A stretch of DNA of 64,000 nt from Trichocoleus sp. (GTDB lineage: Bacteria; Cyanobacteriota; Cyanobacteriia; Elainellales; Elainellaceae), in assembly GCA_036702865.1 (NCBI GenBank), contig DATNQD010000027.1, positions 186,001 to 250,000 on the forward strand. Reading direction: 5' to 3'. Below the pieces are notes generated by a model. That model saw nothing but the letters and a program-made list of their open reading frames with translations, did no database searches and was not told the origin of the DNA. Positions 1 to 64,000 of this stretch are shown here, one piece after another; position 1 is the stretch's first letter; every line of letters starts with the position of its first letter. The position numbers were made by a program, and so were the translations under genes.

Positions 1-575
1 CCGGCAGAAATAGCGTTGACTCGCACGTTTTGGGATCCTAGTTCTGATGCCAGGTAGCGGACGTTCATTTCTAGGGCTGCTTTAGCGATCCCCATCGTAT
101 TGTAGTTTGGGATAACGCGCACACCGCCTAAGTAGGACATTGTGACAATGCTTCCCCCCTCCGTCATCAGCGGTTTTGCCATGCGGCTCATGCTGAGCAG
201 TGAATAGGCACTCACTTCGATCGCTTGAGTAAAATCCTGCCGCGAGACGCTGCTGAAGTCGCCGCTTAAGGCATCCTTACTTGCAAATGCGAGGCAGTGA
301 ATCAAAATGTCTAGCCTGCCCCACTTCTCTTTCACCACATCAAATGTGTTCTGCATTTGGGCTTCATCCTGTACGTCACAGGGTAGAAACAGGTTTGGCT
401 GCAGGGGTTCAACCAGTTCTGACACTTTCTTCTCAAATCGCCCTTTGTCATCTGGAAGAAAGGTGACTCCCAGGGTTGCTCCAGCCGCATGGAGCTGTTG
501 CGCGATCCCCCAGGCGATCGATCGGTTATTGGCAATGCCAGTGACAAGAGCATTTTTTCCAGTCAGATTTAACAT
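1..575 (-). CDS. fabI: Enoyl-[acyl-carrier-protein] reductase (NADH), 5' part only
   Basis: FabI catalyses the last reduction of each fatty-acid elongation cycle (type II synthesis, cytoplasm). The first 191 residues are in the window; the C-terminus lies beyond base 1. The start MLNLTGKNALVTGIANNRSI gives the nucleotide-binding fold with the FabI-type form of the Rossmann glycine motif (GIANNRSIAWGIA). Further on come LPCDVQDEAQM, an LIHCLAFA strand and a YNTMGIAKAALE segment carrying the active-site Tyr and Lys of this short-chain dehydrogenase subfamily. The ATG at 575 fits the family N-terminus. It is divergent from ntcA across a 319-base gap. Identity is firm; completeness cannot be judged. 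Confidence 0.93.
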   Translation of the reverse strand, partial: MLNLTGKNALVTGIANNRSIAWGIAQQLHAAGATLGVTFLPDDKGRFEKKVSELVEPLQPNLFLPCDVQDEAQMQNTFDVVKEKWGRLDILIHCLAFASKDALSGDFSSVSRQDFTQAIEVSAYSLLSMSRMAKPLMTEGGSIVTMSYLGGVRVIPNYNTMGIAKAALEMNVRYLASELGSQNVRVNAISA

Positions 576-894
576 GACATATCACTCAAAGCGGTTTTCG
601 GCGCAATTAGGAGAATACTCAAAAAAGGGACAGAAGGAAAGCAAACACTCCTGACAAAGCTTAACTCTACCCTCAGTTTTTGCCCAAAATCTTGATTAAA
701 TGGGAGATTGGCTGTCTTATGTATCAGCAGCTACAAAAAACTCTGCCAAAGTTAAGTTTAGTGTTTTAAAGTCAGAGAGTTATCACAGAGATTGCTCACC
801 CTTCGATAATCGATAGAACAAGCGATCTGGCTGAGCTTCTGACCTGTTCGCTGATCTGTATAGTGACCTTTCAAGGCACGCTGGAACTAGGGGT
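576..894. other. fabI-ntcA divergent intergenic region
   Basis: This 319-base spacer separates two divergent genes. It holds an NtcA-type promoter (721-764) oriented toward ntcA. I saw no equally well spaced -10 element facing fabI from the same palindrome. No ORF with a convincing start lies inside it. The transcript predicted from the NtcA-type promoter would have an untranslated leader of about 125 bases before ntcA. Confidence 0.7.
721..764 (+). promoter_or_regulatory. NtcA-activated promoter upstream of ntcA
   Basis: A perfect GTAN8TAC palindrome lies at 721-734 (GTA TCAGCAGC TAC). It is followed after 24 bases by a TAN3T -10 element, TAGTGT at 759-764. That is the standard arrangement of class II NtcA-activated promoters, with the activator replacing the -35 box. 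The next gene downstream is ntcA itself, so the site implies positive autoregulation under nitrogen limitation, as known for other cyanobacterial ntcA genes. The predicted start point is near 770. Confidence 0.75.
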
Positions 895-1566
895 ATGGTA
901 GTGGCACCAGATAGACCGTTGGCAAATGTCTTTCGTCAACTAAGTGGGAGTGCCTTCCCGCCTGTGGTGGAAGCTTATGAACGCGGTAAGACGATTTTTT
1001 TTCCGGGTGATCCTGCGGAAAGAGTCTATTTCTTACTGAAGGGAGCCGTCAAGCTGTCGCGGGTATATGAGGCTGGCGAAGAAATTACCGTGGCGCTGTT
1101 ACGCGAGAACAGCGTATTTGGCGTGCTATCGCTGATTACCGGGCAGCGAGCCGATCGCTTTTATCATGCGGTTGCCTTTACCCCAACTGAACTGCTGTCT
1201 GTGCCGATCGAGCAGGTTGAGAAATCCCTTAAGGAAAACCCAGAGCTCTGTATGCTGATGATGCAGGGTCTCTCGTCTCGAATTCTCCAGACAGAGATGA
1301 TGATCGAAACCCTAGCGCATCGAGACATGGGTTCTCGCCTCGTCAGCTTCCTGCTGATTCTCTGCCGCGATTTTGGCGTGCCTACTTCAGAAGGCATCAC
1401 AATTGATCTAAAACTTTCCCATCAAGCAATTGCTGAGGCGATCGGCTCGACGCGGGTAACGGTGACCCGGTTGCTCGGCGATCTGCGGCAGGATCAAATG
1501 ATCTCGATTCACAAAAAGAAGATTACAGTCCACAATCCAGTGACGCTAAGCCAGCAGTTTACCTAG
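895..1566 (+). CDS. ntcA: Global nitrogen regulator NtcA (CRP/FNR family)
   Basis: NtcA senses 2-oxoglutarate and activates nitrogen-assimilation genes in cyanobacteria. The 223-residue length is the family norm. Residues 1-120 form the cyclic-nucleotide-binding-like effector domain ([20 protein letters not shown] near 35-54). A long dimerisation helix follows, and then the winged helix; the helix-turn-helix [20 protein letters not shown] at 175-194 is the typical NtcA recognition helix. The C-terminus [10 protein letters not shown] also matches the family. The gene is monocistronic, with a dedicated NtcA-type promoter, and converges on lpxB. Family assignment is essentially certain. Confidence 0.98.
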
Positions 1567-1576
1567 TTTTCATTGG

Positions 1577-1598
1577 CTGTTAAGAGATAGATTAACAG
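1577..1598. repeat. Small inverted repeat between convergent ntcA and lpxB
   Basis: CTGTTAA at 1577-1583 and TTAACAG at 1592-1598 are perfect inverted arms around an 8-base loop, just past the ntcA stop. The stem is A/T-rich and no T tract follows on either strand. It may help end transcription between the convergent genes, but it does not qualify as a standard rho-independent terminator. Confidence 0.35.
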
Positions 1599-1722
1599 TG
1601 ACTCACCCCCTTGTAGCGGCTCTCAATTCAACAGGGTCGAGTGAAACTTGGAGCAGGTTGGTCTGTCTCCAATTTCTTAACTCCTAAACTGACCCCTCAC
1701 TGCTGTTCTAGCTTGTTCTAGT

Positions 1723-2964
1723 TCAGTTTGTCGAAGATTCCTGGGGCAGTAAACTCAAAATTTCTTTTGCTGCTCGATCGCAAACGCCAACTTGACCAAG
1801 CTTCTGACGGGTTTGATCGTAGTCGGCGAAGATTTGCTGTTGGCGGTCTGGGTTAAGGAGGATATCAAGCGCTTCAGATACCAGCCGTTCTGAAGTCGCT
1901 TCATGTTGGAGCAACTCGGGCACAACAGGTTTCATTAGAACGAGGTTGGCAGGTGAAATAAAGGGTGCAGCATACTTCAAAAGATGTTTGGCAATCCAGG
2001 CTGTGACCGGGTTCAACCGATACATCACTACCTGCGGCACGTTGAGCAAAGCAAGCTCTAAATTTACGGTTCCCGATTTTGTAAGTGCTAAATCTGCGGC
2101 TGCTAAAACGGTTTGGGTTTGGTCTGCAATCAGCGTGGCTCGCAAGCCAAATTGCTGAATGGCTGCTTCAATTGCCGATCGATAAACTTCCAGTGACAGC
2201 GGAATGTAGAAATGTGCCTGGGGCAATTGCGCTTGCAGCTGTTGGGCTGCCTGAAACATGATTGGCAAAATGTACTTAAGTTCTTGTTTGCGCGAGGCTG
2301 GAATCAGGGCAATCATCGTTTGATCACTGGAGATTCCCAGTGCTTCCCTGGCATCTGCGCGAGTTGGGGCAGATTGAAATCGATCGACTAGCGGATGCCC
2401 TACCCAGGTAACATTAGCGCCCCACTTTTCGTAATAAGTAGCTTCTGCCGGAAAGATTGCCAGAAGACGATCGGTGATGCGTAAAATCTGTCTCGTATTG
2501 GCAGAGCTAATTGACCAGACCCACTCTTGCGGTGCAATGTAGTAAACTCTGGGCACTTGGGGAAACTGCTGCCGCATAAAACTCCCAAATCCGATGTTGG
2601 GACCCAAGTAGTCAATCATCACAGTTAAATCAGGCGGATTTTGCCGTAAAAACTGCTTGACTCGCTGCTGAATCTGGTAACTTGGCAGCACATAAAACAA
2701 AGATTCGAGAATGCCGATCGAACCAATGGCACTGGTATCTGCCAGCAGTTTTGCGCCAGCTTTCGCCATTCGCTCCCCGCCTGTTGCCACAACTTCAATG
2801 CAGATGCCTGCCTGTGCTGCCTCTCGATATAAGGCTTCTACCAGGAGCGACCCCTGTAAATCACCCGATACTTCGCCTGTGCTGACAAAAATGCATTTTG
2901 GTTCCTGGGCAGAAGAGGGTTGAGTGCCGTTATTGAATCGATCGGTCTGCACATCCCCGCTCAT
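1723..2964 (-). CDS. lpxB: Lipid-A-disaccharide synthase
   Basis: LpxB (GT19 family) joins UDP-2,3-diacylglucosamine with lipid X to make the lipid A disaccharide at the inner membrane. The 413-residue protein has a short disordered N-terminus and then IFVSTGEVSGDLQGSLLVEA, the signature LpxB start. Family blocks MIDYLGPNIGFG, YYIAPQEWVWS and TKSGTVNLELAL follow. It is the last gene of the cluster: its ATG at 2964 directly follows the lpxA stop (2965-2967) with no gap, so the two are almost certainly translationally coupled. Confidence 0.97.
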   Translation of the reverse strand: MSGDVQTDRFNNGTQPSSAQEPKCIFVSTGEVSGDLQGSLLVEALYREAAQAGICIEVVATGGERMAKAGAKLLADTSAIGSIGILESLFYVLPSYQIQQRVKQFLRQNPPDLTVMIDYLGPNIGFGSFMRQQFPQVPRVYYIAPQEWVWSISSANTRQILRITDRLLAIFPAEATYYEKWGANVTWVGHPLVDRFQSAPTRADAREALGISSDQTMIALIPASRKQELKYILPIMFQAAQQLQAQLPQAHFYIPLSLEVYRSAIEAAIQQFGLRATLIADQTQTVLAAADLALTKSGTVNLELALLNVPQVVMYRLNPVTAWIAKHLLKYAAPFISPANLVLMKPVVPELLQHEATSERLVSEALDILLNPDRQQQIFADYDQTRQKLGQVGVCDRAAKEILSLLPQESSTN

Positions 2965-3783
2965 TTAATCATCCTCTCGGCTTTTCAGCTTCTTCCCTGG
3001 AATTGAGCCGCGTCGTCCTGGAGAGTGACTGAGCCGTAAAAATTGCCGTAAATGCTCGATCGCTTCGCTATCAGATAGCAGATCCAATTGCTCCAATGCT
3101 TGGCGGAAGGGCAGCCCAGAATGGTAGAGCAGCCGGAATGCCTTTTTTAGCGACTGCATCGCTGCTGCATCTCCCAGCCCGGCTCGTTGTAGCCCAACTT
3201 TGTTTAGGGAGCGCACCCTCGCTGGATTTCCTTCAACTAGCATAAAAGGAGGCACATCTCGGTTGATGCGGCTCATGCCGCCTATCATCGCCAGACGCCC
3301 AATGTGAACAAATTGGTGAACCCCCAGGACGCCGCTAATCCTGGCTTGAGACTCGATGCGAACATGACCTGATAGCGCCACGCTATTGGCAATAATGACC
3401 TGATCGCCGATGACGCAATTGTGACCGACATGAGAATAAGCCATCAACAGGTTGTTATTTCCCAGGACGGTCATTTCATCTGCCAGCGTTGCGCGATTAA
3501 TCGTGACATACTCCCGGATCACATTGTCATTGCCAATTTTGACAAGATTAAGCGATCCGTCGTACTTCAAGTCTTGTGGTTCTAGCCCGATCGCCGCTCC
3601 CGGAAAAACCTTGTTGCGCTCTCCAATTTCAACTCTGCCATCAATGACTGCGTGATGTCCGACAATTGTACCTGCACCAATTGTGACCTGCTCACCAATG
3701 ACAGCATAGGCTCCAATCTGCACTGTTGGGTGGAGTTCAGCACGAGGATGAATGACAGCAGTGGGATGAATCAGGGAAACCAA
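2965..3783 (-). CDS. lpxA: UDP-N-acetylglucosamine O-acyltransferase
   Basis: LpxA transfers a 3-hydroxyacyl chain from ACP to UDP-GlcNAc, the first step of lipid A synthesis. The 272 residues consist mostly of left-handed beta-helix hexapeptide repeats (IHPTAVIHPRAELHPTVQIG onward). The catalytic-histidine segment MAYSHVGHNCVIGD comes next, and a helical C-terminal tail ends the protein. The start is a TTG at 3783, because no ATG lies upstream in frame near the conserved SLIHPTAVIHP beginning. It sits 92 bases after fabZ and abuts lpxB. Confidence 0.95.
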   Translation of the reverse strand: MVSLIHPTAVIHPRAELHPTVQIGAYAVIGEQVTIGAGTIVGHHAVIDGRVEIGERNKVFPGAAIGLEPQDLKYDGSLNLVKIGNDNVIREYVTINRATLADEMTVLGNNNLLMAYSHVGHNCVIGDQVIIANSVALSGHVRIESQARISGVLGVHQFVHIGRLAMIGGMSRINRDVPPFMLVEGNPARVRSLNKVGLQRAGLGDAAAMQSLKKAFRLLYHSGLPFRQALEQLDLLSDSEAIEHLRQFLRLSHSPGRRGSIPGKKLKSREDD

Positions 3784-3875
3784 GGGTATTTCAGGGGGTT
3801 GAGAATGACGGGTCGAAGAGCCGAAAACTCTAAGCGTACAAAAATCCGCAGCGATGCAGAAGCAAAAACAAATCT

Positions 3876-4385
3876 TTACAAGTTTACCAGAGAGAACATC
3901 AACTCACCTTCCGCCACGAGTTGACCATCCACCTCTGCTCGACCTTGCATCCATCCAAATCGACGATGCTTAACGCGCAACAGTTCCACGGTCATAACAA
4001 GTTGATCGCCAGGAACAACAGGGCGACGAAAGCGCACTTTATCGATTCCAGCAAACATAAACAAGCCTTCAGGAAGGTTTGGCATTTGGGTCAATACGAC
4101 ACCTCCAACCTGCGCCATTGCTTCTACAATTAGCACACCTGGCATAATAGGCTTTCCGGGAAAATGTCCTTGAAAGTGCGGTTCGTTAAAGGTGACATTT
4201 TTGATGCCAACGGCTAGCTTTCCAGGAACATACTGAATGACCTTATCGACTAATGAAAAAGGATAACGATGCGGTAACAAGCGGTGAATCTCTTCCACCG
4301 TTAGAACTTGATTTGATTCGCTCCCATCTGGGGTAGCTTCAGCGTCCTGATGAGTCGTGGTATGGTCGTCAGTCAGAATAGCCAT
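3876..4385 (-). CDS. fabZ: 3-hydroxyacyl-[acyl-carrier-protein] dehydratase
   Basis: FabZ dehydrates 3-hydroxyacyl-ACP in fatty-acid elongation and competes with LpxA for the same 3-hydroxyacyl-ACP pool, which explains its place in the lipid A cluster. The hot-dog fold is marked by [14 protein letters not shown] and [20 protein letters not shown], which contain the active-site His and Glu. I chose the ATG at 4385 ([10 protein letters not shown], 169 residues); an upstream TTG at 4409 would only add 8 unconserved residues. The N-terminal 30 residues are acidic and probably disordered. Confidence 0.96.
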
Positions 4386-4427
4386 GAGTGAACCTGAATA
4401 GGACAGCAAGATAAACGGAGTGAGCTA

Positions 4428-5330
4428 CTAGCGTAGGAAGCGTTGAACGAGGCATTGAGCCAGTTGCGTGTGCAATTGATGACTCGCTTTATAAGCCACG
4501 ATATGAGCACAGGGGAAAGCCCCTAATAAACTCAAATCTCCTACTAAATCTAAAAGTTTATGACGCACTGGCTCATTTGAAAATCTCAAGGGGGGATTCA
4601 CCCAACCCGCCTGACTGCAAACCAGGGCATTGTCCAGACTACCACCTTTGATCAGTCCCTGTTGCCGCAGTTGTTCAATCTGATCAGCAAAACCGAATGT
4701 TCGTGCCGGGGCGATCGTTTCTAGAAAACTCTCAGTTTGCGGTGACCAACTATGCCACTGATTGCCGATCGCAGTCAAGCCAAAGTCAATGCCATAGGTA
4801 AGGCGCAGGTCATCTGCCGGAAATGCTGCCACAAAAGCATCCCCTTTCGTCAGGGTGATTGGTTCCTGAACTTGGTAGCGCAGACGATCGGCTAACTGAG
4901 CAACAACTCCTGCCTCAACGATTGCCTCACTCCACTGCAAAGCGGAACCATCCAGCAGAGGCACTTCTGCCCCATCTAGCTCAATCCGGGCGTTATCGAT
5001 TCCCATGCCGCTTAATGCTGCCAGCAAGTGTTCCACCGTCCGCACTGAGGCTTCTCCTTGCGTTAGCTCCGTTGAAAGCAGCGTTTGGCTGACTGCATCA
5101 ATGCTTGCCAGAATGTGGGGAGAATGAGGCAAATCCGTCCGGACAAAGTAACGACCTGCTCCTTCCTCCGCAGGCAACACCCGCACTTGAACAGCGGCTC
5201 CTGAATGTAGCCCGATGCCTTTTCGCTCAAACGATCGAGCGATTGTATGCTGCTTCAATGATGTCAGGCTTGCCTGGGACAATTGGCTTGGTGTTGACGA
5301 TGTCATTGGTTTGCTCATCCCTGATCCCAC
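4428..5330 (-). CDS. lpxC: UDP-3-O-acyl-N-acetylglucosamine deacetylase
   Basis: LpxC is the zinc deacetylase that commits the cell to lipid A synthesis. The signature blocks are [38 protein letters not shown] with the first zinc His, [14 protein letters not shown], and [16 protein letters not shown] with the HKxxDxxGD zinc and catalytic residues. The GTG at 5330 overlaps the bamA stop by one base (TAGTG) with an AGGGA in front; an ATG at 5318 is the alternative. Length, about 300 residues, is normal. Confidence 0.96.
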
Positions 5331-7744
5331 TAGAATCCCTGCCCGATGCCAAAGGTAATTCGGTTTTCCCCCTGATCATTCAGGGCATAGTCTACTCGGA
5401 CTAAACCGATCGGGGTTTGAACCCGTAAGCCTGCTCCATAGTCAAAGCCGCTGCCAGGTTTCTCTCGAATGCCTGCCGGATCACCCTGAATGTTAGAAGC
5501 TGTACCGAGATCAGAACCGACATCAACGAAGAGCGCACCGCTCACAATGGAAAATACTGGGAAGCGATATTCTACAGTTGCCTGGACAAAGCTGCTGCCG
5601 CTGCCCAAATCACCCGCTCCATAGCCGCGCACTGAATCTGTTCCGCCTAGAGCAAATGCTTCGTAAGGCGGAAAGTCTCCAATAATTGTGCCTGCCTGAA
5701 CATTAAACGCCAGCGTTTGTGGACAATCTTCAGGGCTGGGGTTGTCCTTCTGGCATCCCGGTGTTAGGCGAGTAAAACGAACGGGCAAGAAGTAGCTGTA
5801 ACTGCCTCGCAATCGATTAAAGCCAATACCATCAATCGGGATTGCCTGCTCTGTACTGAGGCGCAATACCGAACCACTGGTCGTTTGAATTGGGTCATTA
5901 CGTCGATCGCGGACTGCCGAAAGCTGTACAGTCCAGATGTTGTCAGTGCCAGACTCGTTGTAGCTCAGCAGATTTCCGAATTCGTCTCTTGGCGTAATTT
6001 CGCCATCTAGATCTCGAACCGTGACATTTTGAAACTGTGTTCCTAATGTCGCTCGCCAACCCTCTCCAAACGGACGGCTAAAGCTGACGCCAGCCCCATA
6101 GCGGCGAACCCGAGGACGATCGCCATTTGGCAAATTCACCTCTCTAGGACCTCCATCAAAGATCAGCGAGATGGATTGTCGGCCAAAAGCGTTGACGCTG
6201 TAGGAAGTCCGGTTTGGATCACCACCAATCCAGGGATCAGTAAAGTTAAGGTCAAAGAGCAGATCCCGCTGCCCCAATTGCACTTCTGCCGTCAGGTTCT
6301 GGTTATTGCCGCCCAGGTTTTGTTCCTGGAAGCTGACACTCCCGAATAAACCACTGGCAGAGCTAACGCCAAATCCAGCAGCCAACGATCCAGTATTTCG
6401 TTCGGTAACGTTGACCACGACATCAACTTGACGCGGATCTTGACCCGGATTGAGGGAAATGTTCAGGTCTTCGAAAATCCCAAGGGCAAAAGCCCGCTGC
6501 AAATCTCGGCGAATCTGGTTTTGGTTAAATACATTTCCTGGCTGAGATTCAAACTCACGGGTAATGATGAAATCCCTGGTACGTCCACGAACTGGGTTGC
6601 CTTCCTCGTCGATCGGCTGACCATCCTTCAGGAAGCGAATCTGGATATTTTCAATGACCCCTTCTGCAACTTCTAGCGTTACCGTGCCATCTGGAGCAAT
6701 TTGCGGAGCAGAAACCGCTTGTGCCAGGACATATCCATTGTCCCGATATAGCTGGTCAAGCTGCCTGATGCCTGCTTGTAGCTGACGCAAGTTGACAATA
6801 TTGCCGTATTGATCAGCGAAAATATCGTTAACTGCTTCTTGAAGAGGGACTTCCCGTCCCTGGTAAGTAATGTCTTGCAGCACACTTCCCTGAAGCTGCA
6901 CCTGCTGGAGTACAGGATTGGGCTGCACATAAAAAGTAACTCGCACCCCAAGTGACGTATCTTCTGGAACTGCCCGAACATTGGAGAAATACCCAGTCGC
7001 AAAGACGGCATTAATATCTTGCTGAAGCTGCGATCGAGTCGTAATCGTTCCGGGACGGGTTTGAATTGCCCCATAGACTTGATTCAGCAGGTCGCCTTCC
7101 GCACCAGATACTAAAACTTCTGAAACAAGCACTCTTGGTTCCGTTTGGTCTGCTTGAGTCGGGGTTTGAGGTGAAGGGGTTTGAGTGGCAGGCGGATTTG
7201 TTCCTGGCAAGGCGGGGGCTGCAGGCGTTTGTGAAGGATTCGCCTCAGAGGGGTTTGGAGTAGCAGGTGTCGTTGGTTGAGTCGAGGGAATATCAAAATT
7301 GAAATCGGGCCCAGGGATTGGATCAAACTGCAACTGGTCAGGTGATGTTGCTGAACCGGGCGTTTGAGTGCCAGGGGGTGGGTTACCAGGCTGATTTTGG
7401 GATTCGGAAGACGGGTCAGTTGGAAGCGTCTGCTGCGCAATAACGGAATTTGAGAACTCAGGTGACGTGACAGTAGGCAGAGAAATATTGCTGGAGAGCG
7501 GTATGACTGTCGATGGAGTGACTGCCGATGGAGCACTTCCCTGAACTGATCCTTGATCTGGCGGCTGTGTGGTGATCAAAGCTGGCTGCTCAGGTGTAGC
7601 AGAATCAGCGGAGCGGGTTGGCTCGGAAGGGTTTGCAGTCTCAGTCAGGGCATTGACAGCCTCAGATGCTTCTGCTTTGGGATGAGCGAGACCCAGGGCT
7701 GCGGCGGCAGTCATTGCTGCTAAAAAAATAGGAGAAAAACGCAT
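5330..7744 (-). CDS. bamA: Outer-membrane protein assembly factor BamA / Omp85
   Basis: BamA inserts beta-barrel proteins into the outer membrane. Starting at the ATG at 7744 ([20 protein letters not shown]) the protein has a signal peptide. A stretch of roughly 180 residues rich in Pro, Thr, Ser and Gln follows, then POTRA domains ([45 protein letters not shown]). The 16-stranded Omp85 barrel contains the conserved [17 protein letters not shown] loop motif. The last residue is Phe in FGIGQGF, the usual barrel signal. An upstream start at 7801 would bury the signal peptide and is unlikely. Confidence 0.95.
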
Positions 7745-7878
7745 ACGGCTAAGCAAGAGTGATACTTCCACACACCACGTCACAGACCTGTCGCATGGCA
7801 ACAGCGGTCAAGAATAAAGGACTTCCTAGAACCAAGAGAGTTCCAGGAAACGGAGCAATTGTACAGTATTCGATTTCT

Positions 7879-8622
7879 TTACGATCGCACAGGATGTGCC
7901 AGAACTCTTTCTAACACCTGACGATAAGCTTCTTCAACATTTCCCAAATCTTGCCGAAATCGGTCTTTGTCTAGAATACGCTGTTTTGGATCGGAGGCTG
8001 CCTGATTCCATAAGCGACAGGTGTCAGGGCTAATCTCGTCTGCCAGAATCAGCTTGCCATCTGTGTCAATGCCGAACTCAAGTTTGAAATCAACCAGCGT
8101 AATGCCACACTCCTGAAAAAACTGAACCAGAATTTGATTAATTTGGAGTGCCATTTGGCGCAATTGCTCGACTTGTTGCGGGGTTGCCAGCTCTAGTAGA
8201 AAAAGTCGATCGAGCGTCAGCATTGGATCACCCAAGCCGTCATTTTTGTAGTAGAACTCGACCAATGGCTGCTTCAGCACTGTTCCTAACTCTAGCCCCG
8301 TTTCACGGCAAAGGCTGCCAGCAGCAATATTGCGGATTACGACTTCAATCGGCAGAATTTTGACAGCGCGAACATGCATCTCAGTGGGAGCAGGGCGATC
8401 GATCCAGTGGGTTGGAACCCCTTTAGCCTCAAGCAACTGAAATAAATGGCTGGAGATGGCACAGTTCATCTCACCTTTGCCAATAATGCTGCCTCGCTTC
8501 TGCGCGTTAAAAGCAGTTGCGTCGTCTTTAAAGTGAGTTAGCAAAACATTGGGATCATCCGTTGGATAGAGGACTTTTGCTTTCCCTTCGTAAAGGATCG
8601 TAGGCTCTAACATATCTGACAT
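7879..8622 (-). CDS. purC: Phosphoribosylaminoimidazole-succinocarboxamide synthase (SAICAR synthetase)
   Basis: PurC condenses CAIR with aspartate using ATP in purine synthesis. The 247-residue protein starts LYEGKAKVLYPTDDPNVLLT and contains MHVRAVKILPIEVVIRNIAA and the signature LVDFKLEFGIDTDGKLILAD followed by EISPDTCRLW. It is the first gene of the envelope cluster and ends 134 bases before the bamA ATG. Co-location with omp85 and lpx genes recurs in cyanobacteria; a functional link to lipid A is not obvious, so shared transcription may be only positional. Confidence 0.97.
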   Translation of the reverse strand: MSDMLEPTILYEGKAKVLYPTDDPNVLLTHFKDDATAFNAQKRGSIIGKGEMNCAISSHLFQLLEAKGVPTHWIDRPAPTEMHVRAVKILPIEVVIRNIAAGSLCRETGLELGTVLKQPLVEFYYKNDGLGDPMLTLDRLFLLELATPQQVEQLRQMALQINQILVQFFQECGITLVDFKLEFGIDTDGKLILADEISPDTCRLWNQAASDPKQRILDKDRFRQDLGNVEEAYRQVLERVLAHPVRS

Positions 8623-9202
8623 AGTAAATGTGCGTTAAGGAACAATTACAGATTCCTGCTGAGCAGAAGATTAGTTTAAACACAAGTGGGGTGTTGTCTT
8701 ATCAACCCACTCAATCAGGAAGATGGAGTGCCATAAGAACAGCAAAAAGAGGATCGAAAGTTCTGAATCAAGCGATTTCTAGCTCTGCAAGCCCCACTAT
8801 TGTAGCGGTCAGCGGTATAGCGGTCAGAGCGGGTTCTGGTTGAAAAGATAGAGCTTTGTAAGGACTGATAACGGGACTGAGCAAACTTACGGAATTACAG
8901 CCATGCTTCACGAAGTTGCTAATCGTAATCGGCTCACTTGTTCCGCAATTTTGCGCTGAGAGAATGCTCTTACCCTGCTGTAAATTAGCAATGACATCTT
9001 ATTTAGAAAGTTTTTGTCTTCCAGAAAAAGCTCTCTTTCAAGAAAGAATTCTAAGGCAGGCCCACTATCATAGTGCGGTTTGATTAAGAACAGGTTAAAT
9101 TAAGATTAAAGCAAAAGAGCTACTGGAACAGCGGGTTAGAATCCGTGAGCAATACAACCTAGAAGGTTCAGTTTGAATGCAACACTAGACGGAGGGTGAG
9201 TC
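8623..9202. other. Intergenic region between purC and a DUF7219 gene
   Basis: This 580-base divergent spacer holds no convincing gene. A 10-base direct repeat TAGCGGTCAG occurs at 8803-8812 and 8818-8827 (15-base period). A 13-base palindrome CACTAT-C-ATAGTG lies at 9063-9075, about 130 bases before the next start codon. A 71-codon plus-strand reading frame at 8628-8843 has no recognisable domain and no good ribosome-binding site. Promoters for both flanking genes must lie here but I cannot place them reliably. Confidence 0.6.
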
Positions 9203-9457
9203 ATGACAAGCCGCACTAATTTTCTCTATCCCCGGGGTCGCTATCGCGGCGAGGTTAAGCCAGAAAACCTGGTTTTTAATGCGAATCTGCAAGAGTTTTC
9301 CCAGCGTGTGAGTTTAATTACAGGTTTGGAAAGCAACGGCAAGCTTAGTCCTGAAGAAGCTTATCAGCAAGTCCGTACCCTCTGGAAGCAACTCAAACGA
9401 AGTCGTCGAGAACTTGGTATTGGGCAGAACCCGTTTCAGGGTCAAGAAGACGCTTAA
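9203..9457 (+). CDS. Small conserved cyanobacterial protein (DUF7219-like)
   Basis: An 84-residue soluble, basic protein of unknown function. It opens with an Arg/Tyr-rich segment (TNFLYPRGRYRGEVKPENLV), followed by a helical part (NLQEFSQRVSLITGLESNGK, then LSPEEAYQQVRTLWKQLKRS). The Pro-Arg-Gly-Arg start and the EEAYQQ helix match my recollection of the family named DUF7219 in cyanobacterial annotations. GGAGGGTGAGTC immediately before the ATG provides a strong ribosome-binding site. A hairpin terminator follows the stop, so it is probably monocistronic. There is no signal peptide and no membrane segment. Confidence 0.8.
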   Translation: MTSRTNFLYPRGRYRGEVKPENLVFNANLQEFSQRVSLITGLESNGKLSPEEAYQQVRTLWKQLKRSRRELGIGQNPFQGQEDA

Positions 9458-9480
9458 AAAATAAAAAACGTAAAGGTTTG

Positions 9481-9512
9481 AAGGGGCGGGCTTTGTTCCG
9501 TCCTTTGTTTTT
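9481..9512 (+). terminator. Rho-independent terminator after the DUF7219 gene
   Basis: AAGGGGCGG (9481-9489) pairs with CCGTCCTTT (9498-9506) over nine positions including two G-U pairs, with an 8-base loop, followed by a T-rich tract (9508-9512). It lies 24 bases past the stop codon. Confidence 0.75.
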
Positions 9513-9666
9513 ATATTGCAGGGGTTCCGGAAGCAAGGGAATTGGAGCAAAAAGTTAGCTTGCTCTTTCACTCGATCGCGTCGTTCTTCCTGTTGGGACA
9601 ACTGCTATGGCAAGTAATTGATAACGGGTAACTCAGACTGGAGAACTGGCTGACCTGTTTCCTGCA

Positions 9667-12432
9667 TCACTTTTCCGTCAATGTCCAAACACCATCTGCC
9701 CAAACCTCTTCTGTTGGGGGATGAGTGAGCCAGTATTGGCAGCGTTCGATGTGCATCTGGGCTGCTTTGTCCTGATAGCTAATGTCTTCTAAGATAGTGC
9801 CGAATGCCTGCATTGCTTTCGTAAATTTGCGGTTCAGATAATGGCTACGTCCCTGATGATAGAGATCGATCGCCTGCTTTTTCTCATCTGAAAGCGGCTC
9901 TGAGCGCAGCCCCACCAATTCATAAATGCTGACAGGCTTGTTTTTGCCTTTGACTCGGATGCAATCTAACTCACGGGCCCAGACGCGATCGGCGCAGGGT
10001 TGGTAAGTGCTATCGCTGATGATGATATCTGTCCCATATTGCTTGCTGGCGCTTTCGAGCCGCGATCCCAAATTCACGCCATCCCCGATCGCCGTAAACT
10101 CAATTCGGCGGCTAGAGCCAATGTTGCCGCTAATCACCACATCTGAATTTAAGCCAATGCCAATCTTAATCTTGCGGTTTGCTGGACGGTTCTCATTAAA
10201 GAGCGTTAGACGGTGACGCATCTCGATCGCACTCTGTACCGACATCCAAGCATGATCTTCCAGCGGCACGAGCGACCCAAACACAGCCATGATCGCATCG
10301 CCAATGTATTTATCTAGTGCGCCATCATACCTAAAGACGGCATCCACCATTGATTCAAAATATTCGTTGAGCATGGCAACAACTTCCTCTGCTTCCATGC
10401 TTTCAGTCAAGGTCGTGTAGCTGCGGATATCGGAGAACAAGACTGAAACTTCTTTGCGCTCGCCGCCCAGCTTAATCTCGCCGCTGAGGGCACGCTCAAC
10501 CAGTTCTTGACTCATATAGCGCGACATCGCTGTTTTGATGCGTTTCTCCTTGCTGATGTCTTCAATGACGACCAAGCCACCCGACACCTGCTGCCCGTCA
10601 TTTGCATCGGCGATCGTATTAATGGTGAGGTTGATGCTGTGTTCCTGTCCATCTTGAGCAAGCAGCGTTTGGTCAACATAATATTGCTGGCTGCTCTTTT
10701 CGTCAGTGGCATTCAGAACGCTATGAAACCACTTATGGAAATCAGCTTTGTCTACCTGAACTAAGTTAGTAACGGGTTGCCCTTCCAGCACCGACCCTTC
10801 TGCTAAGCCCAAGAGTTTTTTTGCTCGCTCATTTGCCGTAATGACATTGCCTTCTTTGTCTGTGGAGATGACGCCATTGGAGAGCGATCGAAGAATATCC
10901 CGCTGGGTTTGTTCTTGCTGCTTGACCGTAGCAAATAGCTTGGCATTCTGAAGAGCAACCCCTGCCTGGATGTTGAATGCCTTCATGAATTCCTGGTCGT
11001 TGCGGTTAAAACTGGCTCGCCAGCACTCAGGTGCTTCTGGGTAGGTTGCCGGATCGTAAGGGGTTTCAACCCCCTGCTTTTTCTTGTTGATGAGCTGCGT
11101 CACTGCAATGAGTTCGTCATCAGCATTGAACACAGGCATACAGAGCATGCTGCAAGTCCGATAGTCCGTGCGTTTGTCGGTTTCTTTAGATTTAGTAGAG
11201 TTGGGATGATCGTACAGGTCAAAAGGGATTAAGACAGGTTTTCCCGTCATGGCAACCTGCCCAGCAAAGCCTTCACCCATTGAGATCCTAACTTCCTGCA
11301 GTCGTCCTTCAATCGGCAGTTTCGTCCAAAGCTGATGCCGCTCTCGATCGATAAGCCAGAGGGTACTCCGGTCTGCCTGCATTAGTTCTTTTGCCTCATC
11401 CATGACCTTTTTCAGAGTTTCCTCCAGGTCGAGGCTGCTCTGGCTAAGCGCCGTGGTTGCCTTCATCAGTGCCGAGGCTGCCCGCTGCTGCTGTGTTGCC
11501 TTGTAGAACGATCGCGAGGATTCTAGAATGAGCCGAATTGAGGGAGCAAAATCCCAAAATAGCTGTTCGTCTTTGGTAGTGAAGCCTTCCAGATCAATTT
11601 TTTCGTCTAGGGATGCTTCCGGATTGTGGACTGGCTTGAGCTTGTTGATCAACTGCACAACAGCAACTAGATTGCCCCCCTCGGTTAACAGGGGCATTGT
11701 CAGCATGGTGTACGTGCGATAGCCATTTTTCTTGTCGAGTTCTTGAGCCGTTTTTGAGCGCGGATCTCGGTAGAAATCGTAGGGAATATTGATTGCCTGC
11801 TTTGAGGTGGCTACTTCTCCAGCAATCCCCACTGTTTTAGGAAGGCGCAACTCCAGATTGCTGCCGTTCTCATCTTTAGCCATGATCGACCAAAGTTCAT
11901 CTTTTTCGTCATCCAACAGAAAAATTGTCGATCGATCGGCATTGAGCAGTTCGCCTGTCTTCAGGGTGATGGAGAGCAGCATCTCCTTGAGGATGGCATC
12001 AAACCCTTTGGACTCCAGCACATTATCCAACAGGGAAAGGGTCTGGTTGACGACCTGCAACTTCTGTTCAACGTCTGAGACGACTCGCCTAAAGCTCTCT
12101 TGCGTTAGCGGTGCGAGGAAAGCCTCGAAAGCACCTTGGCTTCGGGTGAGTTCACTGTTGGAGCGGACAATTTGACCAGGTTGGGAATTTTCGCTGGTTA
12201 TATCAATCATGTTGAGCGGTGAACCATTGCCTGGCTCAAGCTTGCGAGTCGGCATGATCTCGGGTTCATCCACTTCATTGGGGATGGGCTCGATCGCCAA
12301 ATTCTCATCCTGAGCGACCAGGGGGGAGAAATCGTCAGGGGCAGGCTGGGGATGCAGATGCGACGATGGAGCGTTCATAAAGGCTTTAGGAAGGGAGCGT
12401 CCAGGTCTAAAAATAGCCGAAGGGTCTATCAT
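9667..12432 (-). CDS. Class III adenylate cyclase with two GAF domains and a PAS domain (CyaB1/CyaB2-like)
   Basis: This protein probably makes cAMP and senses cyclic nucleotide through its GAF domains. Order: about 125 disordered residues, GAF-A (about 145-310), GAF-B (about 330-505), PAS (about 515-630), class III cyclase (about 655-830) and a helical TPR-like tail. GAF-A ends with the NKFDE-type signature (INK ... FTTKDE); GAF-B has INK ... FNRNDQ. The cyclase core shows both metal Asp residues (LFSDIRSYTTL; YIGDAIMAVFG) and the transition-state Asn and Arg in GDGVNLGSRLE. Architecture matches Anabaena CyaB1/CyaB2. The start may instead be the ATG at 12378. Confidence 0.9.
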   Translation of the reverse strand: MIDPSAIFRPGRSLPKAFMNAPSSHLHPQPAPDDFSPLVAQDENLAIEPIPNEVDEPEIMPTRKLEPGNGSPLNMIDITSENSQPGQIVRSNSELTRSQGAFEAFLAPLTQESFRRVVSDVEQKLQVVNQTLSLLDNVLESKGFDAILKEMLLSITLKTGELLNADRSTIFLLDDEKDELWSIMAKDENGSNLELRLPKTVGIAGEVATSKQAINIPYDFYRDPRSKTAQELDKKNGYRTYTMLTMPLLTEGGNLVAVVQLINKLKPVHNPEASLDEKIDLEGFTTKDEQLFWDFAPSIRLILESSRSFYKATQQQRAASALMKATTALSQSSLDLEETLKKVMDEAKELMQADRSTLWLIDRERHQLWTKLPIEGRLQEVRISMGEGFAGQVAMTGKPVLIPFDLYDHPNSTKSKETDKRTDYRTCSMLCMPVFNADDELIAVTQLINKKKQGVETPYDPATYPEAPECWRASFNRNDQEFMKAFNIQAGVALQNAKLFATVKQQEQTQRDILRSLSNGVISTDKEGNVITANERAKKLLGLAEGSVLEGQPVTNLVQVDKADFHKWFHSVLNATDEKSSQQYYVDQTLLAQDGQEHSINLTINTIADANDGQQVSGGLVVIEDISKEKRIKTAMSRYMSQELVERALSGEIKLGGERKEVSVLFSDIRSYTTLTESMEAEEVVAMLNEYFESMVDAVFRYDGALDKYIGDAIMAVFGSLVPLEDHAWMSVQSAIEMRHRLTLFNENRPANRKIKIGIGLNSDVVISGNIGSSRRIEFTAIGDGVNLGSRLESASKQYGTDIIISDSTYQPCADRVWARELDCIRVKGKNKPVSIYELVGLRSEPLSDEKKQAIDLYHQGRSHYLNRKFTKAMQAFGTILEDISYQDKAAQMHIERCQYWLTHPPTEEVWADGVWTLTEK

Positions 12433-12817
12433 TCTCTACAGCGATCTTAATGACTCAGGCAGATGTCCCACTACGATCGCTATCTCCGTAGTTATCTGAG
12501 TTTCACTATATCTGCTGGTCAGGGGATTGCTAAGCAAGAAACGATACAATTCTTCGCAAAACTTTGATACAGAATTTAACCGCTACGGTCAGAGTTCCCC
12601 AAATTTCGTTAAAGGTAGCAGGAGTGACGGAGATAGGTTGGAACTTCTGAAAAGCAGATGCCTGCGATCGGTCGACCCAGAAATGGGATGAGATTTTCGC
12701 CAAACTTCGCCAAAAAAAAGACTGAACCTGGTGCAGTTCAGTCCTAATTCTCTATTGTTTTACTTGAGAGAGGAATTTAAAAAGTCATTGATTGAGTGAA
12801 TTGAAAAGGCAAAAGTT
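12433..12817. other. Intergenic region between the cyclase and csbD-like genes
   Basis: These 385 bases lie upstream of the cyclase gene and downstream of the csbD-like gene, both on the minus strand. They contain the terminator of the csbD-like gene (12712-12743). No reading frame of interest was seen. The cyclase promoter should lie in 12433-12700, but no clear -35/-10 pair stands out. Confidence 0.6.
12712..12743 (-). terminator. Rho-independent terminator of the csbD-like gene
   Basis: GACTGAAC (12720-12727) and GTTCAGTC (12736-12743) form a perfect 8-base-pair stem with an 8-base loop. On the minus strand the stem is followed by eight T residues (the A tract at 12712-12719). This is a textbook terminator placed about 75 bases downstream of the gene's stop codon. 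Confidence 0.9.
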
Positions 12818-13000
12818 TTAGTCAATTGCTCGCTTCACTTCGTCTTTCACATCTTCAGCAGTATTTCGAACCTTTGCTTCACCCTGCTTCGCTTGACCTG
12901 CTGCCTCATGTTTTGGGTCGCCTGTGGCATCACCAAATGCTTCTTGAACTTTGCCTTCAACGTTTTTCGCAGCTGCTTTAATTCTGTCTTCAGTACTCAT
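12818..13000 (-). CDS. CsbD family stress-associated small protein
   Basis: A 60-residue, highly charged, Cys-free protein with the CsbD pattern: IKAAAKNVEGKVQEAFGDAT, then GDPKHEAAGQAKQGEAKVR. CsbD-like proteins are stress-induced in many bacteria (sigma-B dependent in Bacillus); their molecular function is unknown and they are probably largely unfolded. It sits alone with its own terminator, divergent from htpG across 416 bases. Both neighbours being stress-linked is suggestive, but I see no shared operator. Confidence 0.9.
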   Translation of the reverse strand: MSTEDRIKAAAKNVEGKVQEAFGDATGDPKHEAAGQAKQGEAKVRNTAEDVKDEVKRAID

Positions 13001-13416
13001 GGTTTGTTATCTCTAAAGGTTTTTAATCTCGAACAACTTAACGATATCAATTCGCTCTTTTTTAACCATCTATCAGAGGAATGATCGTTGATCCCCGGAG
13101 AATCTCGAGAGTAATTGTTAGCACAGAATCAAATTTGAGTCGCAAATCAAGAGTATTAGAAAGTTAATAAATGCTTGCTAAAAACAACGATTAAAAGAGA
13201 AAACTTGGTCAATTAGGCGACAATTAGGCGAGCAGAAGCAAAATTTTGGTCAATGGCGTTGTTCTGCCACTCCAAACCGCCCCGATTTTTTGCAGCGCCG
13301 CTCGAGGTAGGGAGATCCGTAATTCTAGAAGGGGGGTCTACCCGAATGATTAGAATGAAGACGATCGCTTACTTTATTTAGAAAGACTAGAAATATACCC
13401 TGCGGAATATCAATCT
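13001..13416. other. Divergent intergenic region csbD-like / htpG
   Basis: This 416-base A/T-rich spacer should carry the promoters of two stress-type genes. It contains a perfect tandem duplication of CAATTAGGCGA (13210-13220 and 13221-13231). I found no CIRCE element in front of htpG. No gene is visible. Confidence 0.6.
13210..13231. repeat. Tandem duplication of CAATTAGGCGA
   Basis: Two perfect, directly adjacent 11-base copies in the divergent promoter region of the csbD-like gene and htpG, about 185 bases before the htpG start. It may be a slippage product or a pair of binding sites. Confidence 0.85.
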
Positions 13417-15411
13417 ATGGCAACTATCCTCGAACAGGGCAATATCAGCATCCATACTGAGAATATTTTCCCGATCATCAAGAAATGGCTCTACTCCGAC
13501 CACGAAATTTTCTTAAGAGAGCTTATTTCTAACGCAGTGGATGCAATTCAGAAGCTGCGAATGGTATCTCGCTCTGGAGAATATTCAGGGGAAATGGGAG
13601 AACCTGAAATTACGATCGCTCTAGATAAAGAGAAAAAAACGCTCTCGATCTCGGATACGGGCATCGGCATGACGGCGGACGAGGTCAAGAAATATATTAA
13701 TCAGGTCGCCTTTTCCAGCGCTGAGGAGTTTGTCGAGAAGTACAAAAACAGCAGTGATCAGTCAATTATTGGTCACTTTGGTTTGGGCTTCTACTCGTCT
13801 TTCATGGTTGCCTCGCAGGTCGAGATTGATACCCTCTCCTACAAAGAAGGCGCACAGGCAGTTCACTGGTCTTGTGATGGCTCCACCCAATTTGAACTGA
13901 GTGACTCCGATCGCACGGCTCAGGGCACAACAATTACGTTGACCTTGATGGACGAGGAGCAAGAATATCTGGAGCCATACCGGATCAAGCAGTTGGTGAA
14001 GACCTACTGTGACTTCATGCCCTTCCCGATCAAGCTCGACGGAGAGCAAATCAACCGGCAAAAAGCACCCTGGAAAGAGTCGCCTAATAGCCTGACGCAA
14101 GAAGATTACCTGGAGTTCTATCGCTACCTGTACCCATTTCAGGAAGAGCCGCTGCTGTGGGTGCACTTAAATACGGACTATCCCTTTGTCGTCAATGGCA
14201 TTCTCTATTTTCCGAAGCTGAAGCCAGATGTTGATGTCACGAAAGGGCAGATTAAGCTGTTCTGCAATCAAGTATTTGTGAGCGACAACTGCGAAGAGGT
14301 GATCCCCCGATTCCTGCTGCCGCTGCGAGGAGTGATTGACAGCACTGATATTCCGCTCAACGTTTCGCGCAGCTTCTTACAAAACGATCGCACGGTTCGC
14401 AAGATCGCTGACTACATCGCTAAGAAAGTAGGCGACCGACTCAAAGAACTCTATCGGGACGATCGCGCTCAATATATCCGCTGCTGGCAAGACCTGGGCA
14501 CGTTCGTCAAGTTTGGCTCGATGAACGATGAAAAGTTCAAAAAACAGGTTGAGGACATTCTGATCTTCCGCACAACTCATCATGTGACTGGAGATCAGGG
14601 ATCAGATGAGGCGGCTCCAGCAGTTCAGGTACAGTCGGAAGCAGGGGATATTTGGCAAGATGTGACTCCATCCTCGGCACCCACGCCCGACATGCTTGAT
14701 GGCAAGGCTTACACAACGCTGAAGGAATATCTGGAGCGCAACCAGTCTCGCCACGAAAATCGGGTTTATTACTGTACAGACGCAGCTTCTCAGGCAACCT
14801 ACGTTGAACTGCACAAGAGTCAGGGCTTGGAAGTGCTGTTTATGGATTCTTTCATCGACAGCCACTTTATCAGTTTCCTGGAGCGGGAACACCCTGAAGT
14901 CAAGTTCTCTCGCGTTGATTCTGACCTGGATGAAACCCTGATCGATAAGGACAAGTCCAGCGAGATTGTTGATCCCACTACAAACAAAACACGGAGCGAA
15001 CAGGTTAAAGAGCTATTTGAGAAAGCACTCAATAAGCCAAATTTGACCATTCGGACAGAAGCACTGAAGTCTGAAAATGCGGAAGCTGCTCCTCCGGCAA
15101 TGGTACTGTTGCCTGAAGCCCTGCGCCGTTTGCGCGAAATGAATGCCCTCTTGACGCAACAAACGATGGAGTTCCCCGAAGAACATACTCTGCTCGTCAA
15201 TACGGCACATCCGCTGATTCAAAACCTGCTTACGATTAATCAGGGCAACATCATCACTGAAGGTGATTCTCCCTCTGCTCAGCTCTCGAACCTGATTTGT
15301 CAGCACGTCTATGATCTTGCACTGATGGCACAGAAAGGTTTTGATGCAGACGGGATGAAGTCGTTTGTGGAGCGATCGAACCAGGTGCTAACGCGGCTAA
15401 CGCAGAAGTAA
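13417..15411 (+). CDS. htpG: Chaperone HtpG (Hsp90)
   Basis: The bacterial Hsp90 is an ATP-driven dimeric chaperone of the cytoplasm. The 664-residue protein starts LEQGNISIHTENIFPIIKKW and then shows the GHKL ATPase motifs: ELISNAVDAIQKL with the catalytic Glu and Asn, ISDTGIGMT, and GHFGLGFYSSFMVA. The middle domain carries PLRGVIDSTDIPLNVSR with the conserved Arg. The C-terminal dimerisation domain ends near EHTLLVNTAHPLIQNLLTI. Length is within the cyanobacterial range. It is monocistronic. Confidence 0.98.
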   Translation: MATILEQGNISIHTENIFPIIKKWLYSDHEIFLRELISNAVDAIQKLRMVSRSGEYSGEMGEPEITIALDKEKKTLSISDTGIGMTADEVKKYINQVAFSSAEEFVEKYKNSSDQSIIGHFGLGFYSSFMVASQVEIDTLSYKEGAQAVHWSCDGSTQFELSDSDRTAQGTTITLTLMDEEQEYLEPYRIKQLVKTYCDFMPFPIKLDGEQINRQKAPWKESPNSLTQEDYLEFYRYLYPFQEEPLLWVHLNTDYPFVVNGILYFPKLKPDVDVTKGQIKLFCNQVFVSDNCEEVIPRFLLPLRGVIDSTDIPLNVSRSFLQNDRTVRKIADYIAKKVGDRLKELYRDDRAQYIRCWQDLGTFVKFGSMNDEKFKKQVEDILIFRTTHHVTGDQGSDEAAPAVQVQSEAGDIWQDVTPSSAPTPDMLDGKAYTTLKEYLERNQSRHENRVYYCTDAASQATYVELHKSQGLEVLFMDSFIDSHFISFLEREHPEVKFSRVDSDLDETLIDKDKSSEIVDPTTNKTRSEQVKELFEKALNKPNLTIRTEALKSENAEAAPPAMVLLPEALRRLREMNALLTQQTMEFPEEHTLLVNTAHPLIQNLLTINQGNIITEGDSPSAQLSNLICQHVYDLALMAQKGFDADGMKSFVERSNQVLTRLTQK

Positions 15412-15503
15412 AAGAAACATGAGAGGGGAGACAGGGAGATAAAGCGCTTCTGATCCCCCTCCATCAAGTTCCTGAATCCTCTGCTCTAACTCGTTATGGC
15501 TCC

Positions 15504-16451
15504 TTACGAATACGATCGCGTTACCTCATCCAGTTGATCTTGATCAGCTTGCTCCATTGCCCAGTGCAGTGCGCCTGCATTTTGGCGAACCTGATCAGCA
15601 GTTTTTGCGCCAGGGATGGGGATGACGTTGCCTTGGGCTATCAGCCAGTTAAGGGCAACCTGGGCGGGAGTGCGATCGTATTTTTCGCCGATTTGTTGTA
15701 GTGCCGTGATGACGGGCGCGAGTTTTTCTAAGCCACTTTTACTAAACTGAGGACTGAGGCGACGTGCGCCTGTGGGTGTCGTGTAGTTTTCAGCGGTATA
15801 TTTTCCAGTCACTAAACCCTGAGCGAGGGGGCTATAGGCAAGGATTGTGATGCCCAACTCACGCGCAGCACTCATAACCCCATTCTTCTCAATTTGGCGT
15901 GCTAACAACGAATATTGCATTTGGTTCACTGCTAGCGGCACACCCTGCTTGTCTAGCAGCTCATAAGCATGACGCATCTGGTCTGCCGAGTAGTTGCTGA
16001 CGCCGATCGCTTTAATTCTGCCTTGTTTTACCTCTTCTGCCAGGGCATGCATTAGCGTCGTTTGACCCATTAAAAAATCGAAAGACCAATGAACCTGGTA
16101 GAGATCAATGCTGGCAACTCGGAGTCGTTTGAGGCTGGCAGTTAGTGCATCTGAAACCGCATTGGCAGTAAACCGCCAGGGTAGGGGAAAGTATTTTGTG
16201 GCAATGTAAACAGGTTGGTCAATTTCTTGCTTGAACTGTCCAATGAGCTTCTCAGACTCCCCTAACCCATAGATCTCTGCTGTATCAAAGAAATTGACGC
16301 CAACTTCGATCGCCGTTTTAAAGGCATCGCGTAGGGTATTGGCGTCGTAATCTTTACCATAAGACCAAAACAGGCTGTCACCCCAAGCCCAAGTCCCAAT
16401 TCCAAGTGGTTGAACAGTTACGCCACTAGAGCCAAGTGAGATCGGATTCAT
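15504..16451 (-). CDS. Aldo/keto reductase
   Basis: An NADPH-dependent oxidoreductase of the aldo/keto reductase superfamily, 315 residues, TIM-barrel fold. The catalytic tetrad is visible: Asp and Tyr in FDTAEIYGLGESE, Lys in YIATKYFPLP and His in LYQVHWSF. The family blocks GRIKAIGVSNYSADQM, NQMQYSLLAR and VIPIPGAKTADQV follow. It resembles the YajO/pyridoxal-reductase-like branch seen in plants and cyanobacteria; the substrate cannot be inferred. It lies between convergent htpG and the co-directional sppA, with no sign of an operon. Confidence 0.92.
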   Translation of the reverse strand: MNPISLGSSGVTVQPLGIGTWAWGDSLFWSYGKDYDANTLRDAFKTAIEVGVNFFDTAEIYGLGESEKLIGQFKQEIDQPVYIATKYFPLPWRFTANAVSDALTASLKRLRVASIDLYQVHWSFDFLMGQTTLMHALAEEVKQGRIKAIGVSNYSADQMRHAYELLDKQGVPLAVNQMQYSLLARQIEKNGVMSAARELGITILAYSPLAQGLVTGKYTAENYTTPTGARRLSPQFSKSGLEKLAPVITALQQIGEKYDRTPAQVALNWLIAQGNVIPIPGAKTADQVRQNAGALHWAMEQADQDQLDEVTRSYS

Positions 16452-16559
16452 AACGCCTTACTTTAACAAAACTTCACATTTGTTTCAGTGTAGCTTGGGG
16501 TTAGAGAACAGAAATGAGTAGTAGGGAGTAGGTGTGGCAGGGTGTGATGATTTACTACC

Positions 16560-18368
16560 TCACTTAATCCTTGGATTAAACGGTAGTCTGCTGTAGAGTC
16601 CCAGTGGATCATTCATTGATCGCAGGGTTTCCCAATCTTCGCGGAACTGTTGAAGTTCTTGAGTCAGAGGATCGATCGCAATTGTGGTCTGGGGTAAGTA
16701 TTGACTGAAGAACCGGGAGAACAGGCGCTCCTCTAAGGATCGGGCTTTGGGATATTCTTCAAGTTGCCATTTTTCGCCTAAGTTTGCAGCTTTTGCAGCA
16801 GCCTGAATTGCGTCTTCTAAACCGCCCATTTCATCGACTAGCCCAATTTTTTTTGCTTCAATGCCAGACCAAACACGTCCCTGGGCAATTTCAGCGACCC
16901 GTGGCTTAGGAATCGATCGAGAGGTTGAAACGAGTGAAAGAAAGCGATCGTAAATGCGATTGACGCTGCCCTGAAGGATTGTCAATTCTTGCGGATTTTT
17001 GGGACGAGAAAGGGTGTCAATATCTGCTAACCGTCCAGTTTTGACTGTATCCCAGGTAATGCCATTGGTACTGGCAATCTTTTGGAAGTTGGGAAGCAAG
17101 CCAAACACGCCGATCGAACCTGTGATTGTGGTGGGGGAGGCAAAAATTCGACTGGCATTGGCTGAAATCTGATATCCACCGGATGCTGCATAGCTGCCCA
17201 TCGAAACGACAATGGGCTTTTCCTTCTTGGTCAGCAACACTTCTCGGGCAATGAGATCAGAAGCGGTTGCGCTTCCCCCCGGACTGTTTACCCGCAGCAC
17301 GACTGCCTTAATGTCGTCATCCTGACGCAAATTCTTAAGCAACCCTGCCAGCGAATCGCCCCCGATTGAGCCGCCCCCACCCCGACCACTGACAATGCTA
17401 CCTTCTGCATAGACTACGGCAATTCGTTCGCCCGATTGCTTTTCTCTCGCATCTACAATTTCAGCATAATCATCGGCGCTGATTTGCCGGAATGAATCGT
17501 CTGATTCGTCTGATTCGCCTGCTACCTTTTTGAGTTCTGCGGTCACTTCATCTTCATAAGCAAGCTTATCGACCAGTTTGGCGGCTTGGGCTTGTTCTGG
17601 AAGCAGAATCCCTTTGGTATCGGCGATCGTTTGAAGCTGCGACGGTGTCACATTGCGGCTTTTGGCAACGGTCGTGAGAAACTCGCTCCAAATGTCTTTG
17701 AGGAGGGCTTGTGTTTCTTGCTGGCTTTCTGGGCTGCGGCTACTGCGTGTGAAAGGTTCAACCGCAGATTTATATTTTCCGGCACGAATTGGCTGCACTC
17801 CAATTCCATATTTTTGCAGTGCACCAGTAAAGAAGGTTGTTTCAGAGCTTAAGCCGTTCATTTCTAGCTGTCCTGTGGGGTTCAGCAGAATGGTGTTGGC
17901 GATCGAAGTCAGATAATAATCTCGTTCTGACCAGCCCGTAGTGTCATAAGCAAAAATCGGCTTGCCGCTATCCCGAAACTTTTGAAGTGCCTGTCGAACT
18001 TCTCGCAAAGTAGCATAGCCCGAGCTAAGCCCAGCCGCGCCCAGATTGCCATGCAGATATAGCCCTGCAATCCGATCATCTGTTGCACCCTGCTCAAGTG
18101 CATGGAGTACTGCTCGAAGGGTGATCGATCGAGTGGGGGAGTTTCCAGAAATTGCTTCAGTGATAACATCACCGCTCTCAGTCCGACCATCAGTAATTGG
18201 TTCAGATAGGTCAATCGTGAGCAGCGAACCTTTCTCCACCTGAGGTGCGGAATCTCGCGATAAAAACGCCAGCGCAAAAATTAGCGTTGTCAGCCCGGCG
18301 ATGCTGAGCGTGGTAAATAGAAAAAGACCAACGACGGTGGCAAGTGCCTGTTTGAGAAAATTCCGCAT
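16560..18368 (-). CDS. sppA: Signal peptide peptidase SppA (protease IV), 67 kDa type
   Basis: SppA degrades cleaved signal peptides and membrane fragments; in cyanobacteria it is linked to light acclimation. The ATG at 18368 ([20 protein letters not shown]) gives an N-terminal membrane anchor. An upstream start at 18410 only adds an unlikely leader. Two S49 domains follow. The N-terminal half supplies the catalytic Lys in [15 protein letters not shown] and the C-terminal half the catalytic Ser in [13 protein letters not shown]. The protein is about 602 residues, the long-form size. It is single, with an ordinary context. Confidence 0.95.
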
Positions 18369-18556
18369 TGAATTGGGGGTGAAGATAAGGGGGTGGAGCA
18401 GGCAGAACAATGGGGCGGCTCTAAAACTCTAAGGGGTTGATGAGATAACCATCTTGTCTAGCACTACATCTTTCCTTATCTTGCCCGTAGTCTGAAGCGA
18501 TCGTCTACATTACCCACAACAAGCGCTCAAATCCTTCAGGCAACTCAACTGAAGAT

Positions 18557-18880
18557 TTATGGCATTTTTTCAAGCTCTGCCTTCATCCGTTCCAGAGTCA
18601 CATTCATCTGGTCAAACATTTGTTGAGGGGTTACCCCAAATTGGTTGAGTTGGGTTCGCAATTGTTCGACCGTCATTTGTGCCATAAAATCTTCAGAAAG
18701 TTCAAACCGCTTCATAAAAATACGATAGCGATCCATCATTTCTTCCATTTTCTCAATAAAGATTTTTTTACCCTCTCGATCGAACTTGCCATAGTCTGAG
18801 CCTATGTGCATCAGAGACTGGTAATCCTCAAAGAGTTGTCTGGCTTCCTGCTGAACAATTTCAGAATCAAAGAATCCCAT
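18557..18880 (-). CDS. DUF1825 family protein
   Basis: A 107-residue, strongly helical, acidic protein conserved across cyanobacteria with no known function. The start GFFDSEIVQQEARQLFEDYQ is the family signature, followed by a Met-rich helical region (KMEEMMDRYRIFMKRFELS) and FGVTPQQMFDQMNVTLERM. There is no signal peptide or membrane segment. It is a single gene with its own intergenic regions on both sides. Confidence 0.9.
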   Translation of the reverse strand: MGFFDSEIVQQEARQLFEDYQSLMHIGSDYGKFDREGKKIFIEKMEEMMDRYRIFMKRFELSEDFMAQMTVEQLRTQLNQFGVTPQQMFDQMNVTLERMKAELEKMP

Positions 18881-19153
18881 TGCTATCTTCTTACCTTAAT
18901 CGCTTTCTAAATCTGGCATGAATCGATCGCCCAATAACTCTATCTTTCCAGACCAGTTTTCTGACTCCAGAGCACCTGAGCACTTCAATTTAGTCCTATT
19001 TTAGTGGAGGTTGCTGAACGAGCAGAGATCGGATCTCTCTACCTGCAAGTAGGGGAAGATTGAAGCATGGAACGCAAAAACACAAAAATGGAGGAACAAA
19101 AGCTGTCCCCCCAAAATGTTAAGAAACTGGATTAAGAAACTAGAGGATTGAAA

Positions 19154-19297
19154 TTACATTAAACCGAGTTGAGAGAGAATTCCCTGACCGGTCAGAAGCT
19201 CGGTTGCAAGACCAATGACGAAACCCAGCATTGCCAAACGACCATTCCAGGTTTCTGCGAATTGAGTAAAACCGAACTTGGACTGTTGACTTTCCAT
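19154..19297 (-). CDS. hli: High-light-inducible protein (small CAB-like, one-helix)
   Basis: A 47-residue thylakoid protein that binds chlorophyll and carotenoid and protects photosystem assembly under high light. Residues 15-35 hold the chlorophyll-binding helix ETWNGRLAMLGFVIGLATEL with the Glu, Asn and Arg ligands of the ExxNGRxAM motif. It ends TGQGILSQLGLM. A GAGG precedes the ATG at 19297 by about 11 bases. The size and motif are decisive. HliA, HliB, HliC and HliD cannot be told apart here. It stands alone. Confidence 0.95.
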   Translation of the reverse strand: MESQQSKFGFTQFAETWNGRLAMLGFVIGLATELLTGQGILSQLGLM

Positions 19298-19425
19298 GGC
19301 TGCTTAGACCTCGTTTAGAATCAACCTTGTGTAAATAAAATTAACATAACTTCAAGAAAATCCGCAACAATAGTTCATAAATTTGCTTCGATCGCCTCTT
19401 CCTTCGGCAAGAACCTTACCCTTAT

Positions 19426-20367
19426 CTAGAGAGAAGAGAGATTAGGCACGATCGAAGAATTTGTCCAGCCTGTTCCTTCGTAGATTCTGGGAAACTGCTC
19501 TGGATGCAGAATCTCCGCCAAGATCTCTAAGGAATCCACCAAGCGTGGACCCGGACGGTTGAAATATTGATTGCCGTCAGTGATGTAAACTTGCTCAGTT
19601 TGTACTGCTTTAAGCGTTGCCCAACCAGGATGCTGAGTCAGCAAAGCAGATTCTTGCCAGGTGCGCTCCAGGTTAAACCCACAAGGCATAAGTATGATGA
19701 CATCTGGATTTGCTGCGATTAAGGCTTCCCATTGCAGCCAGGGCGAATGTTCACCAACGCTGCCAAAAATCGATCGTCCGCCTGCCATTTCCACGAGTTC
19801 AGGAATCCAGTTTCCGGCTGCCATCAGTGGCTCAACCCACTCAATACAGGCAACGCCAGGACGATCGCTTGCTGCCAAATTTTGAGTTCGTTCAACACAA
19901 GTTTTGACTCGCCTTTGAAGCTGCGCGAGTGGTTCTGTGGCTGAGACTCCTAGAGCACTGGCAACAAGCTCAATGTCTGCCCAGATTTCTGTTAATCGAT
20001 TGGGCTGCAGCGAAATAATTTGTGTCTGGTTGTGGGTCAGGGCGGCGACTGCTTGTTCTACATCATTCAGGCTAACCGCACAAACCTCACACTGCGCCTG
20101 CGTCAAAATATGAGTTGGTTGCAAGGCTTCCAGCACTTCTGTTTTCACCCGATAGACGCTCAATGCTGATTGCAGCAAATCTGTGACCCGATCGTGAATT
20201 TCCTGGCTGCTGCCTTCCGGGTTAAACTTTGGCTCCGTACAGACGGGGAGTTCTTGAACTTGGGGTGGGTAGTCACATTCATGCGATCGACCGACTAGAG
20301 AAGCAGTCAGTCCCAAACAATCAACGATTTCGGTGGCACTGGGGATGAGAGAAATAATCCGGGGCAT
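19426..20367 (-). CDS. Cobalamin-binding protein, BtuF/FepB-type fold, without signal peptide
   Basis: A 313-residue protein of the helical-backbone periplasmic-binding family (COG0614), closest to cobalamin-binding members. It begins RIISLIPSATEIVDCLGLTA, continues with VGRSHECDYPPQVQELPVCT, and has PDVIILMPCGFNLERTW and an FNRPGPRLVDSLEILAEIL C-terminal block. There is no signal peptide or lipobox, and no ABC permease or ATPase nearby. So it is either cytoplasmic or exported by an unseen route. Similar signal-less proteins occur in other cyanobacteria. The role is uncertain. Confidence 0.85.
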   Translation of the reverse strand: MPRIISLIPSATEIVDCLGLTASLVGRSHECDYPPQVQELPVCTEPKFNPEGSSQEIHDRVTDLLQSALSVYRVKTEVLEALQPTHILTQAQCEVCAVSLNDVEQAVAALTHNQTQIISLQPNRLTEIWADIELVASALGVSATEPLAQLQRRVKTCVERTQNLAASDRPGVACIEWVEPLMAAGNWIPELVEMAGGRSIFGSVGEHSPWLQWEALIAANPDVIILMPCGFNLERTWQESALLTQHPGWATLKAVQTEQVYITDGNQYFNRPGPRLVDSLEILAEILHPEQFPRIYEGTGWTNSSIVPNLSSL

Positions 20368-20449
20368 GGGGAAACAGGAGGAGGAGTAAAAGTTGGGTAG
20401 TATCTTATTTGGCGCGTTGTCGTTTGGCTTTTATCGATGGATGGTTTTT

Positions 20450-21043
20450 ATGGCTCTGGCTCCCTGGCGATCGAAGCTAACAGGTGTATTACATCGGAAT
20501 CGATCGTTAGTTTATGCTCGCTATTTGCAGTTAGCAACAGTGCGATTAGATGGGCGTCCGGCAAACCGAACTCTAGTCTTTCGAGACTTTTGGGGTGAAA
20601 CGAATCAACTCAAATTTATTACAGACGATCGGAGCGAGAAGATTGACCAGATCGATCAACAGCCTTGGGCTGAAGCTTGCTGGTATTTTCCCAAAACGCG
20701 AGAACAGTTTCGCTTGTTGGGCAGTTTAAAACTGGTGCGCGCCGATGATCCTGATCCGGTGCTACTGGAAGCGAGAAGAATACAGTGGCAAGCGTTATCA
20801 GCCGCCGCCCGAATTCAGTTTGTTTGGGCAGACCCACGCCAGCCCAGAGCCGAAGCGAGTGCGTTTGACCCACCGCCACCAGATGCGATCGAACCGACTG
20901 CTAATTTTTGCCTGCTGTTGCTCGACCCAAGCCAGGTTGACCATCTGGAGCTTCGAGGAGAACCCCAAACCCGCACGCTTTATACACGTCGATCGAGTCC
21001 GACTGAACAATCAGAATGGGTCATTCAAAACGTTAATCCGTAG
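20450..21043 (+). CDS. FMN-dependent pyridoxamine-phosphate-oxidase-like flavoprotein (Npun_F5749/Alr4036 type)
   Basis: A split-barrel flavoprotein of about 197 residues related to pyridoxamine 5'-phosphate oxidase. MALAPWRSKLTGVLHRNRSL at the N-terminus, YLQLATVRLDGRPANRTLVF (FMN phosphate contact region), FITDDRSEKIDQI and the C-terminal FCLLLLDPSQVDHLEL match the cyanobacterial Alr4036-like group. I chose the ATG at 20450 because family members begin at that ALAPWR block; a TTG at 20393 and an ATG at 20441 are possible. Substrate unknown. It is divergent from the cobalamin-binding-type gene by about 80 bases. Confidence 0.85.
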   Translation: MALAPWRSKLTGVLHRNRSLVYARYLQLATVRLDGRPANRTLVFRDFWGETNQLKFITDDRSEKIDQIDQQPWAEACWYFPKTREQFRLLGSLKLVRADDPDPVLLEARRIQWQALSAAARIQFVWADPRQPRAEASAFDPPPPDAIEPTANFCLLLLDPSQVDHLELRGEPQTRTLYTRRSSPTEQSEWVIQNVNP

Positions 21044-21095
21044 ATTTGGATCAGAGGTAGATTGAGATCAGAGATTGTGGAAAGCTGGACTCAGT

Positions 21096-21884
21096 CTAGA
21101 TCCCAGACCCATCCAAAAACTGTTCAATCACCTTGGAATCAATCCGGCAGCTTGCTGTCACTGGAACCCTTGTTGAATCCTCAGGCATTGAGTCTTGAGG
21201 TGAAAGTTCGCTTGACTTTTGCAAAGCGGGATTTGGTTTCTGGAGGCTTTGCATCTGCTGCTCCAAATTTTCGATGCGATCGAGCAATGCGCGAATTACC
21301 TGAGCTTCGGAGTCGGGCAGGCGTCCGTGATCGAGAGGGTCAACCCGTTCTCCAGCGCGAAAGACAATTCGACCGGGAACTCCAACAACAGTGCAATCTG
21401 AGGGGACATTCCGCAAAACGACAGATCCCGCTCCAATCCGCACATTGTTACCAATTTCGATATTGCCTAAAACCTTTGCCCCTGCCCCAACAACAACATT
21501 TTCGCCCAATGTTGGGTGACGCTTGCCGCTCTCTTTTCCAGTACCGCCCAGCGTTACACCCTGGTAGATCAGGGCATAATCACCGATAATTGCCGTTTCA
21601 CCAATCACAACACCCATCCCATGATCGATGAAGACGCCGTGCCCAATTTGCGCGCCAGGGTGGATTTCAATCCCGGTCAAAAAGCGAGCAATATGAGAAA
21701 TCAATCGTGGAATAAACGGCACTTTGAGCTGGTTTAGGACATGAGCAAAGCGATAGAACATGAGTGCCTGTAAACCGGGATAGCAGAACAAGACCTCCAG
21801 CCAGTTCCGCGCCGCAGGGTCACGATCGAAGATGATGCGAAAATCGGCACTCAGCGTTTTAATCACAGCATTTAGCACAGGCAT
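21096..21884 (-). CDS. cysE: Serine O-acetyltransferase
   Basis: CysE acetylates serine with acetyl-CoA, the first committed step of cysteine synthesis. The 262 residues begin with a helical domain (LSADFRIIFDRDPAARNWLE), followed by the hexapeptide beta helix: GIEIHPGAQIGHGVFIDHGM with the catalytic His, GVTLGGTGKESGKRHPTLG and VVGVPGRIVF. The C-terminal 70 residues form a coiled coil (IRALLDRIENLEQQMQSLQK) and a low-complexity tail longer than in short plant-type enzymes. The gene is monocistronic. Confidence 0.96.
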   Translation of the reverse strand: MPVLNAVIKTLSADFRIIFDRDPAARNWLEVLFCYPGLQALMFYRFAHVLNQLKVPFIPRLISHIARFLTGIEIHPGAQIGHGVFIDHGMGVVIGETAIIGDYALIYQGVTLGGTGKESGKRHPTLGENVVVGAGAKVLGNIEIGNNVRIGAGSVVLRNVPSDCTVVGVPGRIVFRAGERVDPLDHGRLPDSEAQVIRALLDRIENLEQQMQSLQKPNPALQKSSELSPQDSMPEDSTRVPVTASCRIDSKVIEQFLDGSGI

Positions 21885-21990
21885 CTACCCCGGTTGCAAT
21901 AAAAATAGACCACCAACTTTAAAGGCTAATACATTTCGATTCCGGTTGAATGAATTTATGATGATACAACGATAGAATTTGTTGAATTAA

Positions 21991-22338
21991 TCAGGGCGAT
22001 CGATCTTTGAGCAGTCGATGGATTCCTTGTAGCTCAACCAGGATAGTTTTGAGTAACTCTTGAGTCACGCTTTCAGTCGGTTGCTGAACTTCGATTGTCA
22101 CTTGTTTAATCCCTAGCACATCCTGAGCAAACCGTGCTACTTCATTGGGGTGAAACAGCAGGGGATCATCTTTGTTGACGCGCAACTCTGGGTTGAGTTT
22201 GCGGAAGTCGTAGCCAGGATTCAGTTCTGAGGGGTTGGTGTTGGCGTAGCGATAGACTGAAGCACGCGATCGATTCAGCGCTTTTTGGACGGACTCCACG
22301 GTCATGAGTCCTTGGGGTGTTGGGGAGTCGAGATCCAT
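21991..22338 (-). CDS. Putative helix-turn-helix protein, conserved hypothetical
   Basis: A 115-residue protein from the ATG at 22338; the open frame continues upstream to 22452, but those 38 residues look unlike a conserved N-terminus. Residues 10-30, GLMTVESVQKALNRSRASVY, resemble a MerR/excisionase-like winged helix, followed by RYANTNPSELNPGYDFRKLN. A C-terminal helix (TQELLKTILVELQGIHRLLK) could dimerise. I recognise the pattern as a cyanobacterial conserved hypothetical but can name no function. DNA binding is an inference from the helix pattern only. Confidence 0.65.
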   Translation of the reverse strand: MDLDSPTPQGLMTVESVQKALNRSRASVYRYANTNPSELNPGYDFRKLNPELRVNKDDPLLFHPNEVARFAQDVLGIKQVTIEVQQPTESVTQELLKTILVELQGIHRLLKDRSP

Positions 22339-22602
22339 GCAGATGCAGTAGTAAGAAGCTGACAGAGGAGACAGAAAAACCCGGATGGCAAACATCAGGG
22401 TATTCATCAGATTCTTAGTGTACGACGAACTAGTCTTAAAAAGAGACAGCAATCCAGCGAGATTGCTTTTCCGGCAGATGATAGGGTTTGGCGAGTAGGG
22501 GATCGGAGCAAATCATCGGCTAGATTAAGGTTCCAGCTCGATCGGGTATTTTACAGGTGAATCAAACTGTAACTAAACCGCCAAACTCATTCTGTGGCTT
22601 AC

Positions 22603-24594
22603 TTACACACTGATCTCTAGTGCAAAGCTGCGGATCTTGCCTGAATCCTGAGCGGCTTTATCAGCAACTTCCAGCGTCCAGTTTCCTGTCGGTACTTTTC
22701 CGGTTAACTCAGCAAGTCGAGGTGTGCTGGCACTGTCATAGGTTTTCTTGATGTTGTCTGTACCGCCCCCAGTCCGGTTGTGCAAGACGATCGGCGTTAC
22801 ACCTATGGCTTCAGGGGCATAAACCGTCACAATTAAATCTCCGATGTAGGGATGCTCAACATCGACCGTAATCTTGATAGATTTGATCGCTTTTGTTGCG
22901 GCAACTGCCAACGGCAAACGAGCCGTATCTAGATCTTTAACGGGAATATCTTGAGCAATTTTATAAGTGGTAGTTGGGGTTTGCTGATTGGGAACCGCTA
23001 GCTCAACCGCTTTTCGAGCATTGACTCGCCCATAGCCATAAAGAGGACTGCGACCATTGGCATCATAGTTGCCGCCTAAAGGATCAATTCGATCGCAAGA
23101 CTGCCTTAAGATCTCGCGCACCTGATCCCAGCGCAAATCAGGATTCCGGGCAATAATCAGCGCTGCTACCCCTGCCACACCTGGAGCCGAACTAGAGGTT
23201 CCACCAAATCCGTTGGTATAGTTGCCCCTAGGATCTCCTCGGAGCACATCACCGCCGTTATAGCCCACTGTGCCCGATCGATCGGTTGTCCAGATGCCTG
23301 TAGTTAGGGCAGGTTTGCCGTCATTGCTGGGGAAAGAGCACCAGACAGCTTTACCAAAATCGCTGTAAGCACTGCGTTGACTCGTATCATTGCAGGCAGC
23401 CACCGCAATTACTTTCGCGTAGCTGGCATAGCCGTCATTATCGACACTTTCGTTACCGTTTCCGGCTGCAAAAATGACCACGCAGCCTTTGCCATTCCGT
23501 CCCTGGCTCACAGCATAGTCGATCGCCAATCGCGTTGAGTCGGGTAAGGGTACGACCTGGTTATGCAATGGATCAGTGTTATCCCACCAGGCACCATCCG
23601 GTGGCCCCCAGCTACAGGAAATCACATCGGCACCATTCCGAGCCGCCCAAACAAAGGCATCGGCTTCTGCCTGCGAACCCAGCCCAGAGGCTAACCGAAT
23701 TGGAATAAGTTTTGCTCCGGGTGCAACTCCTGAGGCTCCAAAATTGCCATTAGCGCAGGCAACCCCAGCACAGGCAGTGCCGTGATCTTCAGCCCGTCCA
23801 GGTCTTGGATCGGCAGTCTGGCGAGTCACATCCCAGGGAGCAATAATCTTACCGGAGGAGCGAAATTCTTCATGGTCAATGTCTACTCCATCATCAATAA
23901 CGGCAACGATCGCCCCTGTACCATTACTAAGCGACCAAGCAGCTTCAACATTCGCGCTGGCATCAATAACGCGATTGTTAATGGTTGCCTTAGCAAGATG
24001 CCACTGATTCGGGAAGACTTTGCGTTCTCGCGTATCACTGACCAACTCGGGGTGGCAAAATTCAACGATCGGTTCTTGCAGCAGCGCCTCGGCAATCTCG
24101 AAGACGATCAGTCCGGTATCTTTTGGTGCACTGATAAAAAAGGCATTGCGGGCATAGTCAAGCTGGCGTTTAACCATGAGACCATAGCGCAGCAAGAGTT
24201 CCTGACAGGCATCTGGAGATTGGTCGTCGAAAAACTTGATAAAGAAATTCTCGGTATAAACGATGGGCTGATTCGATCGCACATCTACCAGAACTCGCCC
24301 AGCAAACTCAACTGCGGGTTCCGCTTTCAAAACCTCTCTAGCAATATCCCGGAGTGAACTATCGGGCTGAGGTACTTTGCTCTGGAGGATCTCAACTCCG
24401 GCATGGCGAAAGCGCGTTTTCAGCTCATAGTGTTGGTTCAACATCTGGTGGGTGGTTGGCTCTAGGGGCGTCACCTCAAACGATCGATGGCACAGCAGAA
24501 CCATCCGACTCGAGGTGCGAACTGCCAGATGATCATCACTGACTATAAATTCATACGCCTGACCGTTCTTGCCGCCATACTGTACCCTTACCAT
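22603..24594 (-). CDS. prcA: Calcium-dependent subtilisin-like protease with P domain (PrcA-like)
   Basis: A 663-residue S8 (kexin-type) serine protease, matching cyanobacterial PrcA in length and layout. Residues 1-190 form a propeptide-like region. The catalytic domain spans about 200-535 with Asp234 (AVIDDGVDID), His271 (EDHGTACAGVA), oxyanion Asn379 (FAAGNGN) and Ser467 (GGTSSSAPGVAG). A P domain (about 545-663, KITVDVEHPYIGDLIVTVYA) ends the chain. There is no signal peptide; PrcA is likewise considered intracellular. GAGGAGGAG before the ATG is a very strong ribosome-binding site. A divergent gene encodes a protein resembling the propeptide region. Confidence 0.9.
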   Translation of the reverse strand: MVRVQYGGKNGQAYEFIVSDDHLAVRTSSRMVLLCHRSFEVTPLEPTTHQMLNQHYELKTRFRHAGVEILQSKVPQPDSSLRDIAREVLKAEPAVEFAGRVLVDVRSNQPIVYTENFFIKFFDDQSPDACQELLLRYGLMVKRQLDYARNAFFISAPKDTGLIVFEIAEALLQEPIVEFCHPELVSDTRERKVFPNQWHLAKATINNRVIDASANVEAAWSLSNGTGAIVAVIDDGVDIDHEEFRSSGKIIAPWDVTRQTADPRPGRAEDHGTACAGVACANGNFGASGVAPGAKLIPIRLASGLGSQAEADAFVWAARNGADVISCSWGPPDGAWWDNTDPLHNQVVPLPDSTRLAIDYAVSQGRNGKGCVVIFAAGNGNESVDNDGYASYAKVIAVAACNDTSQRSAYSDFGKAVWCSFPSNDGKPALTTGIWTTDRSGTVGYNGGDVLRGDPRGNYTNGFGGTSSSAPGVAGVAALIIARNPDLRWDQVREILRQSCDRIDPLGGNYDANGRSPLYGYGRVNARKAVELAVPNQQTPTTTYKIAQDIPVKDLDTARLPLAVAATKAIKSIKITVDVEHPYIGDLIVTVYAPEAIGVTPIVLHNRTGGGTDNIKKTYDSASTPRLAELTGKVPTGNWTLEVADKAAQDSGKIRSFALEISV

Positions 24595-24816
24595 GCTGCT
24601 CCTCCTCGGACGCGAGCGTTTCTGTGTGTGTTATAGCTGCGATGCCATTGCGATTGCCATAGACTGAGAGAAATTTAACATCTGTTCAGACGGTATTTTG
24701 TCTAGCTTTATTTGGGGCTGCGCTAGGGTAGGAGCAAGCGGAGCATTGTGGAATCTAATTGTACGGATGAGATTTGCGGTTAGACGACTGCCAGTCAATG
24801 GGTCAGGGGATGCGAT

Positions 24817-25317
24817 ATGAGTGTGCAGCAAAATCAATTTCAGCAATATCCCGAAGAAGTCACTGTTAACAATACTCATACGGTCGTTTATTCGCTGACA
24901 TCGGGTTACTATGCCGTGCATTTTAAGGAATCTATAGCCACCCTTCCCCATGCCGTTCAAATCATCAGCAACGAAATTGCTATTTTTCAGGGAGAACCAG
25001 GTCTTCCTAAACAGCTAACCCAGGCTGCAACAATTACTGCTGTTTATGCCCTGGAACCGAGTGGCTTGATGGCAGTTCCAACAGGGCAGGTGATGATTCG
25101 CTTTGCAGAAAGCGTGGCGATCGAATCTCAAGAAGCCGTCATTCGAGCTGCAGGCTATGAAATTGCCCAAACCCTTTTTTATGCGCCGCATACAGCCTGG
25201 CTCCGAGCAACATCTGGGGAAGTGGCAGATGCCCTCTGCTGGATCTCTCGTTTAAAGGCGATCGATCAAGTTGAGCATGTAGAGCCGCAGATGGTGATGG
25301 GGCGATCGATGAAGTAG
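24817..25317 (+). CDS. Small protein resembling the propeptide region of the adjacent subtilase
   Basis: A 166-residue protein with no signal peptide and no catalytic residues. Residues about 85-158 align by eye with residues 105-185 of the PrcA-like protease. Matching blocks include VPTGQVMIRFAESV against VYTENFFIKFFDDQ, AGYEIAQTLFYAPHTAWLRA against YGLMVKRQLDYARNAFFISA, and VEHVEPQMV against VEFCHPELV. The N-terminal YYAVHFKES also resembles HLAVRTSSR. AGGGGA lies 8 bases before the ATG. Subtilase propeptides fold and inhibit their protease, so a stand-alone inhibitor or folding helper is plausible but unproven. Confidence 0.7.
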   Translation: MSVQQNQFQQYPEEVTVNNTHTVVYSLTSGYYAVHFKESIATLPHAVQIISNEIAIFQGEPGLPKQLTQAATITAVYALEPSGLMAVPTGQVMIRFAESVAIESQEAVIRAAGYEIAQTLFYAPHTAWLRATSGEVADALCWISRLKAIDQVEHVEPQMVMGRSMK

Positions 25318-25354
25318 GGGAGAGGCTTACCTTCTGGCTCCTGACCCCTGCTCT

Positions 25355-27469
25355 TTAGCCGATTGGTAAGGTGAACCAAAAAGTCGTACCCTGGGCAAGC
25401 TTGCTTTCAACGCCGATCGCTCCACCATGCGCTTCCACAATTTGCCGACAGAGATAAAGCCCTAGCCCCAGTCCCACCGATTTTGGTCTTTTGTCGCCTC
25501 TGAAGTATGGGTCAAACAGGCGATCGAGCTGTTCTGGTTTGATACCAATGCCGTTGTCGCTAACGGTGCAATAGATCCATCTGTCCTCTTGCTTGGCTGC
25601 CAGGGTAATGGTCAGCCCAGGGGGGTTATGTTTGAGCGCATTGGCAAACAGGTTTTGGTAGACGCGGGCAAGCTGGAGTGGATCGACTATGACCAGTGGC
25701 AGATCTTCAGGAATGATGTTTTGAACGCTCGTTTGCTCTTTGTCGAACATGGGTTGCAGGTCAGAGAGGGCAGAGTTGACCAGCGATCGGAGTGCGAGCG
25801 GTTCAGGGTGCAGCGCAATGCCCCAAATCTCAGCGGCATGAGTGTCAATCAAAGAATTAATTAAATCAAGCTGACGTTGATTGCTGTCCTGCATTCGCTC
25901 CAGCACTTTGCGCGGCAGTTTCAAGTCATTTCCAGATTGCTCACTCAAGTTATTGAGTACCATTGCAGTTCCAATGACTGGATTTCGCAGATCATGCGAT
26001 ACGGCATGGAGAAAGAGGTTTAGCTGTCTTCTTAGTTCGGCTTCCAGGGTTTCGAGCTGCTGATTCTTTTGCTCTAGTCCGCGCGAGTATTCTTCAAGCT
26101 GCTGATGCGAGAGTTTTAGCTGCTGCCGCATGTGATTAAACGCATGAGCCATAATGCCTAGCTCGCCCGATCGCTGAATCCTAACTTCTCGCTCCCAATC
26201 TCCTGCTGCCAAATCTTCAGCAGCATGACTCAGTTCCAGAATGGGTCGGGTGATCCAACGACTGGTTGCAACTCCAGAAGCGATCGCAACCAGCAGCGCC
26301 AGCAGACAGAGCCAGATTGTTATGCGGGTGTTTTCGTTAATCTTTGCCATAAATTCCTCTTCAGGAATTACAACAACGACTAACCAATCCAATCCCTGGT
26401 ACTGAGAACGCTGATTGAGTGGAAACGGCTGAACTTTGACAAATCGCCGCCTGTCCCCGTCGTGAAACTCAAGCTCTTGAGGACGAGTAATGTTGCTGAA
26501 GGTGCCAAAGCCTTGTTGCAGAGATTCAGCTGTTCTCCTGGTCAGCTTATCCTGGCTTTCCTGAACATTGATCAAAACCTTCTCTTGGTTCTTGATCTGG
26601 TAAGGTCGCTCTTGGGTGGAGGTTGCAATTAGATTGCCATTAGGTTCAAGGATGAAAATCTGTCCTGTTTTGCCGACTTTTAAGTTGCAGAGAAACTGTC
26701 CAATTCCAGCTAAATTAAATGTCGCATCTGCAACTCCAATCAAATTTCCCTGTAAGTCATAAAGGGGACGATCGGCAGAAATGACGGGAGCATCATCGGT
26801 CACCGTAAAGTAGGGGTCAACCCAGACCAGAGAGCCTGCCTGAACTGCTTTCTGATACCAGGGCCGTTGGCGGGGATCATAAGGAATTCTGTTTTTGATG
26901 CCGGTTCGCCTGCCCCACCTGTTGACTGACCAAGTGATCATTCTGCTGTCTTTCCGGATGTCACGAACACTGGTTTCCAGTTCATTGTTTGCGTTGAAGC
27001 CAATATCAATGTAGTTTCCGGTTTCTGAAGCAAGCGCAATGAATGATAATCCGCCCTGCTGAGGCTTGTTCGCTTGAGGATTGCGGCAGCGTTGCTCTGT
27101 GAGAACAGGATCGCTAAATGGCTGGTCCTTAAACTGCTGAAACTGCTTCCACAGATAAGGTTCTAAACTTGCAATATTATTAGGGTCAATTAATCCGAGT
27201 CGGGCAGCATCGGCATTAATCTGAGTGACAAGCTTCGGCACGCTGAGATAGGTTTCTAGCGTTTGTTTTGTTCGATCGCTCGCCTCTTGCTCCAGTTGGC
27301 TCACCAGATCACGCACGGCATCCTGTCCATTCTGGTAAGACAAATAGCCTGTAATACTGACGATCGTTACAATTTGCAGCACAAACGGAATGATCAGAAT
27401 GGCTCGGAGGGGTAGCCGTCTAGAAACATTGGTAAGCGATTTAAGCAGCGTGTAGCGCAACGGTCGCAT
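25355..27469 (-). CDS. Membrane sensor histidine kinase with extracellular dCache-type domain
   Basis: A 704-residue orphan two-component sensor. It has TM1 at about 24-43, a periplasmic double-Cache domain at about 45-380 (IPYDPRQRPWYQKAVQAGSL and DPYFTVTDDAPVISADRPLY are typical), TM2 at about 383-403, and HAMP at about 403-455. A short coiled coil leads into HisKA with phospho-acceptor His492 in HAVSHDLRNPVIG. The HATPase domain shows NALKHN, DNGIGIKPEQ and GLGLGLYLCRQ. No response regulator is adjacent, so its partner is elsewhere. dCache domains usually bind small molecules such as amino acids; the ligand is unknown. Confidence 0.93.
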   Translation of the reverse strand: MRPLRYTLLKSLTNVSRRLPLRAILIIPFVLQIVTIVSITGYLSYQNGQDAVRDLVSQLEQEASDRTKQTLETYLSVPKLVTQINADAARLGLIDPNNIASLEPYLWKQFQQFKDQPFSDPVLTEQRCRNPQANKPQQGGLSFIALASETGNYIDIGFNANNELETSVRDIRKDSRMITWSVNRWGRRTGIKNRIPYDPRQRPWYQKAVQAGSLVWVDPYFTVTDDAPVISADRPLYDLQGNLIGVADATFNLAGIGQFLCNLKVGKTGQIFILEPNGNLIATSTQERPYQIKNQEKVLINVQESQDKLTRRTAESLQQGFGTFSNITRPQELEFHDGDRRRFVKVQPFPLNQRSQYQGLDWLVVVVIPEEEFMAKINENTRITIWLCLLALLVAIASGVATSRWITRPILELSHAAEDLAAGDWEREVRIQRSGELGIMAHAFNHMRQQLKLSHQQLEEYSRGLEQKNQQLETLEAELRRQLNLFLHAVSHDLRNPVIGTAMVLNNLSEQSGNDLKLPRKVLERMQDSNQRQLDLINSLIDTHAAEIWGIALHPEPLALRSLVNSALSDLQPMFDKEQTSVQNIIPEDLPLVIVDPLQLARVYQNLFANALKHNPPGLTITLAAKQEDRWIYCTVSDNGIGIKPEQLDRLFDPYFRGDKRPKSVGLGLGLYLCRQIVEAHGGAIGVESKLAQGTTFWFTLPIG
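26280..26287. repeat. HIP1 octamer GCGATCGC
   Basis: An exact copy of the highly iterated palindrome of cyanobacterial genomes. Other exact copies are at 34844-34851 and 52073-52080, and CGATCG-containing variants are scattered through almost every gene. Confidence 0.9.
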
Positions 27470-27617
27470 AAGAGTGGCAAACAGCCGACAATACCTCTAT
27501 TGTCTGGGAGGAAACGGTTTCTACGAAATTTGTAAGCTGGTCTTAACGATTGGTAATGAGCGATGAAAAGTGGAAGCTAGTTTCACACCCTGATTTAAAG
27601 CAACTTTAACTGATAAA

Positions 27618-28193
27618 TCAGCCTCTCCTGGCACAATCTTGCAGAATTTGAAGCAACGCTCGGTCTATCACTTGGTTGTCGTCCAATAGGCAAGAAAGAC
27701 GATCGAAGTTCACCCATGACCAGGTTGCATGCTCATCTGCTTGAAGGTGAATCTGGGCTTTTTCGGCGGCGGTGAGTTCAATTTGATAAGTCAAGTTCAG
27801 CGTGTGAGAGCCATGATGGCTGGGAGGCTGATGGCGAAAAGCAAAGCAGGTGGAATAAACCCCAATAAAATTAAAGCGATCGGGCTGCAAACCAGTTAGT
27901 TTGGTTTCGTTGGCAACCTGACGACAAATCGCTGCTTCTGGATTTTCTCCTGCTGTCATCCTGCCTCCAATAATCCACCAGGACGGGCGCGGATAGCGGT
28001 TACGCTTTGCTAACAAAACTTGCTGCTCACAGATTAAAACGGCATCAACGCAAGCAATCACTAAATGGTCAAGCGCAGTGCTGTAAACTTCTGTGGCTAA
28101 CCGATCGCCTGGGCAAACTGGATTGATCCGCTCAATCTCTTCATAATGTGATACGTGTGATACGCCGCCAAACTGCCTCATCGAATTTCTCAA
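27618..28193 (-). CDS. Nudix-fold hydrolase, GDP-mannose mannosyl hydrolase-like, with altered Nudix box
   Basis: A 191-residue protein with the Nudix fold: LDHLVIACVDAVLICEQQVL, LLAKRNRYPRPSWWIIGGRM, then the Nudix helix. The consensus GX5EX7REUXEEXGU is only partly kept. Gly77, Glu83, Arg91 and Glu96 are present, but the Glu after Arg is Gln92, the first Glu of the EE pair is Asn95 and the Gly is Lys98. GDP-mannose mannosyl hydrolases also deviate at the first of these positions and act on sugar nucleotides by a different route, so that relationship is the best guess. Ten bases separate it from the upstream small gene at 28203. Confidence 0.82.
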   Translation of the reverse strand: MRNSMRQFGGVSHVSHYEEIERINPVCPGDRLATEVYSTALDHLVIACVDAVLICEQQVLLAKRNRYPRPSWWIIGGRMTAGENPEAAICRQVANETKLTGLQPDRFNFIGVYSTCFAFRHQPPSHHGSHTLNLTYQIELTAAEKAQIHLQADEHATWSWVNFDRLSCLLDDNQVIDRALLQILQDCARRG

Positions 28194-28202
28194 GATAGAT
28201 TG

Positions 28203-28358
28203 CTATCCATTGAATACGATCACATCTCGCTCAAACACATACTCACCATAATCTGCGAGGTCATCAATCCCGATTACCGTAAGCAGAATTTCAGCAGCAA
28301 TCCAGATTGTGATTTTAATCAGTCGAGCTTGCCATTTTTGAACTCGTTTTGGGTGCAT
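28203..28358 (-). CDS. Small membrane-associated protein, conserved-looking, unknown function
   Basis: A 51-residue protein, MHPKRVQKWQARLIKITIWI onward: a basic N-terminus, one hydrophobic helix (IKITIWIAAEILLTVIGIDD) and an acidic C-terminal part (LADYGEYVFERDVIVFNG). I chose the ATG at 28358 because AGGAGT stands 7 bases before it; the longer frame to 28427 lacks such a site. It lies 9 bases upstream of the Nudix gene, in the same direction. The layout suggests a single-pass peptide. I cannot name its family with confidence. Confidence 0.6.
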   Translation of the reverse strand: MHPKRVQKWQARLIKITIWIAAEILLTVIGIDDLADYGEYVFERDVIVFNG

Positions 28359-28515
28359 CGGGGTCACTCCTGAGAAAGTGGGACTGAAGACGCGCGTCTC
28401 GATGGATTTGCCTCCAGTCCGCTGCACTCATCAAACAATCACTTCAACCTTGATGCTTCCATTTTCGGGAAAGCTGACCCCCAGCCCCAGTGTCTCTTAG
28501 CAGATACACCGTTGT

Positions 28516-28812
28516 TCAAATAGCAGGATTTGACCAAAGAAATTTTTGTACCTTCCAGGCGAGATGCAGGAACTCTAACCTTTCCTCTAGGCGGAGATGA
28601 GACGAATAGCTCTGCCTCAGCGCCCAACGAACAAATTCTTGTAGCTCAGTGAGCTTATAACTTTCGCACTGTTTGACTGCTTCACTGAATGTCGTGACCC
28701 AGGCTTGAACTTCGGCTGAAGATAAAGTATTGGGCAAAACTGGAAAAGCAAGCTGTACAGAAGGAGGAGACACAGGACGAGCGTTGAGTGTCATTGCTTC
28801 AGGCAGGGGCAT
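28516..28812 (-). CDS. Hypothetical 98-residue protein
   Basis: A small soluble protein with a Pro-rich N-terminus (MPLPEAMTLNARPVSPPSVQ) and a helical C-terminal half rich in Trp, Leu and Glu (ELQEFVRWALRQSYSSHLRL, then EERLEFLHLAWKVQKFLW). GAGG lies about 10 bases before the ATG. No domain is recognised. It is divergent from the AsnC-type regulator and precedes the small gene at 28203 by about 160 bases. It could be real or fortuitous; codon use looks like that of the neighbours. Confidence 0.5.
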   Translation of the reverse strand: MPLPEAMTLNARPVSPPSVQLAFPVLPNTLSSAEVQAWVTTFSEAVKQCESYKLTELQEFVRWALRQSYSSHLRLEERLEFLHLAWKVQKFLWSNPAI

Positions 28813-28918
28813 GGGGGATTGTCCTCAGATGAATAGGCTGAAAAACGCAAATTCCGATCGGGGCTAGTGATCGGATATACCAAAAGCTACAAGGTTAACT
28901 GACTCCATTTCGGCGCAG

Positions 28919-28952
28919 CACCCACTGCGTCTATTCACCCACTACGCCTATT
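28919..28952. repeat. Tandem 17-base near-repeat
   Basis: CACCCACTGCGTCTATT is followed immediately by CACCCACTACGCCTATT (15 of 17 identical). It lies in the spacer between the 98-residue hypothetical gene and the AsnC-type regulator. Confidence 0.8.
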
Positions 28953-29041
28953 CTCTGCAGTTGCGCAGCAGCCGGCAGTCCCCGAACGGGGAATCTTGCA
29001 CCTAACAGATTTTCAGATTTTATTAGGGAAAACCTATTGAA

Positions 29042-29082
29042 ATCTTTGAAAAAGAAAGTAATATTCTTTTAAGATCTTTGAA
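29042..29082. promoter_or_regulatory. Candidate AsnC/Lrp operator
   Basis: Inverted arms AAAAGAA (29050-29056) and TTCTTTT (29064-29070) with a 7-base A/T spacer are flanked by direct repeats ATCTTTGAA spaced 32 bases, close to three helical turns. AsnC/Lrp regulators commonly bind A/T-rich palindromes in their own promoters, often as phased arrays. Assignment is by position and symmetry only. Confidence 0.45.
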
Positions 29083-29092
29083 TTGAAAGCAA

Positions 29093-29554
29093 ATGGAGCT
29101 AAGCGAGACGGATTATAAGATTGTTCAGCAACTAATGGCTCAGGGTCGGATAACCTGGTCTGATCTGGCAAGCAGTCTCGAACTCTCTGCCCCCGCTGCT
29201 GCCGATCGCGTTCGTCGTTTGGAAGAAAAAGGCGTGATCCAGGGCTATAAGGCTCAAATCAGTGCTGAGGCGATCGGCTGTCATCTTACTGCTTTCATTG
29301 CCGTCACCCTAGAACACCCTCGTCACCGCGAAGCCTTTTTGCAAACAGTCCAAGCTTTGCCCCAAATTCAGGACTGTCACCATGTCACCGGAGATGACGA
29401 CTATCTACTCAAAATTCGCTGTCGCCACACCAAAGATTTGGAACAACTCATCACCCACAAGCTCAAAACCCTCCCCGGCATTCTCCGGACCCGCACGACG
29501 ATCGTTCTTTCTACTGCAAAGGAAACGTCTGATCTGCCACTTAATTGGGATTAG
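29093..29554 (+). CDS. Lrp/AsnC family transcriptional regulator
   Basis: A 153-residue feast/famine regulator. Residues 1-50 are the winged helix-turn-helix (DYKIVQQLMAQGRITWSDLA, then SSLELSAPAAADRVRRLEEK). Residues 65-145 are the RAM ligand-binding and oligomerisation domain (LTAFIAVTLEHPRHREAFLQ, CHHVTGDDDYLLKIRC). It lies 70 bases upstream of a LysE-type exporter in the same direction. The common pairing of such regulators with LysE exporters suggests control of amino-acid efflux by intracellular amino acid. Autoregulation through the upstream palindrome is likely. Confidence 0.93.
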   Translation: MELSETDYKIVQQLMAQGRITWSDLASSLELSAPAAADRVRRLEEKGVIQGYKAQISAEAIGCHLTAFIAVTLEHPRHREAFLQTVQALPQIQDCHHVTGDDDYLLKIRCRHTKDLEQLITHKLKTLPGILRTRTTIVLSTAKETSDLPLNWD

Positions 29555-29624
29555 GGAATAGCAGGAGACGGGCAATGCTTTCTCCCTTTTTCTCCACGTT
29601 TTTCCTCTTATCCTTTATGAACTT

Positions 29625-30242
29625 ATGCTTCTCTTTCTACGGGGTCTGATTATTGGTTTCTCGATCGCGGCTCCCGTTGGTCCGATCGGTGTGCTAACCA
29701 TTCGGCGTACCCTAGCGGAGGGTTGGACGATCGGACTGCTGACAGGGTTAGGCGCAGCAACGGCAGATGCCGTCTATGGCTGTATTGCCGGATTTGGGCT
29801 AACTTTTATCTCTAATATTTTGGTTGAGCAGGCATTTGTGTTTCGGTTCGTTGGCGGTCTGTTTCTTTGCTACCTGGGAATCAAAACCTTGCTGACGCAG
29901 CCAAGCAATCGAGAAGCAGTGACTCAGGGCAAAGGGTGGCTGGGTGCTTATGGCTCGACCGTGTTCTTGACGCTGACCAACCCAATGACAATTCTGGCGT
30001 TTGCAGCGGTATTTGCTGGACTGGGACTGGCAACAAGTCATCACAATGGTTTTGAAGCCGCAATTTTGGTGCTTGGGGTGTTTTTGGGTTCTGCGCTTTG
30101 GTGGATTGCTCTCTGTAGTGGCGTCAGGCTGCTTCGAACGGCTCTCACCCCCTATCACTTGCGTTGGTTAAATTGTATTTCCGGTTTAATCTTGCTGAGC
30201 TTTGGCATAATTGCTCTGAATCCAACCGAGTTGATCAAATAA
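29625..30242 (+). CDS. LysE/RhtB family amino-acid exporter
   Basis: A 205-residue inner-membrane protein with about six transmembrane helices. The N-terminal GLIIGFSIAAPVGPIGVLTI, with its conserved APVGP and following RRTLAEGW, is the LysE family signature, and the family loop LTNPMTILAFAAVFAG lies in the middle. These proteins export lysine, arginine, threonine, homoserine lactones or related compounds; substrate cannot be told from sequence. It is downstream of the AsnC/Lrp gene and probably co-transcribed with it or regulated by it. Confidence 0.93.
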   Translation: MLLFLRGLIIGFSIAAPVGPIGVLTIRRTLAEGWTIGLLTGLGAATADAVYGCIAGFGLTFISNILVEQAFVFRFVGGLFLCYLGIKTLLTQPSNREAVTQGKGWLGAYGSTVFLTLTNPMTILAFAAVFAGLGLATSHHNGFEAAILVLGVFLGSALWWIALCSGVRLLRTALTPYHLRWLNCISGLILLSFGIIALNPTELIK

Positions 30243-30336
30243 TCATCAGATGGATTTGCGATCGAGCGGGGTATGCTCCAAATGTTCTGAGTCCTCGTCA
30301 CCGATAGCACTGCCTGGACAGCGAACCCAAGGAGCA

Positions 30337-31548
30337 ATGTTCAAACACCGTCTACTATCTCTAGTCAAATCTGTTCTCGTCGTGGGGCTATGCTGCCTCC
30401 TCACTTTCTGTGTTGCTCTGCCTGCCAGTGCTCTCTCGTTCACTGTGGCTCCTAATCACACACAGCCTTATCTGGCACAAGCGGCAAATACGTTAGAGGA
30501 TCTACAGCGCCAGCAACAGCGTAAGGATGAAGCTCGATCGCGTCTGCAACGGCAGCGAAACCAACTGCAAAACTTGGAACGATCGGCGCAAAAGCGGCTC
30601 GGCGGGCTACAAACCGATATTCGGGCAACCTCTAGCCAGATTGCTCAAAATGAGGCAAAGCTCAAGCAGGCAAATCAGAGGCTAGAAAAACTGGAAGCAG
30701 CGTTAGCAAAAGCGGAAAAAAGCTATCAGGGGAAGCAATCTAGTACAGTCGCGCGTCTGCGATTTTTGCAGCGGCAGCAGGGTAATCAAGGTTGGGCGCT
30801 TTTGCTACAGAGCCAGAACTTGAATGAATTTCTCGATCGCCGCTTTCAACTTCGACGGGTGTATCAGTCCGATCGCCAAGTGCTTGCACAGCTGAAAGTT
30901 GCCGCAGATGCGATCGAAAAACAGCGACGAAACATCGAAAATCAAAAAAACCAAGTCGCCTTACTGACTCAGGAGCTTCAGGCACAGAGAGCAGAATTTC
31001 AGGCACAGGCACAATCTCAGGAAAGCTTGATCAACCGTCTCCGTCAAGACAGGAAAGCCCTTGAGGCTGCCGAAGAACAACTCGCGAGAGACTCAGCAAA
31101 TCTTGCCATTTTAATTCAGCAACGCCTCGGTTCCGAATCACGCAATCGAGTGGTGGTGCGTGGCACAGGGCAGATGAGCTATCCCAGCGATGGCGAAATG
31201 ACGAGCAGCTTTGGCTTCCGAGTTCATCCAATTTTGGGCTATACCCGCTTCCACTCTGGGATTGATTTTGGTGTCGATTATGGCAGCCCAATTCGAGCCG
31301 CTGATTCTGGTGTCGTTATTTTTGCTGGCTGGTATGGCGGTTATGGTCAGGCAGTCATCATTGATCACGGCAGCAGTATCACAACGCTCTACGCCCATAC
31401 GAGCGAACTCTATGCTTCTGAAGGACAAACCATTCAACGGGGACAGGTCATTGCAGCAGTGGGTTCTACAGGGCTTTCCACCGGACCGCACCTCCACTTT
31501 GAAGTTCGACTGAATGGAGAGCCTGTTGACCCGATGAAGTATTTGTAG
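30337..31548 (+). CDS. M23 family peptidoglycan endopeptidase with coiled coil (EnvC/NlpD-like)
   Basis: A secreted murein hydrolase or amidase activator acting in cell division or wall remodelling. The ATG at 30337 gives a signal peptide (HRLLSLVKSVLVVGLCCLLT, cleavage near PASALS); an upstream start at 30250 would bury it. Residues about 55-270 are coiled coil (LQRQRNQLQNLERSAQKRLG and following). The C-terminal M23 domain has the metal motifs HSGIDFGVDYG and HLHFEVRLNGEPVDP, both with the expected His and Asp, so it could be catalytic, unlike the degenerate EnvC of E. coli. Confidence 0.92.
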   Translation: MFKHRLLSLVKSVLVVGLCCLLTFCVALPASALSFTVAPNHTQPYLAQAANTLEDLQRQQQRKDEARSRLQRQRNQLQNLERSAQKRLGGLQTDIRATSSQIAQNEAKLKQANQRLEKLEAALAKAEKSYQGKQSSTVARLRFLQRQQGNQGWALLLQSQNLNEFLDRRFQLRRVYQSDRQVLAQLKVAADAIEKQRRNIENQKNQVALLTQELQAQRAEFQAQAQSQESLINRLRQDRKALEAAEEQLARDSANLAILIQQRLGSESRNRVVVRGTGQMSYPSDGEMTSSFGFRVHPILGYTRFHSGIDFGVDYGSPIRAADSGVVIFAGWYGGYGQAVIIDHGSSITTLYAHTSELYASEGQTIQRGQVIAAVGSTGLSTGPHLHFEVRLNGEPVDPMKYL

Positions 31549-31700
31549 CGAGGAATAGGGGGTAGAAAATGACGGTGAGTAGAAAATAGCTGAATTACAG
31601 CCGCAGGCTATGTCTAGTACCTGAGCAATACTCATTAACCTTGCAACTCATACTCGTTATGACTATGATATAGAAAGGCTGTTGCAAGATTGAAGAGACC

Positions 31701-31961
31701 ATGAGAGTTCTAGACATTCCCATTCGTGAAATTAACCGTCCCTTGTTTCGTCAGAATGACCAGCAAAAAGTTGCTGCCTTGATGGAATCGATCGCCGAAA
31801 TTGGCTTGCAAGAGCCGATCGATGTTCTGGAAGTAGACGGCAAATATTATGGCTTCTCTGGCTGTCACCGCTATGAAGCCTGCACGAAACTAGGACATGA
31901 AACGATTCGCTGTAATGTGCGCCGCGCTCCCAAGTCAGTGCTGATGGCACATTTAGCTTAA
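31701..31961 (+). CDS. srx: Sulfiredoxin
   Basis: An 86-residue enzyme that uses ATP to reduce overoxidised (sulfinic) 2-Cys peroxiredoxins. The whole chain fits the ParB/sulfiredoxin fold: VLDIPIREINRPLFRQNDQQ, GLQEPIDVLEVDGKYYGFSG and the catalytic motif FSGCHRYEA with Cys55, flanked by Gly54 and His56-Arg57 of the ATP-binding GCHR signature. Oxygenic phototrophs use it for peroxide tolerance. It converges on the HlyD-type gene with 19 bases between stops; no peroxiredoxin gene is nearby. Confidence 0.93.
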   Translation: MRVLDIPIREINRPLFRQNDQQKVAALMESIAEIGLQEPIDVLEVDGKYYGFSGCHRYEACTKLGHETIRCNVRRAPKSVLMAHLA

Positions 31962-31980
31962 CGAGCCGCTAGTGTAGAAG

Positions 31981-33357
31981 TTAACGAGTGGAGAAGGCTT
32001 CATCGAAGCGTCGCGTAATAGGCTCTAGCAAGAAAGTGAGAATGGTTCTCTGTCTGGTGACGATTTCAGCAGTTGCTGCCATCCCTGGAGAAAGGGGCAC
32101 ATCTTTACCATGCACCCGAACGAGCGATCGGCTCAGCTTGACCTTGGCTGAGTAGACTAAGCCTAAATCCTTATCCATTGTGGCATTAGGGCTAATTTGC
32201 AGAACTTCTCCCTCGATCGTGCCAAATTCTTGAAACGGAAAGGTTGCCAGCTTAATCTTTGTCCGCATTCCTGTTGTAATAAACCCGATATCGCGGTTCA
32301 GCACTTTTACTTGCAGAACGAGGTTCTGTCCACTGGGCAAAATTGACAGGAGTTCTTCCCCAGGTTCGACGGAGCGTTCTGCCAGCGTTGTTTGCACATT
32401 GTAAATTGTGCCAGAAATAGGTGCAGTAATTGTCTGCCCTTTGGTGCGGAGGCGTGCCTGGGCGATCTGGCCCTCTAAGTTTGTCAAATCTTCTCGCCGC
32501 TGATTCAGCTGAGTGAGAATTTCACTGCGCCGCTCAGAACCTAATCGGGCAAGTGCTTGTTGTGCACCAGCATAGGCTTGTTGTGCCTGGACGATCGCTT
32601 GCTGCTGTCCAGCAATTTCTTTTTGCAGTGAACCAACTCTATCCTGAGCTTCTGTCAACTGATCTTTCGCTTGCAGATAGTCAAAGCGAGGGATTGCGCC
32701 ATCAATCAAATTCCGGAGGCTTTCTTCCTTGTATTTGGCATTAGCCAGCGTTGTTCGAGCATTCACCAAGTTCTCTTGCAGCTTAGCAAGTTGAGTTCGG
32801 GCTTCTTCGATCGCAGATGCTTGCCTTTGAACATCGCTGCCAGCTGCCGCCTGACGATTATCAAACTCTCGTAGCCGAGCAGCTAAAAGCTGATTTTGGG
32901 GTGCACTTCCGGTATTGGTGCGTCCTTCGCTTTCCGCTTGCAGACGACTAACATCCTGACGAATCAAGTCTGCTGACTTTTGCAGCCGATCGACTTCAGA
33001 CTGAGAAAGCTTCGGGTCTTGCTCGATCAAAACATCCCCTTTGTTAACTTTGTCGCCTTCCTTAACCCGGATCTTGTCAATTACACCACCTTCTAAGGCT
33101 CGTACAGGTCGTACTTGAGCCGCCGGGATCAGTTCTCCCTGGGTGACAGCGACTTCATCAACCTTACTCAGATGCGCCCAAGCTAGGCTCCCCAACACGA
33201 TCGCAGTTAAGCTTGCGGCTAATAATCGCGTGTAGAGTGGCGGTAGTTCTCGGACTGCCTTTCCTAGTTCATAAGAAAGATAGTCTTCAGGATTAACAAA
33301 CTGCTGCCGAGTTTGGCGAACTTGGGCGGAAGAGTGGGGTTGAGGCGCGTCAATCAT
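31981..33357 (-). CDS. HlyD-type membrane fusion protein (secretion or efflux adaptor)
   Basis: A periplasmic adaptor linking an inner-membrane pump to an outer-membrane channel. From the ATG at 33357 the protein has 458 residues: a cytoplasmic N-terminus, one membrane helix (RLLAASLTAIVLGSLAWAHL), a lipoyl half-motif (VRALEGGVIDKIRVKEGDKV), about 190 residues of coiled coil, the second lipoyl half (ITAPISGTIYNVQTTLAERS) and a beta-barrel domain with VLNRDIGFITTGMRTKIKLA. An extended frame with a TTG start at 33438 exists. It resembles type I secretion or bacteriocin export adaptors. No ABC transporter or TolC gene lies in the window. Confidence 0.9.
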   Translation of the reverse strand: MIDAPQPHSSAQVRQTRQQFVNPEDYLSYELGKAVRELPPLYTRLLAASLTAIVLGSLAWAHLSKVDEVAVTQGELIPAAQVRPVRALEGGVIDKIRVKEGDKVNKGDVLIEQDPKLSQSEVDRLQKSADLIRQDVSRLQAESEGRTNTGSAPQNQLLAARLREFDNRQAAAGSDVQRQASAIEEARTQLAKLQENLVNARTTLANAKYKEESLRNLIDGAIPRFDYLQAKDQLTEAQDRVGSLQKEIAGQQQAIVQAQQAYAGAQQALARLGSERRSEILTQLNQRREDLTNLEGQIAQARLRTKGQTITAPISGTIYNVQTTLAERSVEPGEELLSILPSGQNLVLQVKVLNRDIGFITTGMRTKIKLATFPFQEFGTIEGEVLQISPNATMDKDLGLVYSAKVKLSRSLVRVHGKDVPLSPGMAATAEIVTRQRTILTFLLEPITRRFDEAFSTR

Positions 33358-33804
33358 TACGTCTGACCGGGGGGTAATCAGGAGGGTTTGCAGATGTTCT
33401 AGGGCTAGTCTGCCCAGATTCTTCAAGAAGCACTTCAATTCTAGCCTCGCTAGTTCTGAACCTTCTTGTACAGAGGAGGACGCTTATTCGTCCAAAAAAG
33501 TTCTTCTGCAAGGCTTACTTCCAGGTTTAAAGCGTTCCTGCACCATGAGCAAGCGGGAATAGTTCATGGAGGGATGTGTCAGGTTTTTGTTTTAATTGCT
33601 CAGCAATATCACGCTTTACAGATTAAAAAATCCATATTTATTGTTGAGAAGCAACTAAATGATTTCTATCAAAACTACTCAAACCTATCTAAAGAATGAT
33701 TTATTTTGATTCAGTGTGTTCTAATCAAAAACCTTAATATTTAATTAAGTTGAAATTAAGAAGGGTTGAAAAAAGCTACAGAGTATTCTATGAACTCGCG
33801 GAAG

Positions 33805-33821
33805 TAGAACAGGCTGTTCTA
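33805..33821. promoter_or_regulatory. 17-base perfect palindrome, candidate operator
   Basis: TAGAACAG-G-CTGTTCTA is perfectly symmetric (8+1+8), about 55 bases upstream of the candidate promoter for the DUF4327 gene. The GAAC-N5-GTTC core resembles LexA or Xre-type operators in form, but not the cyanobacterial LexA consensus. The binding factor is unknown. Confidence 0.45.
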
Positions 33822-33859
33822 GGCTGTGAAAAGGTAGATCAACAAATTGTCAGTAACTG

Positions 33860-33888
33860 ATGACTTTTGCAACTTTAATTAATATAAT
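33860..33888 (+). promoter_or_regulatory. Candidate sigma-70-type promoter for the DUF4327 gene
   Basis: ATGACT (33860-33865, 4 of 6 matches to TTGACA) and a perfect TATAAT (33883-33888) are separated by 17 bases. Predicted start near 33895, leaving a leader of about 175 bases. A GTAN8TAC sequence at 33924-33937 would fall within the early transcript, where an NtcA dimer could repress; a chance match is equally possible. Confidence 0.45.
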
Positions 33889-34069
33889 GATAGAGTGGAT
33901 AGCGCAAAAATAGAAAAGATTCAGTATACCTGACTACAAGGTGAGGCATTAACTAAAACTGCCTCTGTATCTATAGAAGTAGTGCCCTGTCTGTAGTACA
34001 AGCTCCACGGCTTTGGTTATATCAGCTCTTATCCCAATGTTGTTGAAATCTGAATAAAGAGAGTGAATC

Positions 34070-34291
34070 ATGGTTCAATCTATTCACTATTCCATGAATC
34101 TACTTCAAGATGAAGCTCGTCAATTGGTTGAGAAAGGTGTTGTTAGTCGGCAGCAGCCCATCTACGTTCTCTGTCAATATATTCCGGCACGAGAGTGGGC
34201 ATTTGTCGAATGTGTTTTAGAAAAGAATGACTATCTCTTACGCGATCGAATTGGCGATTTGCTAGGGCGTGAAGACTGGAAAAATGACTAG
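34070..34291 (+). CDS. DUF4327 family protein
   Basis: A 73-residue cyanobacterial protein of unknown function. The full-length sequence fits the family: QSIHYSMNLLQDEARQLVEK, then GVVSRQQPIYVLCQYIPARE, then ending DRIGDLLGREDWKND. It is soluble, with no signal peptide or membrane segment. It is a single gene with a long upstream regulatory region and a hairpin about 180 bases downstream. Confidence 0.92.
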   Translation: MVQSIHYSMNLLQDEARQLVEKGVVSRQQPIYVLCQYIPAREWAFVECVLEKNDYLLRDRIGDLLGREDWKND

Positions 34292-34590
34292 CTCTAAAGT
34301 TAGCTTTTAGTCTTCTTTAATGTTTAATACATCATGCATCTTTGATGAATTCATCTACTCTGAGTTCGCTTGGTTCGTAAGATGAGGAAGACAAGCAATA
34401 ACTCCTTAGAAAACGTTGGTAGCGTTTGCTGTAACTGAAGCAAAAATTAAAAAACAAAAAGTAATATGAAAAGGCTACGGGTATTTCGCTCGTAGCTTCT
34501 TCATTTATTGCCCACTGCTAGTAAGAATGATACTTTTTCTAAAGTACAAAACCTTGAGCGATTCAGTTTCTCAAAACTGCCTGAGTATAT
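34292..34590. other. Intergenic region between convergent genes
   Basis: These 299 bases separate the convergent DUF4327 gene and a hypothetical gene. They are A/T-rich, contain the hairpin at 34472-34498 and show no reading frame of interest. Confidence 0.6.
34472..34502 (+). terminator. Hairpin, probable terminator after the DUF4327 gene
   Basis: GCTACG (34474-34479) pairs with CGTAGC (34491-34496), extended by a G-U and an A-T pair, with an 11-base loop, followed by a T-rich run interrupted by C. It lies about 180 bases after the stop codon, which is far for a terminator. Confidence 0.5.
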
Positions 34591-34938
34591 CTAGCTCAAT
34601 TGCTCTAAATATTGGTTAAGGTCTTCGCTTAAACGAGTTAACTCTACTTCTGTATTGAGACGAATTCGATCGTCCCTCAAAGTAAGTAAGACTTTGGCAG
34701 CAAAAGGACTTGGCCAGATATTTGGATTACAAAAGACTTCTAAGAACACCTCTCCTGTGTGGCGATATTCTAAAGGCGTTTGCGGCTGAGGTTTGGTACC
34801 TGCGCCCTTCATCGATACTGCCTTGAGTTTTTCCATTAACCCAGCGATCGCTCCTTGTAATTCTCTGGCAGCATCGGCGCTAAAACTAAAGGAAACAGAT
34901 CCGTCAGCGAGGTTTAATTTGAGTAGTGAAGAAGACAT
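34591..34938 (-). CDS. Conserved hypothetical protein, 115 residues
   Basis: A small soluble protein. It starts SSSLLKLNLADGSVSFSFSA, has a helical AARELQGAIAGLMEKLKAVS segment, then a linker. A beta-rich part follows (GEVFLEVFCNPNIWPSPFAA, KVLLTLRDDRIRLNTEVELT) and a C-terminal helix LSEDLNQYLEQLS ends the chain. No catalytic motif, signal peptide or membrane segment is seen. I recognise no named family. Its regular secondary-structure pattern and full-length frame make it a probable real gene. Confidence 0.7.
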   Translation of the reverse strand: MSSSLLKLNLADGSVSFSFSADAARELQGAIAGLMEKLKAVSMKGAGTKPQPQTPLEYRHTGEVFLEVFCNPNIWPSPFAAKVLLTLRDDRIRLNTEVELTRLSEDLNQYLEQLS

Positions 34939-35144
34939 AAAACGCTATATTGTTTGCTCATCCTGCTCTAATACTAACCATAGGAAGGGACTTAAGAAAC
35001 AGCCTAGTTTTTTTACTAACATCTGTCTTCTACTAACAAATCTTTTTTTCTGTTGCACCTGCCTCAGCCACTCTATAGACTCTATAAACTAAAAGAAAAA
35101 ATAGCTAGAACGGGGTGCCTGCGTTCGACGCTGAGGAACAACTT

Positions 35145-36050
35145 GTGGTGACTGATAATCGATCGACCGTTCGCAAAGTTCTCATTATTACTCTGTTCCT
35201 TAACCTTTTTGTGATGGGGTTAAAGGCGACTGTAGGGTGGTGGACAGGTTCTTTGAGCCTGTTGGCAGACGCTATGCACAGTTTTACAGATAGTGCAAAT
35301 AACATTCTTGGCTTAGTGACAAGTCAGATGTCTTCCCCTGAACCCGATCATGATCACCCTTATGGGCATCAGAAATATGAAGCGATCGGGGCATTAGGAA
35401 TTGCTGCTTTCTTAGGCATTGCCTGCTTCACAATTCTAGAAGGAGCGATCGAGCGATTGCTCAAGGGCGGAAACCTGATTCAGATCTCTGCGTCCGAGCT
35501 ATGGCTGCTCTTGCTTGTATTAGGTGTCAATATCTTTGTTGCTTTCTATGAACGCAGGGTTGGCTTACGAGTCGGTAGCCCGATTTTGATTGCTGATGCT
35601 CAGCATACGATGAGTGATATTTGGGTCACGATCACCGTTTTGGTAGGGTTGATTGGCATCTGGATTTGGAACTTTCAGTGGCTTGATGTGCTGCTGGCTT
35701 TCCCTGTTGCAGTGCTGGTTGTTTGGAGTGCCTGGCAGGTTCTACGGGATAACTTACCCTGGTTGGTGGATGAGATTGCTATTGCACCTGAAGCAATTCA
35801 TGGCGTGGTGATGGAGGTTCCGGGAGTCTTAAATTGTCACAGCATTGCCTCTAGAGGTCTATTGGGACGGCAGGTCTTTATTGAAATGCATTTGATTGTA
35901 GATGCGACGGATGTAGAAACAGCGCATCGTATTACTGAGGCAGTCGAAGCACATTTAGAAGAACGCTATCGTCCAGTGCGTGTCAGCATTCATATCGAAC
36001 CGCCCTCGTATCAAGAAGATCAGATTAGCTATGATGCCAGTTCAAAATAG
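35145..36050 (+). CDS. Cation diffusion facilitator (CDF) family metal transporter
   Basis: A proton/metal antiporter exporting Zn, Fe, Mn or similar cations. About 301 residues: six membrane helices, the TM2 metal site in LLADAMHSFTDSANNILGL and the TM5 site in IADAQHTMSDIWVTITV, both HxxxD. A C-terminal ferredoxin-like domain (VFIEMHLIVDATDVETAHRI) follows. The upstream GTG at 35115 is possible, but the GTG at 35145 has GAGGA seven bases ahead and fits the family start. The HxxxD rather than DxxxD form of the sites points away from classical Mn-CDFs. It converges with the matrixin gene, 3 bases between stops. Confidence 0.93.
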   Translation: MVTDNRSTVRKVLIITLFLNLFVMGLKATVGWWTGSLSLLADAMHSFTDSANNILGLVTSQMSSPEPDHDHPYGHQKYEAIGALGIAAFLGIACFTILEGAIERLLKGGNLIQISASELWLLLLVLGVNIFVAFYERRVGLRVGSPILIADAQHTMSDIWVTITVLVGLIGIWIWNFQWLDVLLAFPVAVLVVWSAWQVLRDNLPWLVDEIAIAPEAIHGVVMEVPGVLNCHSIASRGLLGRQVFIEMHLIVDATDVETAHRITEAVEAHLEERYRPVRVSIHIEPPSYQEDQISYDASSK

Positions 36051-36053
36051 ACA

Positions 36054-36860
36054 TTACTTTCCTGAAACTGACCAGCCTAACCGAGTCGGCTGCTGATAAA
36101 TCTGCTTTAGGGTGTTGATGTCCCGTTCGGAAATGGCAGGTGGGTTTCGGATCTGTGAGAAGTACATCACATCCGTTGGGGATGGACTATGCCCCCAAAT
36201 GCCTAAAGCATGACCTAACTCATGCCGAGCCGACGCCAAAATGTAAGCTTTGGTTTGCCCAGAACGAAGCCGAACTGTGAAGCGGTGAGACAAAATAGCT
36301 GGAACAGTCGATCGATCGACAAAAAGTTCATATCGGGTTTCAGCAGCCTGAGCACGGAGCCCCTGGTTATTCCCTACTGTAGTTTGCGAATTGCTCTGCC
36401 GAAGCGGTGGCGTACTGCGCCAAATGGAAATGTCTGCCTGTTCCTGAGAATTGACTCGTTCAAGCGGCAAATAAACTTGCCATTCCTGAACTGCTTGAGC
36501 CACTGCATCAACCCAATCTTGACTGCGATCGACTGTGGGCATCTGGGACGGAGGCTCTACAAAAACCCTGATTGGGAAGCGTGACCAGATCAGAAAACCA
36601 ACAGGGGTTGATTGGATAGCAGCAAAATAATTTCCCTGACGATTGTCTTGCCACTGTTTGAGTTGGGACGGCAGTGGATGAATTTGAAGGGCAGGCAACT
36701 GTTCCTGAAACTGCCTATCCGCTGGTTGGGCGATCGATCGAACTGGAAGGGTCTGTAGAAAAACGACTGAAACAGCAGTTATGGCGATCGTTGTGATACT
36801 AAAAAACAGGCGCAGCGTCGAGGAATTGCTCCAAACCCGACACCACACCCGTTGCATCAT
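36054..36860 (-). CDS. Matrixin-like zinc metalloprotease (M10-type)
   Basis: A 268-residue membrane-anchored or secreted protease. An N-terminal hydrophobic segment (LRLFFSITTIAITAVSVVFL, about 17-36) is a signal anchor. The C-terminal catalytic region has the zinc helix ARHELGHALGIWGHS (about 211-225) with His213, Glu214, His217 and His224, and a Met turn at DVMYFS. The distance from the second to the third His is one residue longer than in animal matrix metalloproteases. Related proteins occur in many cyanobacteria; substrates are unknown. Confidence 0.88.
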   Translation of the reverse strand: MMQRVWCRVWSNSSTLRLFFSITTIAITAVSVVFLQTLPVRSIAQPADRQFQEQLPALQIHPLPSQLKQWQDNRQGNYFAAIQSTPVGFLIWSRFPIRVFVEPPSQMPTVDRSQDWVDAVAQAVQEWQVYLPLERVNSQEQADISIWRSTPPLRQSNSQTTVGNNQGLRAQAAETRYELFVDRSTVPAILSHRFTVRLRSGQTKAYILASARHELGHALGIWGHSPSPTDVMYFSQIRNPPAISERDINTLKQIYQQPTRLGWSVSGK

Positions 36861-36924
36861 TAGATTAATCAGATTAATTGTGACTTATCCTGAAAAACTA
36901 AGAATTTGCTGAGGTCAAGAATTG

Positions 36925-37155
36925 CTACTGGGGTAGCCAGCCAGCACTCAAGACGACCGTTAAGCCCATAAAGAGAGCAGTCAGAGTCCAGGTGACTCGG
37001 TTTAAGGTAACTTCCGCACTCTTGGTGCTGGTAAACAGTTGTGCCTGACCGCCCAAACCACCTAAACCATCCCCTTTAGGGCTATGCAGCAGCACCAACA
37101 CAATCAACCCAACCGCAGAGATCGCCCACAAAACTTGAAAGATTGTCGTAATCAT
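36925..37155 (-). CDS. secG: Protein translocase subunit SecG
   Basis: The small SecYEG channel subunit, 76 residues with two membrane helices: TTIFQVLWAISAVGLIVLVL and VTWTLTALFMGLTVVLSAGW, joined by the Gly-rich loop SPKGDGLGGLGGQAQLFT that is the family signature. It lies 52 bases downstream of gpmI in the same direction; gpmI-secG is a common bacterial pair. Confidence 0.95.
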   Translation of the reverse strand: MITTIFQVLWAISAVGLIVLVLLHSPKGDGLGGLGGQAQLFTSTKSAEVTLNRVTWTLTALFMGLTVVLSAGWLPQ

Positions 37156-37207
37156 GACTCAGGAGGTTTATTAACGTCAGGTCAAACAGAGCAGACTATA
37201 CTCCATT

Positions 37208-38806
37208 CTACAGAGAGAGGTGGATTGGTGTTCGGTTTGCCCGTACATCAAGCTCAGCAGGTTGAATCATCGATTGCCCTGTCATCTCGGCGGGTTGAGG
37301 CAGTCCCAGAATTTGCAGAATTGTTGGGGCAATGTCAGCAAGTGTCCCATCCGATCGCAGCGCTACATCAGTCCCATAGTTGGGGATCTTGCGTCTCTCG
37401 CCTTCGATCAGAATAAACGGTACTGGATTTGTAGTGTGAGCTGTCCATGGGTTGCCCTGTTCATCCCACATTTGCTCTGCATTGCCATGGTCCGCAATGA
37501 TAATCGCCGTACCGCCCATTTTGCTGATGCTTTCTAGAAGCCGTCCCAGGCAATGATCAACCGTTTCAACGGCTGTGACCGTTGCTTCCAAATTGCCCGT
37601 ATGCCCAACCATATCTGGGTTTGCATAGTTGATGACAACCAGGGAATAGATACCCTGTTGAATTGCCTCAACGACCCCATCTGTGACTTCCACCGCAGAC
37701 ATTTTAGGAGCGCGATCGTAAGTTGCCACCATAGGGCTAGGAACCAGCGTTCGATATTCGCCTGCAAAGGGTTCCTCTATGCCGCCATTGAAGAAATAAG
37801 TGACATGGGCATACTTCTCCGTTTCAGCAGTTCGGAGCTGCTTGAGTCCATGCTGCGCAATCACCTGTCCCAGAATATTATTCAAGTTCTGAGGCTCAAA
37901 GGCGACCAGCACTGGAAAAGCCGGGTCGTACTGAGTGAAGGTGACAAAGGCGAGGGGAGTAATCAGCTGCCGCTCAAATCCTTGAAACTTTGGATCGACA
38001 AATACTTGAGTCAACTGCCGAGCGCGATCGGGGCGGAAATTGAAGAAAATAATTCCATCCCCAGGCTCAATTGCACCGGGAGCAATCCGGGTTGGAATCA
38101 CAAATTCGTCTGTAACGCCTGCCTCATAGGAAGCCTGAAGTACTTCAAACGCCGATCGCCCATCCCCCTCGCCGTCTTGGGTCATCACGTTATAGGCTTT
38201 CTGAGTCCGGTCCCAGCGCCGATCGCGATCCATCGTGTAATAACGTCCACTCAGCGTCACAATTTGCCCAACGCCGATTGATTGAATATGGTTCTCAACT
38301 TTCTGAACTGCTGCCAGTCCGTCAGTTGGTTTTGTGTCCCGTCCGTCCGTCACAAAATGAACGCAGACATCCTTCAAGCTCTGCTCTTTTGCAAGATCAA
38401 GTAGGCCTAACAAATGGCTCAAATGGGAGTGAACGCCGCCTTCTGAGCAAAGACCAATCAAATGAAGCTTACTGTTGCGCTGCCGCACCTCATGGCAGAC
38501 CTGTAACAGGGCAGAATTGCTAAGCAATGTCCCATCTTCAACAGCATCAGTAATCCGAACGAGCTCCTGTGGTACGATCCGCCCTGCACCGATATTCAGG
38601 TGTCCAACTTCAGAATTGCCCATCTGACCGTCAGGCAATCCAACACTTTTACCAGAAGTCCGAATTAAGGTTCGGGGATAAGCTGCCCAGAGACTGTCCA
38701 TAATGGGGGTTTTGGCAACTGCAATTGCGTTACCATCGGCTTCTTCACGGTAGCCCCAGCCATCTAATATTACGAGCACTACTGGAGAAATTGGCACCTG
38801 CGCCAT
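37208..38806 (-). CDS. gpmI: 2,3-bisphosphoglycerate-independent phosphoglycerate mutase
   Basis: GpmI interconverts 3- and 2-phosphoglycerate in glycolysis and carbon-fixation outflow, with Mn as cofactor. The 532-residue protein belongs to the alkaline-phosphatase superfamily. The first Asp is in VLVILDGWGYREEADGNAIA and the phospho-Ser in GNSEVGHLNIGAGR. The substrate domain includes HLIGLCSEGGVHSHLSHLLG and FVTDGRDTKPTDG. The second metal set is seen in YANPDMVGHTGNLEATVTAV and IIIADHGNAEQMWD. It is followed by secG. Confidence 0.98.
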   Translation of the reverse strand: MAQVPISPVVLVILDGWGYREEADGNAIAVAKTPIMDSLWAAYPRTLIRTSGKSVGLPDGQMGNSEVGHLNIGAGRIVPQELVRITDAVEDGTLLSNSALLQVCHEVRQRNSKLHLIGLCSEGGVHSHLSHLLGLLDLAKEQSLKDVCVHFVTDGRDTKPTDGLAAVQKVENHIQSIGVGQIVTLSGRYYTMDRDRRWDRTQKAYNVMTQDGEGDGRSAFEVLQASYEAGVTDEFVIPTRIAPGAIEPGDGIIFFNFRPDRARQLTQVFVDPKFQGFERQLITPLAFVTFTQYDPAFPVLVAFEPQNLNNILGQVIAQHGLKQLRTAETEKYAHVTYFFNGGIEEPFAGEYRTLVPSPMVATYDRAPKMSAVEVTDGVVEAIQQGIYSLVVINYANPDMVGHTGNLEATVTAVETVDHCLGRLLESISKMGGTAIIIADHGNAEQMWDEQGNPWTAHTTNPVPFILIEGERRKIPNYGTDVALRSDGTLADIAPTILQILGLPQPAEMTGQSMIQPAELDVRANRTPIHLSL

Positions 38807-38940
38807 GTTGAATTATCCTTCTGTTCAGCAATCTCTCAGGCAATGATATCACTCAGCCTTTCCAGATGTGTTATTAGAATTCCGGAAGAATCGATGCAGA
38901 AATTCTTGCCTACAGTGGGGATCAGCTAGGCGTTTGCCTT

Positions 38941-40656
38941 TTAATTTTTCACTTCATCCCGACGCTTTTGCTTATCTTTTTGTTTTTCTCGCTTCGCTGC
39001 TGCTTTCGCAGCTTTTTCTGCCTCAATTGCTGCCAGCCTTTCTTTTTCTTTTTCCTCGGCAATTTTATCTAAATAGTAATGATAATCACCGGGATAAAGC
39101 CGCAGTTCTCCCTCTCGAATTTCAACAATTTTGGTTGCAACCTGTGAGATGAAATAGCGATCGTGCGACACAATAATGGCACTCCCATCGTAGTGCTGCA
39201 AAGCTTCTTCTAGCGTCTCTTTCGCAGGAATATCAAGATGGTTTGTTGGCTCATCCAGAATCAGCAAGTTCGCGGGTCGTAATAGCATTTTTGCCAGAGC
39301 CAGCCGAGCTTTTTCACCGCCGCTTAAAGCTGCAACCTTTTTAAAGACAGTGTCTTCGCTGAACAAAAACTTTCCTAATAAAGTCCTGACATCTTCATTT
39401 TTCCAATCAGGGACTTCGTCATGGATAGTATCCATCACAGTTTTTTCGAGATCCAGTGCCTCTGCTTGATTCTGCTCAAAATAGCCAGGAATAACGTTGT
39501 GGTTACCAATTTCCACTGTCCCTTCAAGGGGTTTCTCAGTGCCTGTAATGAGACGAAGAAGGGTTGATTTACCTGCTCCGTTTGGACCGAGAATTGCCAC
39601 CCGATCGCCTCGCTCAATCAGCAGATTCGCGCCCAGGAATAAAATATTATCCCCGTAGATATGGGTCATATTTTTAATGCATACAACCTCACGTCCGCTT
39701 CTGGGTGCAGGCGGAAATCGAAAATGCAATGTTCGGACGTTGCCAATGGGAGCTTCGACTCGCTCAACCTTCTCAAGCTGCTTTTCTCGGCTCTTGGCTT
39801 GCGTACTTCGGGTTGCACTTGCACGAAAGCGATCGACAAATGCTTGTTGCTTTTCCAGCTCTTTTTGCTGATGTTCATAGGCACTGAGCTGTGCCATTTG
39901 CGCTTCGGCTTTTTGCTGAAGATAGGAGCTATAGTTGCCCAGGTAAGTAGTCGAAACACCTCGCTCTGTCTCAACAATCTGGGTGCAAAGACGGTCGAGA
40001 AACTCTCGGTCATGAGAAACAATGACCATTGGCGTGGTTAAGCCCTTCAAATAGACTTCTAGCCATTCGATCGTTTCTAAGTCCAAATGGTTTGTTGGCT
40101 CGTCTAGCAGCAACACATCAGGCGATTGCAGCAAAATTTTGCCCAAGCCCATCCGCATCTGCCAACCGCCACTAAAGTCACTAACCAGCCGATCGCCATC
40201 CCCAGGCTGAAATCCAAGTTCTGGCAAAATCTTTTCAATTTGAGCTTCCAGCCCATACCCGTCTAGGGCTTCAAACTGTCGCTGAAACCGATCGAGTTGA
40301 TGAATTAGTTTTTCGAGTTCATCTGGGTCCGCAGACTGCATGGCATGTTGAATGTGCAACAGCCCTTCATGTGCCCGACTTGCCTCTCCAAATGCTCGCC
40401 AAAGCTCATCCCGCACTGCTCGGTTTGGGTCCACATCAAACTCTTGAGTCAGGTAAGCAATTCGTAGACTCGCAGGACGAATAATTTCTCCAAAGGTTGG
40501 CTCAATCTCTCCGGCAATAATCTTGAGCTGTGTCGATTTGCCTGCTCCATTAACGCCGACTAAGCCAATCCGATCGCCAGGCTTAACTTCCCAGCTTACA
40601 TCCTTCAGCACTTCGCCGGTTGGATAAATTTTGCCAATATGTTCCAGACGCAGCAT
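38941..40656 (-). CDS. ABC-F family ATPase (ribosome-associated type)
   Basis: A cytoplasmic protein of 571 residues with two ABC cassettes and no membrane domain, the ABC-F layout. Cassette 1 has GLVGVNGAGKST, LVSDFSGGWQMRMGLGKILL and LLLDEPTNHLDLETIEW. The linker with AQMAQLSAYEHQQKELEKQQ is the P-site tRNA-interacting coiled segment. Cassette 2 has AILGPNGAGKST, LSGGEKARLALAKMLL and LILDEPTNHLDIPAKE. The C-terminus is an Arg/Lys/Ala-rich coiled extension. ABC-F proteins act in translation, easing stalled ribosomes or giving antibiotic tolerance; the subfamily (Uup, YbiT, EttA) is not decided. Confidence 0.93.
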   Translation of the reverse strand: MLRLEHIGKIYPTGEVLKDVSWEVKPGDRIGLVGVNGAGKSTQLKIIAGEIEPTFGEIIRPASLRIAYLTQEFDVDPNRAVRDELWRAFGEASRAHEGLLHIQHAMQSADPDELEKLIHQLDRFQRQFEALDGYGLEAQIEKILPELGFQPGDGDRLVSDFSGGWQMRMGLGKILLQSPDVLLLDEPTNHLDLETIEWLEVYLKGLTTPMVIVSHDREFLDRLCTQIVETERGVSTTYLGNYSSYLQQKAEAQMAQLSAYEHQQKELEKQQAFVDRFRASATRSTQAKSREKQLEKVERVEAPIGNVRTLHFRFPPAPRSGREVVCIKNMTHIYGDNILFLGANLLIERGDRVAILGPNGAGKSTLLRLITGTEKPLEGTVEIGNHNVIPGYFEQNQAEALDLEKTVMDTIHDEVPDWKNEDVRTLLGKFLFSEDTVFKKVAALSGGEKARLALAKMLLRPANLLILDEPTNHLDIPAKETLEEALQHYDGSAIIVSHDRYFISQVATKIVEIREGELRLYPGDYHYYLDKIAEEKEKERLAAIEAEKAAKAAAKREKQKDKQKRRDEVKN

Positions 40657-40767
40657 TGAAGGGCTCCGAGGGAGAGAAGTAGTTCATGTTTAATGTAACA
40701 GAAATGTTACCCACGCGGCTGTAGACTCAAGGCATTTCAGAGCAGTCCCAGCCCTCATTGATTTCAT

Positions 40768-42039
40768 TCATGCTCTACCTTCTCCATCCATAACTAACGC
40801 CCGGACAAATTCGTAGAGATCTGCTTCCGATCGCCCTTCCAACTGCCGATCTTTTAGCTCCATCAATCCTTGAGCAAACTCTGTCGATCGCTTGCGATAC
40901 TGTATGTTGCCTGCCAGCAGATCCATAAACACTTCTTGTTCAATTTGTAGGCGGCTTGCGTCTTCTGCCAGCGGTGAGGCATAAGCAACGCTATCAACCT
41001 CATACTTCAGCAGAAAAATTAGCGCATGACTAAGCTGCTGGAGTTCACGTTGCAAGGAGCGCGTATCCAGGTCGAGACGCTCAAATCCAATTTCTCCGGT
41101 TATTCGCAGTTCTACGATCGGTGCATCTGCTGGATTGATGCGGTTAGTTTGGATCGCTTGTTGTACCTCTAAGATCGCCGCCTGTCGCAGTTCTTCTACG
41201 GTTTCATTTCCCCGTGTGGTTAAACTAAGCCGCACTGTGGGACGTTGATAATAGTCTTGCTTGAGCAATGCCTCAACTCCAGCATCACTGATCTCTACCA
41301 GGTATACGCCTCGTTGATAGCTTCCTTCCTCCATGCTGTTTGCTTCAATGGAGCCAGGGTTGAAAATCCATCCCTCATGCTCGTAGTTTTTATGAATATG
41401 TCCTAGTCCTAAGTAATCAACTCCAGCTTGCTTTAAAGGCAGCAAGTCAGAATAGCGCAATGCTCCTTGATATCGCGCGATTTGACCCTCCATCCCATGA
41501 TGAAATAGCAAAATAGTTTGACCCGGACTCGGCGGTAAGGTCTGCATTGCCTCACTCATTTGTTCGATCGCCTTTGGTGCCGCAGAACCATACCATTGAG
41601 ACCCCAAAACTCGAACCCCACAGTCCAGATCCAGGTAGCCACCTTGCCTGTTTTGCTTTTGCCAAGGGGAATAAAAGGGTTCTCCTGCTGAGACATCCCC
41701 CGGCTCCAGCAGAATCAGTAAGTCCCAATCTGCTAAATAGCGCAACCAGTTCGTTTTGGTTCCGTAAGGGCGATTATCGTGGTTGCCCTCGATCGCAATA
41801 ACTGGGATTCCTGCTTGCCGAAGTTCTCGCAAACAATACTGAGCTTGATTGAGTGTTGCAGGTTGAATGTTGCGGTGTTCAAATAAGTCGCCTGCAATCA
41901 CTACAAAATCAACTTTTTCTTCCAGAGCATATTTAGCGAGAGCATCCTCAAAGGCATAAAAAAAATCCTGAGTCCGCTCTTTGCTGTCATAGCGATCGAA
42001 ACCCAGGTGAATGTCAGCAAGATGAAGAAAACGAGGCAT
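40768..42039 (-). CDS. DNA repair exonuclease, SbcD/Mre11-like
   Basis: A calcineurin-like metallophosphoesterase of 423 residues. The five metal motifs are visible in order: LADIHLGFDRYD, VIAGDLFEHRN, AIEGNHDNRPYG, LLFHHGMEGQ and LGLGHIHKNYEHEGW. The capping and C-terminal region is as in the SbcD/YhaO group. These nucleases process DNA ends and hairpins, usually with an SMC-like partner (SbcC), which is not in this window. It is co-directional with the ABC-F gene, about 110 bases upstream of it, and follows prfA. Confidence 0.88.
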   Translation of the reverse strand: MPRFLHLADIHLGFDRYDSKERTQDFFYAFEDALAKYALEEKVDFVVIAGDLFEHRNIQPATLNQAQYCLRELRQAGIPVIAIEGNHDNRPYGTKTNWLRYLADWDLLILLEPGDVSAGEPFYSPWQKQNRQGGYLDLDCGVRVLGSQWYGSAAPKAIEQMSEAMQTLPPSPGQTILLFHHGMEGQIARYQGALRYSDLLPLKQAGVDYLGLGHIHKNYEHEGWIFNPGSIEANSMEEGSYQRGVYLVEISDAGVEALLKQDYYQRPTVRLSLTTRGNETVEELRQAAILEVQQAIQTNRINPADAPIVELRITGEIGFERLDLDTRSLQRELQQLSHALIFLLKYEVDSVAYASPLAEDASRLQIEQEVFMDLLAGNIQYRKRSTEFAQGLMELKDRQLEGRSEADLYEFVRALVMDGEGRA

Positions 42040-42111
42040 AGTACAGTTGGACTAGAGACTGAGGTTATTCTAGACCCTTCCTTCCAGATATTCCACCTAG
42101 TACCTGCAGCC

Positions 42112-43218
42112 TTAGACGGAAGCCGTTGAAGTGGAAGCGGCAAGTTCCTCAAGCTGCTCCTGCTGATCTTGAGAAATACAGGATTGAATCAGTGTTTCCA
42201 GGTCGCCCTCTAGGACAGGAGTAAGCGTAAAGTTCTGCCCCAAACGGTGGTCTGTGACCCGATTATCTTTGTAGTTATAGGTGCGAATCTTCTCTGACCT
42301 GGCACCTGTTCCAACCTGAGACCGCCGCATTGAAGTTACAGCTTCCCGCTGTTCACGCAGCTTCATTTCAAACAGTTTTGCCCGCAGGATTTGCATCGCT
42401 CGTTCTCTGTTTTGCAGCTGCGATCGTTCCTCAGTACAAAAGACACGAATTCCAGTGGGTTTGTGGAAAAGGTCAACCGCTGTTTCCACCTTGTTCACGT
42501 TTTGTCCACCTGCACCACCCGATCGAGCAGTTGTGATGTCCACATCCTTCGGATCAATGTCAACCTCAACGTCGTCTACTTCAGGCATCACAGCAACGGT
42601 TGCAGTCGAGGTATGAACTCGCCCACCTGCTTCAGTCACAGGAACTCGCTGCACTCGATGAACGCCCGCCTCAAACTTTAACTGACTGTAAACCTGGTCG
42701 CCCTGAATCTCCAAAATGGCTTCTTTAAAGCCACCCATATCTGCTAAAGACTCACTGACCAACTTAACCCGCCAGTTCTGACGCTCAGCATAACGAGAAT
42801 ACATCCGCACCAAATCGCCTGCCCAAATACTGGCTTCGTCACCGCCCGTACCAGCTCGAATTTCTAGCATGATGTTTTTATCATCATTCGGATCACGCGG
42901 CAGCAGTAAAACCTTGAGCCGATTTTCCAGGGTCATTAGCTTTTCTGCAAGCTCTTCAACTTCCAGGGTCGCCATTTCTCGCAGTTCTACATCTCCTGCC
43001 GCATCCTTGAGAATTTGCCTTGCGCCTTCTAGCTCTTCCTGTGTCTGCCGCCAATCCTCGAAGGTGTTGACTGTTTCTTCCAGCGAAGACCGTGCCTTTG
43101 CCACACGTTGGAATTCGGTTGGATCAGTTGCCACATCTGGATCAGCTAACCGTCGAGTTAATTCATTGAAGGTTTGCTCAACAGACTTTAGTTTTTCAAG
43201 TAAGTAGGATTCAGCCAT
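42112..43218 (-). CDS. prfA: Peptide chain release factor 1
   Basis: RF1 ends translation at UAA and UAG. The peptidyl-tRNA hydrolysis motif GGQ is in [20 protein letters not shown]. The codon-recognition segment with [20 protein letters not shown] is conserved, and the N-terminal helical domain (NKRLADPD-like region) is present. The ATG at 43218 ([13 protein letters not shown]) gives 368 residues; an upstream frame to 43236 lacks conserved residues. It is the last gene of the ribosomal-protein region, after rpmE, as in other cyanobacteria. A hairpin lies in the short gap before it. Confidence 0.96.
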
Positions 43219-43270
43219 AGCGAGCAGCCTCTGCACAAGTTGAAAAAGTAGATAGAAATAGGCAGATACT

Positions 43271-43309
43271 AAAAATCGTCCCCAGCCGTTGTTGTGAAAG
43301 TGGCAGGGG
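43271..43309 (-). terminator. Hairpin between rpmE and prfA, possible terminator or attenuator
   Basis: On the minus strand CCCC-T-GCC pairs with GGC-T-GGGG (one T-T mismatch) around a 14-base loop, followed four bases later by five T residues. It lies 25 bases past the rpmE stop. It could end the ribosomal-protein transcript, leaving prfA to a weaker read-through. Confidence 0.5.
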
Positions 43310-43333
43310 CGATCGATTCAATCACTATCAGGG

Positions 43334-43582
43334 CTACTTCTTCGAGTCAGAATTATCGCTAGAAGCTGTGCTGGAATCAGTCATGCCATACTTCCGCAAG
43401 AAACGCTCTACTCGCCCTTCAGTATCAATAATCTTCTGGGTTCCAGTGAAAAAAGGATGATTGCCAGACCAAACGTCAACATGCAGTTCAGGCTTTGTAG
43501 AACCAACTGTCATCACAACTTCACCGTTGCAATAAACCTTTGCCTCTGGATACCACTCAGGATGAATCCCCTCTTTAGCCAT
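43334..43582 (-). CDS. rpmE: 50S ribosomal protein L31, zinc-free (C-minus) type
   Basis: An 82-residue large-subunit protein at the central protuberance. GIHPEWYPEAKVYCNGEVVM and NHPFFTGTQKIIDTEGRVER are the family signature. Only one Cys (in YCNGE) is present, so the CxxC zinc site of the C-plus form is missing. The C-terminal tail is Ser/Asp/Lys-rich and probably disordered. It follows rpsI by about 100 bases. Confidence 0.95.
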   Translation of the reverse strand: MAKEGIHPEWYPEAKVYCNGEVVMTVGSTKPELHVDVWSGNHPFFTGTQKIIDTEGRVERFLRKYGMTDSSTASSDNSDSKK

Positions 43583-43685
43583 GATTCCCTCAACTCAATA
43601 TATGGTAAAACTACATCTATCTTAGACTTCAGGCAAAATGCCAGCCCTAACCGAAAGGCTGACAAAGCTGAACAAATGAGAGTAT

Positions 43686-44099
43686 CTAACGCTTGGAGTA
43701 CTGCGGAGCTTTCCGAGCCTTGTGCAAACCGTACTTTTTCCGCTCCTTCGCGCGGGGATCACGAGTTAGGTATCCCTCAACCTTAAGCGGCTTCCGGTTC
43801 TCCGGATCAAGCTGGCATAGTGCTCGAGCCACACCGAGGCGAATGGAATCAGCTTGCCCTGTTAAACCGCCCCCTCTTACATTGACCAAAATGTCGTACT
43901 CAGCCTCCAGCCCTAGAGTATCTAGTGGAGCTTTCGCAGCTGCTAGATAGCCGGGGTTGAACTGCAAGTACAAATCACCAGGTTTCCCGTTGATGGTCAG
44001 TTGACCACTACCAGGAACAAGACGAACACGGGCAACAGCAGACTTACGCCGTCCTGTTCCCCAATACACTACGCGATCAGAGGTTTCAATTGCTTGCAT
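43686..44099 (-). CDS. rpsI: 30S ribosomal protein S9
   Basis: The 137-residue S9 contacts the P-site tRNA through its extended C-terminus, here [12 protein letters not shown]. The family blocks [38 protein letters not shown] and [20 protein letters not shown] are present. Its ATG overlaps the rplM stop by one base (TAATG), implying coupled translation of the L13-S9 pair. Confidence 0.97.
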
Positions 44100-44551
44100 T
44101 AGTCTTCTCCAGGAACAGTCTTAATATCTAGGGGTTGCGGCTTCTGTGCTTGATGAGGATGGTCAGATCCTGCATACACTTTAAGCTTTGTGAATAGCTG
44201 CCGCCCCAGGGAATTTTTAGGCAGCATTCCTTTAACTGCTTGCTCAATAATGCGTTCAGGTAAACGCGCCTGTAATTGAGTAAAAGTTTCAGTCTTCATC
44301 CCACCAGGACGACCTGAGTGGCGACGATACAATTTCTGACTCCGTTTTTTGCCCGTCACATCAACTTTGTCTGCATTAATTACAACAACAAAGTCGCCTG
44401 TATCAAGGTGAGGCGTATAAATCGGTTTATTTTTACCACGCAGAACCGTTGCAATTTCAGTAGCAAGTCTACCTAAGCGCTGGTCTGCGGCATCAACTAC
44501 ATACCAGTTCCGCTCGATCGATCCATGTGGAGGGAGGTAAGTTTTAGTCAT
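44099..44551 (-). CDS. rplM: 50S ribosomal protein L13
   Basis: A 150-residue early-assembly protein of the large subunit. [40 protein letters not shown] and [20 protein letters not shown] are typical. It is preceded by truA (about 55-base gap) and coupled to rpsI downstream. Confidence 0.97.
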
Positions 44552-44607
44552 GACACATTAGCTATCCTTATCATACGAGAGAGAAAAATTGTCTGGCTTA
44601 TTGCATC

Positions 44608-45492
44608 TCAAATTGCACAAGTGCTTGCTACATTAGGTAGAACAAATTTCGGTTGGGTATCGAACCAGATTTCTGGAGGAAAGGGAAATTCTGGATAACC
44701 AACTCGCAGCAAACATAAACCTTGGGGTGGAGCTGCATACTTAACAAGGTCGCGCCTCTGCCCTTGCCAAATTTCTGTGAATTCCCTAGGAGTTCGTACT
44801 CCGCTTCCGACCTCTACTAGCATACCGACAAGCAGTCGCATCATGCCATATAGGAAGCCACTTGCCTGCAATTCAACTTGGATGAATGAGCCTTGCCGGA
44901 TACATTCTGCGACCTGAACATCCACCCATGAATGGGCTCGACTTGACTGTGCCCGGTGAAATGCTGCTAAATGTTGTCGACCTAACATAGGCTGCAAGGC
45001 TTCCTGCATTAATGACGCATCTAGCAAAGCGTGGTAATAATGCCATGAAAAAGGACGTACAAAGAGGTTCGGACGCGGTTCAGTGTAGATGGTGTAACGG
45101 TAGCGCCTCCATACTGCCGAAAAGCGAGCATGCCAGGTAGAATCTACTGCTGCTGAAGCTCGGACAACGATATCTGAAGAAATGCGATGGTTTAAGATGT
45201 CAGCCCAACGATAAGCAGGAATATGAGCAGGAGCATCAAAGTGAGCAACTTGGGCAGCTGCATGAACACCAGCATCAGTCCGCCCTGCACCATGTAGCGT
45301 TACTGGACGCCCTACAACAGATTGGATTGCCTGCTCAAGCGCTTCTTGAACAGTATGGTGCTGAGCTTGCCTCTGCCAACCGTGAAAATGAGTGCCCAAG
45401 TATTGAATAATTAAGGCTATTCTTTGAGTACCCTCTATTCCTGCCTTCCGAGTTTCTTCAGAAACTTCTACTGAGATTGGCTGACCATCCAT
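44608..45492 (-). CDS. truA: tRNA pseudouridine synthase A
   Basis: TruA converts uridines 38-40 of the tRNA anticodon arm to pseudouridine. The catalytic Asp is in LHGAGRTDAGVHAAAQVAHF. QYLGTHFHGWQRQAQHHTVQ at the N-terminus and LVGMLVEVGSGVRTPREFTE near the C-terminus fit the family. The 294-residue length is slightly long, with about 20 extra N-terminal residues. The position between rplQ and rplM is the usual cyanobacterial arrangement, tying tRNA modification to ribosome synthesis. Confidence 0.96.
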   Translation of the reverse strand: MDGQPISVEVSEETRKAGIEGTQRIALIIQYLGTHFHGWQRQAQHHTVQEALEQAIQSVVGRPVTLHGAGRTDAGVHAAAQVAHFDAPAHIPAYRWADILNHRISSDIVVRASAAVDSTWHARFSAVWRRYRYTIYTEPRPNLFVRPFSWHYYHALLDASLMQEALQPMLGRQHLAAFHRAQSSRAHSWVDVQVAECIRQGSFIQVELQASGFLYGMMRLLVGMLVEVGSGVRTPREFTEIWQGQRRDLVKYAAPPQGLCLLRVGYPEFPFPPEIWFDTQPKFVLPNVASTCAI

Positions 45493-45511
45493 AACAGTTA
45501 GCAGCTAGCAA

Positions 45512-45862
45512 TCACGTTAATTCGATGATTGCCATTTCAGCATTGTCCCCTCGACGGTTCACAGTGCGAACGACTCGAGTATATCCACCTTGCCGATCGC
45601 CATAACGTTCTTTGACCTGCTCAAACAGTCGATGAACTAGCTGTTTGTCATACAAATAACCGAGAGCTTGACGACGGGCGGAAAGAGAGCCGTCTTTGGC
45701 TAGTGTAATAATGTGTTCTGCTTCGGAGCGAACTGCTTTAGCTCGAATCTTAGTCGTTGTAATCCGACCATGACGAATCAATTCAGTCGTAAGTGCTCTC
45801 AGAAGCGCTTTACGCTGATCAGCAGGTTTGCCTAATTGCGGGACGCGGCAACGGTGACGCAT
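45512..45862 (-). CDS. rplQ: 50S ribosomal protein L17
   Basis: A 116-residue protein near the polypeptide exit tunnel. [40 protein letters not shown] and [20 protein letters not shown] cover the family core. It lies 83 bases after rpoA and 19 bases before truA. Confidence 0.97.
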
Positions 45863-45945
45863 ATCGGTAAATCAAGGATAAATGGTGGACGAGATGAATA
45901 GAGAAAAACTAGATCAAAGGGATTGAAAGAAGTGAGTTGGTTGCT

Positions 45946-46893
45946 CTAGCTCGATCGAGAAGACTTGTCATGTGGTAGCGTGATACCAAGTCGGTCTTGT
46001 AGAGCCTGAATCACTTCTTCTGCAGATTTAGCTCCAAAGTTTTTAATTTCCAGCAAGTCTTCTTGGGTATAGTCAAGTAGATCTGCTACAGAGTTAATCT
46101 GTGCCCGCTTCAAACAGTTGTATGCCCGAACAGAGAGCTGCAATTCCTCGATAGGAATCTGATTCGTCGGATCTTCGACGCTATCATCCATGTCGTCGAT
46201 TGGCGCAAAGTCAATCTCACGCAGTGGATTGAATAGCTCAACCAAAATGTTTGCAGCCTGGCTTAATGCTTCCTGAGGGGTCAAGCTGCCATTTGTCCAG
46301 ATCTCCATGATCAAGCGATCTTTTTCCAAAGATCCATCGATTCGAGCGTTCTCGATCGAGTAGTTGACCTTCCGAACAGGCATGAAAACTGAGTCAAGCT
46401 GGAGAAAATCTAGAGCAGAATTCTCATCCCGACTTCTTTCGATTGCACGATAGCCAATTCCTTTCTCAATCCGAAACTCCATCTCTAAAGTTGAACCGGG
46501 TGAAAGAGTGGCAATGTACTGATCAGAGTTAATGGCTTCCACTTCAGAAGGAAGCTCAAAATAGGCAGCTGTCACAGTTGCAGGACCTTCAACTCTGACT
46601 CGACCAATCTGCGGTTGAAATGAATAACTTTTCAGTACGACTTCCTTCATGTTTAGCAGAATGTCAAGAACATCCTCCCTCACCCCAGGAATCGTCATAA
46701 ATTCATGAGTTACCCCAGCAATCCGAACCGCAGTAACTGCTGCTCCCTCTAAATTAGACAGAAGAACCCGTCGCAGTGAATTGCCGACAGTGATTCCCTG
46801 TCCCCTCTCTAAAGGTCCAATTACAAACTTACTATATGAGCTACGATCGTGCCCAGAATCAGACTCTACGCACTCAACTTGAAACTGTGCCAC
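45946..46893 (-). CDS. rpoA: DNA-directed RNA polymerase subunit alpha
   Basis: The 315-residue alpha subunit dimerises to start RNA polymerase assembly. N-terminal domain: FVIGPLERGQGITVGNSLRR and GVTHEFMTIPGVREDVLDIL. C-terminal domain (about 245-305), which contacts regulators and UP elements: LQLSVRAYNCLKRAQINSVA and LEIKNFGAKSAEEVIQALQD. The start codon is GTG at 46893. It follows rpsK by 111 bases; rpsD, which precedes rpoA in many bacteria, is not here. Confidence 0.98.
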   Translation of the reverse strand: MAQFQVECVESDSGHDRSSYSKFVIGPLERGQGITVGNSLRRVLLSNLEGAAVTAVRIAGVTHEFMTIPGVREDVLDILLNMKEVVLKSYSFQPQIGRVRVEGPATVTAAYFELPSEVEAINSDQYIATLSPGSTLEMEFRIEKGIGYRAIERSRDENSALDFLQLDSVFMPVRKVNYSIENARIDGSLEKDRLIMEIWTNGSLTPQEALSQAANILVELFNPLREIDFAPIDDMDDSVEDPTNQIPIEELQLSVRAYNCLKRAQINSVADLLDYTQEDLLEIKNFGAKSAEEVIQALQDRLGITLPHDKSSRSS

Positions 46894-47004
46894 AGTTCAA
46901 CCTCCCTTCTCCTTACGCTTTGGAAACTAAGCCGTACCCGACCTGCTCCCAACCTCCCCCATCTCGCATCAATCAACAAATGCTTTACCATCCAAACGTG
47001 AAGC

Positions 47005-47400
47005 TTAAACGCGGCGACGCTTGGGTGGGCGGCAACCATTATGAGGAATGGGTGTTACATCTCGAATCAATGTGATTTCCAACCCTGCTCCTTGCAGCGC
47101 CCGAATCGCGGTTTCTCGACCTGAACCAGGACCACTCACCATCACCTCAATCTGACGCATCCCTTGATCCGTAGCGCGACGAGCCGCATTTTCAGCCGCA
47201 GTTTGGGCTGCAAAAGGAGTTCCCTTCTTAGCTCCCTTAAATCCGCTTGAACCTGAAGAAGCCCATGAGATTGCTTCACCGTTCGCATCGGTGATCGTGA
47301 CGATCGTGTTATTGAAAGTCGACTGGATGTGAGCTACACCACTAGGAACATTCCGCTTTTGCTTCTTAGGTCCAGTCTTTTTACTTGGTTGTCGTGCCAT
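47005..47400 (-). CDS. rpsK: 30S ribosomal protein S11
   Basis: The 131-residue S11 lines the platform and the mRNA E site. [40 protein letters not shown] and [20 protein letters not shown] are conserved. It is separated from rpsM by 201 bases, unusually wide for this operon, with a hairpin 33 bases before its start. Confidence 0.98.
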
Positions 47401-47601
47401 CTCTAATCGCCTTCAGATAAATAGATACCTAACGCACATGGATCGATAAAAATATTCACGTGCGGCTCAAAAGAATACTTATCTGGTCACTAGACTGTTG
47501 CCTAGCGCTTACCCTGTGATAAGCAATCTACCACTGCTCCTAGACAAAACAGGGAGACAGATGCCCTAGAGAGCCTGTCGCCCAGTAGCTGTAATCAATG
47601 A
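47401..47601. other. Wide spacer between rpsM and rpsK
   Basis: This 201-base gap lies inside an otherwise compact ribosomal operon. On the transcribed (minus) strand, CGCACGTG (47457-47464) can pair with CATGTGCG (47433-47440) over eight positions including one G-U, with a 16-base A/T-rich loop. It ends 32 bases before the rpsK ATG. It may hold an internal promoter, a processing site or a translational control element. Confidence 0.5.
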
Positions 47602-47982
47602 CTACTTCTTAGGAGCTTTCTTCTTCCCTGCTACAGTCCGGCGACCACCCCGGCGAGTACGAGCATTCGTTCTAGTCCGTTGACCCCGGACAGGCAACCC
47701 TAGCCGATGGCGACGACCTCGATATGAGCCAATGTCCATCAATCGCTTGATGTTCATCGCTTCTAATCGTCTTAGATCACCTTCAATCTCATAATCAGTC
47801 TCGACCGTTTCTCTGAGTGCTGCAACTTCAGCATCAGACAAATCCTTGATTCTTGTATCTGGACTTACACCAGTTTTAGCAAGTATCTCTTTGGAGCGGG
47901 TTGGTCCAATTCCATAGATATAGGTCAGACCTATCTCAACACGCTTATCGCGTGGAAGGTCTACTCCGGCAATTCGTGCCAC
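47602..47982 (-). CDS. rpsM: 30S ribosomal protein S13
   Basis: The 126-residue S13 of the small-subunit head touches the P-site tRNA and the L5 bridge. [40 protein letters not shown] and [20 protein letters not shown] are the family landmarks. The start is GTG at 47982. It follows rpmJ by 109 bases. Confidence 0.98.
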
Positions 47983-48091
47983 GTCTTCTGCTCTCCCAAT
48001 CTAGTTTCCTGACAAATAACTAACTCTGAATCCCCAGAAAATTTGCTCGATTAGAGCGAAAATCAAGCAAGCTTTCCCAGGCTTGGAATCC

Positions 48092-48205
48092 CTAACCTTG
48101 GCGTTGCTTGTGCTTTGGATTAGAGCAAATCACCATTACCCTGCCGCGTCTACGGATAACACGACACTTTTCACACATTCTACGAACAGATGCTCGGACT
48201 TTCAT
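48092..48205 (-). CDS. rpmJ: 50S ribosomal protein L36, zinc-binding (C-plus) type
   Basis: A 37-residue zinc ribbon protein of the large subunit: [20 protein letters not shown], then [17 protein letters not shown]. The Cys11-Cys14-Cys27-His32 set is intact. It lies in the usual place between infA and rpsM. Confidence 0.97.
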
Positions 48206-48352
48206 GCCCTAAAATACGAAGACTACAAAACTGAAATCCTATCAAATTTATATTGTTTTGTCAACAAAACTTACTACTAGAGCAGAAGCAAATCCCAGAT
48301 GAATCGATTTCCTGCCTAGTCTTTACTACCTGTTTCCCCGCAATAAGTACTG

Positions 48353-48577
48353 CTATTTCTTGCGTAAACGGTAGGTAATTCGCCCTTTTGTTAAATCGTA
48401 AGGAGTTAATTCCACCTTAACTCTGTCACCAGGCAAGATCTTGATGTAGTTACGCCGGATCTTACCTGATATGTGAGCTAGAACATTAAACCCATTATCC
48501 AAGTCAACTCGAAACATTGCGTTTGGCAGTGAGTCGGTGACGGTCCCTTCCATTTCAATAAGATCTTGTTTAGACAA
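48353..48577 (-). CDS. infA: Translation initiation factor IF-1
   Basis: A 74-residue OB-fold protein that blocks the ribosomal A site during initiation. [40 protein letters not shown] and RITYRLRKK cover the family. The conserved N-terminus [11 protein letters not shown] can only begin at the TTG at 48577, preceded by AGGGAAA. The initiation factor thus starts at a weak non-AUG codon. Confidence 0.97.
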
Positions 48578-48800
48578 CGCGCTTTTCCCTTATGAGACAC
48601 AACAAATTGAACACAGCTTGACAAACGCTATTCTATCCAGTATAGCTGCTCAATAAAGTATATAGGGCTTCTAGACTAGGCAATGCCTAAAAGTCTTGAC
48701 AGGACTAGATTCCCCTACTTAGCTTAGTAGATTTTGAAGCAAATACAGCTCGAGAAGAACGTGAAGGGGCTGTTTCTAAAAAACGGAGCTGAGATAAGCC

Positions 48801-49358
48801 CTATTTCGACTGGACAAGGTGTTGAATTTCTGTCGTCACAGCTTCTACATGACGATCGCCATGAACCGAAAGTAGCTGGTTGCGCTTCTGGTAAAAGTCA
48901 ATGAGGGGGGTAGTTTGTTCTCGATAAACGTCTAGACGATGACGAATGACTTGCTCATTGTCATCTTGGCGACCACGTTGAAGTAGGCGAGCAATGAGTA
49001 CTTCATCCGGAACATCAAAGTTAATGACGTAATTGTAGGATTGATGAATCTCTTGCAAAAGCTGATCGAGAAACACTGCTTGTGCTGTGGTTCGGGGGAA
49101 TCCATCCAAAATCCACCCTGGCTCAACATCATCTTGATGCAAGCGCTCTCGCACCATCTCCAAAATAAGTTGATCAGGCACAAGTTCCCCTTTATCCATA
49201 TAAGCTTGTGCTTTTTGTCCCAGTTCAGTTTTTTGCGAAACAGCAGCCCGCAAAATATCACCCGTGGAGATGTGAGGGATACCAAAACATGCTGCCAAGG
49301 CTTGTGCCTGTGTTCCTTTTCCTGCTCCTGGAGGTCCCAAAAAGATCAATCGAACCAC
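48801..49358 (-). CDS. adk: Adenylate kinase, short type
   Basis: Adk equilibrates AMP, ADP and ATP. The P-loop is LIFLGPPGAGKGTQAQALA, followed by IPHISTGDILRAAV, the AMP site GWILDGFPRTTAQA and the lid LLQRGRQDDNEQVIRHRLDV. At 185 residues it lacks the long zinc-type lid of other bacterial enzymes. The start is GTG at 49358, overlapping the secY stop by one base (TAGTG). The secY-adk pairing is conserved. Confidence 0.97.
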   Translation of the reverse strand: MVRLIFLGPPGAGKGTQAQALAACFGIPHISTGDILRAAVSQKTELGQKAQAYMDKGELVPDQLILEMVRERLHQDDVEPGWILDGFPRTTAQAVFLDQLLQEIHQSYNYVINFDVPDEVLIARLLQRGRQDDNEQVIRHRLDVYREQTTPLIDFYQKRNQLLSVHGDRHVEAVTTEIQHLVQSK

Positions 49359-50668
49359 TATTGTTTCACCATTCCTTCGTAGCGTTGAGAAATCACATAA
49401 GTTTGGATTTGCTTTGCAGTATCGATCGCAACACCCACTAGGATGAGCAGTGAAGTTGCTCCTAACCCTTGAAAAGTTCTAACCTGGGTTGCTCCTTCAA
49501 CAGCTGTTGGAATAATTGCAACTAAACCTAGAAAAATTGCACCTAGAAAAGTTAAGCGGTTTAGAACTTTTTCGATGTAATCACTGGTTGCCTTACCTGG
49601 ACGGATTCCTGGAATGCTTGCTCCCATCTTCTTCAGGTTCTGAGACATCTCAATGGGATTAACAATAAGGGATGTGTAGAAGTAGCTGAAGAACAGAATC
49701 AGTACAAGATACAGAACAATATTTAGCCAATGCCCAGGACTGAGGTAGCGAACAGCCTGAATTAAAACTGGATTGTTAGGAAAGAAGTTGACGAGGGAAG
49801 CAGGTAGGAATAGAACCATGTATGAAAAAATAATTGGCATTACTCCACCCTGGTTCAATCGCAGGGGCAGATAACTGCTCTTTTCCAGGTACAACCGACG
49901 ACCAACTTGACGGCGAGCGGAAATAATCGGAATTCGCCGAGTGCCTTCTTGAACAAAGACAATGCCAACAATCATTGCTAGAAAAACTAGCAGCAGGATA
50001 ATGACTCCTCCAACCAAGCTTCGATCGCCACTTTGAGCAAGATCAATGGTTTGACCTAGCGAGCGCGGAAGGGTTGAAACAATACTGACAAAGATTAGTA
50101 AGGAAGCTCCATTGCCAATGCCACGTTCTGTAATTAGCTCACCAACCCACATGACAAACATGGAGCCTGCCGTTAAAGCAAGCACAGTTTGAGCGACAAA
50201 CAAGGGACCAGGATTTTCTGCATATCGGCTGAGCAACAGCGAAATGCCAATGCTTTGGAAGATCGCCCATCCTACTGCGACATAGCGGGTGATTTGAGAG
50301 ATTTTACGTCTTCCTGCTTCTCCCTCGTTTTTTTGCAAGTCTTCAAGGCTAGGAACTGCCGTTGCCAAAAGCTGCATAATAATTGAGGCATTGATGTAAG
50401 GCAAAATTCCTAGAGCAAATATACCAACTGCAGAGATACCGCCCCCAGCCAGGACATCCAGAATACCAATTAAATTCGCGAGCCCGCTCCCTTGAAGTCC
50501 TTGTTGAAATGCAGCGCGATCGATTCCTGGAATTGGAATGTAAATACCTAATCTAATTAGAACCAGCATACCGATAGTGACAAGCAGCCGACCTCTCAAT
50601 CCAGCTGCTTGCGCCATTTGCATAAATGTTTCTTGCGCTGTCGGAGTTTTGTCTCGACTAACGACCAT
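49358..50668 (-). CDS. secY: Protein translocase subunit SecY
   Basis: The central channel of the Sec translocon in the plasma and thylakoid membranes, about 436 residues with ten membrane helices. LLVTIGMLVLIRLGIYIPIP, GILPYINASIIMQLLATAVP (the plug region precedes it) and TERGIGNGASLLIFVSIVST are signature blocks. The cytoplasmic loop LNRLTFLGAIFLGLVAIIPT is near the C-terminus. The ATG at 50668 is favoured over the frame start at 50707. A 174-base gap separates it from rplO. Confidence 0.97.
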   Translation of the reverse strand: MVVSRDKTPTAQETFMQMAQAAGLRGRLLVTIGMLVLIRLGIYIPIPGIDRAAFQQGLQGSGLANLIGILDVLAGGGISAVGIFALGILPYINASIIMQLLATAVPSLEDLQKNEGEAGRRKISQITRYVAVGWAIFQSIGISLLLSRYAENPGPLFVAQTVLALTAGSMFVMWVGELITERGIGNGASLLIFVSIVSTLPRSLGQTIDLAQSGDRSLVGGVIILLLVFLAMIVGIVFVQEGTRRIPIISARRQVGRRLYLEKSSYLPLRLNQGGVMPIIFSYMVLFLPASLVNFFPNNPVLIQAVRYLSPGHWLNIVLYLVLILFFSYFYTSLIVNPIEMSQNLKKMGASIPGIRPGKATSDYIEKVLNRLTFLGAIFLGLVAIIPTAVEGATQVRTFQGLGATSLLILVGVAIDTAKQIQTYVISQRYEGMVKQ

Positions 50669-50842
50669 ACAGGGGTACCTCCAATTGTTTCGGCAGATCT
50701 GCCGCACTAACCAAAATGGCGTAACTTATACTCTAATACCCTAGTGTAAAAGTTTTACCCTACTAAGAACAACACCAGATTGCTCTGGTGATGTTGATCT
50801 CAGGACTATGATGTCTGGGGGATATTAAGAGCACAAGCAGTT

Positions 50843-51289
50843 CTAGCTTACGATTTCACAGCTACCGCCAGCCGCTTCAATTTTGGCACGAGCAGATTTG
50901 GTAAATGCTGCTGCTTGTACGTTCAATGCCACACTTAAGTCACCATCTCCTAAAACTTTGAGAGGACCATCATCAGTTGTAACAATACCATCAGAGATTA
51001 GTGATGCTAGTGTCACATTGCTGTTTGCTGCAACTGGCTCAAGGTCACTCAGGTTGATGATGGTGTACTGCTTGCGGTTAATTAGCTGAAAATGCTTGAG
51101 TTTGGGAATACGCCGATAGAGAGGCATTTGACCGCCTTCAAACCCTGGGCGAGTTCCACTACCAGAGCGAGATTTCTGACCGCGCATTCCAAACCCGCAA
51201 CTTGCTCCTTGTCCTGCTGAAATACCACGACCGACTCGGCGGCGGCGTTTCTGAGAACCTTGTTTCGGTGAAGCGTCTTCTAGTCTCAT
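50843..51289 (-). CDS. rplO: 50S ribosomal protein L15
   Basis: A 148-residue large-subunit protein. [40 protein letters not shown] and [20 protein letters not shown] are the extended basic N-terminal half; the C-terminal half is the globular domain. It follows rpsE directly: rpmD (L30), which sits here in many bacteria, is absent. Confidence 0.97.
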
Positions 51290-51382
51290 AGTTGATAAGA
51301 GGGAGTAGCAAAAAGATCAAGACAATTTCTGCAATTTCACAATATGGTTGTGCTTGAAGAAACGAGTCATCGGACAAATTTA

Positions 51383-51904
51383 TTATCCGTACAAGCTCTC
51401 TACTGGAACTCCTCGCTCTTCTGCTACCTCAGCAAATGTACGTAAAGATGCTAAAGCATTCGCGGCAGCACGAGCATTGTTGAGGGGATTGCCAGAACCT
51501 AGCTGCTTTGCCAGAATGTTCTTCACTCCTGCAAGCTCGAGAACAGTACGAACTGCCCCCCCAGCAATTACACCTGTACCTGGTGCAGCAGGGCGCATCA
51601 TTACTTTCGCACCTCCTCCACTGCCATTGACAGGATGAGGAATAGAGTTTGCTTTTGTGAGAGGCACATCAATCAAGTGCTTTTTGCCATCCGCTACTCC
51701 TTTACGGACAGCACCAATAACATCACTTGCTTTTCCAACCCCTACGCCAACTTGTCCCTTCTCGTTACCGACAATTACGATCGCTCGGAAGCTTAATTTT
51801 TTGCCTCCCTTTACCACCTTGGTTACACGGCGGATTTGAACAACACGCTCTTGCCAGTCAGTTTCCTTTTCCTTAGTACGGCTACTCTTACGACGATTCG
51901 CCAT
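51383..51904 (-). CDS. rpsE: 30S ribosomal protein S5
   Basis: The 173-residue S5 is involved in decoding accuracy and mRNA unwinding. [40 protein letters not shown] and [20 protein letters not shown] are conserved. It follows rplR by 65 bases. Confidence 0.97.
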
Positions 51905-51969
51905 GATATCTATTTCCTTAATTCCTAACGAGTTTTTGACTTCGTTATCGTGTTGCCTGGAAGACCTAA

Positions 51970-52332
51970 TTAGAAGCTAAGCCCGCCTTCCCGGGCAGCA
52001 TCTGCTAGTGCCTTAATGCGTCCGTGGTAGAGATTTCCACCACGATCAAAAACAACTTGCTGAATGCCCTTGGCGATCGCACGCTCGGCAATTAGTTGTC
52101 CTACCTTAACAGAAGCTTCACAGTTTGCACCGGTTGCAAGATCTGGCTTGAGATCTGCCTCAAGCGTTGAAGCAGCAGCAAGCGTGTGATGGCGGGTATC
52201 ATCAATTACTTGCACATAGATGTGTTGATTTGAACGAAACACAGCCAATCTAGGACGCTCTGAGGTCCCAAAGACTTTGCGACGAACCCGACGATGGCGT
52301 CGCTGAACAGATTCCTTACGAGTCAGTTTCAT
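51970..52332 (-). CDS. rplR: 50S ribosomal protein L18
   Basis: A 120-residue protein binding 5S r[43 protein letters not shown] and [20 protein letters not shown] are the core blocks. Its ATG overlaps the rplF stop by one base (TAATG). Confidence 0.97.
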
Positions 52333-52871
52333 TACTTCTTACCTGCCTTTCCAGCCTTACGTCTGACGAGTTCGCCTGCGTAACGGATACCTTTACCCTT
52401 ATAAGGTTCAGGGGGACGAACAGAGCGAATTTTTGCGGCTACGTTACCGACATCCTCTTTATTAATTCCGGTAACAACAACGTTTGTGTTATTTTCAACC
52501 GCTAACTGAATACCGTCAGGTGGTTCAATCTGTACAGGGTGGCTGTATCCAACACTAAGTACTAAGTTGCGTCCCTGAACCTGAGCACGATAACCGACGC
52601 CCTGAATCTCTAAGCGGCGTTGGAACCCCTGCGAGACCCCTTCAACCATGTTTGCAACCAGCGTCCGAGACAGGCCGTGTCGCTGGCGCGCTGCACGAGA
52701 TTCATTGCGACGAGTAACGAGAATGGTTTCGCCTTCCTGGGTAATTTCGACTTCAGCAGGCAGGCTTCTAGAGAGTTCCCCTTTCGGTCCTTTTACTGTA
52801 ACCTGCTGCCCATCTAAAGCAATTGTTACTTTTTGAGGGATAGGGATAGGGCGCTTGCCAATACGAGACAT
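52332..52871 (-). CDS. rplF: 50S ribosomal protein L6
   Basis: The 179-residue L6 lies next to the sarcin-ricin loop. [40 protein letters not shown] and [20 protein letters not shown] are typical. It is followed by rplR with a one-base overlap. Confidence 0.97.
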
Positions 52872-52920
52872 GACAGTTTCTCCTGAATAAAGCTTTTAGC
52901 TACTCAAAGGCTGTGCTGCC

Positions 52921-53322
52921 TTACCAGATATAGCAAAGTACTTCACCACCAAGCCCCTGGCGACGCGCATCGCGATCGGTCATGATGCCACTGGAGGTAG
53001 AAATGATTGCGATACCGATGCCACCAAGAACACGAGGGAGTTCCTTGCGGTTAGAGTAGACGCGCAGTCCGGGTTTGCTAACCCGCTTTAAGGCATTGAT
53101 AATAGGACGACGATTCTTGCCTTTGTACTTTAGTGAGACGACAAGCGTCCGCTTTACGCCTTCCTCTTGCTCATTGAAGTCTGTGATAAATCCTTCTTCA
53201 CGTAAAACTCTAGCAATGCTGCGAGTCATCTTAGTGGATGGAATTTCTGTAGTTTGATGCCGCGCCATATTTGCATTGCGGATGCGCGTCAGCATATCTG
53301 AAATTGTGTCGTTAGCCGCCAT
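52921..53322 (-). CDS. rpsH: 30S ribosomal protein S8
   Basis: A 133-residue central-domain protein and, in E. coli, the translational repressor of the spc operon. [40 protein letters not shown] and [20 protein letters not shown] are conserved. It follows rplE directly by 23 bases: rpsN (S14), located here in most bacteria, is absent. Confidence 0.97.
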
Positions 53323-53345
53323 AGTTTCCTCTTTACGAAACTGCC

Positions 53346-53891
53346 TCAGATTTCTCGGAAGGGCATGCCTAGTTCTTTAAGCAAGGCGCGACCCTCTTCA
53401 TCGGTGTTGGCTGTTGTGATGATCGAAATATCCATTCCTCGAATTTGATCAATGGAGTCGTACTCCATTTCAGGAAAGATAAGTTGCTCACGGACGCCCA
53501 ATGTATAGTTACCGCGACCATCAAAGCTCTTTGGGCTGACACCTCGGAAGTCACGAATTCTTGGGAGAGCAAGATTAAGTAAGCGATCCAAGAAGGCATA
53601 CATGCGATCGGATCGCAGCGTTACCATAATTCCCACTGGCATTCCTTGGCGAAGCTTGAAACCTGCGATTGCCTTTTTTGCTCGGGTAACAACAGGTTTC
53701 TGTCCAGTGATTAGAGCAATCTCGTTTATTGAGGACTCAAGTGCCTTTGCATTTTGTGATGCTTCACCTAATCCCCGATTGACCGTAACCTTAACAAGCT
53801 TAGGAACTTGATGGACGTTTTCATACTTAAACTGCTCTGTCAGCTTAGGTATAACTTTGTCTTGGTAAAGTGCCTTTAGTTTCTCTGCCAT
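53346..53891 (-). CDS. rplE: 50S ribosomal protein L5
   Basis: L5 binds 5S rRNA and contacts the P-site tRNA. About 181 residues from the ATG at 53891 ([20 protein letters not shown]); the frame extends to 53939 without conserved sequence. [40 protein letters not shown] and [20 protein letters not shown] are conserved. Confidence 0.97.
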
Positions 53892-53993
53892 AAATTTTGT
53901 CCTTCCTTTTCCCTGGGCTTGGTCAGGGATTTTGAACAAGTTGCTTGAAGCTCCAAGCGACTCAGCCTAGAGGACTGAGAACTCAAGCAAAAT

Positions 53994-54335
53994 TTAGTCA
54001 ATCACTTCTCCAGTCTTCTTCAGCATCCGTACTTTACGTCCGTCTGCATTGAAGGTGTAGCAAACTCGACTAGCAACCTTTTGTTGAGTAGAGTAAAGCA
54101 TCACATTTGAACTGTGAATAGGAGCTTCAAAGGTTTGAATTTGCCCTGATTCACCTTCCTGCTGAGGCTTAACGTGCTTAGTACGAACATTCACACCCTT
54201 GATTACAACCTTGCTGGTTTCAGGAAATGTTGTTAGTACTTCGCCAATTTTGCCTTTCTCTTTGCCCGAGATGACCTGGACGGTATCGCCCTTCTTGATA
54301 TGCATCTTGTAGCGAGTTTTAGTTCCTTTCAGCAT
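53994..54335 (-). CDS. rplX: 50S ribosomal protein L24
   Basis: An assembly initiator of the large subunit, 113 residues. The KOW motif is in [20 protein letters not shown], followed by [20 protein letters not shown]. The ATG at 54335 overlaps the rplN stop by one base (TGATG); a GTG one codon upstream is also in frame. Confidence 0.96.
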
Positions 54336-54700
54336 CACAGCACCTCCGGAGCCAAGGAAATAATTTTCGTGAAGTTTTTATCACGCAGTTCGCGCGCAAC
54401 TGGACCAAACACCCGAGTGCCTCTTGGGTTGCCCTCTGCATTGATAATGACTGCTGCATTATCATCAAAGCGAATGCTCATACCGCTATCCCGTCGAAGT
54501 CCTTTTTTTGTCCGTACTACAACAGCACGAACAACATCAGACTTTTTGACCGCCATATTTGGAATTGCGTCTTTAACCACCGCAATAATGACATCGCCTA
54601 CATTGGCATAGCGGCGATTACCGCCCAATACTCGAATGCACATCAACTTACGTGCGCCGCTGTTATCTGCCACATTCAGGTAAGTTTCTTGCTGAATCAT
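54335..54700 (-). CDS. rplN: 50S ribosomal protein L14
   Basis: A 121-residue intersubunit-bridge protein. [40 protein letters not shown] and [20 protein letters not shown] are signatures. It follows rpsQ by 35 bases. Confidence 0.97.
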
Positions 54701-54735
54701 GGTTAGCCTCCCTTAACTGATCGTCTCAACATAAA

Positions 54736-54987
54736 TTAGACGTTTGCGGCATTTTCAAGGACATCGACAACAGCCCAGCGCTTGGTACGGCTGAGGGGTC
54801 GAGTTTCTTGAATCCGAACCCGATCGCCCACCCGACACTTGTTCTCTTCGTCGTGAGCCTTGTACCGCTTGGTTCGAACCATAATCTTGCGGTATTTAGG
54901 GTGAGGTGCACGGTTTTCAACGGCAACAACTACCGTTTTGTCCATTTTGTCGCTAACGACCAAGCCAACCCGTTCTTTAACTGCCAT
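54736..54987 (-). CDS. rpsQ: 30S ribosomal protein S17
   Basis: An 83-residue OB-fold protein. [40 protein letters not shown] and [20 protein letters not shown] match the family. Its ATG comes 3 bases after the rpmC stop codon. Confidence 0.97.
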
Positions 54988-54990
54988 TGC

Positions 54991-55218
54991 CTATTCCTCC
55001 TGTGCAGCAGATTGAGCATTCGCTATCTGCCGTTCCCGCTCTATAGTCATCAATTGCGACAGTCGATGGCGAAGATGTTTGAATTGATGAGGCTTTTCCA
55101 AGCGACGAGTCGCCTTTTGAAAGCGCAATTGAAACAATTCTTTCTTGACTGATACAATTTGCTCACTGATCTCAGCATCGTTGAGATCTCGAATTTCCCC
55201 AATTTTAGGCAGAGCCAT
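54991..55218 (-). CDS. rpmC: 50S ribosomal protein L29
   Basis: A 75-residue helical-hairpin protein near the tunnel exit, where trigger factor and SRP dock. [12 protein letters not shown]-type start, [20 protein letters not shown] and [14 protein letters not shown] are seen. It starts two bases after the rplP stop. Confidence 0.96.
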
Positions 55219-55220
55219 AA

Positions 55221-55640
55221 TTACGACTCCTCTGCTTCGCGCATAATGAACTTCGTCTTGATAGGCAGCTTGAAGGATGCAAGTCGCATTGCTTCACGAG
55301 CAGTCGCTTCAGGAACTCCAGCGATCTCAAACATAATCCGACCTGGTTTCACCACTGCAACCCAGAACTCAGGATTCCCTTTACCGGAACCCATGCGAGT
55401 TTCAGCAGGACGCATTGTTACAGGCTTATCTGGAAATATCCGGATCCAGATTTTGCCACCGCGACGAATATAGCGAGTCATTGCTCGACGACTAGCTTCT
55501 ATCTGGCGGGAGGTGATCCAAGAAGGTTCAAGGGCTTGCAGTGCGAAATCACCGAAGCTGATCTCATTTCCTGAAGTTGCCAACCCAGTCATCCGTCCGC
55601 GCTGTTGCTTACGGAATTTAGTTCTTCTAGGACTTAACAT
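55221..55640 (-). CDS. rplP: 50S ribosomal protein L16
   Basis: The 139-residue L16 stabilises the A-site t[43 protein letters not shown] and [20 protein letters not shown] are conserved. It follows rpsC by 71 bases. Confidence 0.97.
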
Positions 55641-55711
55641 CTTGAGTACCTTTGAACTGAGATTTCAAAATTCAGAATTGGAACTGGATTAACAGCGAGT
55701 TCCTTTTCTGT

Positions 55712-56464
55712 CTACGCTTCATTAGAGCGATCTTCGTATTGTTGACGGCGACGCGGTTGGCGACGACGCGGTTGATTGGCTGGAGTAGTTGGAGCAACTT
55801 CTTCCTGTCCAGGAATGATTTCTCCTTTGAAAACCCAAACCTTGATCCCCAGAATTCCATAGATGGTCTGGGCTGTCTTGTAGGAAAAATCAATGTCAGC
55901 GCGAAGTGTATGAAGAGGAACCTTGCCTTCACGGGTATATTCCGTGCGGGCAATTTCAGCCCCGTTCAAGCGACCACTAACCTGGATTTTAATGCCCTCG
56001 ATTCCTGCCCGTTGCGCTCTTTGAATCGCTTGCCGCACAACTCGACGGAAAGAAACCCGTCGTTCTAGCTGTTGGGCAACATACTCAGCAATTAAAGAAG
56101 CGTCTGCATCAACGCGTGCAACTTCAACAACATTGATCCGAATCTGACGGTTGCTATCGCCTAGAGCCTTTTGAAGCCCTACCCGAAGCTCTTCAATTCC
56201 CTGTCCACCACGACCTACAACAACACCCGGACGAGCGGTATGAATTTCTAGGTCAATCTGATCTGCTTTACGTTCAATTCGAATTTGAGCAATACCAGGG
56301 CTTTCTAGGCTCTTGAGCTTCATAGGGTTCTTTTCCAGGAAGTTCCGAATGGTATAGTCTTCCTGTAAAAGTTTGGGGTAACGACTGGAATCAGCAAACC
56401 AGCGAGAGCGATGCTCCTGAGTAATGCCGAGCCGGAAACCGACTGGATGAATTTTTTGTCCCAC
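55712..56464 (-). CDS. rpsC: 30S ribosomal protein S3
   Basis: S3 forms part of the mRNA entry channel. It has 250 residues: [20 protein letters not shown], the KH domain with [20 protein letters not shown], and a C-terminal domain ending in an Arg/Gln-rich tail containing two copies of RRRQP. Such basic tails occur in other cyanobacterial S3 proteins. The start is GTG at 56464. Confidence 0.97.
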
Positions 56465-56520
56465 GATGCGTCCTCGTAATCACTAAATGAATTTTGGGAT
56501 TTGCTCCAGCAGAGTTCGAC

Positions 56521-56886
56521 CTACTCTGCAGTTTCTGCGCCAGGAGCAACGACGATTGTGATATGGCAGGTTGGTTTGCGGATTTGATAAGCCCGTCCCT
56601 GAGCGCGAGGACGGAACCGCTTCAACACAGGGCCTTGATCTGCAAATGCCTGAGTGATGACAAGATCACCAGGTGTATATCCGGCATTGTGTTCTGCGTT
56701 TGCGACTGCAGAGCGCAAAACCTTCAGCACCGGATCGCAGGCGCGATAAGGCATAAATTCCAGAATAATCAGGGCCTCTCGGTAAGACCGTCCCCGAATT
56801 TGGTCGAGAACGCGACGTACCTTAAAGGGGGACATTCGGATATAGCGGGCAACCGCTTTGACTTCTTCAGAACTAATAATTGGCAT
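56521..56886 (-). CDS. rplV: 50S ribosomal protein L22
   Basis: A 121-residue protein whose beta hairpin lines the exit tunnel. [40 protein letters not shown] and [20 protein letters not shown] are typical; the hairpin is uninterrupted. It is followed by rpsC. Confidence 0.97.
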
Positions 56887-56957
56887 AACTTCCTCCCTGG
56901 CTTATAGCGATGGGCATAAGCTTGAACCCGAATCTTGAAATCGCTACTTGCTACTTT

Positions 56958-57236
56958 TTATCGACGCGCTTTCTTATCGCTCTTGGCATGACCTCGGAAG
57001 GTTCGAGTTGGTGCAAATTCACCAAGCTTGTGACCAACCATTTGCTCTGTTACATAGACAGGAACATGTTGTCGTCCATTATGGACAGCGATCGTATGCC
57101 CAATCATTTGCGGGAGGATGGTTGAAGCCCTAGACCAAGTTTTAATTACCTGCTTCTCGCCTTTGGCGTTCAGGTTTTCAACTTTCTTAAGTAGATGATC
57201 CGCAACAAACGGACCTTTTTTGAGAGAGCGAGACAT
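56958..57236 (-). CDS. rpsS: 30S ribosomal protein S19
   Basis: A 92-residue head protein contacting L5 and t[43 protein letters not shown] and [20 protein letters not shown] are signatures. It lies 100 bases after rplB. Confidence 0.98.
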
Positions 57237-57336
57237 AGGTACTAACTAACCTTTGATGAATGTCAGACCTGAATATGATACTGATTGGAGGGATGCAAGG
57301 CTTCCAGCGAGTTTTACCAACGCTGAATTGCCTTAC

Positions 57337-58200
57337 TTATGACTCCCGTCCGCCTCTACCCCGCTTCGATGTACGACGACGACGACGAACGATCAAGGCA
57401 TTGCTCAACTTCTTCTTCTTACGAGTCTTAGCACCCAGAGCTGGCTTACCCCAAGGAGTTACAGGACCAGAGCGACCAATTGGTGCTCGTCCCTCACCAC
57501 CACCATGTGGGTGATCTACCGGGTTCATCACGCTGCCTCGCACCTCTGGTCTACGTCCTTTCCAACGCTTCCGACCAGCCTTGCCAAGGCTAATGTTTCT
57601 GGCATCTGCGTTGCCAACTTGCCCGATCGTGGCGTAGCATTCACGGCGAACTAACCGTACTTCGGTTGAAGGAAGTCGCAGAGTGACAAAATTTCCTTCT
57701 TTTGCCACAACCTGAGCACCAGTTCCGGCGGCTCGAACAATCTGCCCCCCTTTACCAGGAACGAGTTCAACATTGTGAACGATCGTACCTAGAGGCATGT
57801 TCCCCAAGGGTAGAGCATTACCAATCTCGAAAGGAGCCTCAGATCCAGCCAAGACAGTTGCGCCGACTTGCAGGTTCGCGGGGTGAATGATATAACGCTT
57901 CTCACCATCTTGATAGTGAAGTAGCGCAATCCGAGCGTTCCGGTTGGGATCGTATTCAATCGCTGCGACCTTTGCAGGAATATTTCGCTTATCGCGACGA
58001 AAATCGATAATCCGATAAAGCCGCTTATGTCCACCTCCCCGGTGGCGACAAGTGACTACACCCCGATTGTTGCGACCTTTTTTTCGATGAACCGATACAG
58101 TCAGTGACTTTTCCGGCTCAGTCTTCGTAATTTCTGCAAAATCTAGAACCGACCGCTCACGGGTGCCGGGGGTGTAAGGTCGGTAGTTTCTAATACCCAT
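57337..58200 (-). CDS. rplB: 50S ribosomal protein L2
   Basis: The 287-residue L2 is needed for subunit joining and peptidyl transferase assembly. [40 protein letters not shown] and the signature [20 protein letters not shown] with the essential His are intact. The basic C-terminus [15 protein letters not shown] ends it. Confidence 0.98.
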
Positions 58201-58219
58201 AATTTAAACTCTTCAGGAA

Positions 58220-58519
58220 TTAGACTTCGGGGAATAGCGTGATGGAATCGTCGCCTGCAAGTGTGATAATCGCCCGCTTATAGTGAGGACGGTTTCCCAT
58301 AAATCGACCAACACGACGCGATTTCTCAGGTGGATTCATCGTATTTACTTTGACCACCTTGACATTGAACAACTCTTCGATCGCTGCCTTGATCTGTGTC
58401 TTGGTTGCTCTGGGATCAACCTCAAAGACATATTTATTGTCTTCTAGAAGACGGGTTGCCTTCTCAGTGATTAAGGGACGACGTACCAAGTCTGGGAGTG
58501 AACGAGCATCAATCTTCAC
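58220..58519 (-). CDS. rplW: 50S ribosomal protein L23
   Basis: A 99-residue protein forming the chaperone docking site at the exit tunnel. [40 protein letters not shown] and [15 protein letters not shown] are visible. I chose the GTG at 58519, which has AGGAGG six bases ahead and matches the family N-terminus; the longer frame to 58588 lies inside rplD. The two genes overlap by 11 bases. Confidence 0.96.
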
Positions 58520-59144
58520 CGTAAACCTCCTGAATCTTGGTAATTGCAGATTGAGTTGCAACAATTCGATCTGCTGCCAAAATGTCAAATATATTTAGAT
58601 TGTCTGCCTTAATTAGACGAAGACTACCAATATTCCGAGATGAAAGATAGACGTTTTCATCCCGAGCAGCAACGATGAGCAGAATTTTTGATTCTGGCTC
58701 AACTCCCCAACGGATCAATGCTTGCACAAGTTCCTTGGTTTTAGGACGAGGCAAACTGTCAGCGAAATCTTGCACGACAACCAAGTCAGCGGAACGTCCT
58801 TGCAACGCAGTACGTAATGCTGAACGGCGTTCCTTCCGGTTCATTTTTGTAGAATAATCCCGGGGCTTAGGTCCGAAGGTGACTCCACCACCTCGCCATA
58901 ATGGAGAGCGGTTAGAGCCAGCACGCGCTCGACCCGTTCCTTTCTGCCGCCAAGGCTTACGTCCACCACCACTGACCTCTGCACGAGTCTTTGTGGAAGC
59001 TGTGCCTTGTCTAGCATTGTTCATCTGCCGCACAAGTGCCCGATGCACAATATGGGCAGCATTTTCTTCTTTCGCTACTCGCAGTTCCAGGGAAGCTTGA
59101 CCAACTTCCGCTCCCTGCCAATCTTTCACTACACAGTCAACCAT
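58509..59144 (-). CDS. rplD: 50S ribosomal protein L4
   Basis: The 211-residue L4 reaches the exit-tunnel constriction and, in E. coli, represses its own operon. [40 protein letters not shown] (tunnel loop) and [20 protein letters not shown] are conserved. It is co-directional with rplC (74-base gap) and overlaps rplW. Confidence 0.97.
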
Positions 59145-59218
59145 AGGTCGCCTTTACTCGATAGTGGGCACCATAGCCAGGGCATACTTTTTATGTTTGC
59201 GCCCTGAGCTTAATACTT

Positions 59219-59860
59219 CTACTTTGCTTTTCCTACAAGCGTTGCAGGAACAATGTTCAGAAGTGCACCCGGCTTACCCGGAACAGCACCTCTAATCAGG
59301 ATGAGATTACGCTCTGCATCAACGCGAATCACCGTCAATTTTCGGATAGTTGTACGAGTATTTCCCAATTGGCCTGCCATCCGCTTGCCCGGAAAGACAC
59401 GTCCTGGGGTTGTACCTGCACCAGTAGAACCTGGTAATCGGTGGTTCTTAGAACCGTGTGCCATTGGACCTCGCTTAAAATTGTGCCGCTTTTGATAGCC
59501 TGCAAAACCACGTCCAATGCTAGTACCGATTACGTCTACCTTTTGTCCTGCCTCAAACTGAGCGACTGTAATTTGTTGCCCTAGTTCAAAATCACTAGAA
59601 CTATCCAGACGATACTCATGCAGATGGCGTAACGGAGCCGCTCCAGACTTGGCAAGATGCCCTAGCTCTGGCTTGTTTAGTGCCTTTGCAGCAACTTCGC
59701 CAAAACCGACCTGGATCGCAGCGTATCCATCCGTTTGCCCTGTTTTAACTTGTGTAACAGTGCATGGACCCGCTTGGACGACAGTAACAGGAATTGCCAC
59801 GCCTGTTTCGTCAAAGATTTGGGTCATGCCTACTTTTGTGCCGAGAATGCCAACAGACAC
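59219..59860 (-). CDS. rplC: 50S ribosomal protein L3
   Basis: The 213-residue L3 helps form the peptidyl transferase centre. [40 protein letters not shown] and [20 protein letters not shown] are landmarks. The start is GTG at 59860 with AAGGGAG upstream. It is the first gene of the operon here: rpsJ (S10), first in most bacteria, lies elsewhere, as is usual in cyanobacteria. Confidence 0.97.
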
Positions 59861-60697
59861 AGTGACGGATCTCCCTTGTATCGCTGTTTGCAGAGGAGCA
59901 GAACTGCGATCACCTCAACAGTCCATTTGGCTCCCAATAAACACAGGACAGGCAGACCCTCCTTTGCTTTCGCTTAAGAGAGCCGTACACTATTCCTGTG
60001 AATTCTGTGTAGTTTAGGGTTGAGAACGCGAAAACGATCGATTCAATCAAATCAGCGCAATCAGCCCAATCGGAGTCAGGACTTGAATGGATTTTTCCAC
60101 TCAGTATCCTAAAACCAAGCTATGCAGTAAGCTCTCATGGAAGCAAGTCAGTTTAGAATCAGCTTTGAGTATTTGCCCCTACTTTCGTTAGGCTTAAGCC
60201 TCGAAGTCTAGCAGTGCCTTGTGAGGGGCTTTGCTGAAATCCTGATACCTTACAAATGTTTCCCTGATGCTTTACCACTGAAGCAACTCGCTGCTTCAAT
60301 TTGGCAACAGCTACTAATCATAAACTAGAAATTTAGATTTTGTCCATAGGAAGCAGAATCTTTTTGTTGTCCCGCAGAAGGTTTTGAGCTTGGTGGGGCT
60401 GTTTTAGATAGAAAGTGATGAGAAGCATTGATGTAAATCGCACTAATTAGAAGAGCTTATCGTTTTAGTTACTTTTTTGTGTCAGAAATGGGAGGAGTCT
60501 GTCTCGATGCGCTTGATGGGCGATCGTACCCCAACCTATAATCAGTCTTGGTTATTCAAAGTCATACGCTGAAGTTTCAGGTTCGATCGATTCAGGTGAC
60601 TATCTTATGGAATATGACCGCTGGAATCCGATACTCCAATTGCTGGTTGACCTGAGATAGAGATTCTGCCCATTTTGATAGAGGTTAAGCAGGATTT
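59861..60697. other. 837-base divergent spacer between rplC and ndhN
   Basis: This is the promoter and leader region of the ribosomal-protein operon (minus) and ndhN (plus). It contains a GTAN8TAC sequence at 60169-60182, a 12-base palindrome AGGCTTAAGCCT at 60190-60201 and a perfect 7-base-pair hairpin TGAAGCA/TGCTTCA with a 6-base loop at 60279-60298. An Shine-Dalgarno-led 21-codon frame lies at 60507-60572. No convincing gene of normal size is present. Confidence 0.6.
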
Positions 60698-61174
60698 ATG
60701 GCATTAATTACAACCGGAAAGGATTTCATTCGCGGCCTTGAAACAGCGGGTGCAGTAGGTTTATCTGTTCCACCAGAAGGTGGCTCTGAGGGGCGGTATC
60801 AGCGGCGGCTCCGAGCAGCAGGGTATGGCATGATGCACATCAGCGCACGAGGTCTAGGTGATTTGCCAGCTTATTTGCTAGGAGTGCATGGGGTTCGTCC
60901 GCCGCACTTAGGCAAAAAAAATACGGGAAGGGAAGGGGCAGTGGGATATGTTTACTATTTGCCTCCAGCAGCAAAATATCAACTAGAGCAGTTACCTGCA
61001 AATTCTAAAGGTCTAGTGATCTGGCTAGTTGAAGGGTTTGTGCTATCCCAGCAGGAATTGCAGTTTCTGGTGAATCTACCCTCAATCGAGCCTCGAATGA
61101 AAGTCGTCGCTGAGATGGGCGGTGGGCGAGCCTTTAGTTGGAAGCCGTTAACAGCATTCGTGACGGCTGCGTAA
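60698..61174 (+). CDS. ndhN: NAD(P)H-quinone oxidoreductase subunit N
   Basis: A peripheral subunit of the photosynthetic NDH-1 complex, which works in cyclic electron flow, respiration and CO2 uptake; found only in oxygenic phototrophs. The 158 residues match along the whole length: ALITTGKDFIRGLETAGAVG, YGMMHISARGLGDLPAYLLG and LVIWLVEGFVLSQQELQFLV. It has a good terminator and is probably monocistronic. Confidence 0.96.
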   Translation: MALITTGKDFIRGLETAGAVGLSVPPEGGSEGRYQRRLRAAGYGMMHISARGLGDLPAYLLGVHGVRPPHLGKKNTGREGAVGYVYYLPPAAKYQLEQLPANSKGLVIWLVEGFVLSQQELQFLVNLPSIEPRMKVVAEMGGGRAFSWKPLTAFVTAA

Positions 61175-61490
61175 GCAAAGACAAAGCGTTCAGAAAAGTC
61201 TCGACAATTTTAGTGAGCTACTCATGCCTTTTATTCAGGATGGGTAGCTTTTTAATTGCTGCTTTTTACTGACTGGTAGTTCATGGCGGTTTCCAGCTTA
61301 ACGGCGCGGCTAGATTCCTGCGTATGTTGAAGGTTTTACCAAGCTAACTTCCAGTTTGAATCCTCGATTTTCTGTCTCTACAAAACTGAGCACTAGGATG
61401 TTGGGGAGGGCAGAATTTCCGGTATCAGAACTTGTAAACTTCAGCTAAACGATCCTCGTCATTTGCTGGTAAACCTTCTACTATAAAAGG
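61175..61490. other. Intergenic region ndhN-ldpA
   Basis: These 316 bases hold the ndhN terminator (61216-61253) and should contain the ldpA promoter. No gene is visible; no clear -10/-35 pair is assigned. Confidence 0.6.
61216..61253 (+). terminator. Rho-independent terminator of ndhN
   Basis: AGCTACTCAT (61216-61225) pairs with ATGGGTAGCT (61240-61249) over ten positions with one G-U pair and a 14-base loop, followed by a T5 run (61249-61253). Confidence 0.85.
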
Positions 61491-62615
61491 GTGACTGATT
61501 TGTACCGCCCTCTCCGATCGCTAGAACAGGGAACCTGGTTCAAGTTGATTTGTGGAGCCAGTTTTCAACATCTCCCTGCTGTCCGAAATTTGGCTCTTGC
61601 CTATACTTTGGCTGGAGCCGATTGTATTGATGTAGCTGCTGACCCAGCCGTAATTTATGCTGCCCAAACTGCGCTTCAAACGGCAGGTGAGCTGGTTGGT
61701 TTAGCAAGACTAAACGATTTTCGGATCGATGGTCTGCCTTGGTTAATGGTGAGCTTGAATGACGGTGAAGATCCTCACTTTCGCAAAGCGGAGTTTGATC
61801 CTCGGTATTGCCCAACGGATTGCTTGCGTCCTTGTGAGCGAGTCTGCCCGGCTGAAGCAATTGTATTTTCACGCGATAGCTTTTCGGGAGTAATTGACAA
61901 TCGATGCTATGGATGTGGGCGGTGCATCCCGATTTGTCCGAGTCAGCAAATCTCGACCCGTTCATACGTATTTACGCCAAGTGCTGTCGCACCACTTGTT
62001 TTATCCGGTGTTGATGCAGTGGAAATTCACACGCAGATCGGGCGATTGTCAGACTTTAAGCGGTTATGGGAGGAAATCACACCCTTTTTGCCAGAGCTAA
62101 AGCTAATTGCAATTAGCTGTCCAGATGGAGCAGGACTGGTTGATTATCTGTGGGCACTGCATGATTTGATCACACCACTGCCCTGCTCACTCGTTTGGCA
62201 AACCGATGGCAGACCGATGAGTGGTGATATTGGTGATGGAGCGACGCTTGCGGCTGTTCGGTTAGGGCAAAAGGTTTTAGCTGCTGGTTTACCAGGATAT
62301 GTACAGCTTGCCGGAGGCACAAATCGATATACCGTGAGTAAACTCAAGTCAGTAGGGCTTTTAAAGCAATCCAATTCATCTGCTTATGTTGCTGGAATTG
62401 CTTATGGAAGCTATGCCCGAACCCTACTATCGCCGATTTTAGAACGATTGGCAGGAGGCGATCGAAATGACCTTAGCTCAGAAACAGGTGAATCTCAATC
62501 TAATTTATGGCTAGAAGAATCAGACTTGCTCTGGGAAGCTGTTTCTTTAGCCCAGTCTCTTGTCGCACCACTCAAAATGCAAACAAACTCTCCTGTATTA
62601 CCCGTCTTAGAGTAA
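61491..62615 (+). CDS. ldpA: Light-dependent period protein LdpA (iron-sulfur, circadian clock input)
   Basis: LdpA passes redox and light information to the KaiABC clock in Synechococcus and carries two iron-sulfur clusters. Here (374 residues) the cysteines are Cys107, 111, 115 and 119 (CxxxCxxxCxxxC in YCPTDCLRPCERVCP), and Cys139, 142, 145 and 149 (CYGCGRCIPICP). A long C-terminal domain (LPGYVQLAGGTNRYTVSKLK, VAGIAYGSYARTLLSPILER) is specific to the family. The GTG at 61491 fits the family start. It lies downstream of ndhN, after the terminator. Confidence 0.94.
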   Translation: MTDLYRPLRSLEQGTWFKLICGASFQHLPAVRNLALAYTLAGADCIDVAADPAVIYAAQTALQTAGELVGLARLNDFRIDGLPWLMVSLNDGEDPHFRKAEFDPRYCPTDCLRPCERVCPAEAIVFSRDSFSGVIDNRCYGCGRCIPICPSQQISTRSYVFTPSAVAPLVLSGVDAVEIHTQIGRLSDFKRLWEEITPFLPELKLIAISCPDGAGLVDYLWALHDLITPLPCSLVWQTDGRPMSGDIGDGATLAAVRLGQKVLAAGLPGYVQLAGGTNRYTVSKLKSVGLLKQSNSSAYVAGIAYGSYARTLLSPILERLAGGDRNDLSSETGESQSNLWLEESDLLWEAVSLAQSLVAPLKMQTNSPVLPVLE

Positions 62616-62668
62616 TTCAACTGGCTAAGACTGATCTTTTTGAACTTGGTTAATCATTTAGCTGATCC

Positions 62669-64000
62669 ATGATATCAAACGGTAATCCATCTTCTGATCC
62701 ATCTAGCGATTTGCCGATCGAGCCACAAGCCGAGCCTCAAACAACCCCTGCGTCTTCTTTTCAAATTACCGACGATTTAAACGAGCTACTCGACATTTTG
62801 CCTGCTGAGATTCAGGCTCGCTTAAAAGCACATCCTCAGTGCGATTGGCTGATAGAAGTTGTGCTGGATCTCGGTCGTCGTCCAGAAGCAAGGTTCCCAG
62901 GTAAATCAGAATATCTTTCAGAGACGCCTGTTTCCCGAGCTGACCTCGACTATTGCATTGAGCGAGTCGGTATGTTTAGTGGAGATAATCGAGCCGGAAT
63001 TGAACAGACCTTACACCGGATTAGTGCGATTCGGAATCGAGCTGGGCTGGTGATTGGGCTGACCTGCCGGGTGGGTCGAGCGGTGTTTGGAACGATCGGT
63101 ATGATCCGCGACCTGGTGGAAACAGGACAATCGATTTTAATGCTGGGTCGTCCGGGCGTTGGCAAGACGACTGCTCTACGCGAGGTTGCAAGAGTCCTAG
63201 CGGATGAACTGGACAAACGGGTTGTCATCATTGACACCTCAAATGAAATTGCCGGGGATGGCGACATTCCTCATCCGGCGATCGGTCGGGCGCGACGAAT
63301 GCAGGTTGCTCGTCCTGAACTTCAGCATCAGGTAATGATTGAGGCAGTGGAAAACCATATGCCGGAAGTGATTGTCATTGATGAAATTGGGACAGAACTC
63401 GAAGCATCTGCAGCCCGAACAATTGCAGAGCGAGGTGTTCAACTAGTTGGTACGGCACATGGAAACGAGATTGAGAACTTGATCAAAAACCCAACGCTCT
63501 CGGATCTAGTGGGTGGGATTCAATCAGTCACATTGAGCGACGAGGAAGCGCGGCGACGCGGCAGCCAAAAAAGTGTTTTAGAACGTAAAGCACCCCCAAC
63601 TTTTGAAATTGCGATCGAAATGCTAGAGCGCCAAAAGTGGGTTGTGCATGAAAACGTGTCTGAAACGGTTGACCAATTGCTGCGGGGACGACAGCCTAAT
63701 CCGCAAGTTCGGACAGTGGATGATGCGGGGAAAGTGACAGTTACTCGTGAAGCGCCTGCATCTCCAGCTGCCGGACAGGCAACCTTTCGAGCGGCTCCGC
63801 TGGGTGGATCAGGTTCGATGCGATCGGGTCAGGGCAACTGGAGAGCGGCAGGACATATTGCGCCAGTGCCATCAAGACGGCAAGACCTTGAACGAGAACC
63901 GACAGAAGGTATTTCGTTTGATGAAGTGGCATCAACGCCTTTAACGGAGCGGCAGCAGTTCGATCGAATGCTCAATGAGTCGCTAGAGGGCTTGCCCCTG
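62669..64000 (+). CDS. Ycf45-type AAA ATPase, 3' end beyond the window
   Basis: 444 residues are visible of a longer protein of the SpoIIIAA/Ycf45 group. A low-complexity N-terminus is followed by an [20 protein letters not shown] segment. The ATPase core has Walker A at 160-168 (GRPGVGKTT), Walker B at 234-240 ([10 protein letters not shown]), and [21 protein letters not shown] less conserved stretch after residue 360 is cut by the edge; family members usually end in an R3H nucleic-acid-binding domain, which cannot be seen here. The biological role is not established. The start is the ATG at 62669, 53 bases after ldpA. Confidence 0.9.

Follow-up and report, generated by a model that had tools for sequence, protein, structure and literature searches.

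PC1/3, Tk-subtilisin and subtilisin BPN′ each have a prodomain that is encoded in cis. Subtilase inhibitors that resemble propeptides but stand alone also exist, and the fungal and yeast I9-type proteins POIA1 and IB2 are examples; to our knowledge, neither is paired with one neighbouring protease gene. The closest experimentally tested precedents for the locus described here are ORF2 of Aeromonas sobria, the partner of the protease ASP, and SUB1-ProM of Plasmodium. ORF2 is encoded adjacent to ASP and is reported to be an external chaperone needed for active ASP; it also inhibits ASP with an IC50 of 84.3 nM, and its C-terminal Lys lies near the ASP catalytic centre (PMC5638518). ASP itself is propeptide-deficient, according to the title of a paper cited in that article. 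Besides inhibition, a foldase role is best regarded as an equal part of the ORF2 precedent. SUB1-ProM is described as a stand-alone mimic of a subtilase propeptide that inhibits the protease (PMC6993865).

Layout of the locus

The window analysed is a stretch of 64,000 nucleotides from Trichocoleus sp. (contig DATNQD010000027.1), and positions are counted from its first letter. Two divergent open reading frames lie where the initial annotation had placed them. The forward-strand gene (24817..25317) has an ATG start and encodes P0001, a stand-alone prodomain-like protein of 166 amino acids in which no signal peptide is seen by eye; its two closest relatives, L008 and L009, have a GTG start codon at the aligned place. 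The reverse-strand gene (22603..24594) encodes P0002, a kexin-like S8 serine protease of 663 amino acids with a pro-region and a P domain. According to the ORF coordinates, the genes are separated by 222 bases (24595..24816, no strand assigned). Promoter and terminator scans of this intergenic region yielded nothing informative, and the one promoter-like match found in 24500-25450 is no more than occurs in shuffled sequence. The small gene is unannotated, and it occurs in many Nostoc and other cyanobacteria.

P0002 matches the Pfam families Peptidase_S8 (1.4e-46) and P_proprotein (9.2e-13), and its best PDB matches are kexin and furin. All its features lie on the reverse strand. The catalytic domain, delimited by Pfam, alignment and PDB matches, spans residues 225-522 (23029..23922), and the Pfam-defined P domain spans residues 571-660 (22615..22884). 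D234, H271 and S467 are invariant in 31 aligned protease rows; from the alignment and general knowledge of the family, we take them to be the catalytic triad. An S8 catalytic domain with this triad, plus a P domain, places P0002 among the kexin/proprotein-convertase-like proteases. Its pro-region can be divided into unit 1 (residues 1-104; 24283..24594), predicted by AlphaFold to be βαββαβ-like from strand 12-27 onward, and unit 2 (residues 105-192; 24019..24282), which profiles and the model relate to P0001. The junction with the catalytic part carries the motif R189-x-R191 (24022..24030), a presumed self-cleavage site on account of its conservation: in an alignment of 38 pro-regions, chosen from proteases that extend to the N-terminus, R191 is found in all 38 and R189 in 33.

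Homology between P0001 and the protease pro-region

Direct comparison of the two proteins is uninformative in most respects. BLASTP of P0001 against P0002 returned only short chance pieces, with no match in the proposed region, and the pairwise local alignment score was equalled by 301 of 2000 shuffles. The register seen by eye, which sets P0001 ~84-166 against P0002 ~109-191, is nonetheless the best of 118 ungapped registers; its score of 18, with 14 identities in 83 positions, was reached by none of 1000 shuffles in any register (the best shuffle scored 17).

Profiles gave a clearer answer. A profile built from 7 small proteins and run against 388 whole genomes also matched 7 large ORFs, all of which are S8 proteases (best E 3e-7 per genome). 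In the reverse search, 7 of 19 small proteins were matched by the protease profile, through its positions ~110-190; P0001 and P0002 themselves are not among these direct matches. Profile-profile comparison of the small family with the protease pro-region using hhalign, a check suggested by the initial annotation, gave E = 3e-6. P0001 and the P0002 pro-region are homologous; we consider the matter settled by this family-level evidence, although the likeness is invisible to ordinary pairwise search. The earlier alignment by eye to protease residues 105-185 had the limits of the core right, and the description of P0001 as a protein without a catalytic part holds.

Classification of P0001 by domain libraries is less straightforward. 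The only Pfam family reported at E up to 1 is PF22148 (Fervidolysin_NPro-like), over residues 89-158, and its score of 16.4 bits is below the gathering cut-off of 21, short of what membership takes. The same family touches 2 of 18 small proteins and 5 of the 31 aligned S8 proteases (24 of the close clade and 7 distant). At E up to 1, Inhibitor I9 matches neither P0001 nor the 18 aligned small proteins. ORF_2_N is likewise absent from the 18 small proteins at that threshold, and weakly touches 4 of the 31 proteases (best E 0.0044). NCBIfam, PHROGs and PADLOC returned nothing credible for the small protein. When PDB sequences were searched with P0001, with two alignments of small proteins and with the pro-region alignment, neither a prodomain nor ORF2 was matched.

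Predicted structures

The AlphaFold model of P0001 has a mean pLDDT of 90.3 and a pTM of 0.83. An N-terminal all-beta part (residues 13-80; 24853..25056), with predicted strands at 14-18, 22-36, 48-51, 54-58 and 71-80, is followed by a predicted prodomain core (residues 84-166; 25066..25314) that is also delimited by PDB matches. The elements of the core are strand 84-96, helix 102-111, strands 114-119 and 126-131, helix 136-147 and strand 152-161, and those of P0002 unit 2 are strand 110-121, helix 127-136, strands 140-144 and 151-155, helix 163-172 and strand 177-186. Both models thus carry a predicted βαββαβ unit that resembles subtilase prodomains, and the two regions do not have the different folds that would have spoken against the initial proposal. 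With a ferredoxin-like unit of this kind plus a C-terminal tail, P0001 as modelled has the features of the subtilase prodomain superfamily. The likeness may extend N-terminally of the core, as each model begins with a similar predicted pair of strands, at 2-6/12-27 in P0002 and at 14-18/22-36 in P0001.

The best PDB matches of the P0001 model are the PC1/3 prodomain bound to furin (VIA Z 9.1, rmsd 2.6 over 78 residues) and the propeptides of Tk-subtilisin and subtilisin. Prodomains fill the first 14 VIA rows, with Z from 9.1 to 7.8, and row 15 is a non-prodomain, Boca, at Z 7.8; values of 8-9 are only slightly above the usual background of 7-8. Foldseek returned no row under E 0.001 for this model, and its list for the protease pro-region is headed by RRM and ACT proteins. 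For unit 1 of P0002, one VIA match, to the PfSUB1 prodomain at Z 6.7, covers residues 20-107. The structure of ORF2 (3wqb_B) matches both models, with Z of 6.9 and 7.8.

Distribution and linkage

P0001 alone confirmed no relative in genome contigs or viral contigs, and tblastn against plasmid records found none; with the 18-row alignment of small proteins as the query, 63 loci were recovered. In 60 of these 63 named loci, the protease lies upstream on the opposite strand; in the remainder, one protease is 5 kb away and two are broken. The divergent loci include bins of Nitrospirota, Acidobacteriota and deltaproteobacteria. Two further pairs are divergent and on one contig, separated by insertions, and in L166 and L167 both genes are broken together.

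The partner proteases, 54-100% identical to P0002, make up a single clade well apart from other cyanobacterial S8 proteases (36-42%), and the small gene is linked to this clade. Beside 14 proteases of the 36-42% group, in loci of which three are incomplete, no relative of the small gene was found; these proteases have another divergent neighbour. All 20 cyanobacterial genomes with the small gene have the close-clade protease, so the small gene on its own, which the initial annotation had regarded as adverse to its idea, did not appear among them. Conversely, 5 of 25 genomes with the protease (G333, G010, G012, G118 and G177) have no detectable small gene, in searches limited to the best 8 candidates per genome for the small profile and the best 3 for the protease, where absence is not proof. 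The protease would therefore manage alone in some lineages. Together with homology and the prodomain-like predicted fold, linkage to the protease bears out the view that P0001 is a stand-alone, divergently encoded propeptide relative.

Evolutionary distances of the small protein and the catalytic part correlate with r = 0.94 (52 pairs), against 0.95 for the two parts of the protease itself; the common history of the species accounts for some of this correlation. In trees, 41 small proteins form a single clade (support 100/100). In the prodomain-core tree (86 columns) a fork joins the small clade to the G118 protease with support 82/0, and this tree is too short to name the protease lineage from which the small gene came.

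The C-terminal tail

P0001 ends in R163-S-M-K166 (25303..25314), a candidate product-like end for the S1 pocket in view of the conservation of column 166. This column is R or K in 59 of 60 relatives (64 less the broken or cut L155, L166, L167 and L168) and is the last residue in 27. The other 33 have further residues after the basic one, in most cases 3 and at most 75. L140 does not have the tail motif. In an alignment of 41 of the 64 proteins, made without near-duplicates, broken sequences and a few odd ones including L140, the column is R or K in all 41 and terminal in 20. In the ungapped register, column 166 falls on protease R191.

N-termini and location

Inspection by eye suggests signal- or lipobox-like N-termini in L010, L012/L142, L013/L150, L148, L154, L158 and L151/L152, and in L162 an in-frame upstream start is accompanied by a hydrophobic stretch. 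No clear signal is seen in P0001, in the common Nostoc form (MFYFPAEYF...) or in 6 of 7 readable non-cyanobacterial N-termini, and 25 close-clade proteases show no export signal by eye. Should the protease be cytoplasmic, an export-like small protein and its partner would end up in separate compartments. Two Anabaena proteins from divergent neighbouring genes, Alr1381 (‘calcium-dependent protease’) and All1380 (‘no similarity’), are both reported from the exoproteome in PMC4390845. Alr1381 is labelled prcA in a table of PMC3610870, where futABC are tabulated with it; a motif search for fut genes beside the pair in 68 loci found none.

Proposed function and alternatives

We think it rather probable that P0001 is a trans-acting mimic of the P0002 prodomain that serves as an active-site brake and possibly also as a foldase. 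The computed basis of this model is homology, predicted fold, linkage, co-inheritance and conservation of the tail; a built-in brake or folding helper is probable because a gene for a prodomain look-alike stays with the protease gene across cyanobacteria and other bacteria. P0001 would fold as a prodomain unit and dock on the catalytic domain at the seat of the cis pro-region, and its C-terminal Lys/Arg would occupy the active site in place of R191, the arginine of the pro-region cleavage site. It would then act as a dedicated, probably slowly digested inhibitor of P0002, and may also assist its folding. As a single short region lies between the two divergent genes, it could serve as a shared regulatory stretch that sets the P0001:P0002 ratio. 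An argument against the brake is that P0002 already has a cis pro-region, so that an additional one is not obviously needed. A more speculative version, to which we give about one chance in four, is a two-layer zymogen lock made of a cis tandem prodomain and a dedicated trans mimic, in a pair that apparently moves between phyla as a unit, much as a toxin does with its antidote. The kexin-like protease, which has no leader and is presumably cytoplasmic, would carry two βαββαβ-like cis units and be set free only once the mimic is made more slowly, or survives less well, than the enzyme.

Other explanations must be considered. The ORF2 precedent, with an adjacent gene required for active ASP (PMC5638518), the match of both models to the ORF2 structure and the weak ORF_2_N hits on proteases would fit a P0001 that is mainly an external chaperone, inhibition being a side effect that ends on digestion of the helper. 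We find this unlikely, yet the most plausible of the alternatives: ASP is titled propeptide-deficient, whereas 58 of 60 partner proteases extend into the first 10 positions of a profile that starts with the pro-region (the other two are the broken L166 and L167), one fifth of the close-clade proteases examined have no detectable small gene, and ORF_2_N matches none of 18 small proteins at E up to 1. Rather improbable is an export-side protein or lipoprotein that shields the envelope or neighbours from released or secreted protease. The signal- and lipobox-like N-termini, the upstream start of L162 and the joint presence of Alr1381 and All1380 in the Anabaena exoproteome (PMC4390845) speak for it, with membership of All1380 in the family being hypothetical; P0001, the common Nostoc form, 6 of 7 readable non-cyanobacterial N-termini and the 25 proteases, in all of which no clear signal is seen by eye, speak against it.

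We give little credence to a reading in which P0001 is no brake but an activator or a substrate adaptor, and frees the protease of its cis pro-region by competition. A pro-region with two prodomain-like units could be displaced by a trans copy, and the P0001 tail is a plausible cleavage site, but stand-alone prodomains in the literature searched offer no precedent, and ORF2 and SUB1-ProM inhibit. Least credible of all is a chance or generic ferredoxin-like likeness in a gene with an unrelated job. The negative BLASTP, the frequent shuffles at the pairwise score, the commonness of ferredoxin-like folds and the RRM/ACT proteins of the Foldseek list could be read in that sense; against them stand the exclusive retrieval of S8 proteases (7 of 7) by the small profile, divergent linkage and the register of the tail with R191.

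If the brake model is true, the locus would hold a bacterial, gene-paired trans mimic of a prodomain for a protease that retains its own, an arrangement otherwise found, in the literature searched, only in the malaria parasite. An unannotated cyanobacterial gene would become a testable protease regulator and a handle on what restrains such cyanobacterial proteases. Because one split, represented by the 41-protein clade, stayed with the enzyme, the system also permits asking how stand-alone prodomains originate.

Comparison with known systems

The prodomains of PC1/3, Tk-subtilisin and subtilisin BPN′ (PDB 9fie, 2z2y and 1spb) resemble P0001 in predicted fold. POIA1 and IB2 differ from it, as no Pfam I9 match is found here at E up to 1. 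With ORF2 and ASP the locus shares a stand-alone partner gene that adjoins the gene of a kexin-like protease, and P0001, which ends in K166, shares with ORF2 a basic C-terminal residue. However, orf2 lies just downstream of the ASP gene whereas the small gene is divergent, and P0002, unlike the propeptide-deficient ASP, retains its own cis pro-region. SUB1-ProM departs from P0001 in being eukaryotic, secreted into a vacuole and encoded in a same-strand gene cluster, and its partner is a SUB1-type subtilase, not known to carry the P domain found in P0002. Both are nevertheless encoded by a separate gene near a subtilase, have a predicted prodomain fold with scant sequence likeness, and accompany a protease that keeps its propeptide.

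The gene pair

The window encodes a 663-residue S8 serine protease (P0002; 22603-24594, minus strand) and, divergently, a 166-residue protein (P0001; 24817-25317, plus strand), with 222 bases between them. In the protease, the S8 catalytic domain is followed by a P domain at the C-terminus, and among proteins of solved structure kexin and furin are closest to it in sequence. Residues D234, H271 and S467, which we take to be the catalytic triad, are unchanged throughout 31 aligned proteases. No signal peptide was recognized by eye in P0002 or in 24 other printed protease N-termini; surplus N-terminal codons (about 12-18) in four of these 25 ORFs were attributed to false upstream starts. For the small protein, neither Pfam nor NCBIfam gives a family above cut-off.

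A gene downstream of the protease, at 21991-22452 (minus strand), encodes a protein of 153 residues that matches HTH_17 weakly. It is retained at that place in loci L010 and L013, with 70-78% identity.

Linkage and distribution

The small gene was found in 7 of 36 genomes of the order-level sample. When a profile built from seven small proteins was run over 388 genomes of the class, the gene was matched in 20. The initial annotation had suggested a survey of co-occurrence as a check; all 20 genomes also have a protease of the close clade (54-100% identical to P0002; the next ones fall to 36-42%), which is present in 25. Under random placement such an overlap has a chance of 4e-29, a figure that must be read with the relatedness of the genomes and the limited scoring of candidates behind the absences in mind. 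With that scoring, the small gene was not found in five of the 25.

In 19 of the 20 genomes the partners are adjoining and divergent, two of these pairs having one broken or cut member. In the remaining genome (G023, L090:4744-12957; also locus L143) they lie 8.2 kb apart, with a CRISPR array between them (36-base repeat, spacing of about 75 bases, at least 69 copies within the 5.5 kb of 7000-12500). No other array separating the two genes was seen.

A profile scan of named genomes yielded 63 small-gene loci, from Nostoc and relatives, picocyanobacteria and Pseudanabaenaceae, and, outside cyanobacteria, from bins labelled Deltaproteobacteria, Pyrinomonadaceae, Manganitrophus, Nitrospira/Nitrospirales and Desulfuromonadales. 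A protease, whole or in part, lies upstream on the opposite strand in 60, and the aligned starts are a median of 368 bases and at most 5 kb apart (57 measured cases). Besides L143, the exceptions are L155, which stops at a contig edge and whose genome has a protease piece on another contig, and L120 (Nostoc sp. JL33; L169:2452-10127), where a 7.6-kb insertion with transposase-like genes divides the partners on the same contig. The insertion holds an 873-residue protein and ORFs resembling resolvase and transposase; L115 has a comparable 5-kb interval, with no such ORFs in its ORF list. In L166 (RM1_1_8) and L167 (Microcystis elabens) both genes are broken alike, which suggests that the pair decayed jointly.

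The 36-42% proteases (L092-L105) have a different conserved divergent neighbour, by eye an exported-looking protein of about 200 residues, in 11 of 14 loci; in 10 of the 11 a glutaredoxin-like gene lies beyond it.

Sequence homology to the pro-region

BLASTP detected no relationship between P0001 and P0002, and their local alignment scores 34, a value reached by 301 of 2000 shuffles (28.9 ± 4.7). The register aligned by eye in the initial annotation, corresponding to residues 84-166 of the small protein on residues 109-191 of the protease, scored 18, the highest of all 118 ungapped registers; none of 1000 shuffled sequences reached this score in any ungapped register, the best scoring 17.

The seven-protein profile also matched seven large ORFs in seven genomes of the class (E down to 3e-7 per genome), and all seven are S8 proteases. 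Two of these genomes also carry the small gene, and in two genomes the matched ORF is the adjoining protease itself. A protease profile picks up 7 of 19 small proteins, the matches lying at protease positions of about 110-190 (E up to 0.01); in the reverse direction, the small-protein profile matches four proteases of the same set (E up to 0.01). The window's own two proteins are absent from these two-way matches. Profile-profile comparison returned an E of 3e-6 and a probability of 88%, both with 7 versus 6 rows and with 41 versus 38 rows, in support of the proposed likeness. The sole Pfam family listed for P0001, below cut-off (E 0.012), is the subtilase prodomain Fervidolysin_NPro-like, which also touches 5 of 31 aligned proteases. 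At the sequence level, the likeness is hidden from pairwise methods and firm when families are compared.

Predicted folds

Confident AlphaFold models of the small protein (pLDDT 90.3, pTM 0.83) and of protease residues 1-200 (pLDDT 87.2, pTM 0.79) share a βαββαβ arrangement in the homologous stretch, as expected if the initial annotation was right. Before this core, the small-protein model has strands without helices. The pro-region (24019-24594, minus strand) is modelled as two consecutive prodomain-like units, the preceding one also βαββαβ-like (E12-27, H46-55, E56-62, E67-72, H80-90, E95-104). Pfam ORF_2_N, the N-terminal domain of Aeromonas ORF2, has weak matches in 4 of 31 aligned proteases.

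With the small model, the top three Foldseek hits are PC1/3 prodomains complexed with furin (probability 1.00, E 7.6e-3 to 1.2e-2); nothing falls below E 0.001, and unrelated RNA-binding proteins come next at 1.3e-2. VIA places subtilase prodomains in each of its top 14 rows (Z 9.1 to 7.8); the first hit of another kind, Boca, comes next at Z 7.8. With the pro-region model, Foldseek puts RRM/ACT proteins on top, in high-rmsd alignments spanning both units, while VIA gives PC1/3 prodomains as the best match (Z 8.9, rmsd 2.4 over 78), with Aeromonas ORF2 after them (Z 7.8). Because Z values near 8-9 exceed the background only modestly, the fold evidence backs the sequence evidence and cannot stand alone.

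A conserved basic end

K166 of the small protein and R191 of the protease each lie nine positions past a conserved proline (P157 and P182, respectively). All 41 rows of the small-protein alignment have Arg or Lys in column 166. With every readable small protein included, 59 of 60 have one of these residues there; L140, whose tail differs, is the one that does not. The chain ends exactly there in 27 of the 60, and runs 1-3 residues further in 26 and 4-75 in the rest. R191 is Arg in all 38 aligned pro-regions, and FPxQWHL, the start of the kexin-like catalytic part, mostly follows three positions later. In view of this correspondence, the basic column and the stops at it, the small protein resembles a pro-region whose chain stops at its presumed cleavage site. 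A basic P1 residue would fit the kexin-like character of the protease; D333 and D387, which we assign as acidic S1 residues after kexin/furin, are invariant in six close relatives and are not among the invariants listed for the 31 aligned proteases.

Co-inheritance and origin

From the 63 loci and the window, 52 pairs were compared, after exclusion of loci that are truncated or broken, those lacking a complete protease and three whose tails are odd. Small-protein and catalytic-part distances correlate with r = 0.94 (0 of 2000 permutations), part of which is due to the species tree; the protease's own two parts give r = 0.95. The small protein evolves faster (0.77 versus 0.31, window to L106). 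The prodomain-core tree unites all 41 small proteins in a single clade (support 100/100) on a long branch, consistent with a single split.

Cellular location

P0001 begins MSV and is leaderless, and its two nearest relatives have a start codon at the equivalent place. Six of seven readable N-termini of non-cyanobacterial small proteins are likewise leaderless, and L162 has an in-frame start further upstream with a hydrophobic stretch. Among cyanobacterial relatives, signal-like or lipobox-like N-termini were seen by eye in L010, L012/L142, L013/L150, L148, L151, L152, L154 and L158. Since some relatives have such N-termini and the window protein does not, the compartment of the small protein may vary. 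An exoproteome study of Anabaena PCC 7120 (PMC4390845) found the products of two divergent neighbouring genes, the 'calcium-dependent protease' Alr1381 and All1380, labelled 'no similarity'; these may be the same pair as the window's.

Proposed function and known systems

The best reading is that the small protein acts as a trans prodomain mimic of the neighbouring protease, whose active site its product-like basic end would fill. As its main duty we give a brake more weight than a foldase, although sequence cannot tell the two apart: the protease comes with a pro-region of its own, and the partner is missing in some relatives. Among the matching titles and abstracts listed, a limited set with subscription literature mostly outside its coverage, none presents this pair as a protease and prodomain mimic, and the accessible text of a subtilase survey (PMC9549277) makes no mention of such a pair.

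The nearest tested case is ORF2 of Aeromonas sobria, which is encoded beside a kexin-like protease and is required for its maturation; it ends in a Lys that sits at the catalytic centre, and it inhibits the protease with an IC50 of 84.3 nM (PMC5638518). The nearest case where the protease retains its own propeptide is Plasmodium SUB1-ProM (PMC6993865). Here, an ORF2-like partner and a protease retaining its propeptide would be combined in bacteria, with divergent genes.
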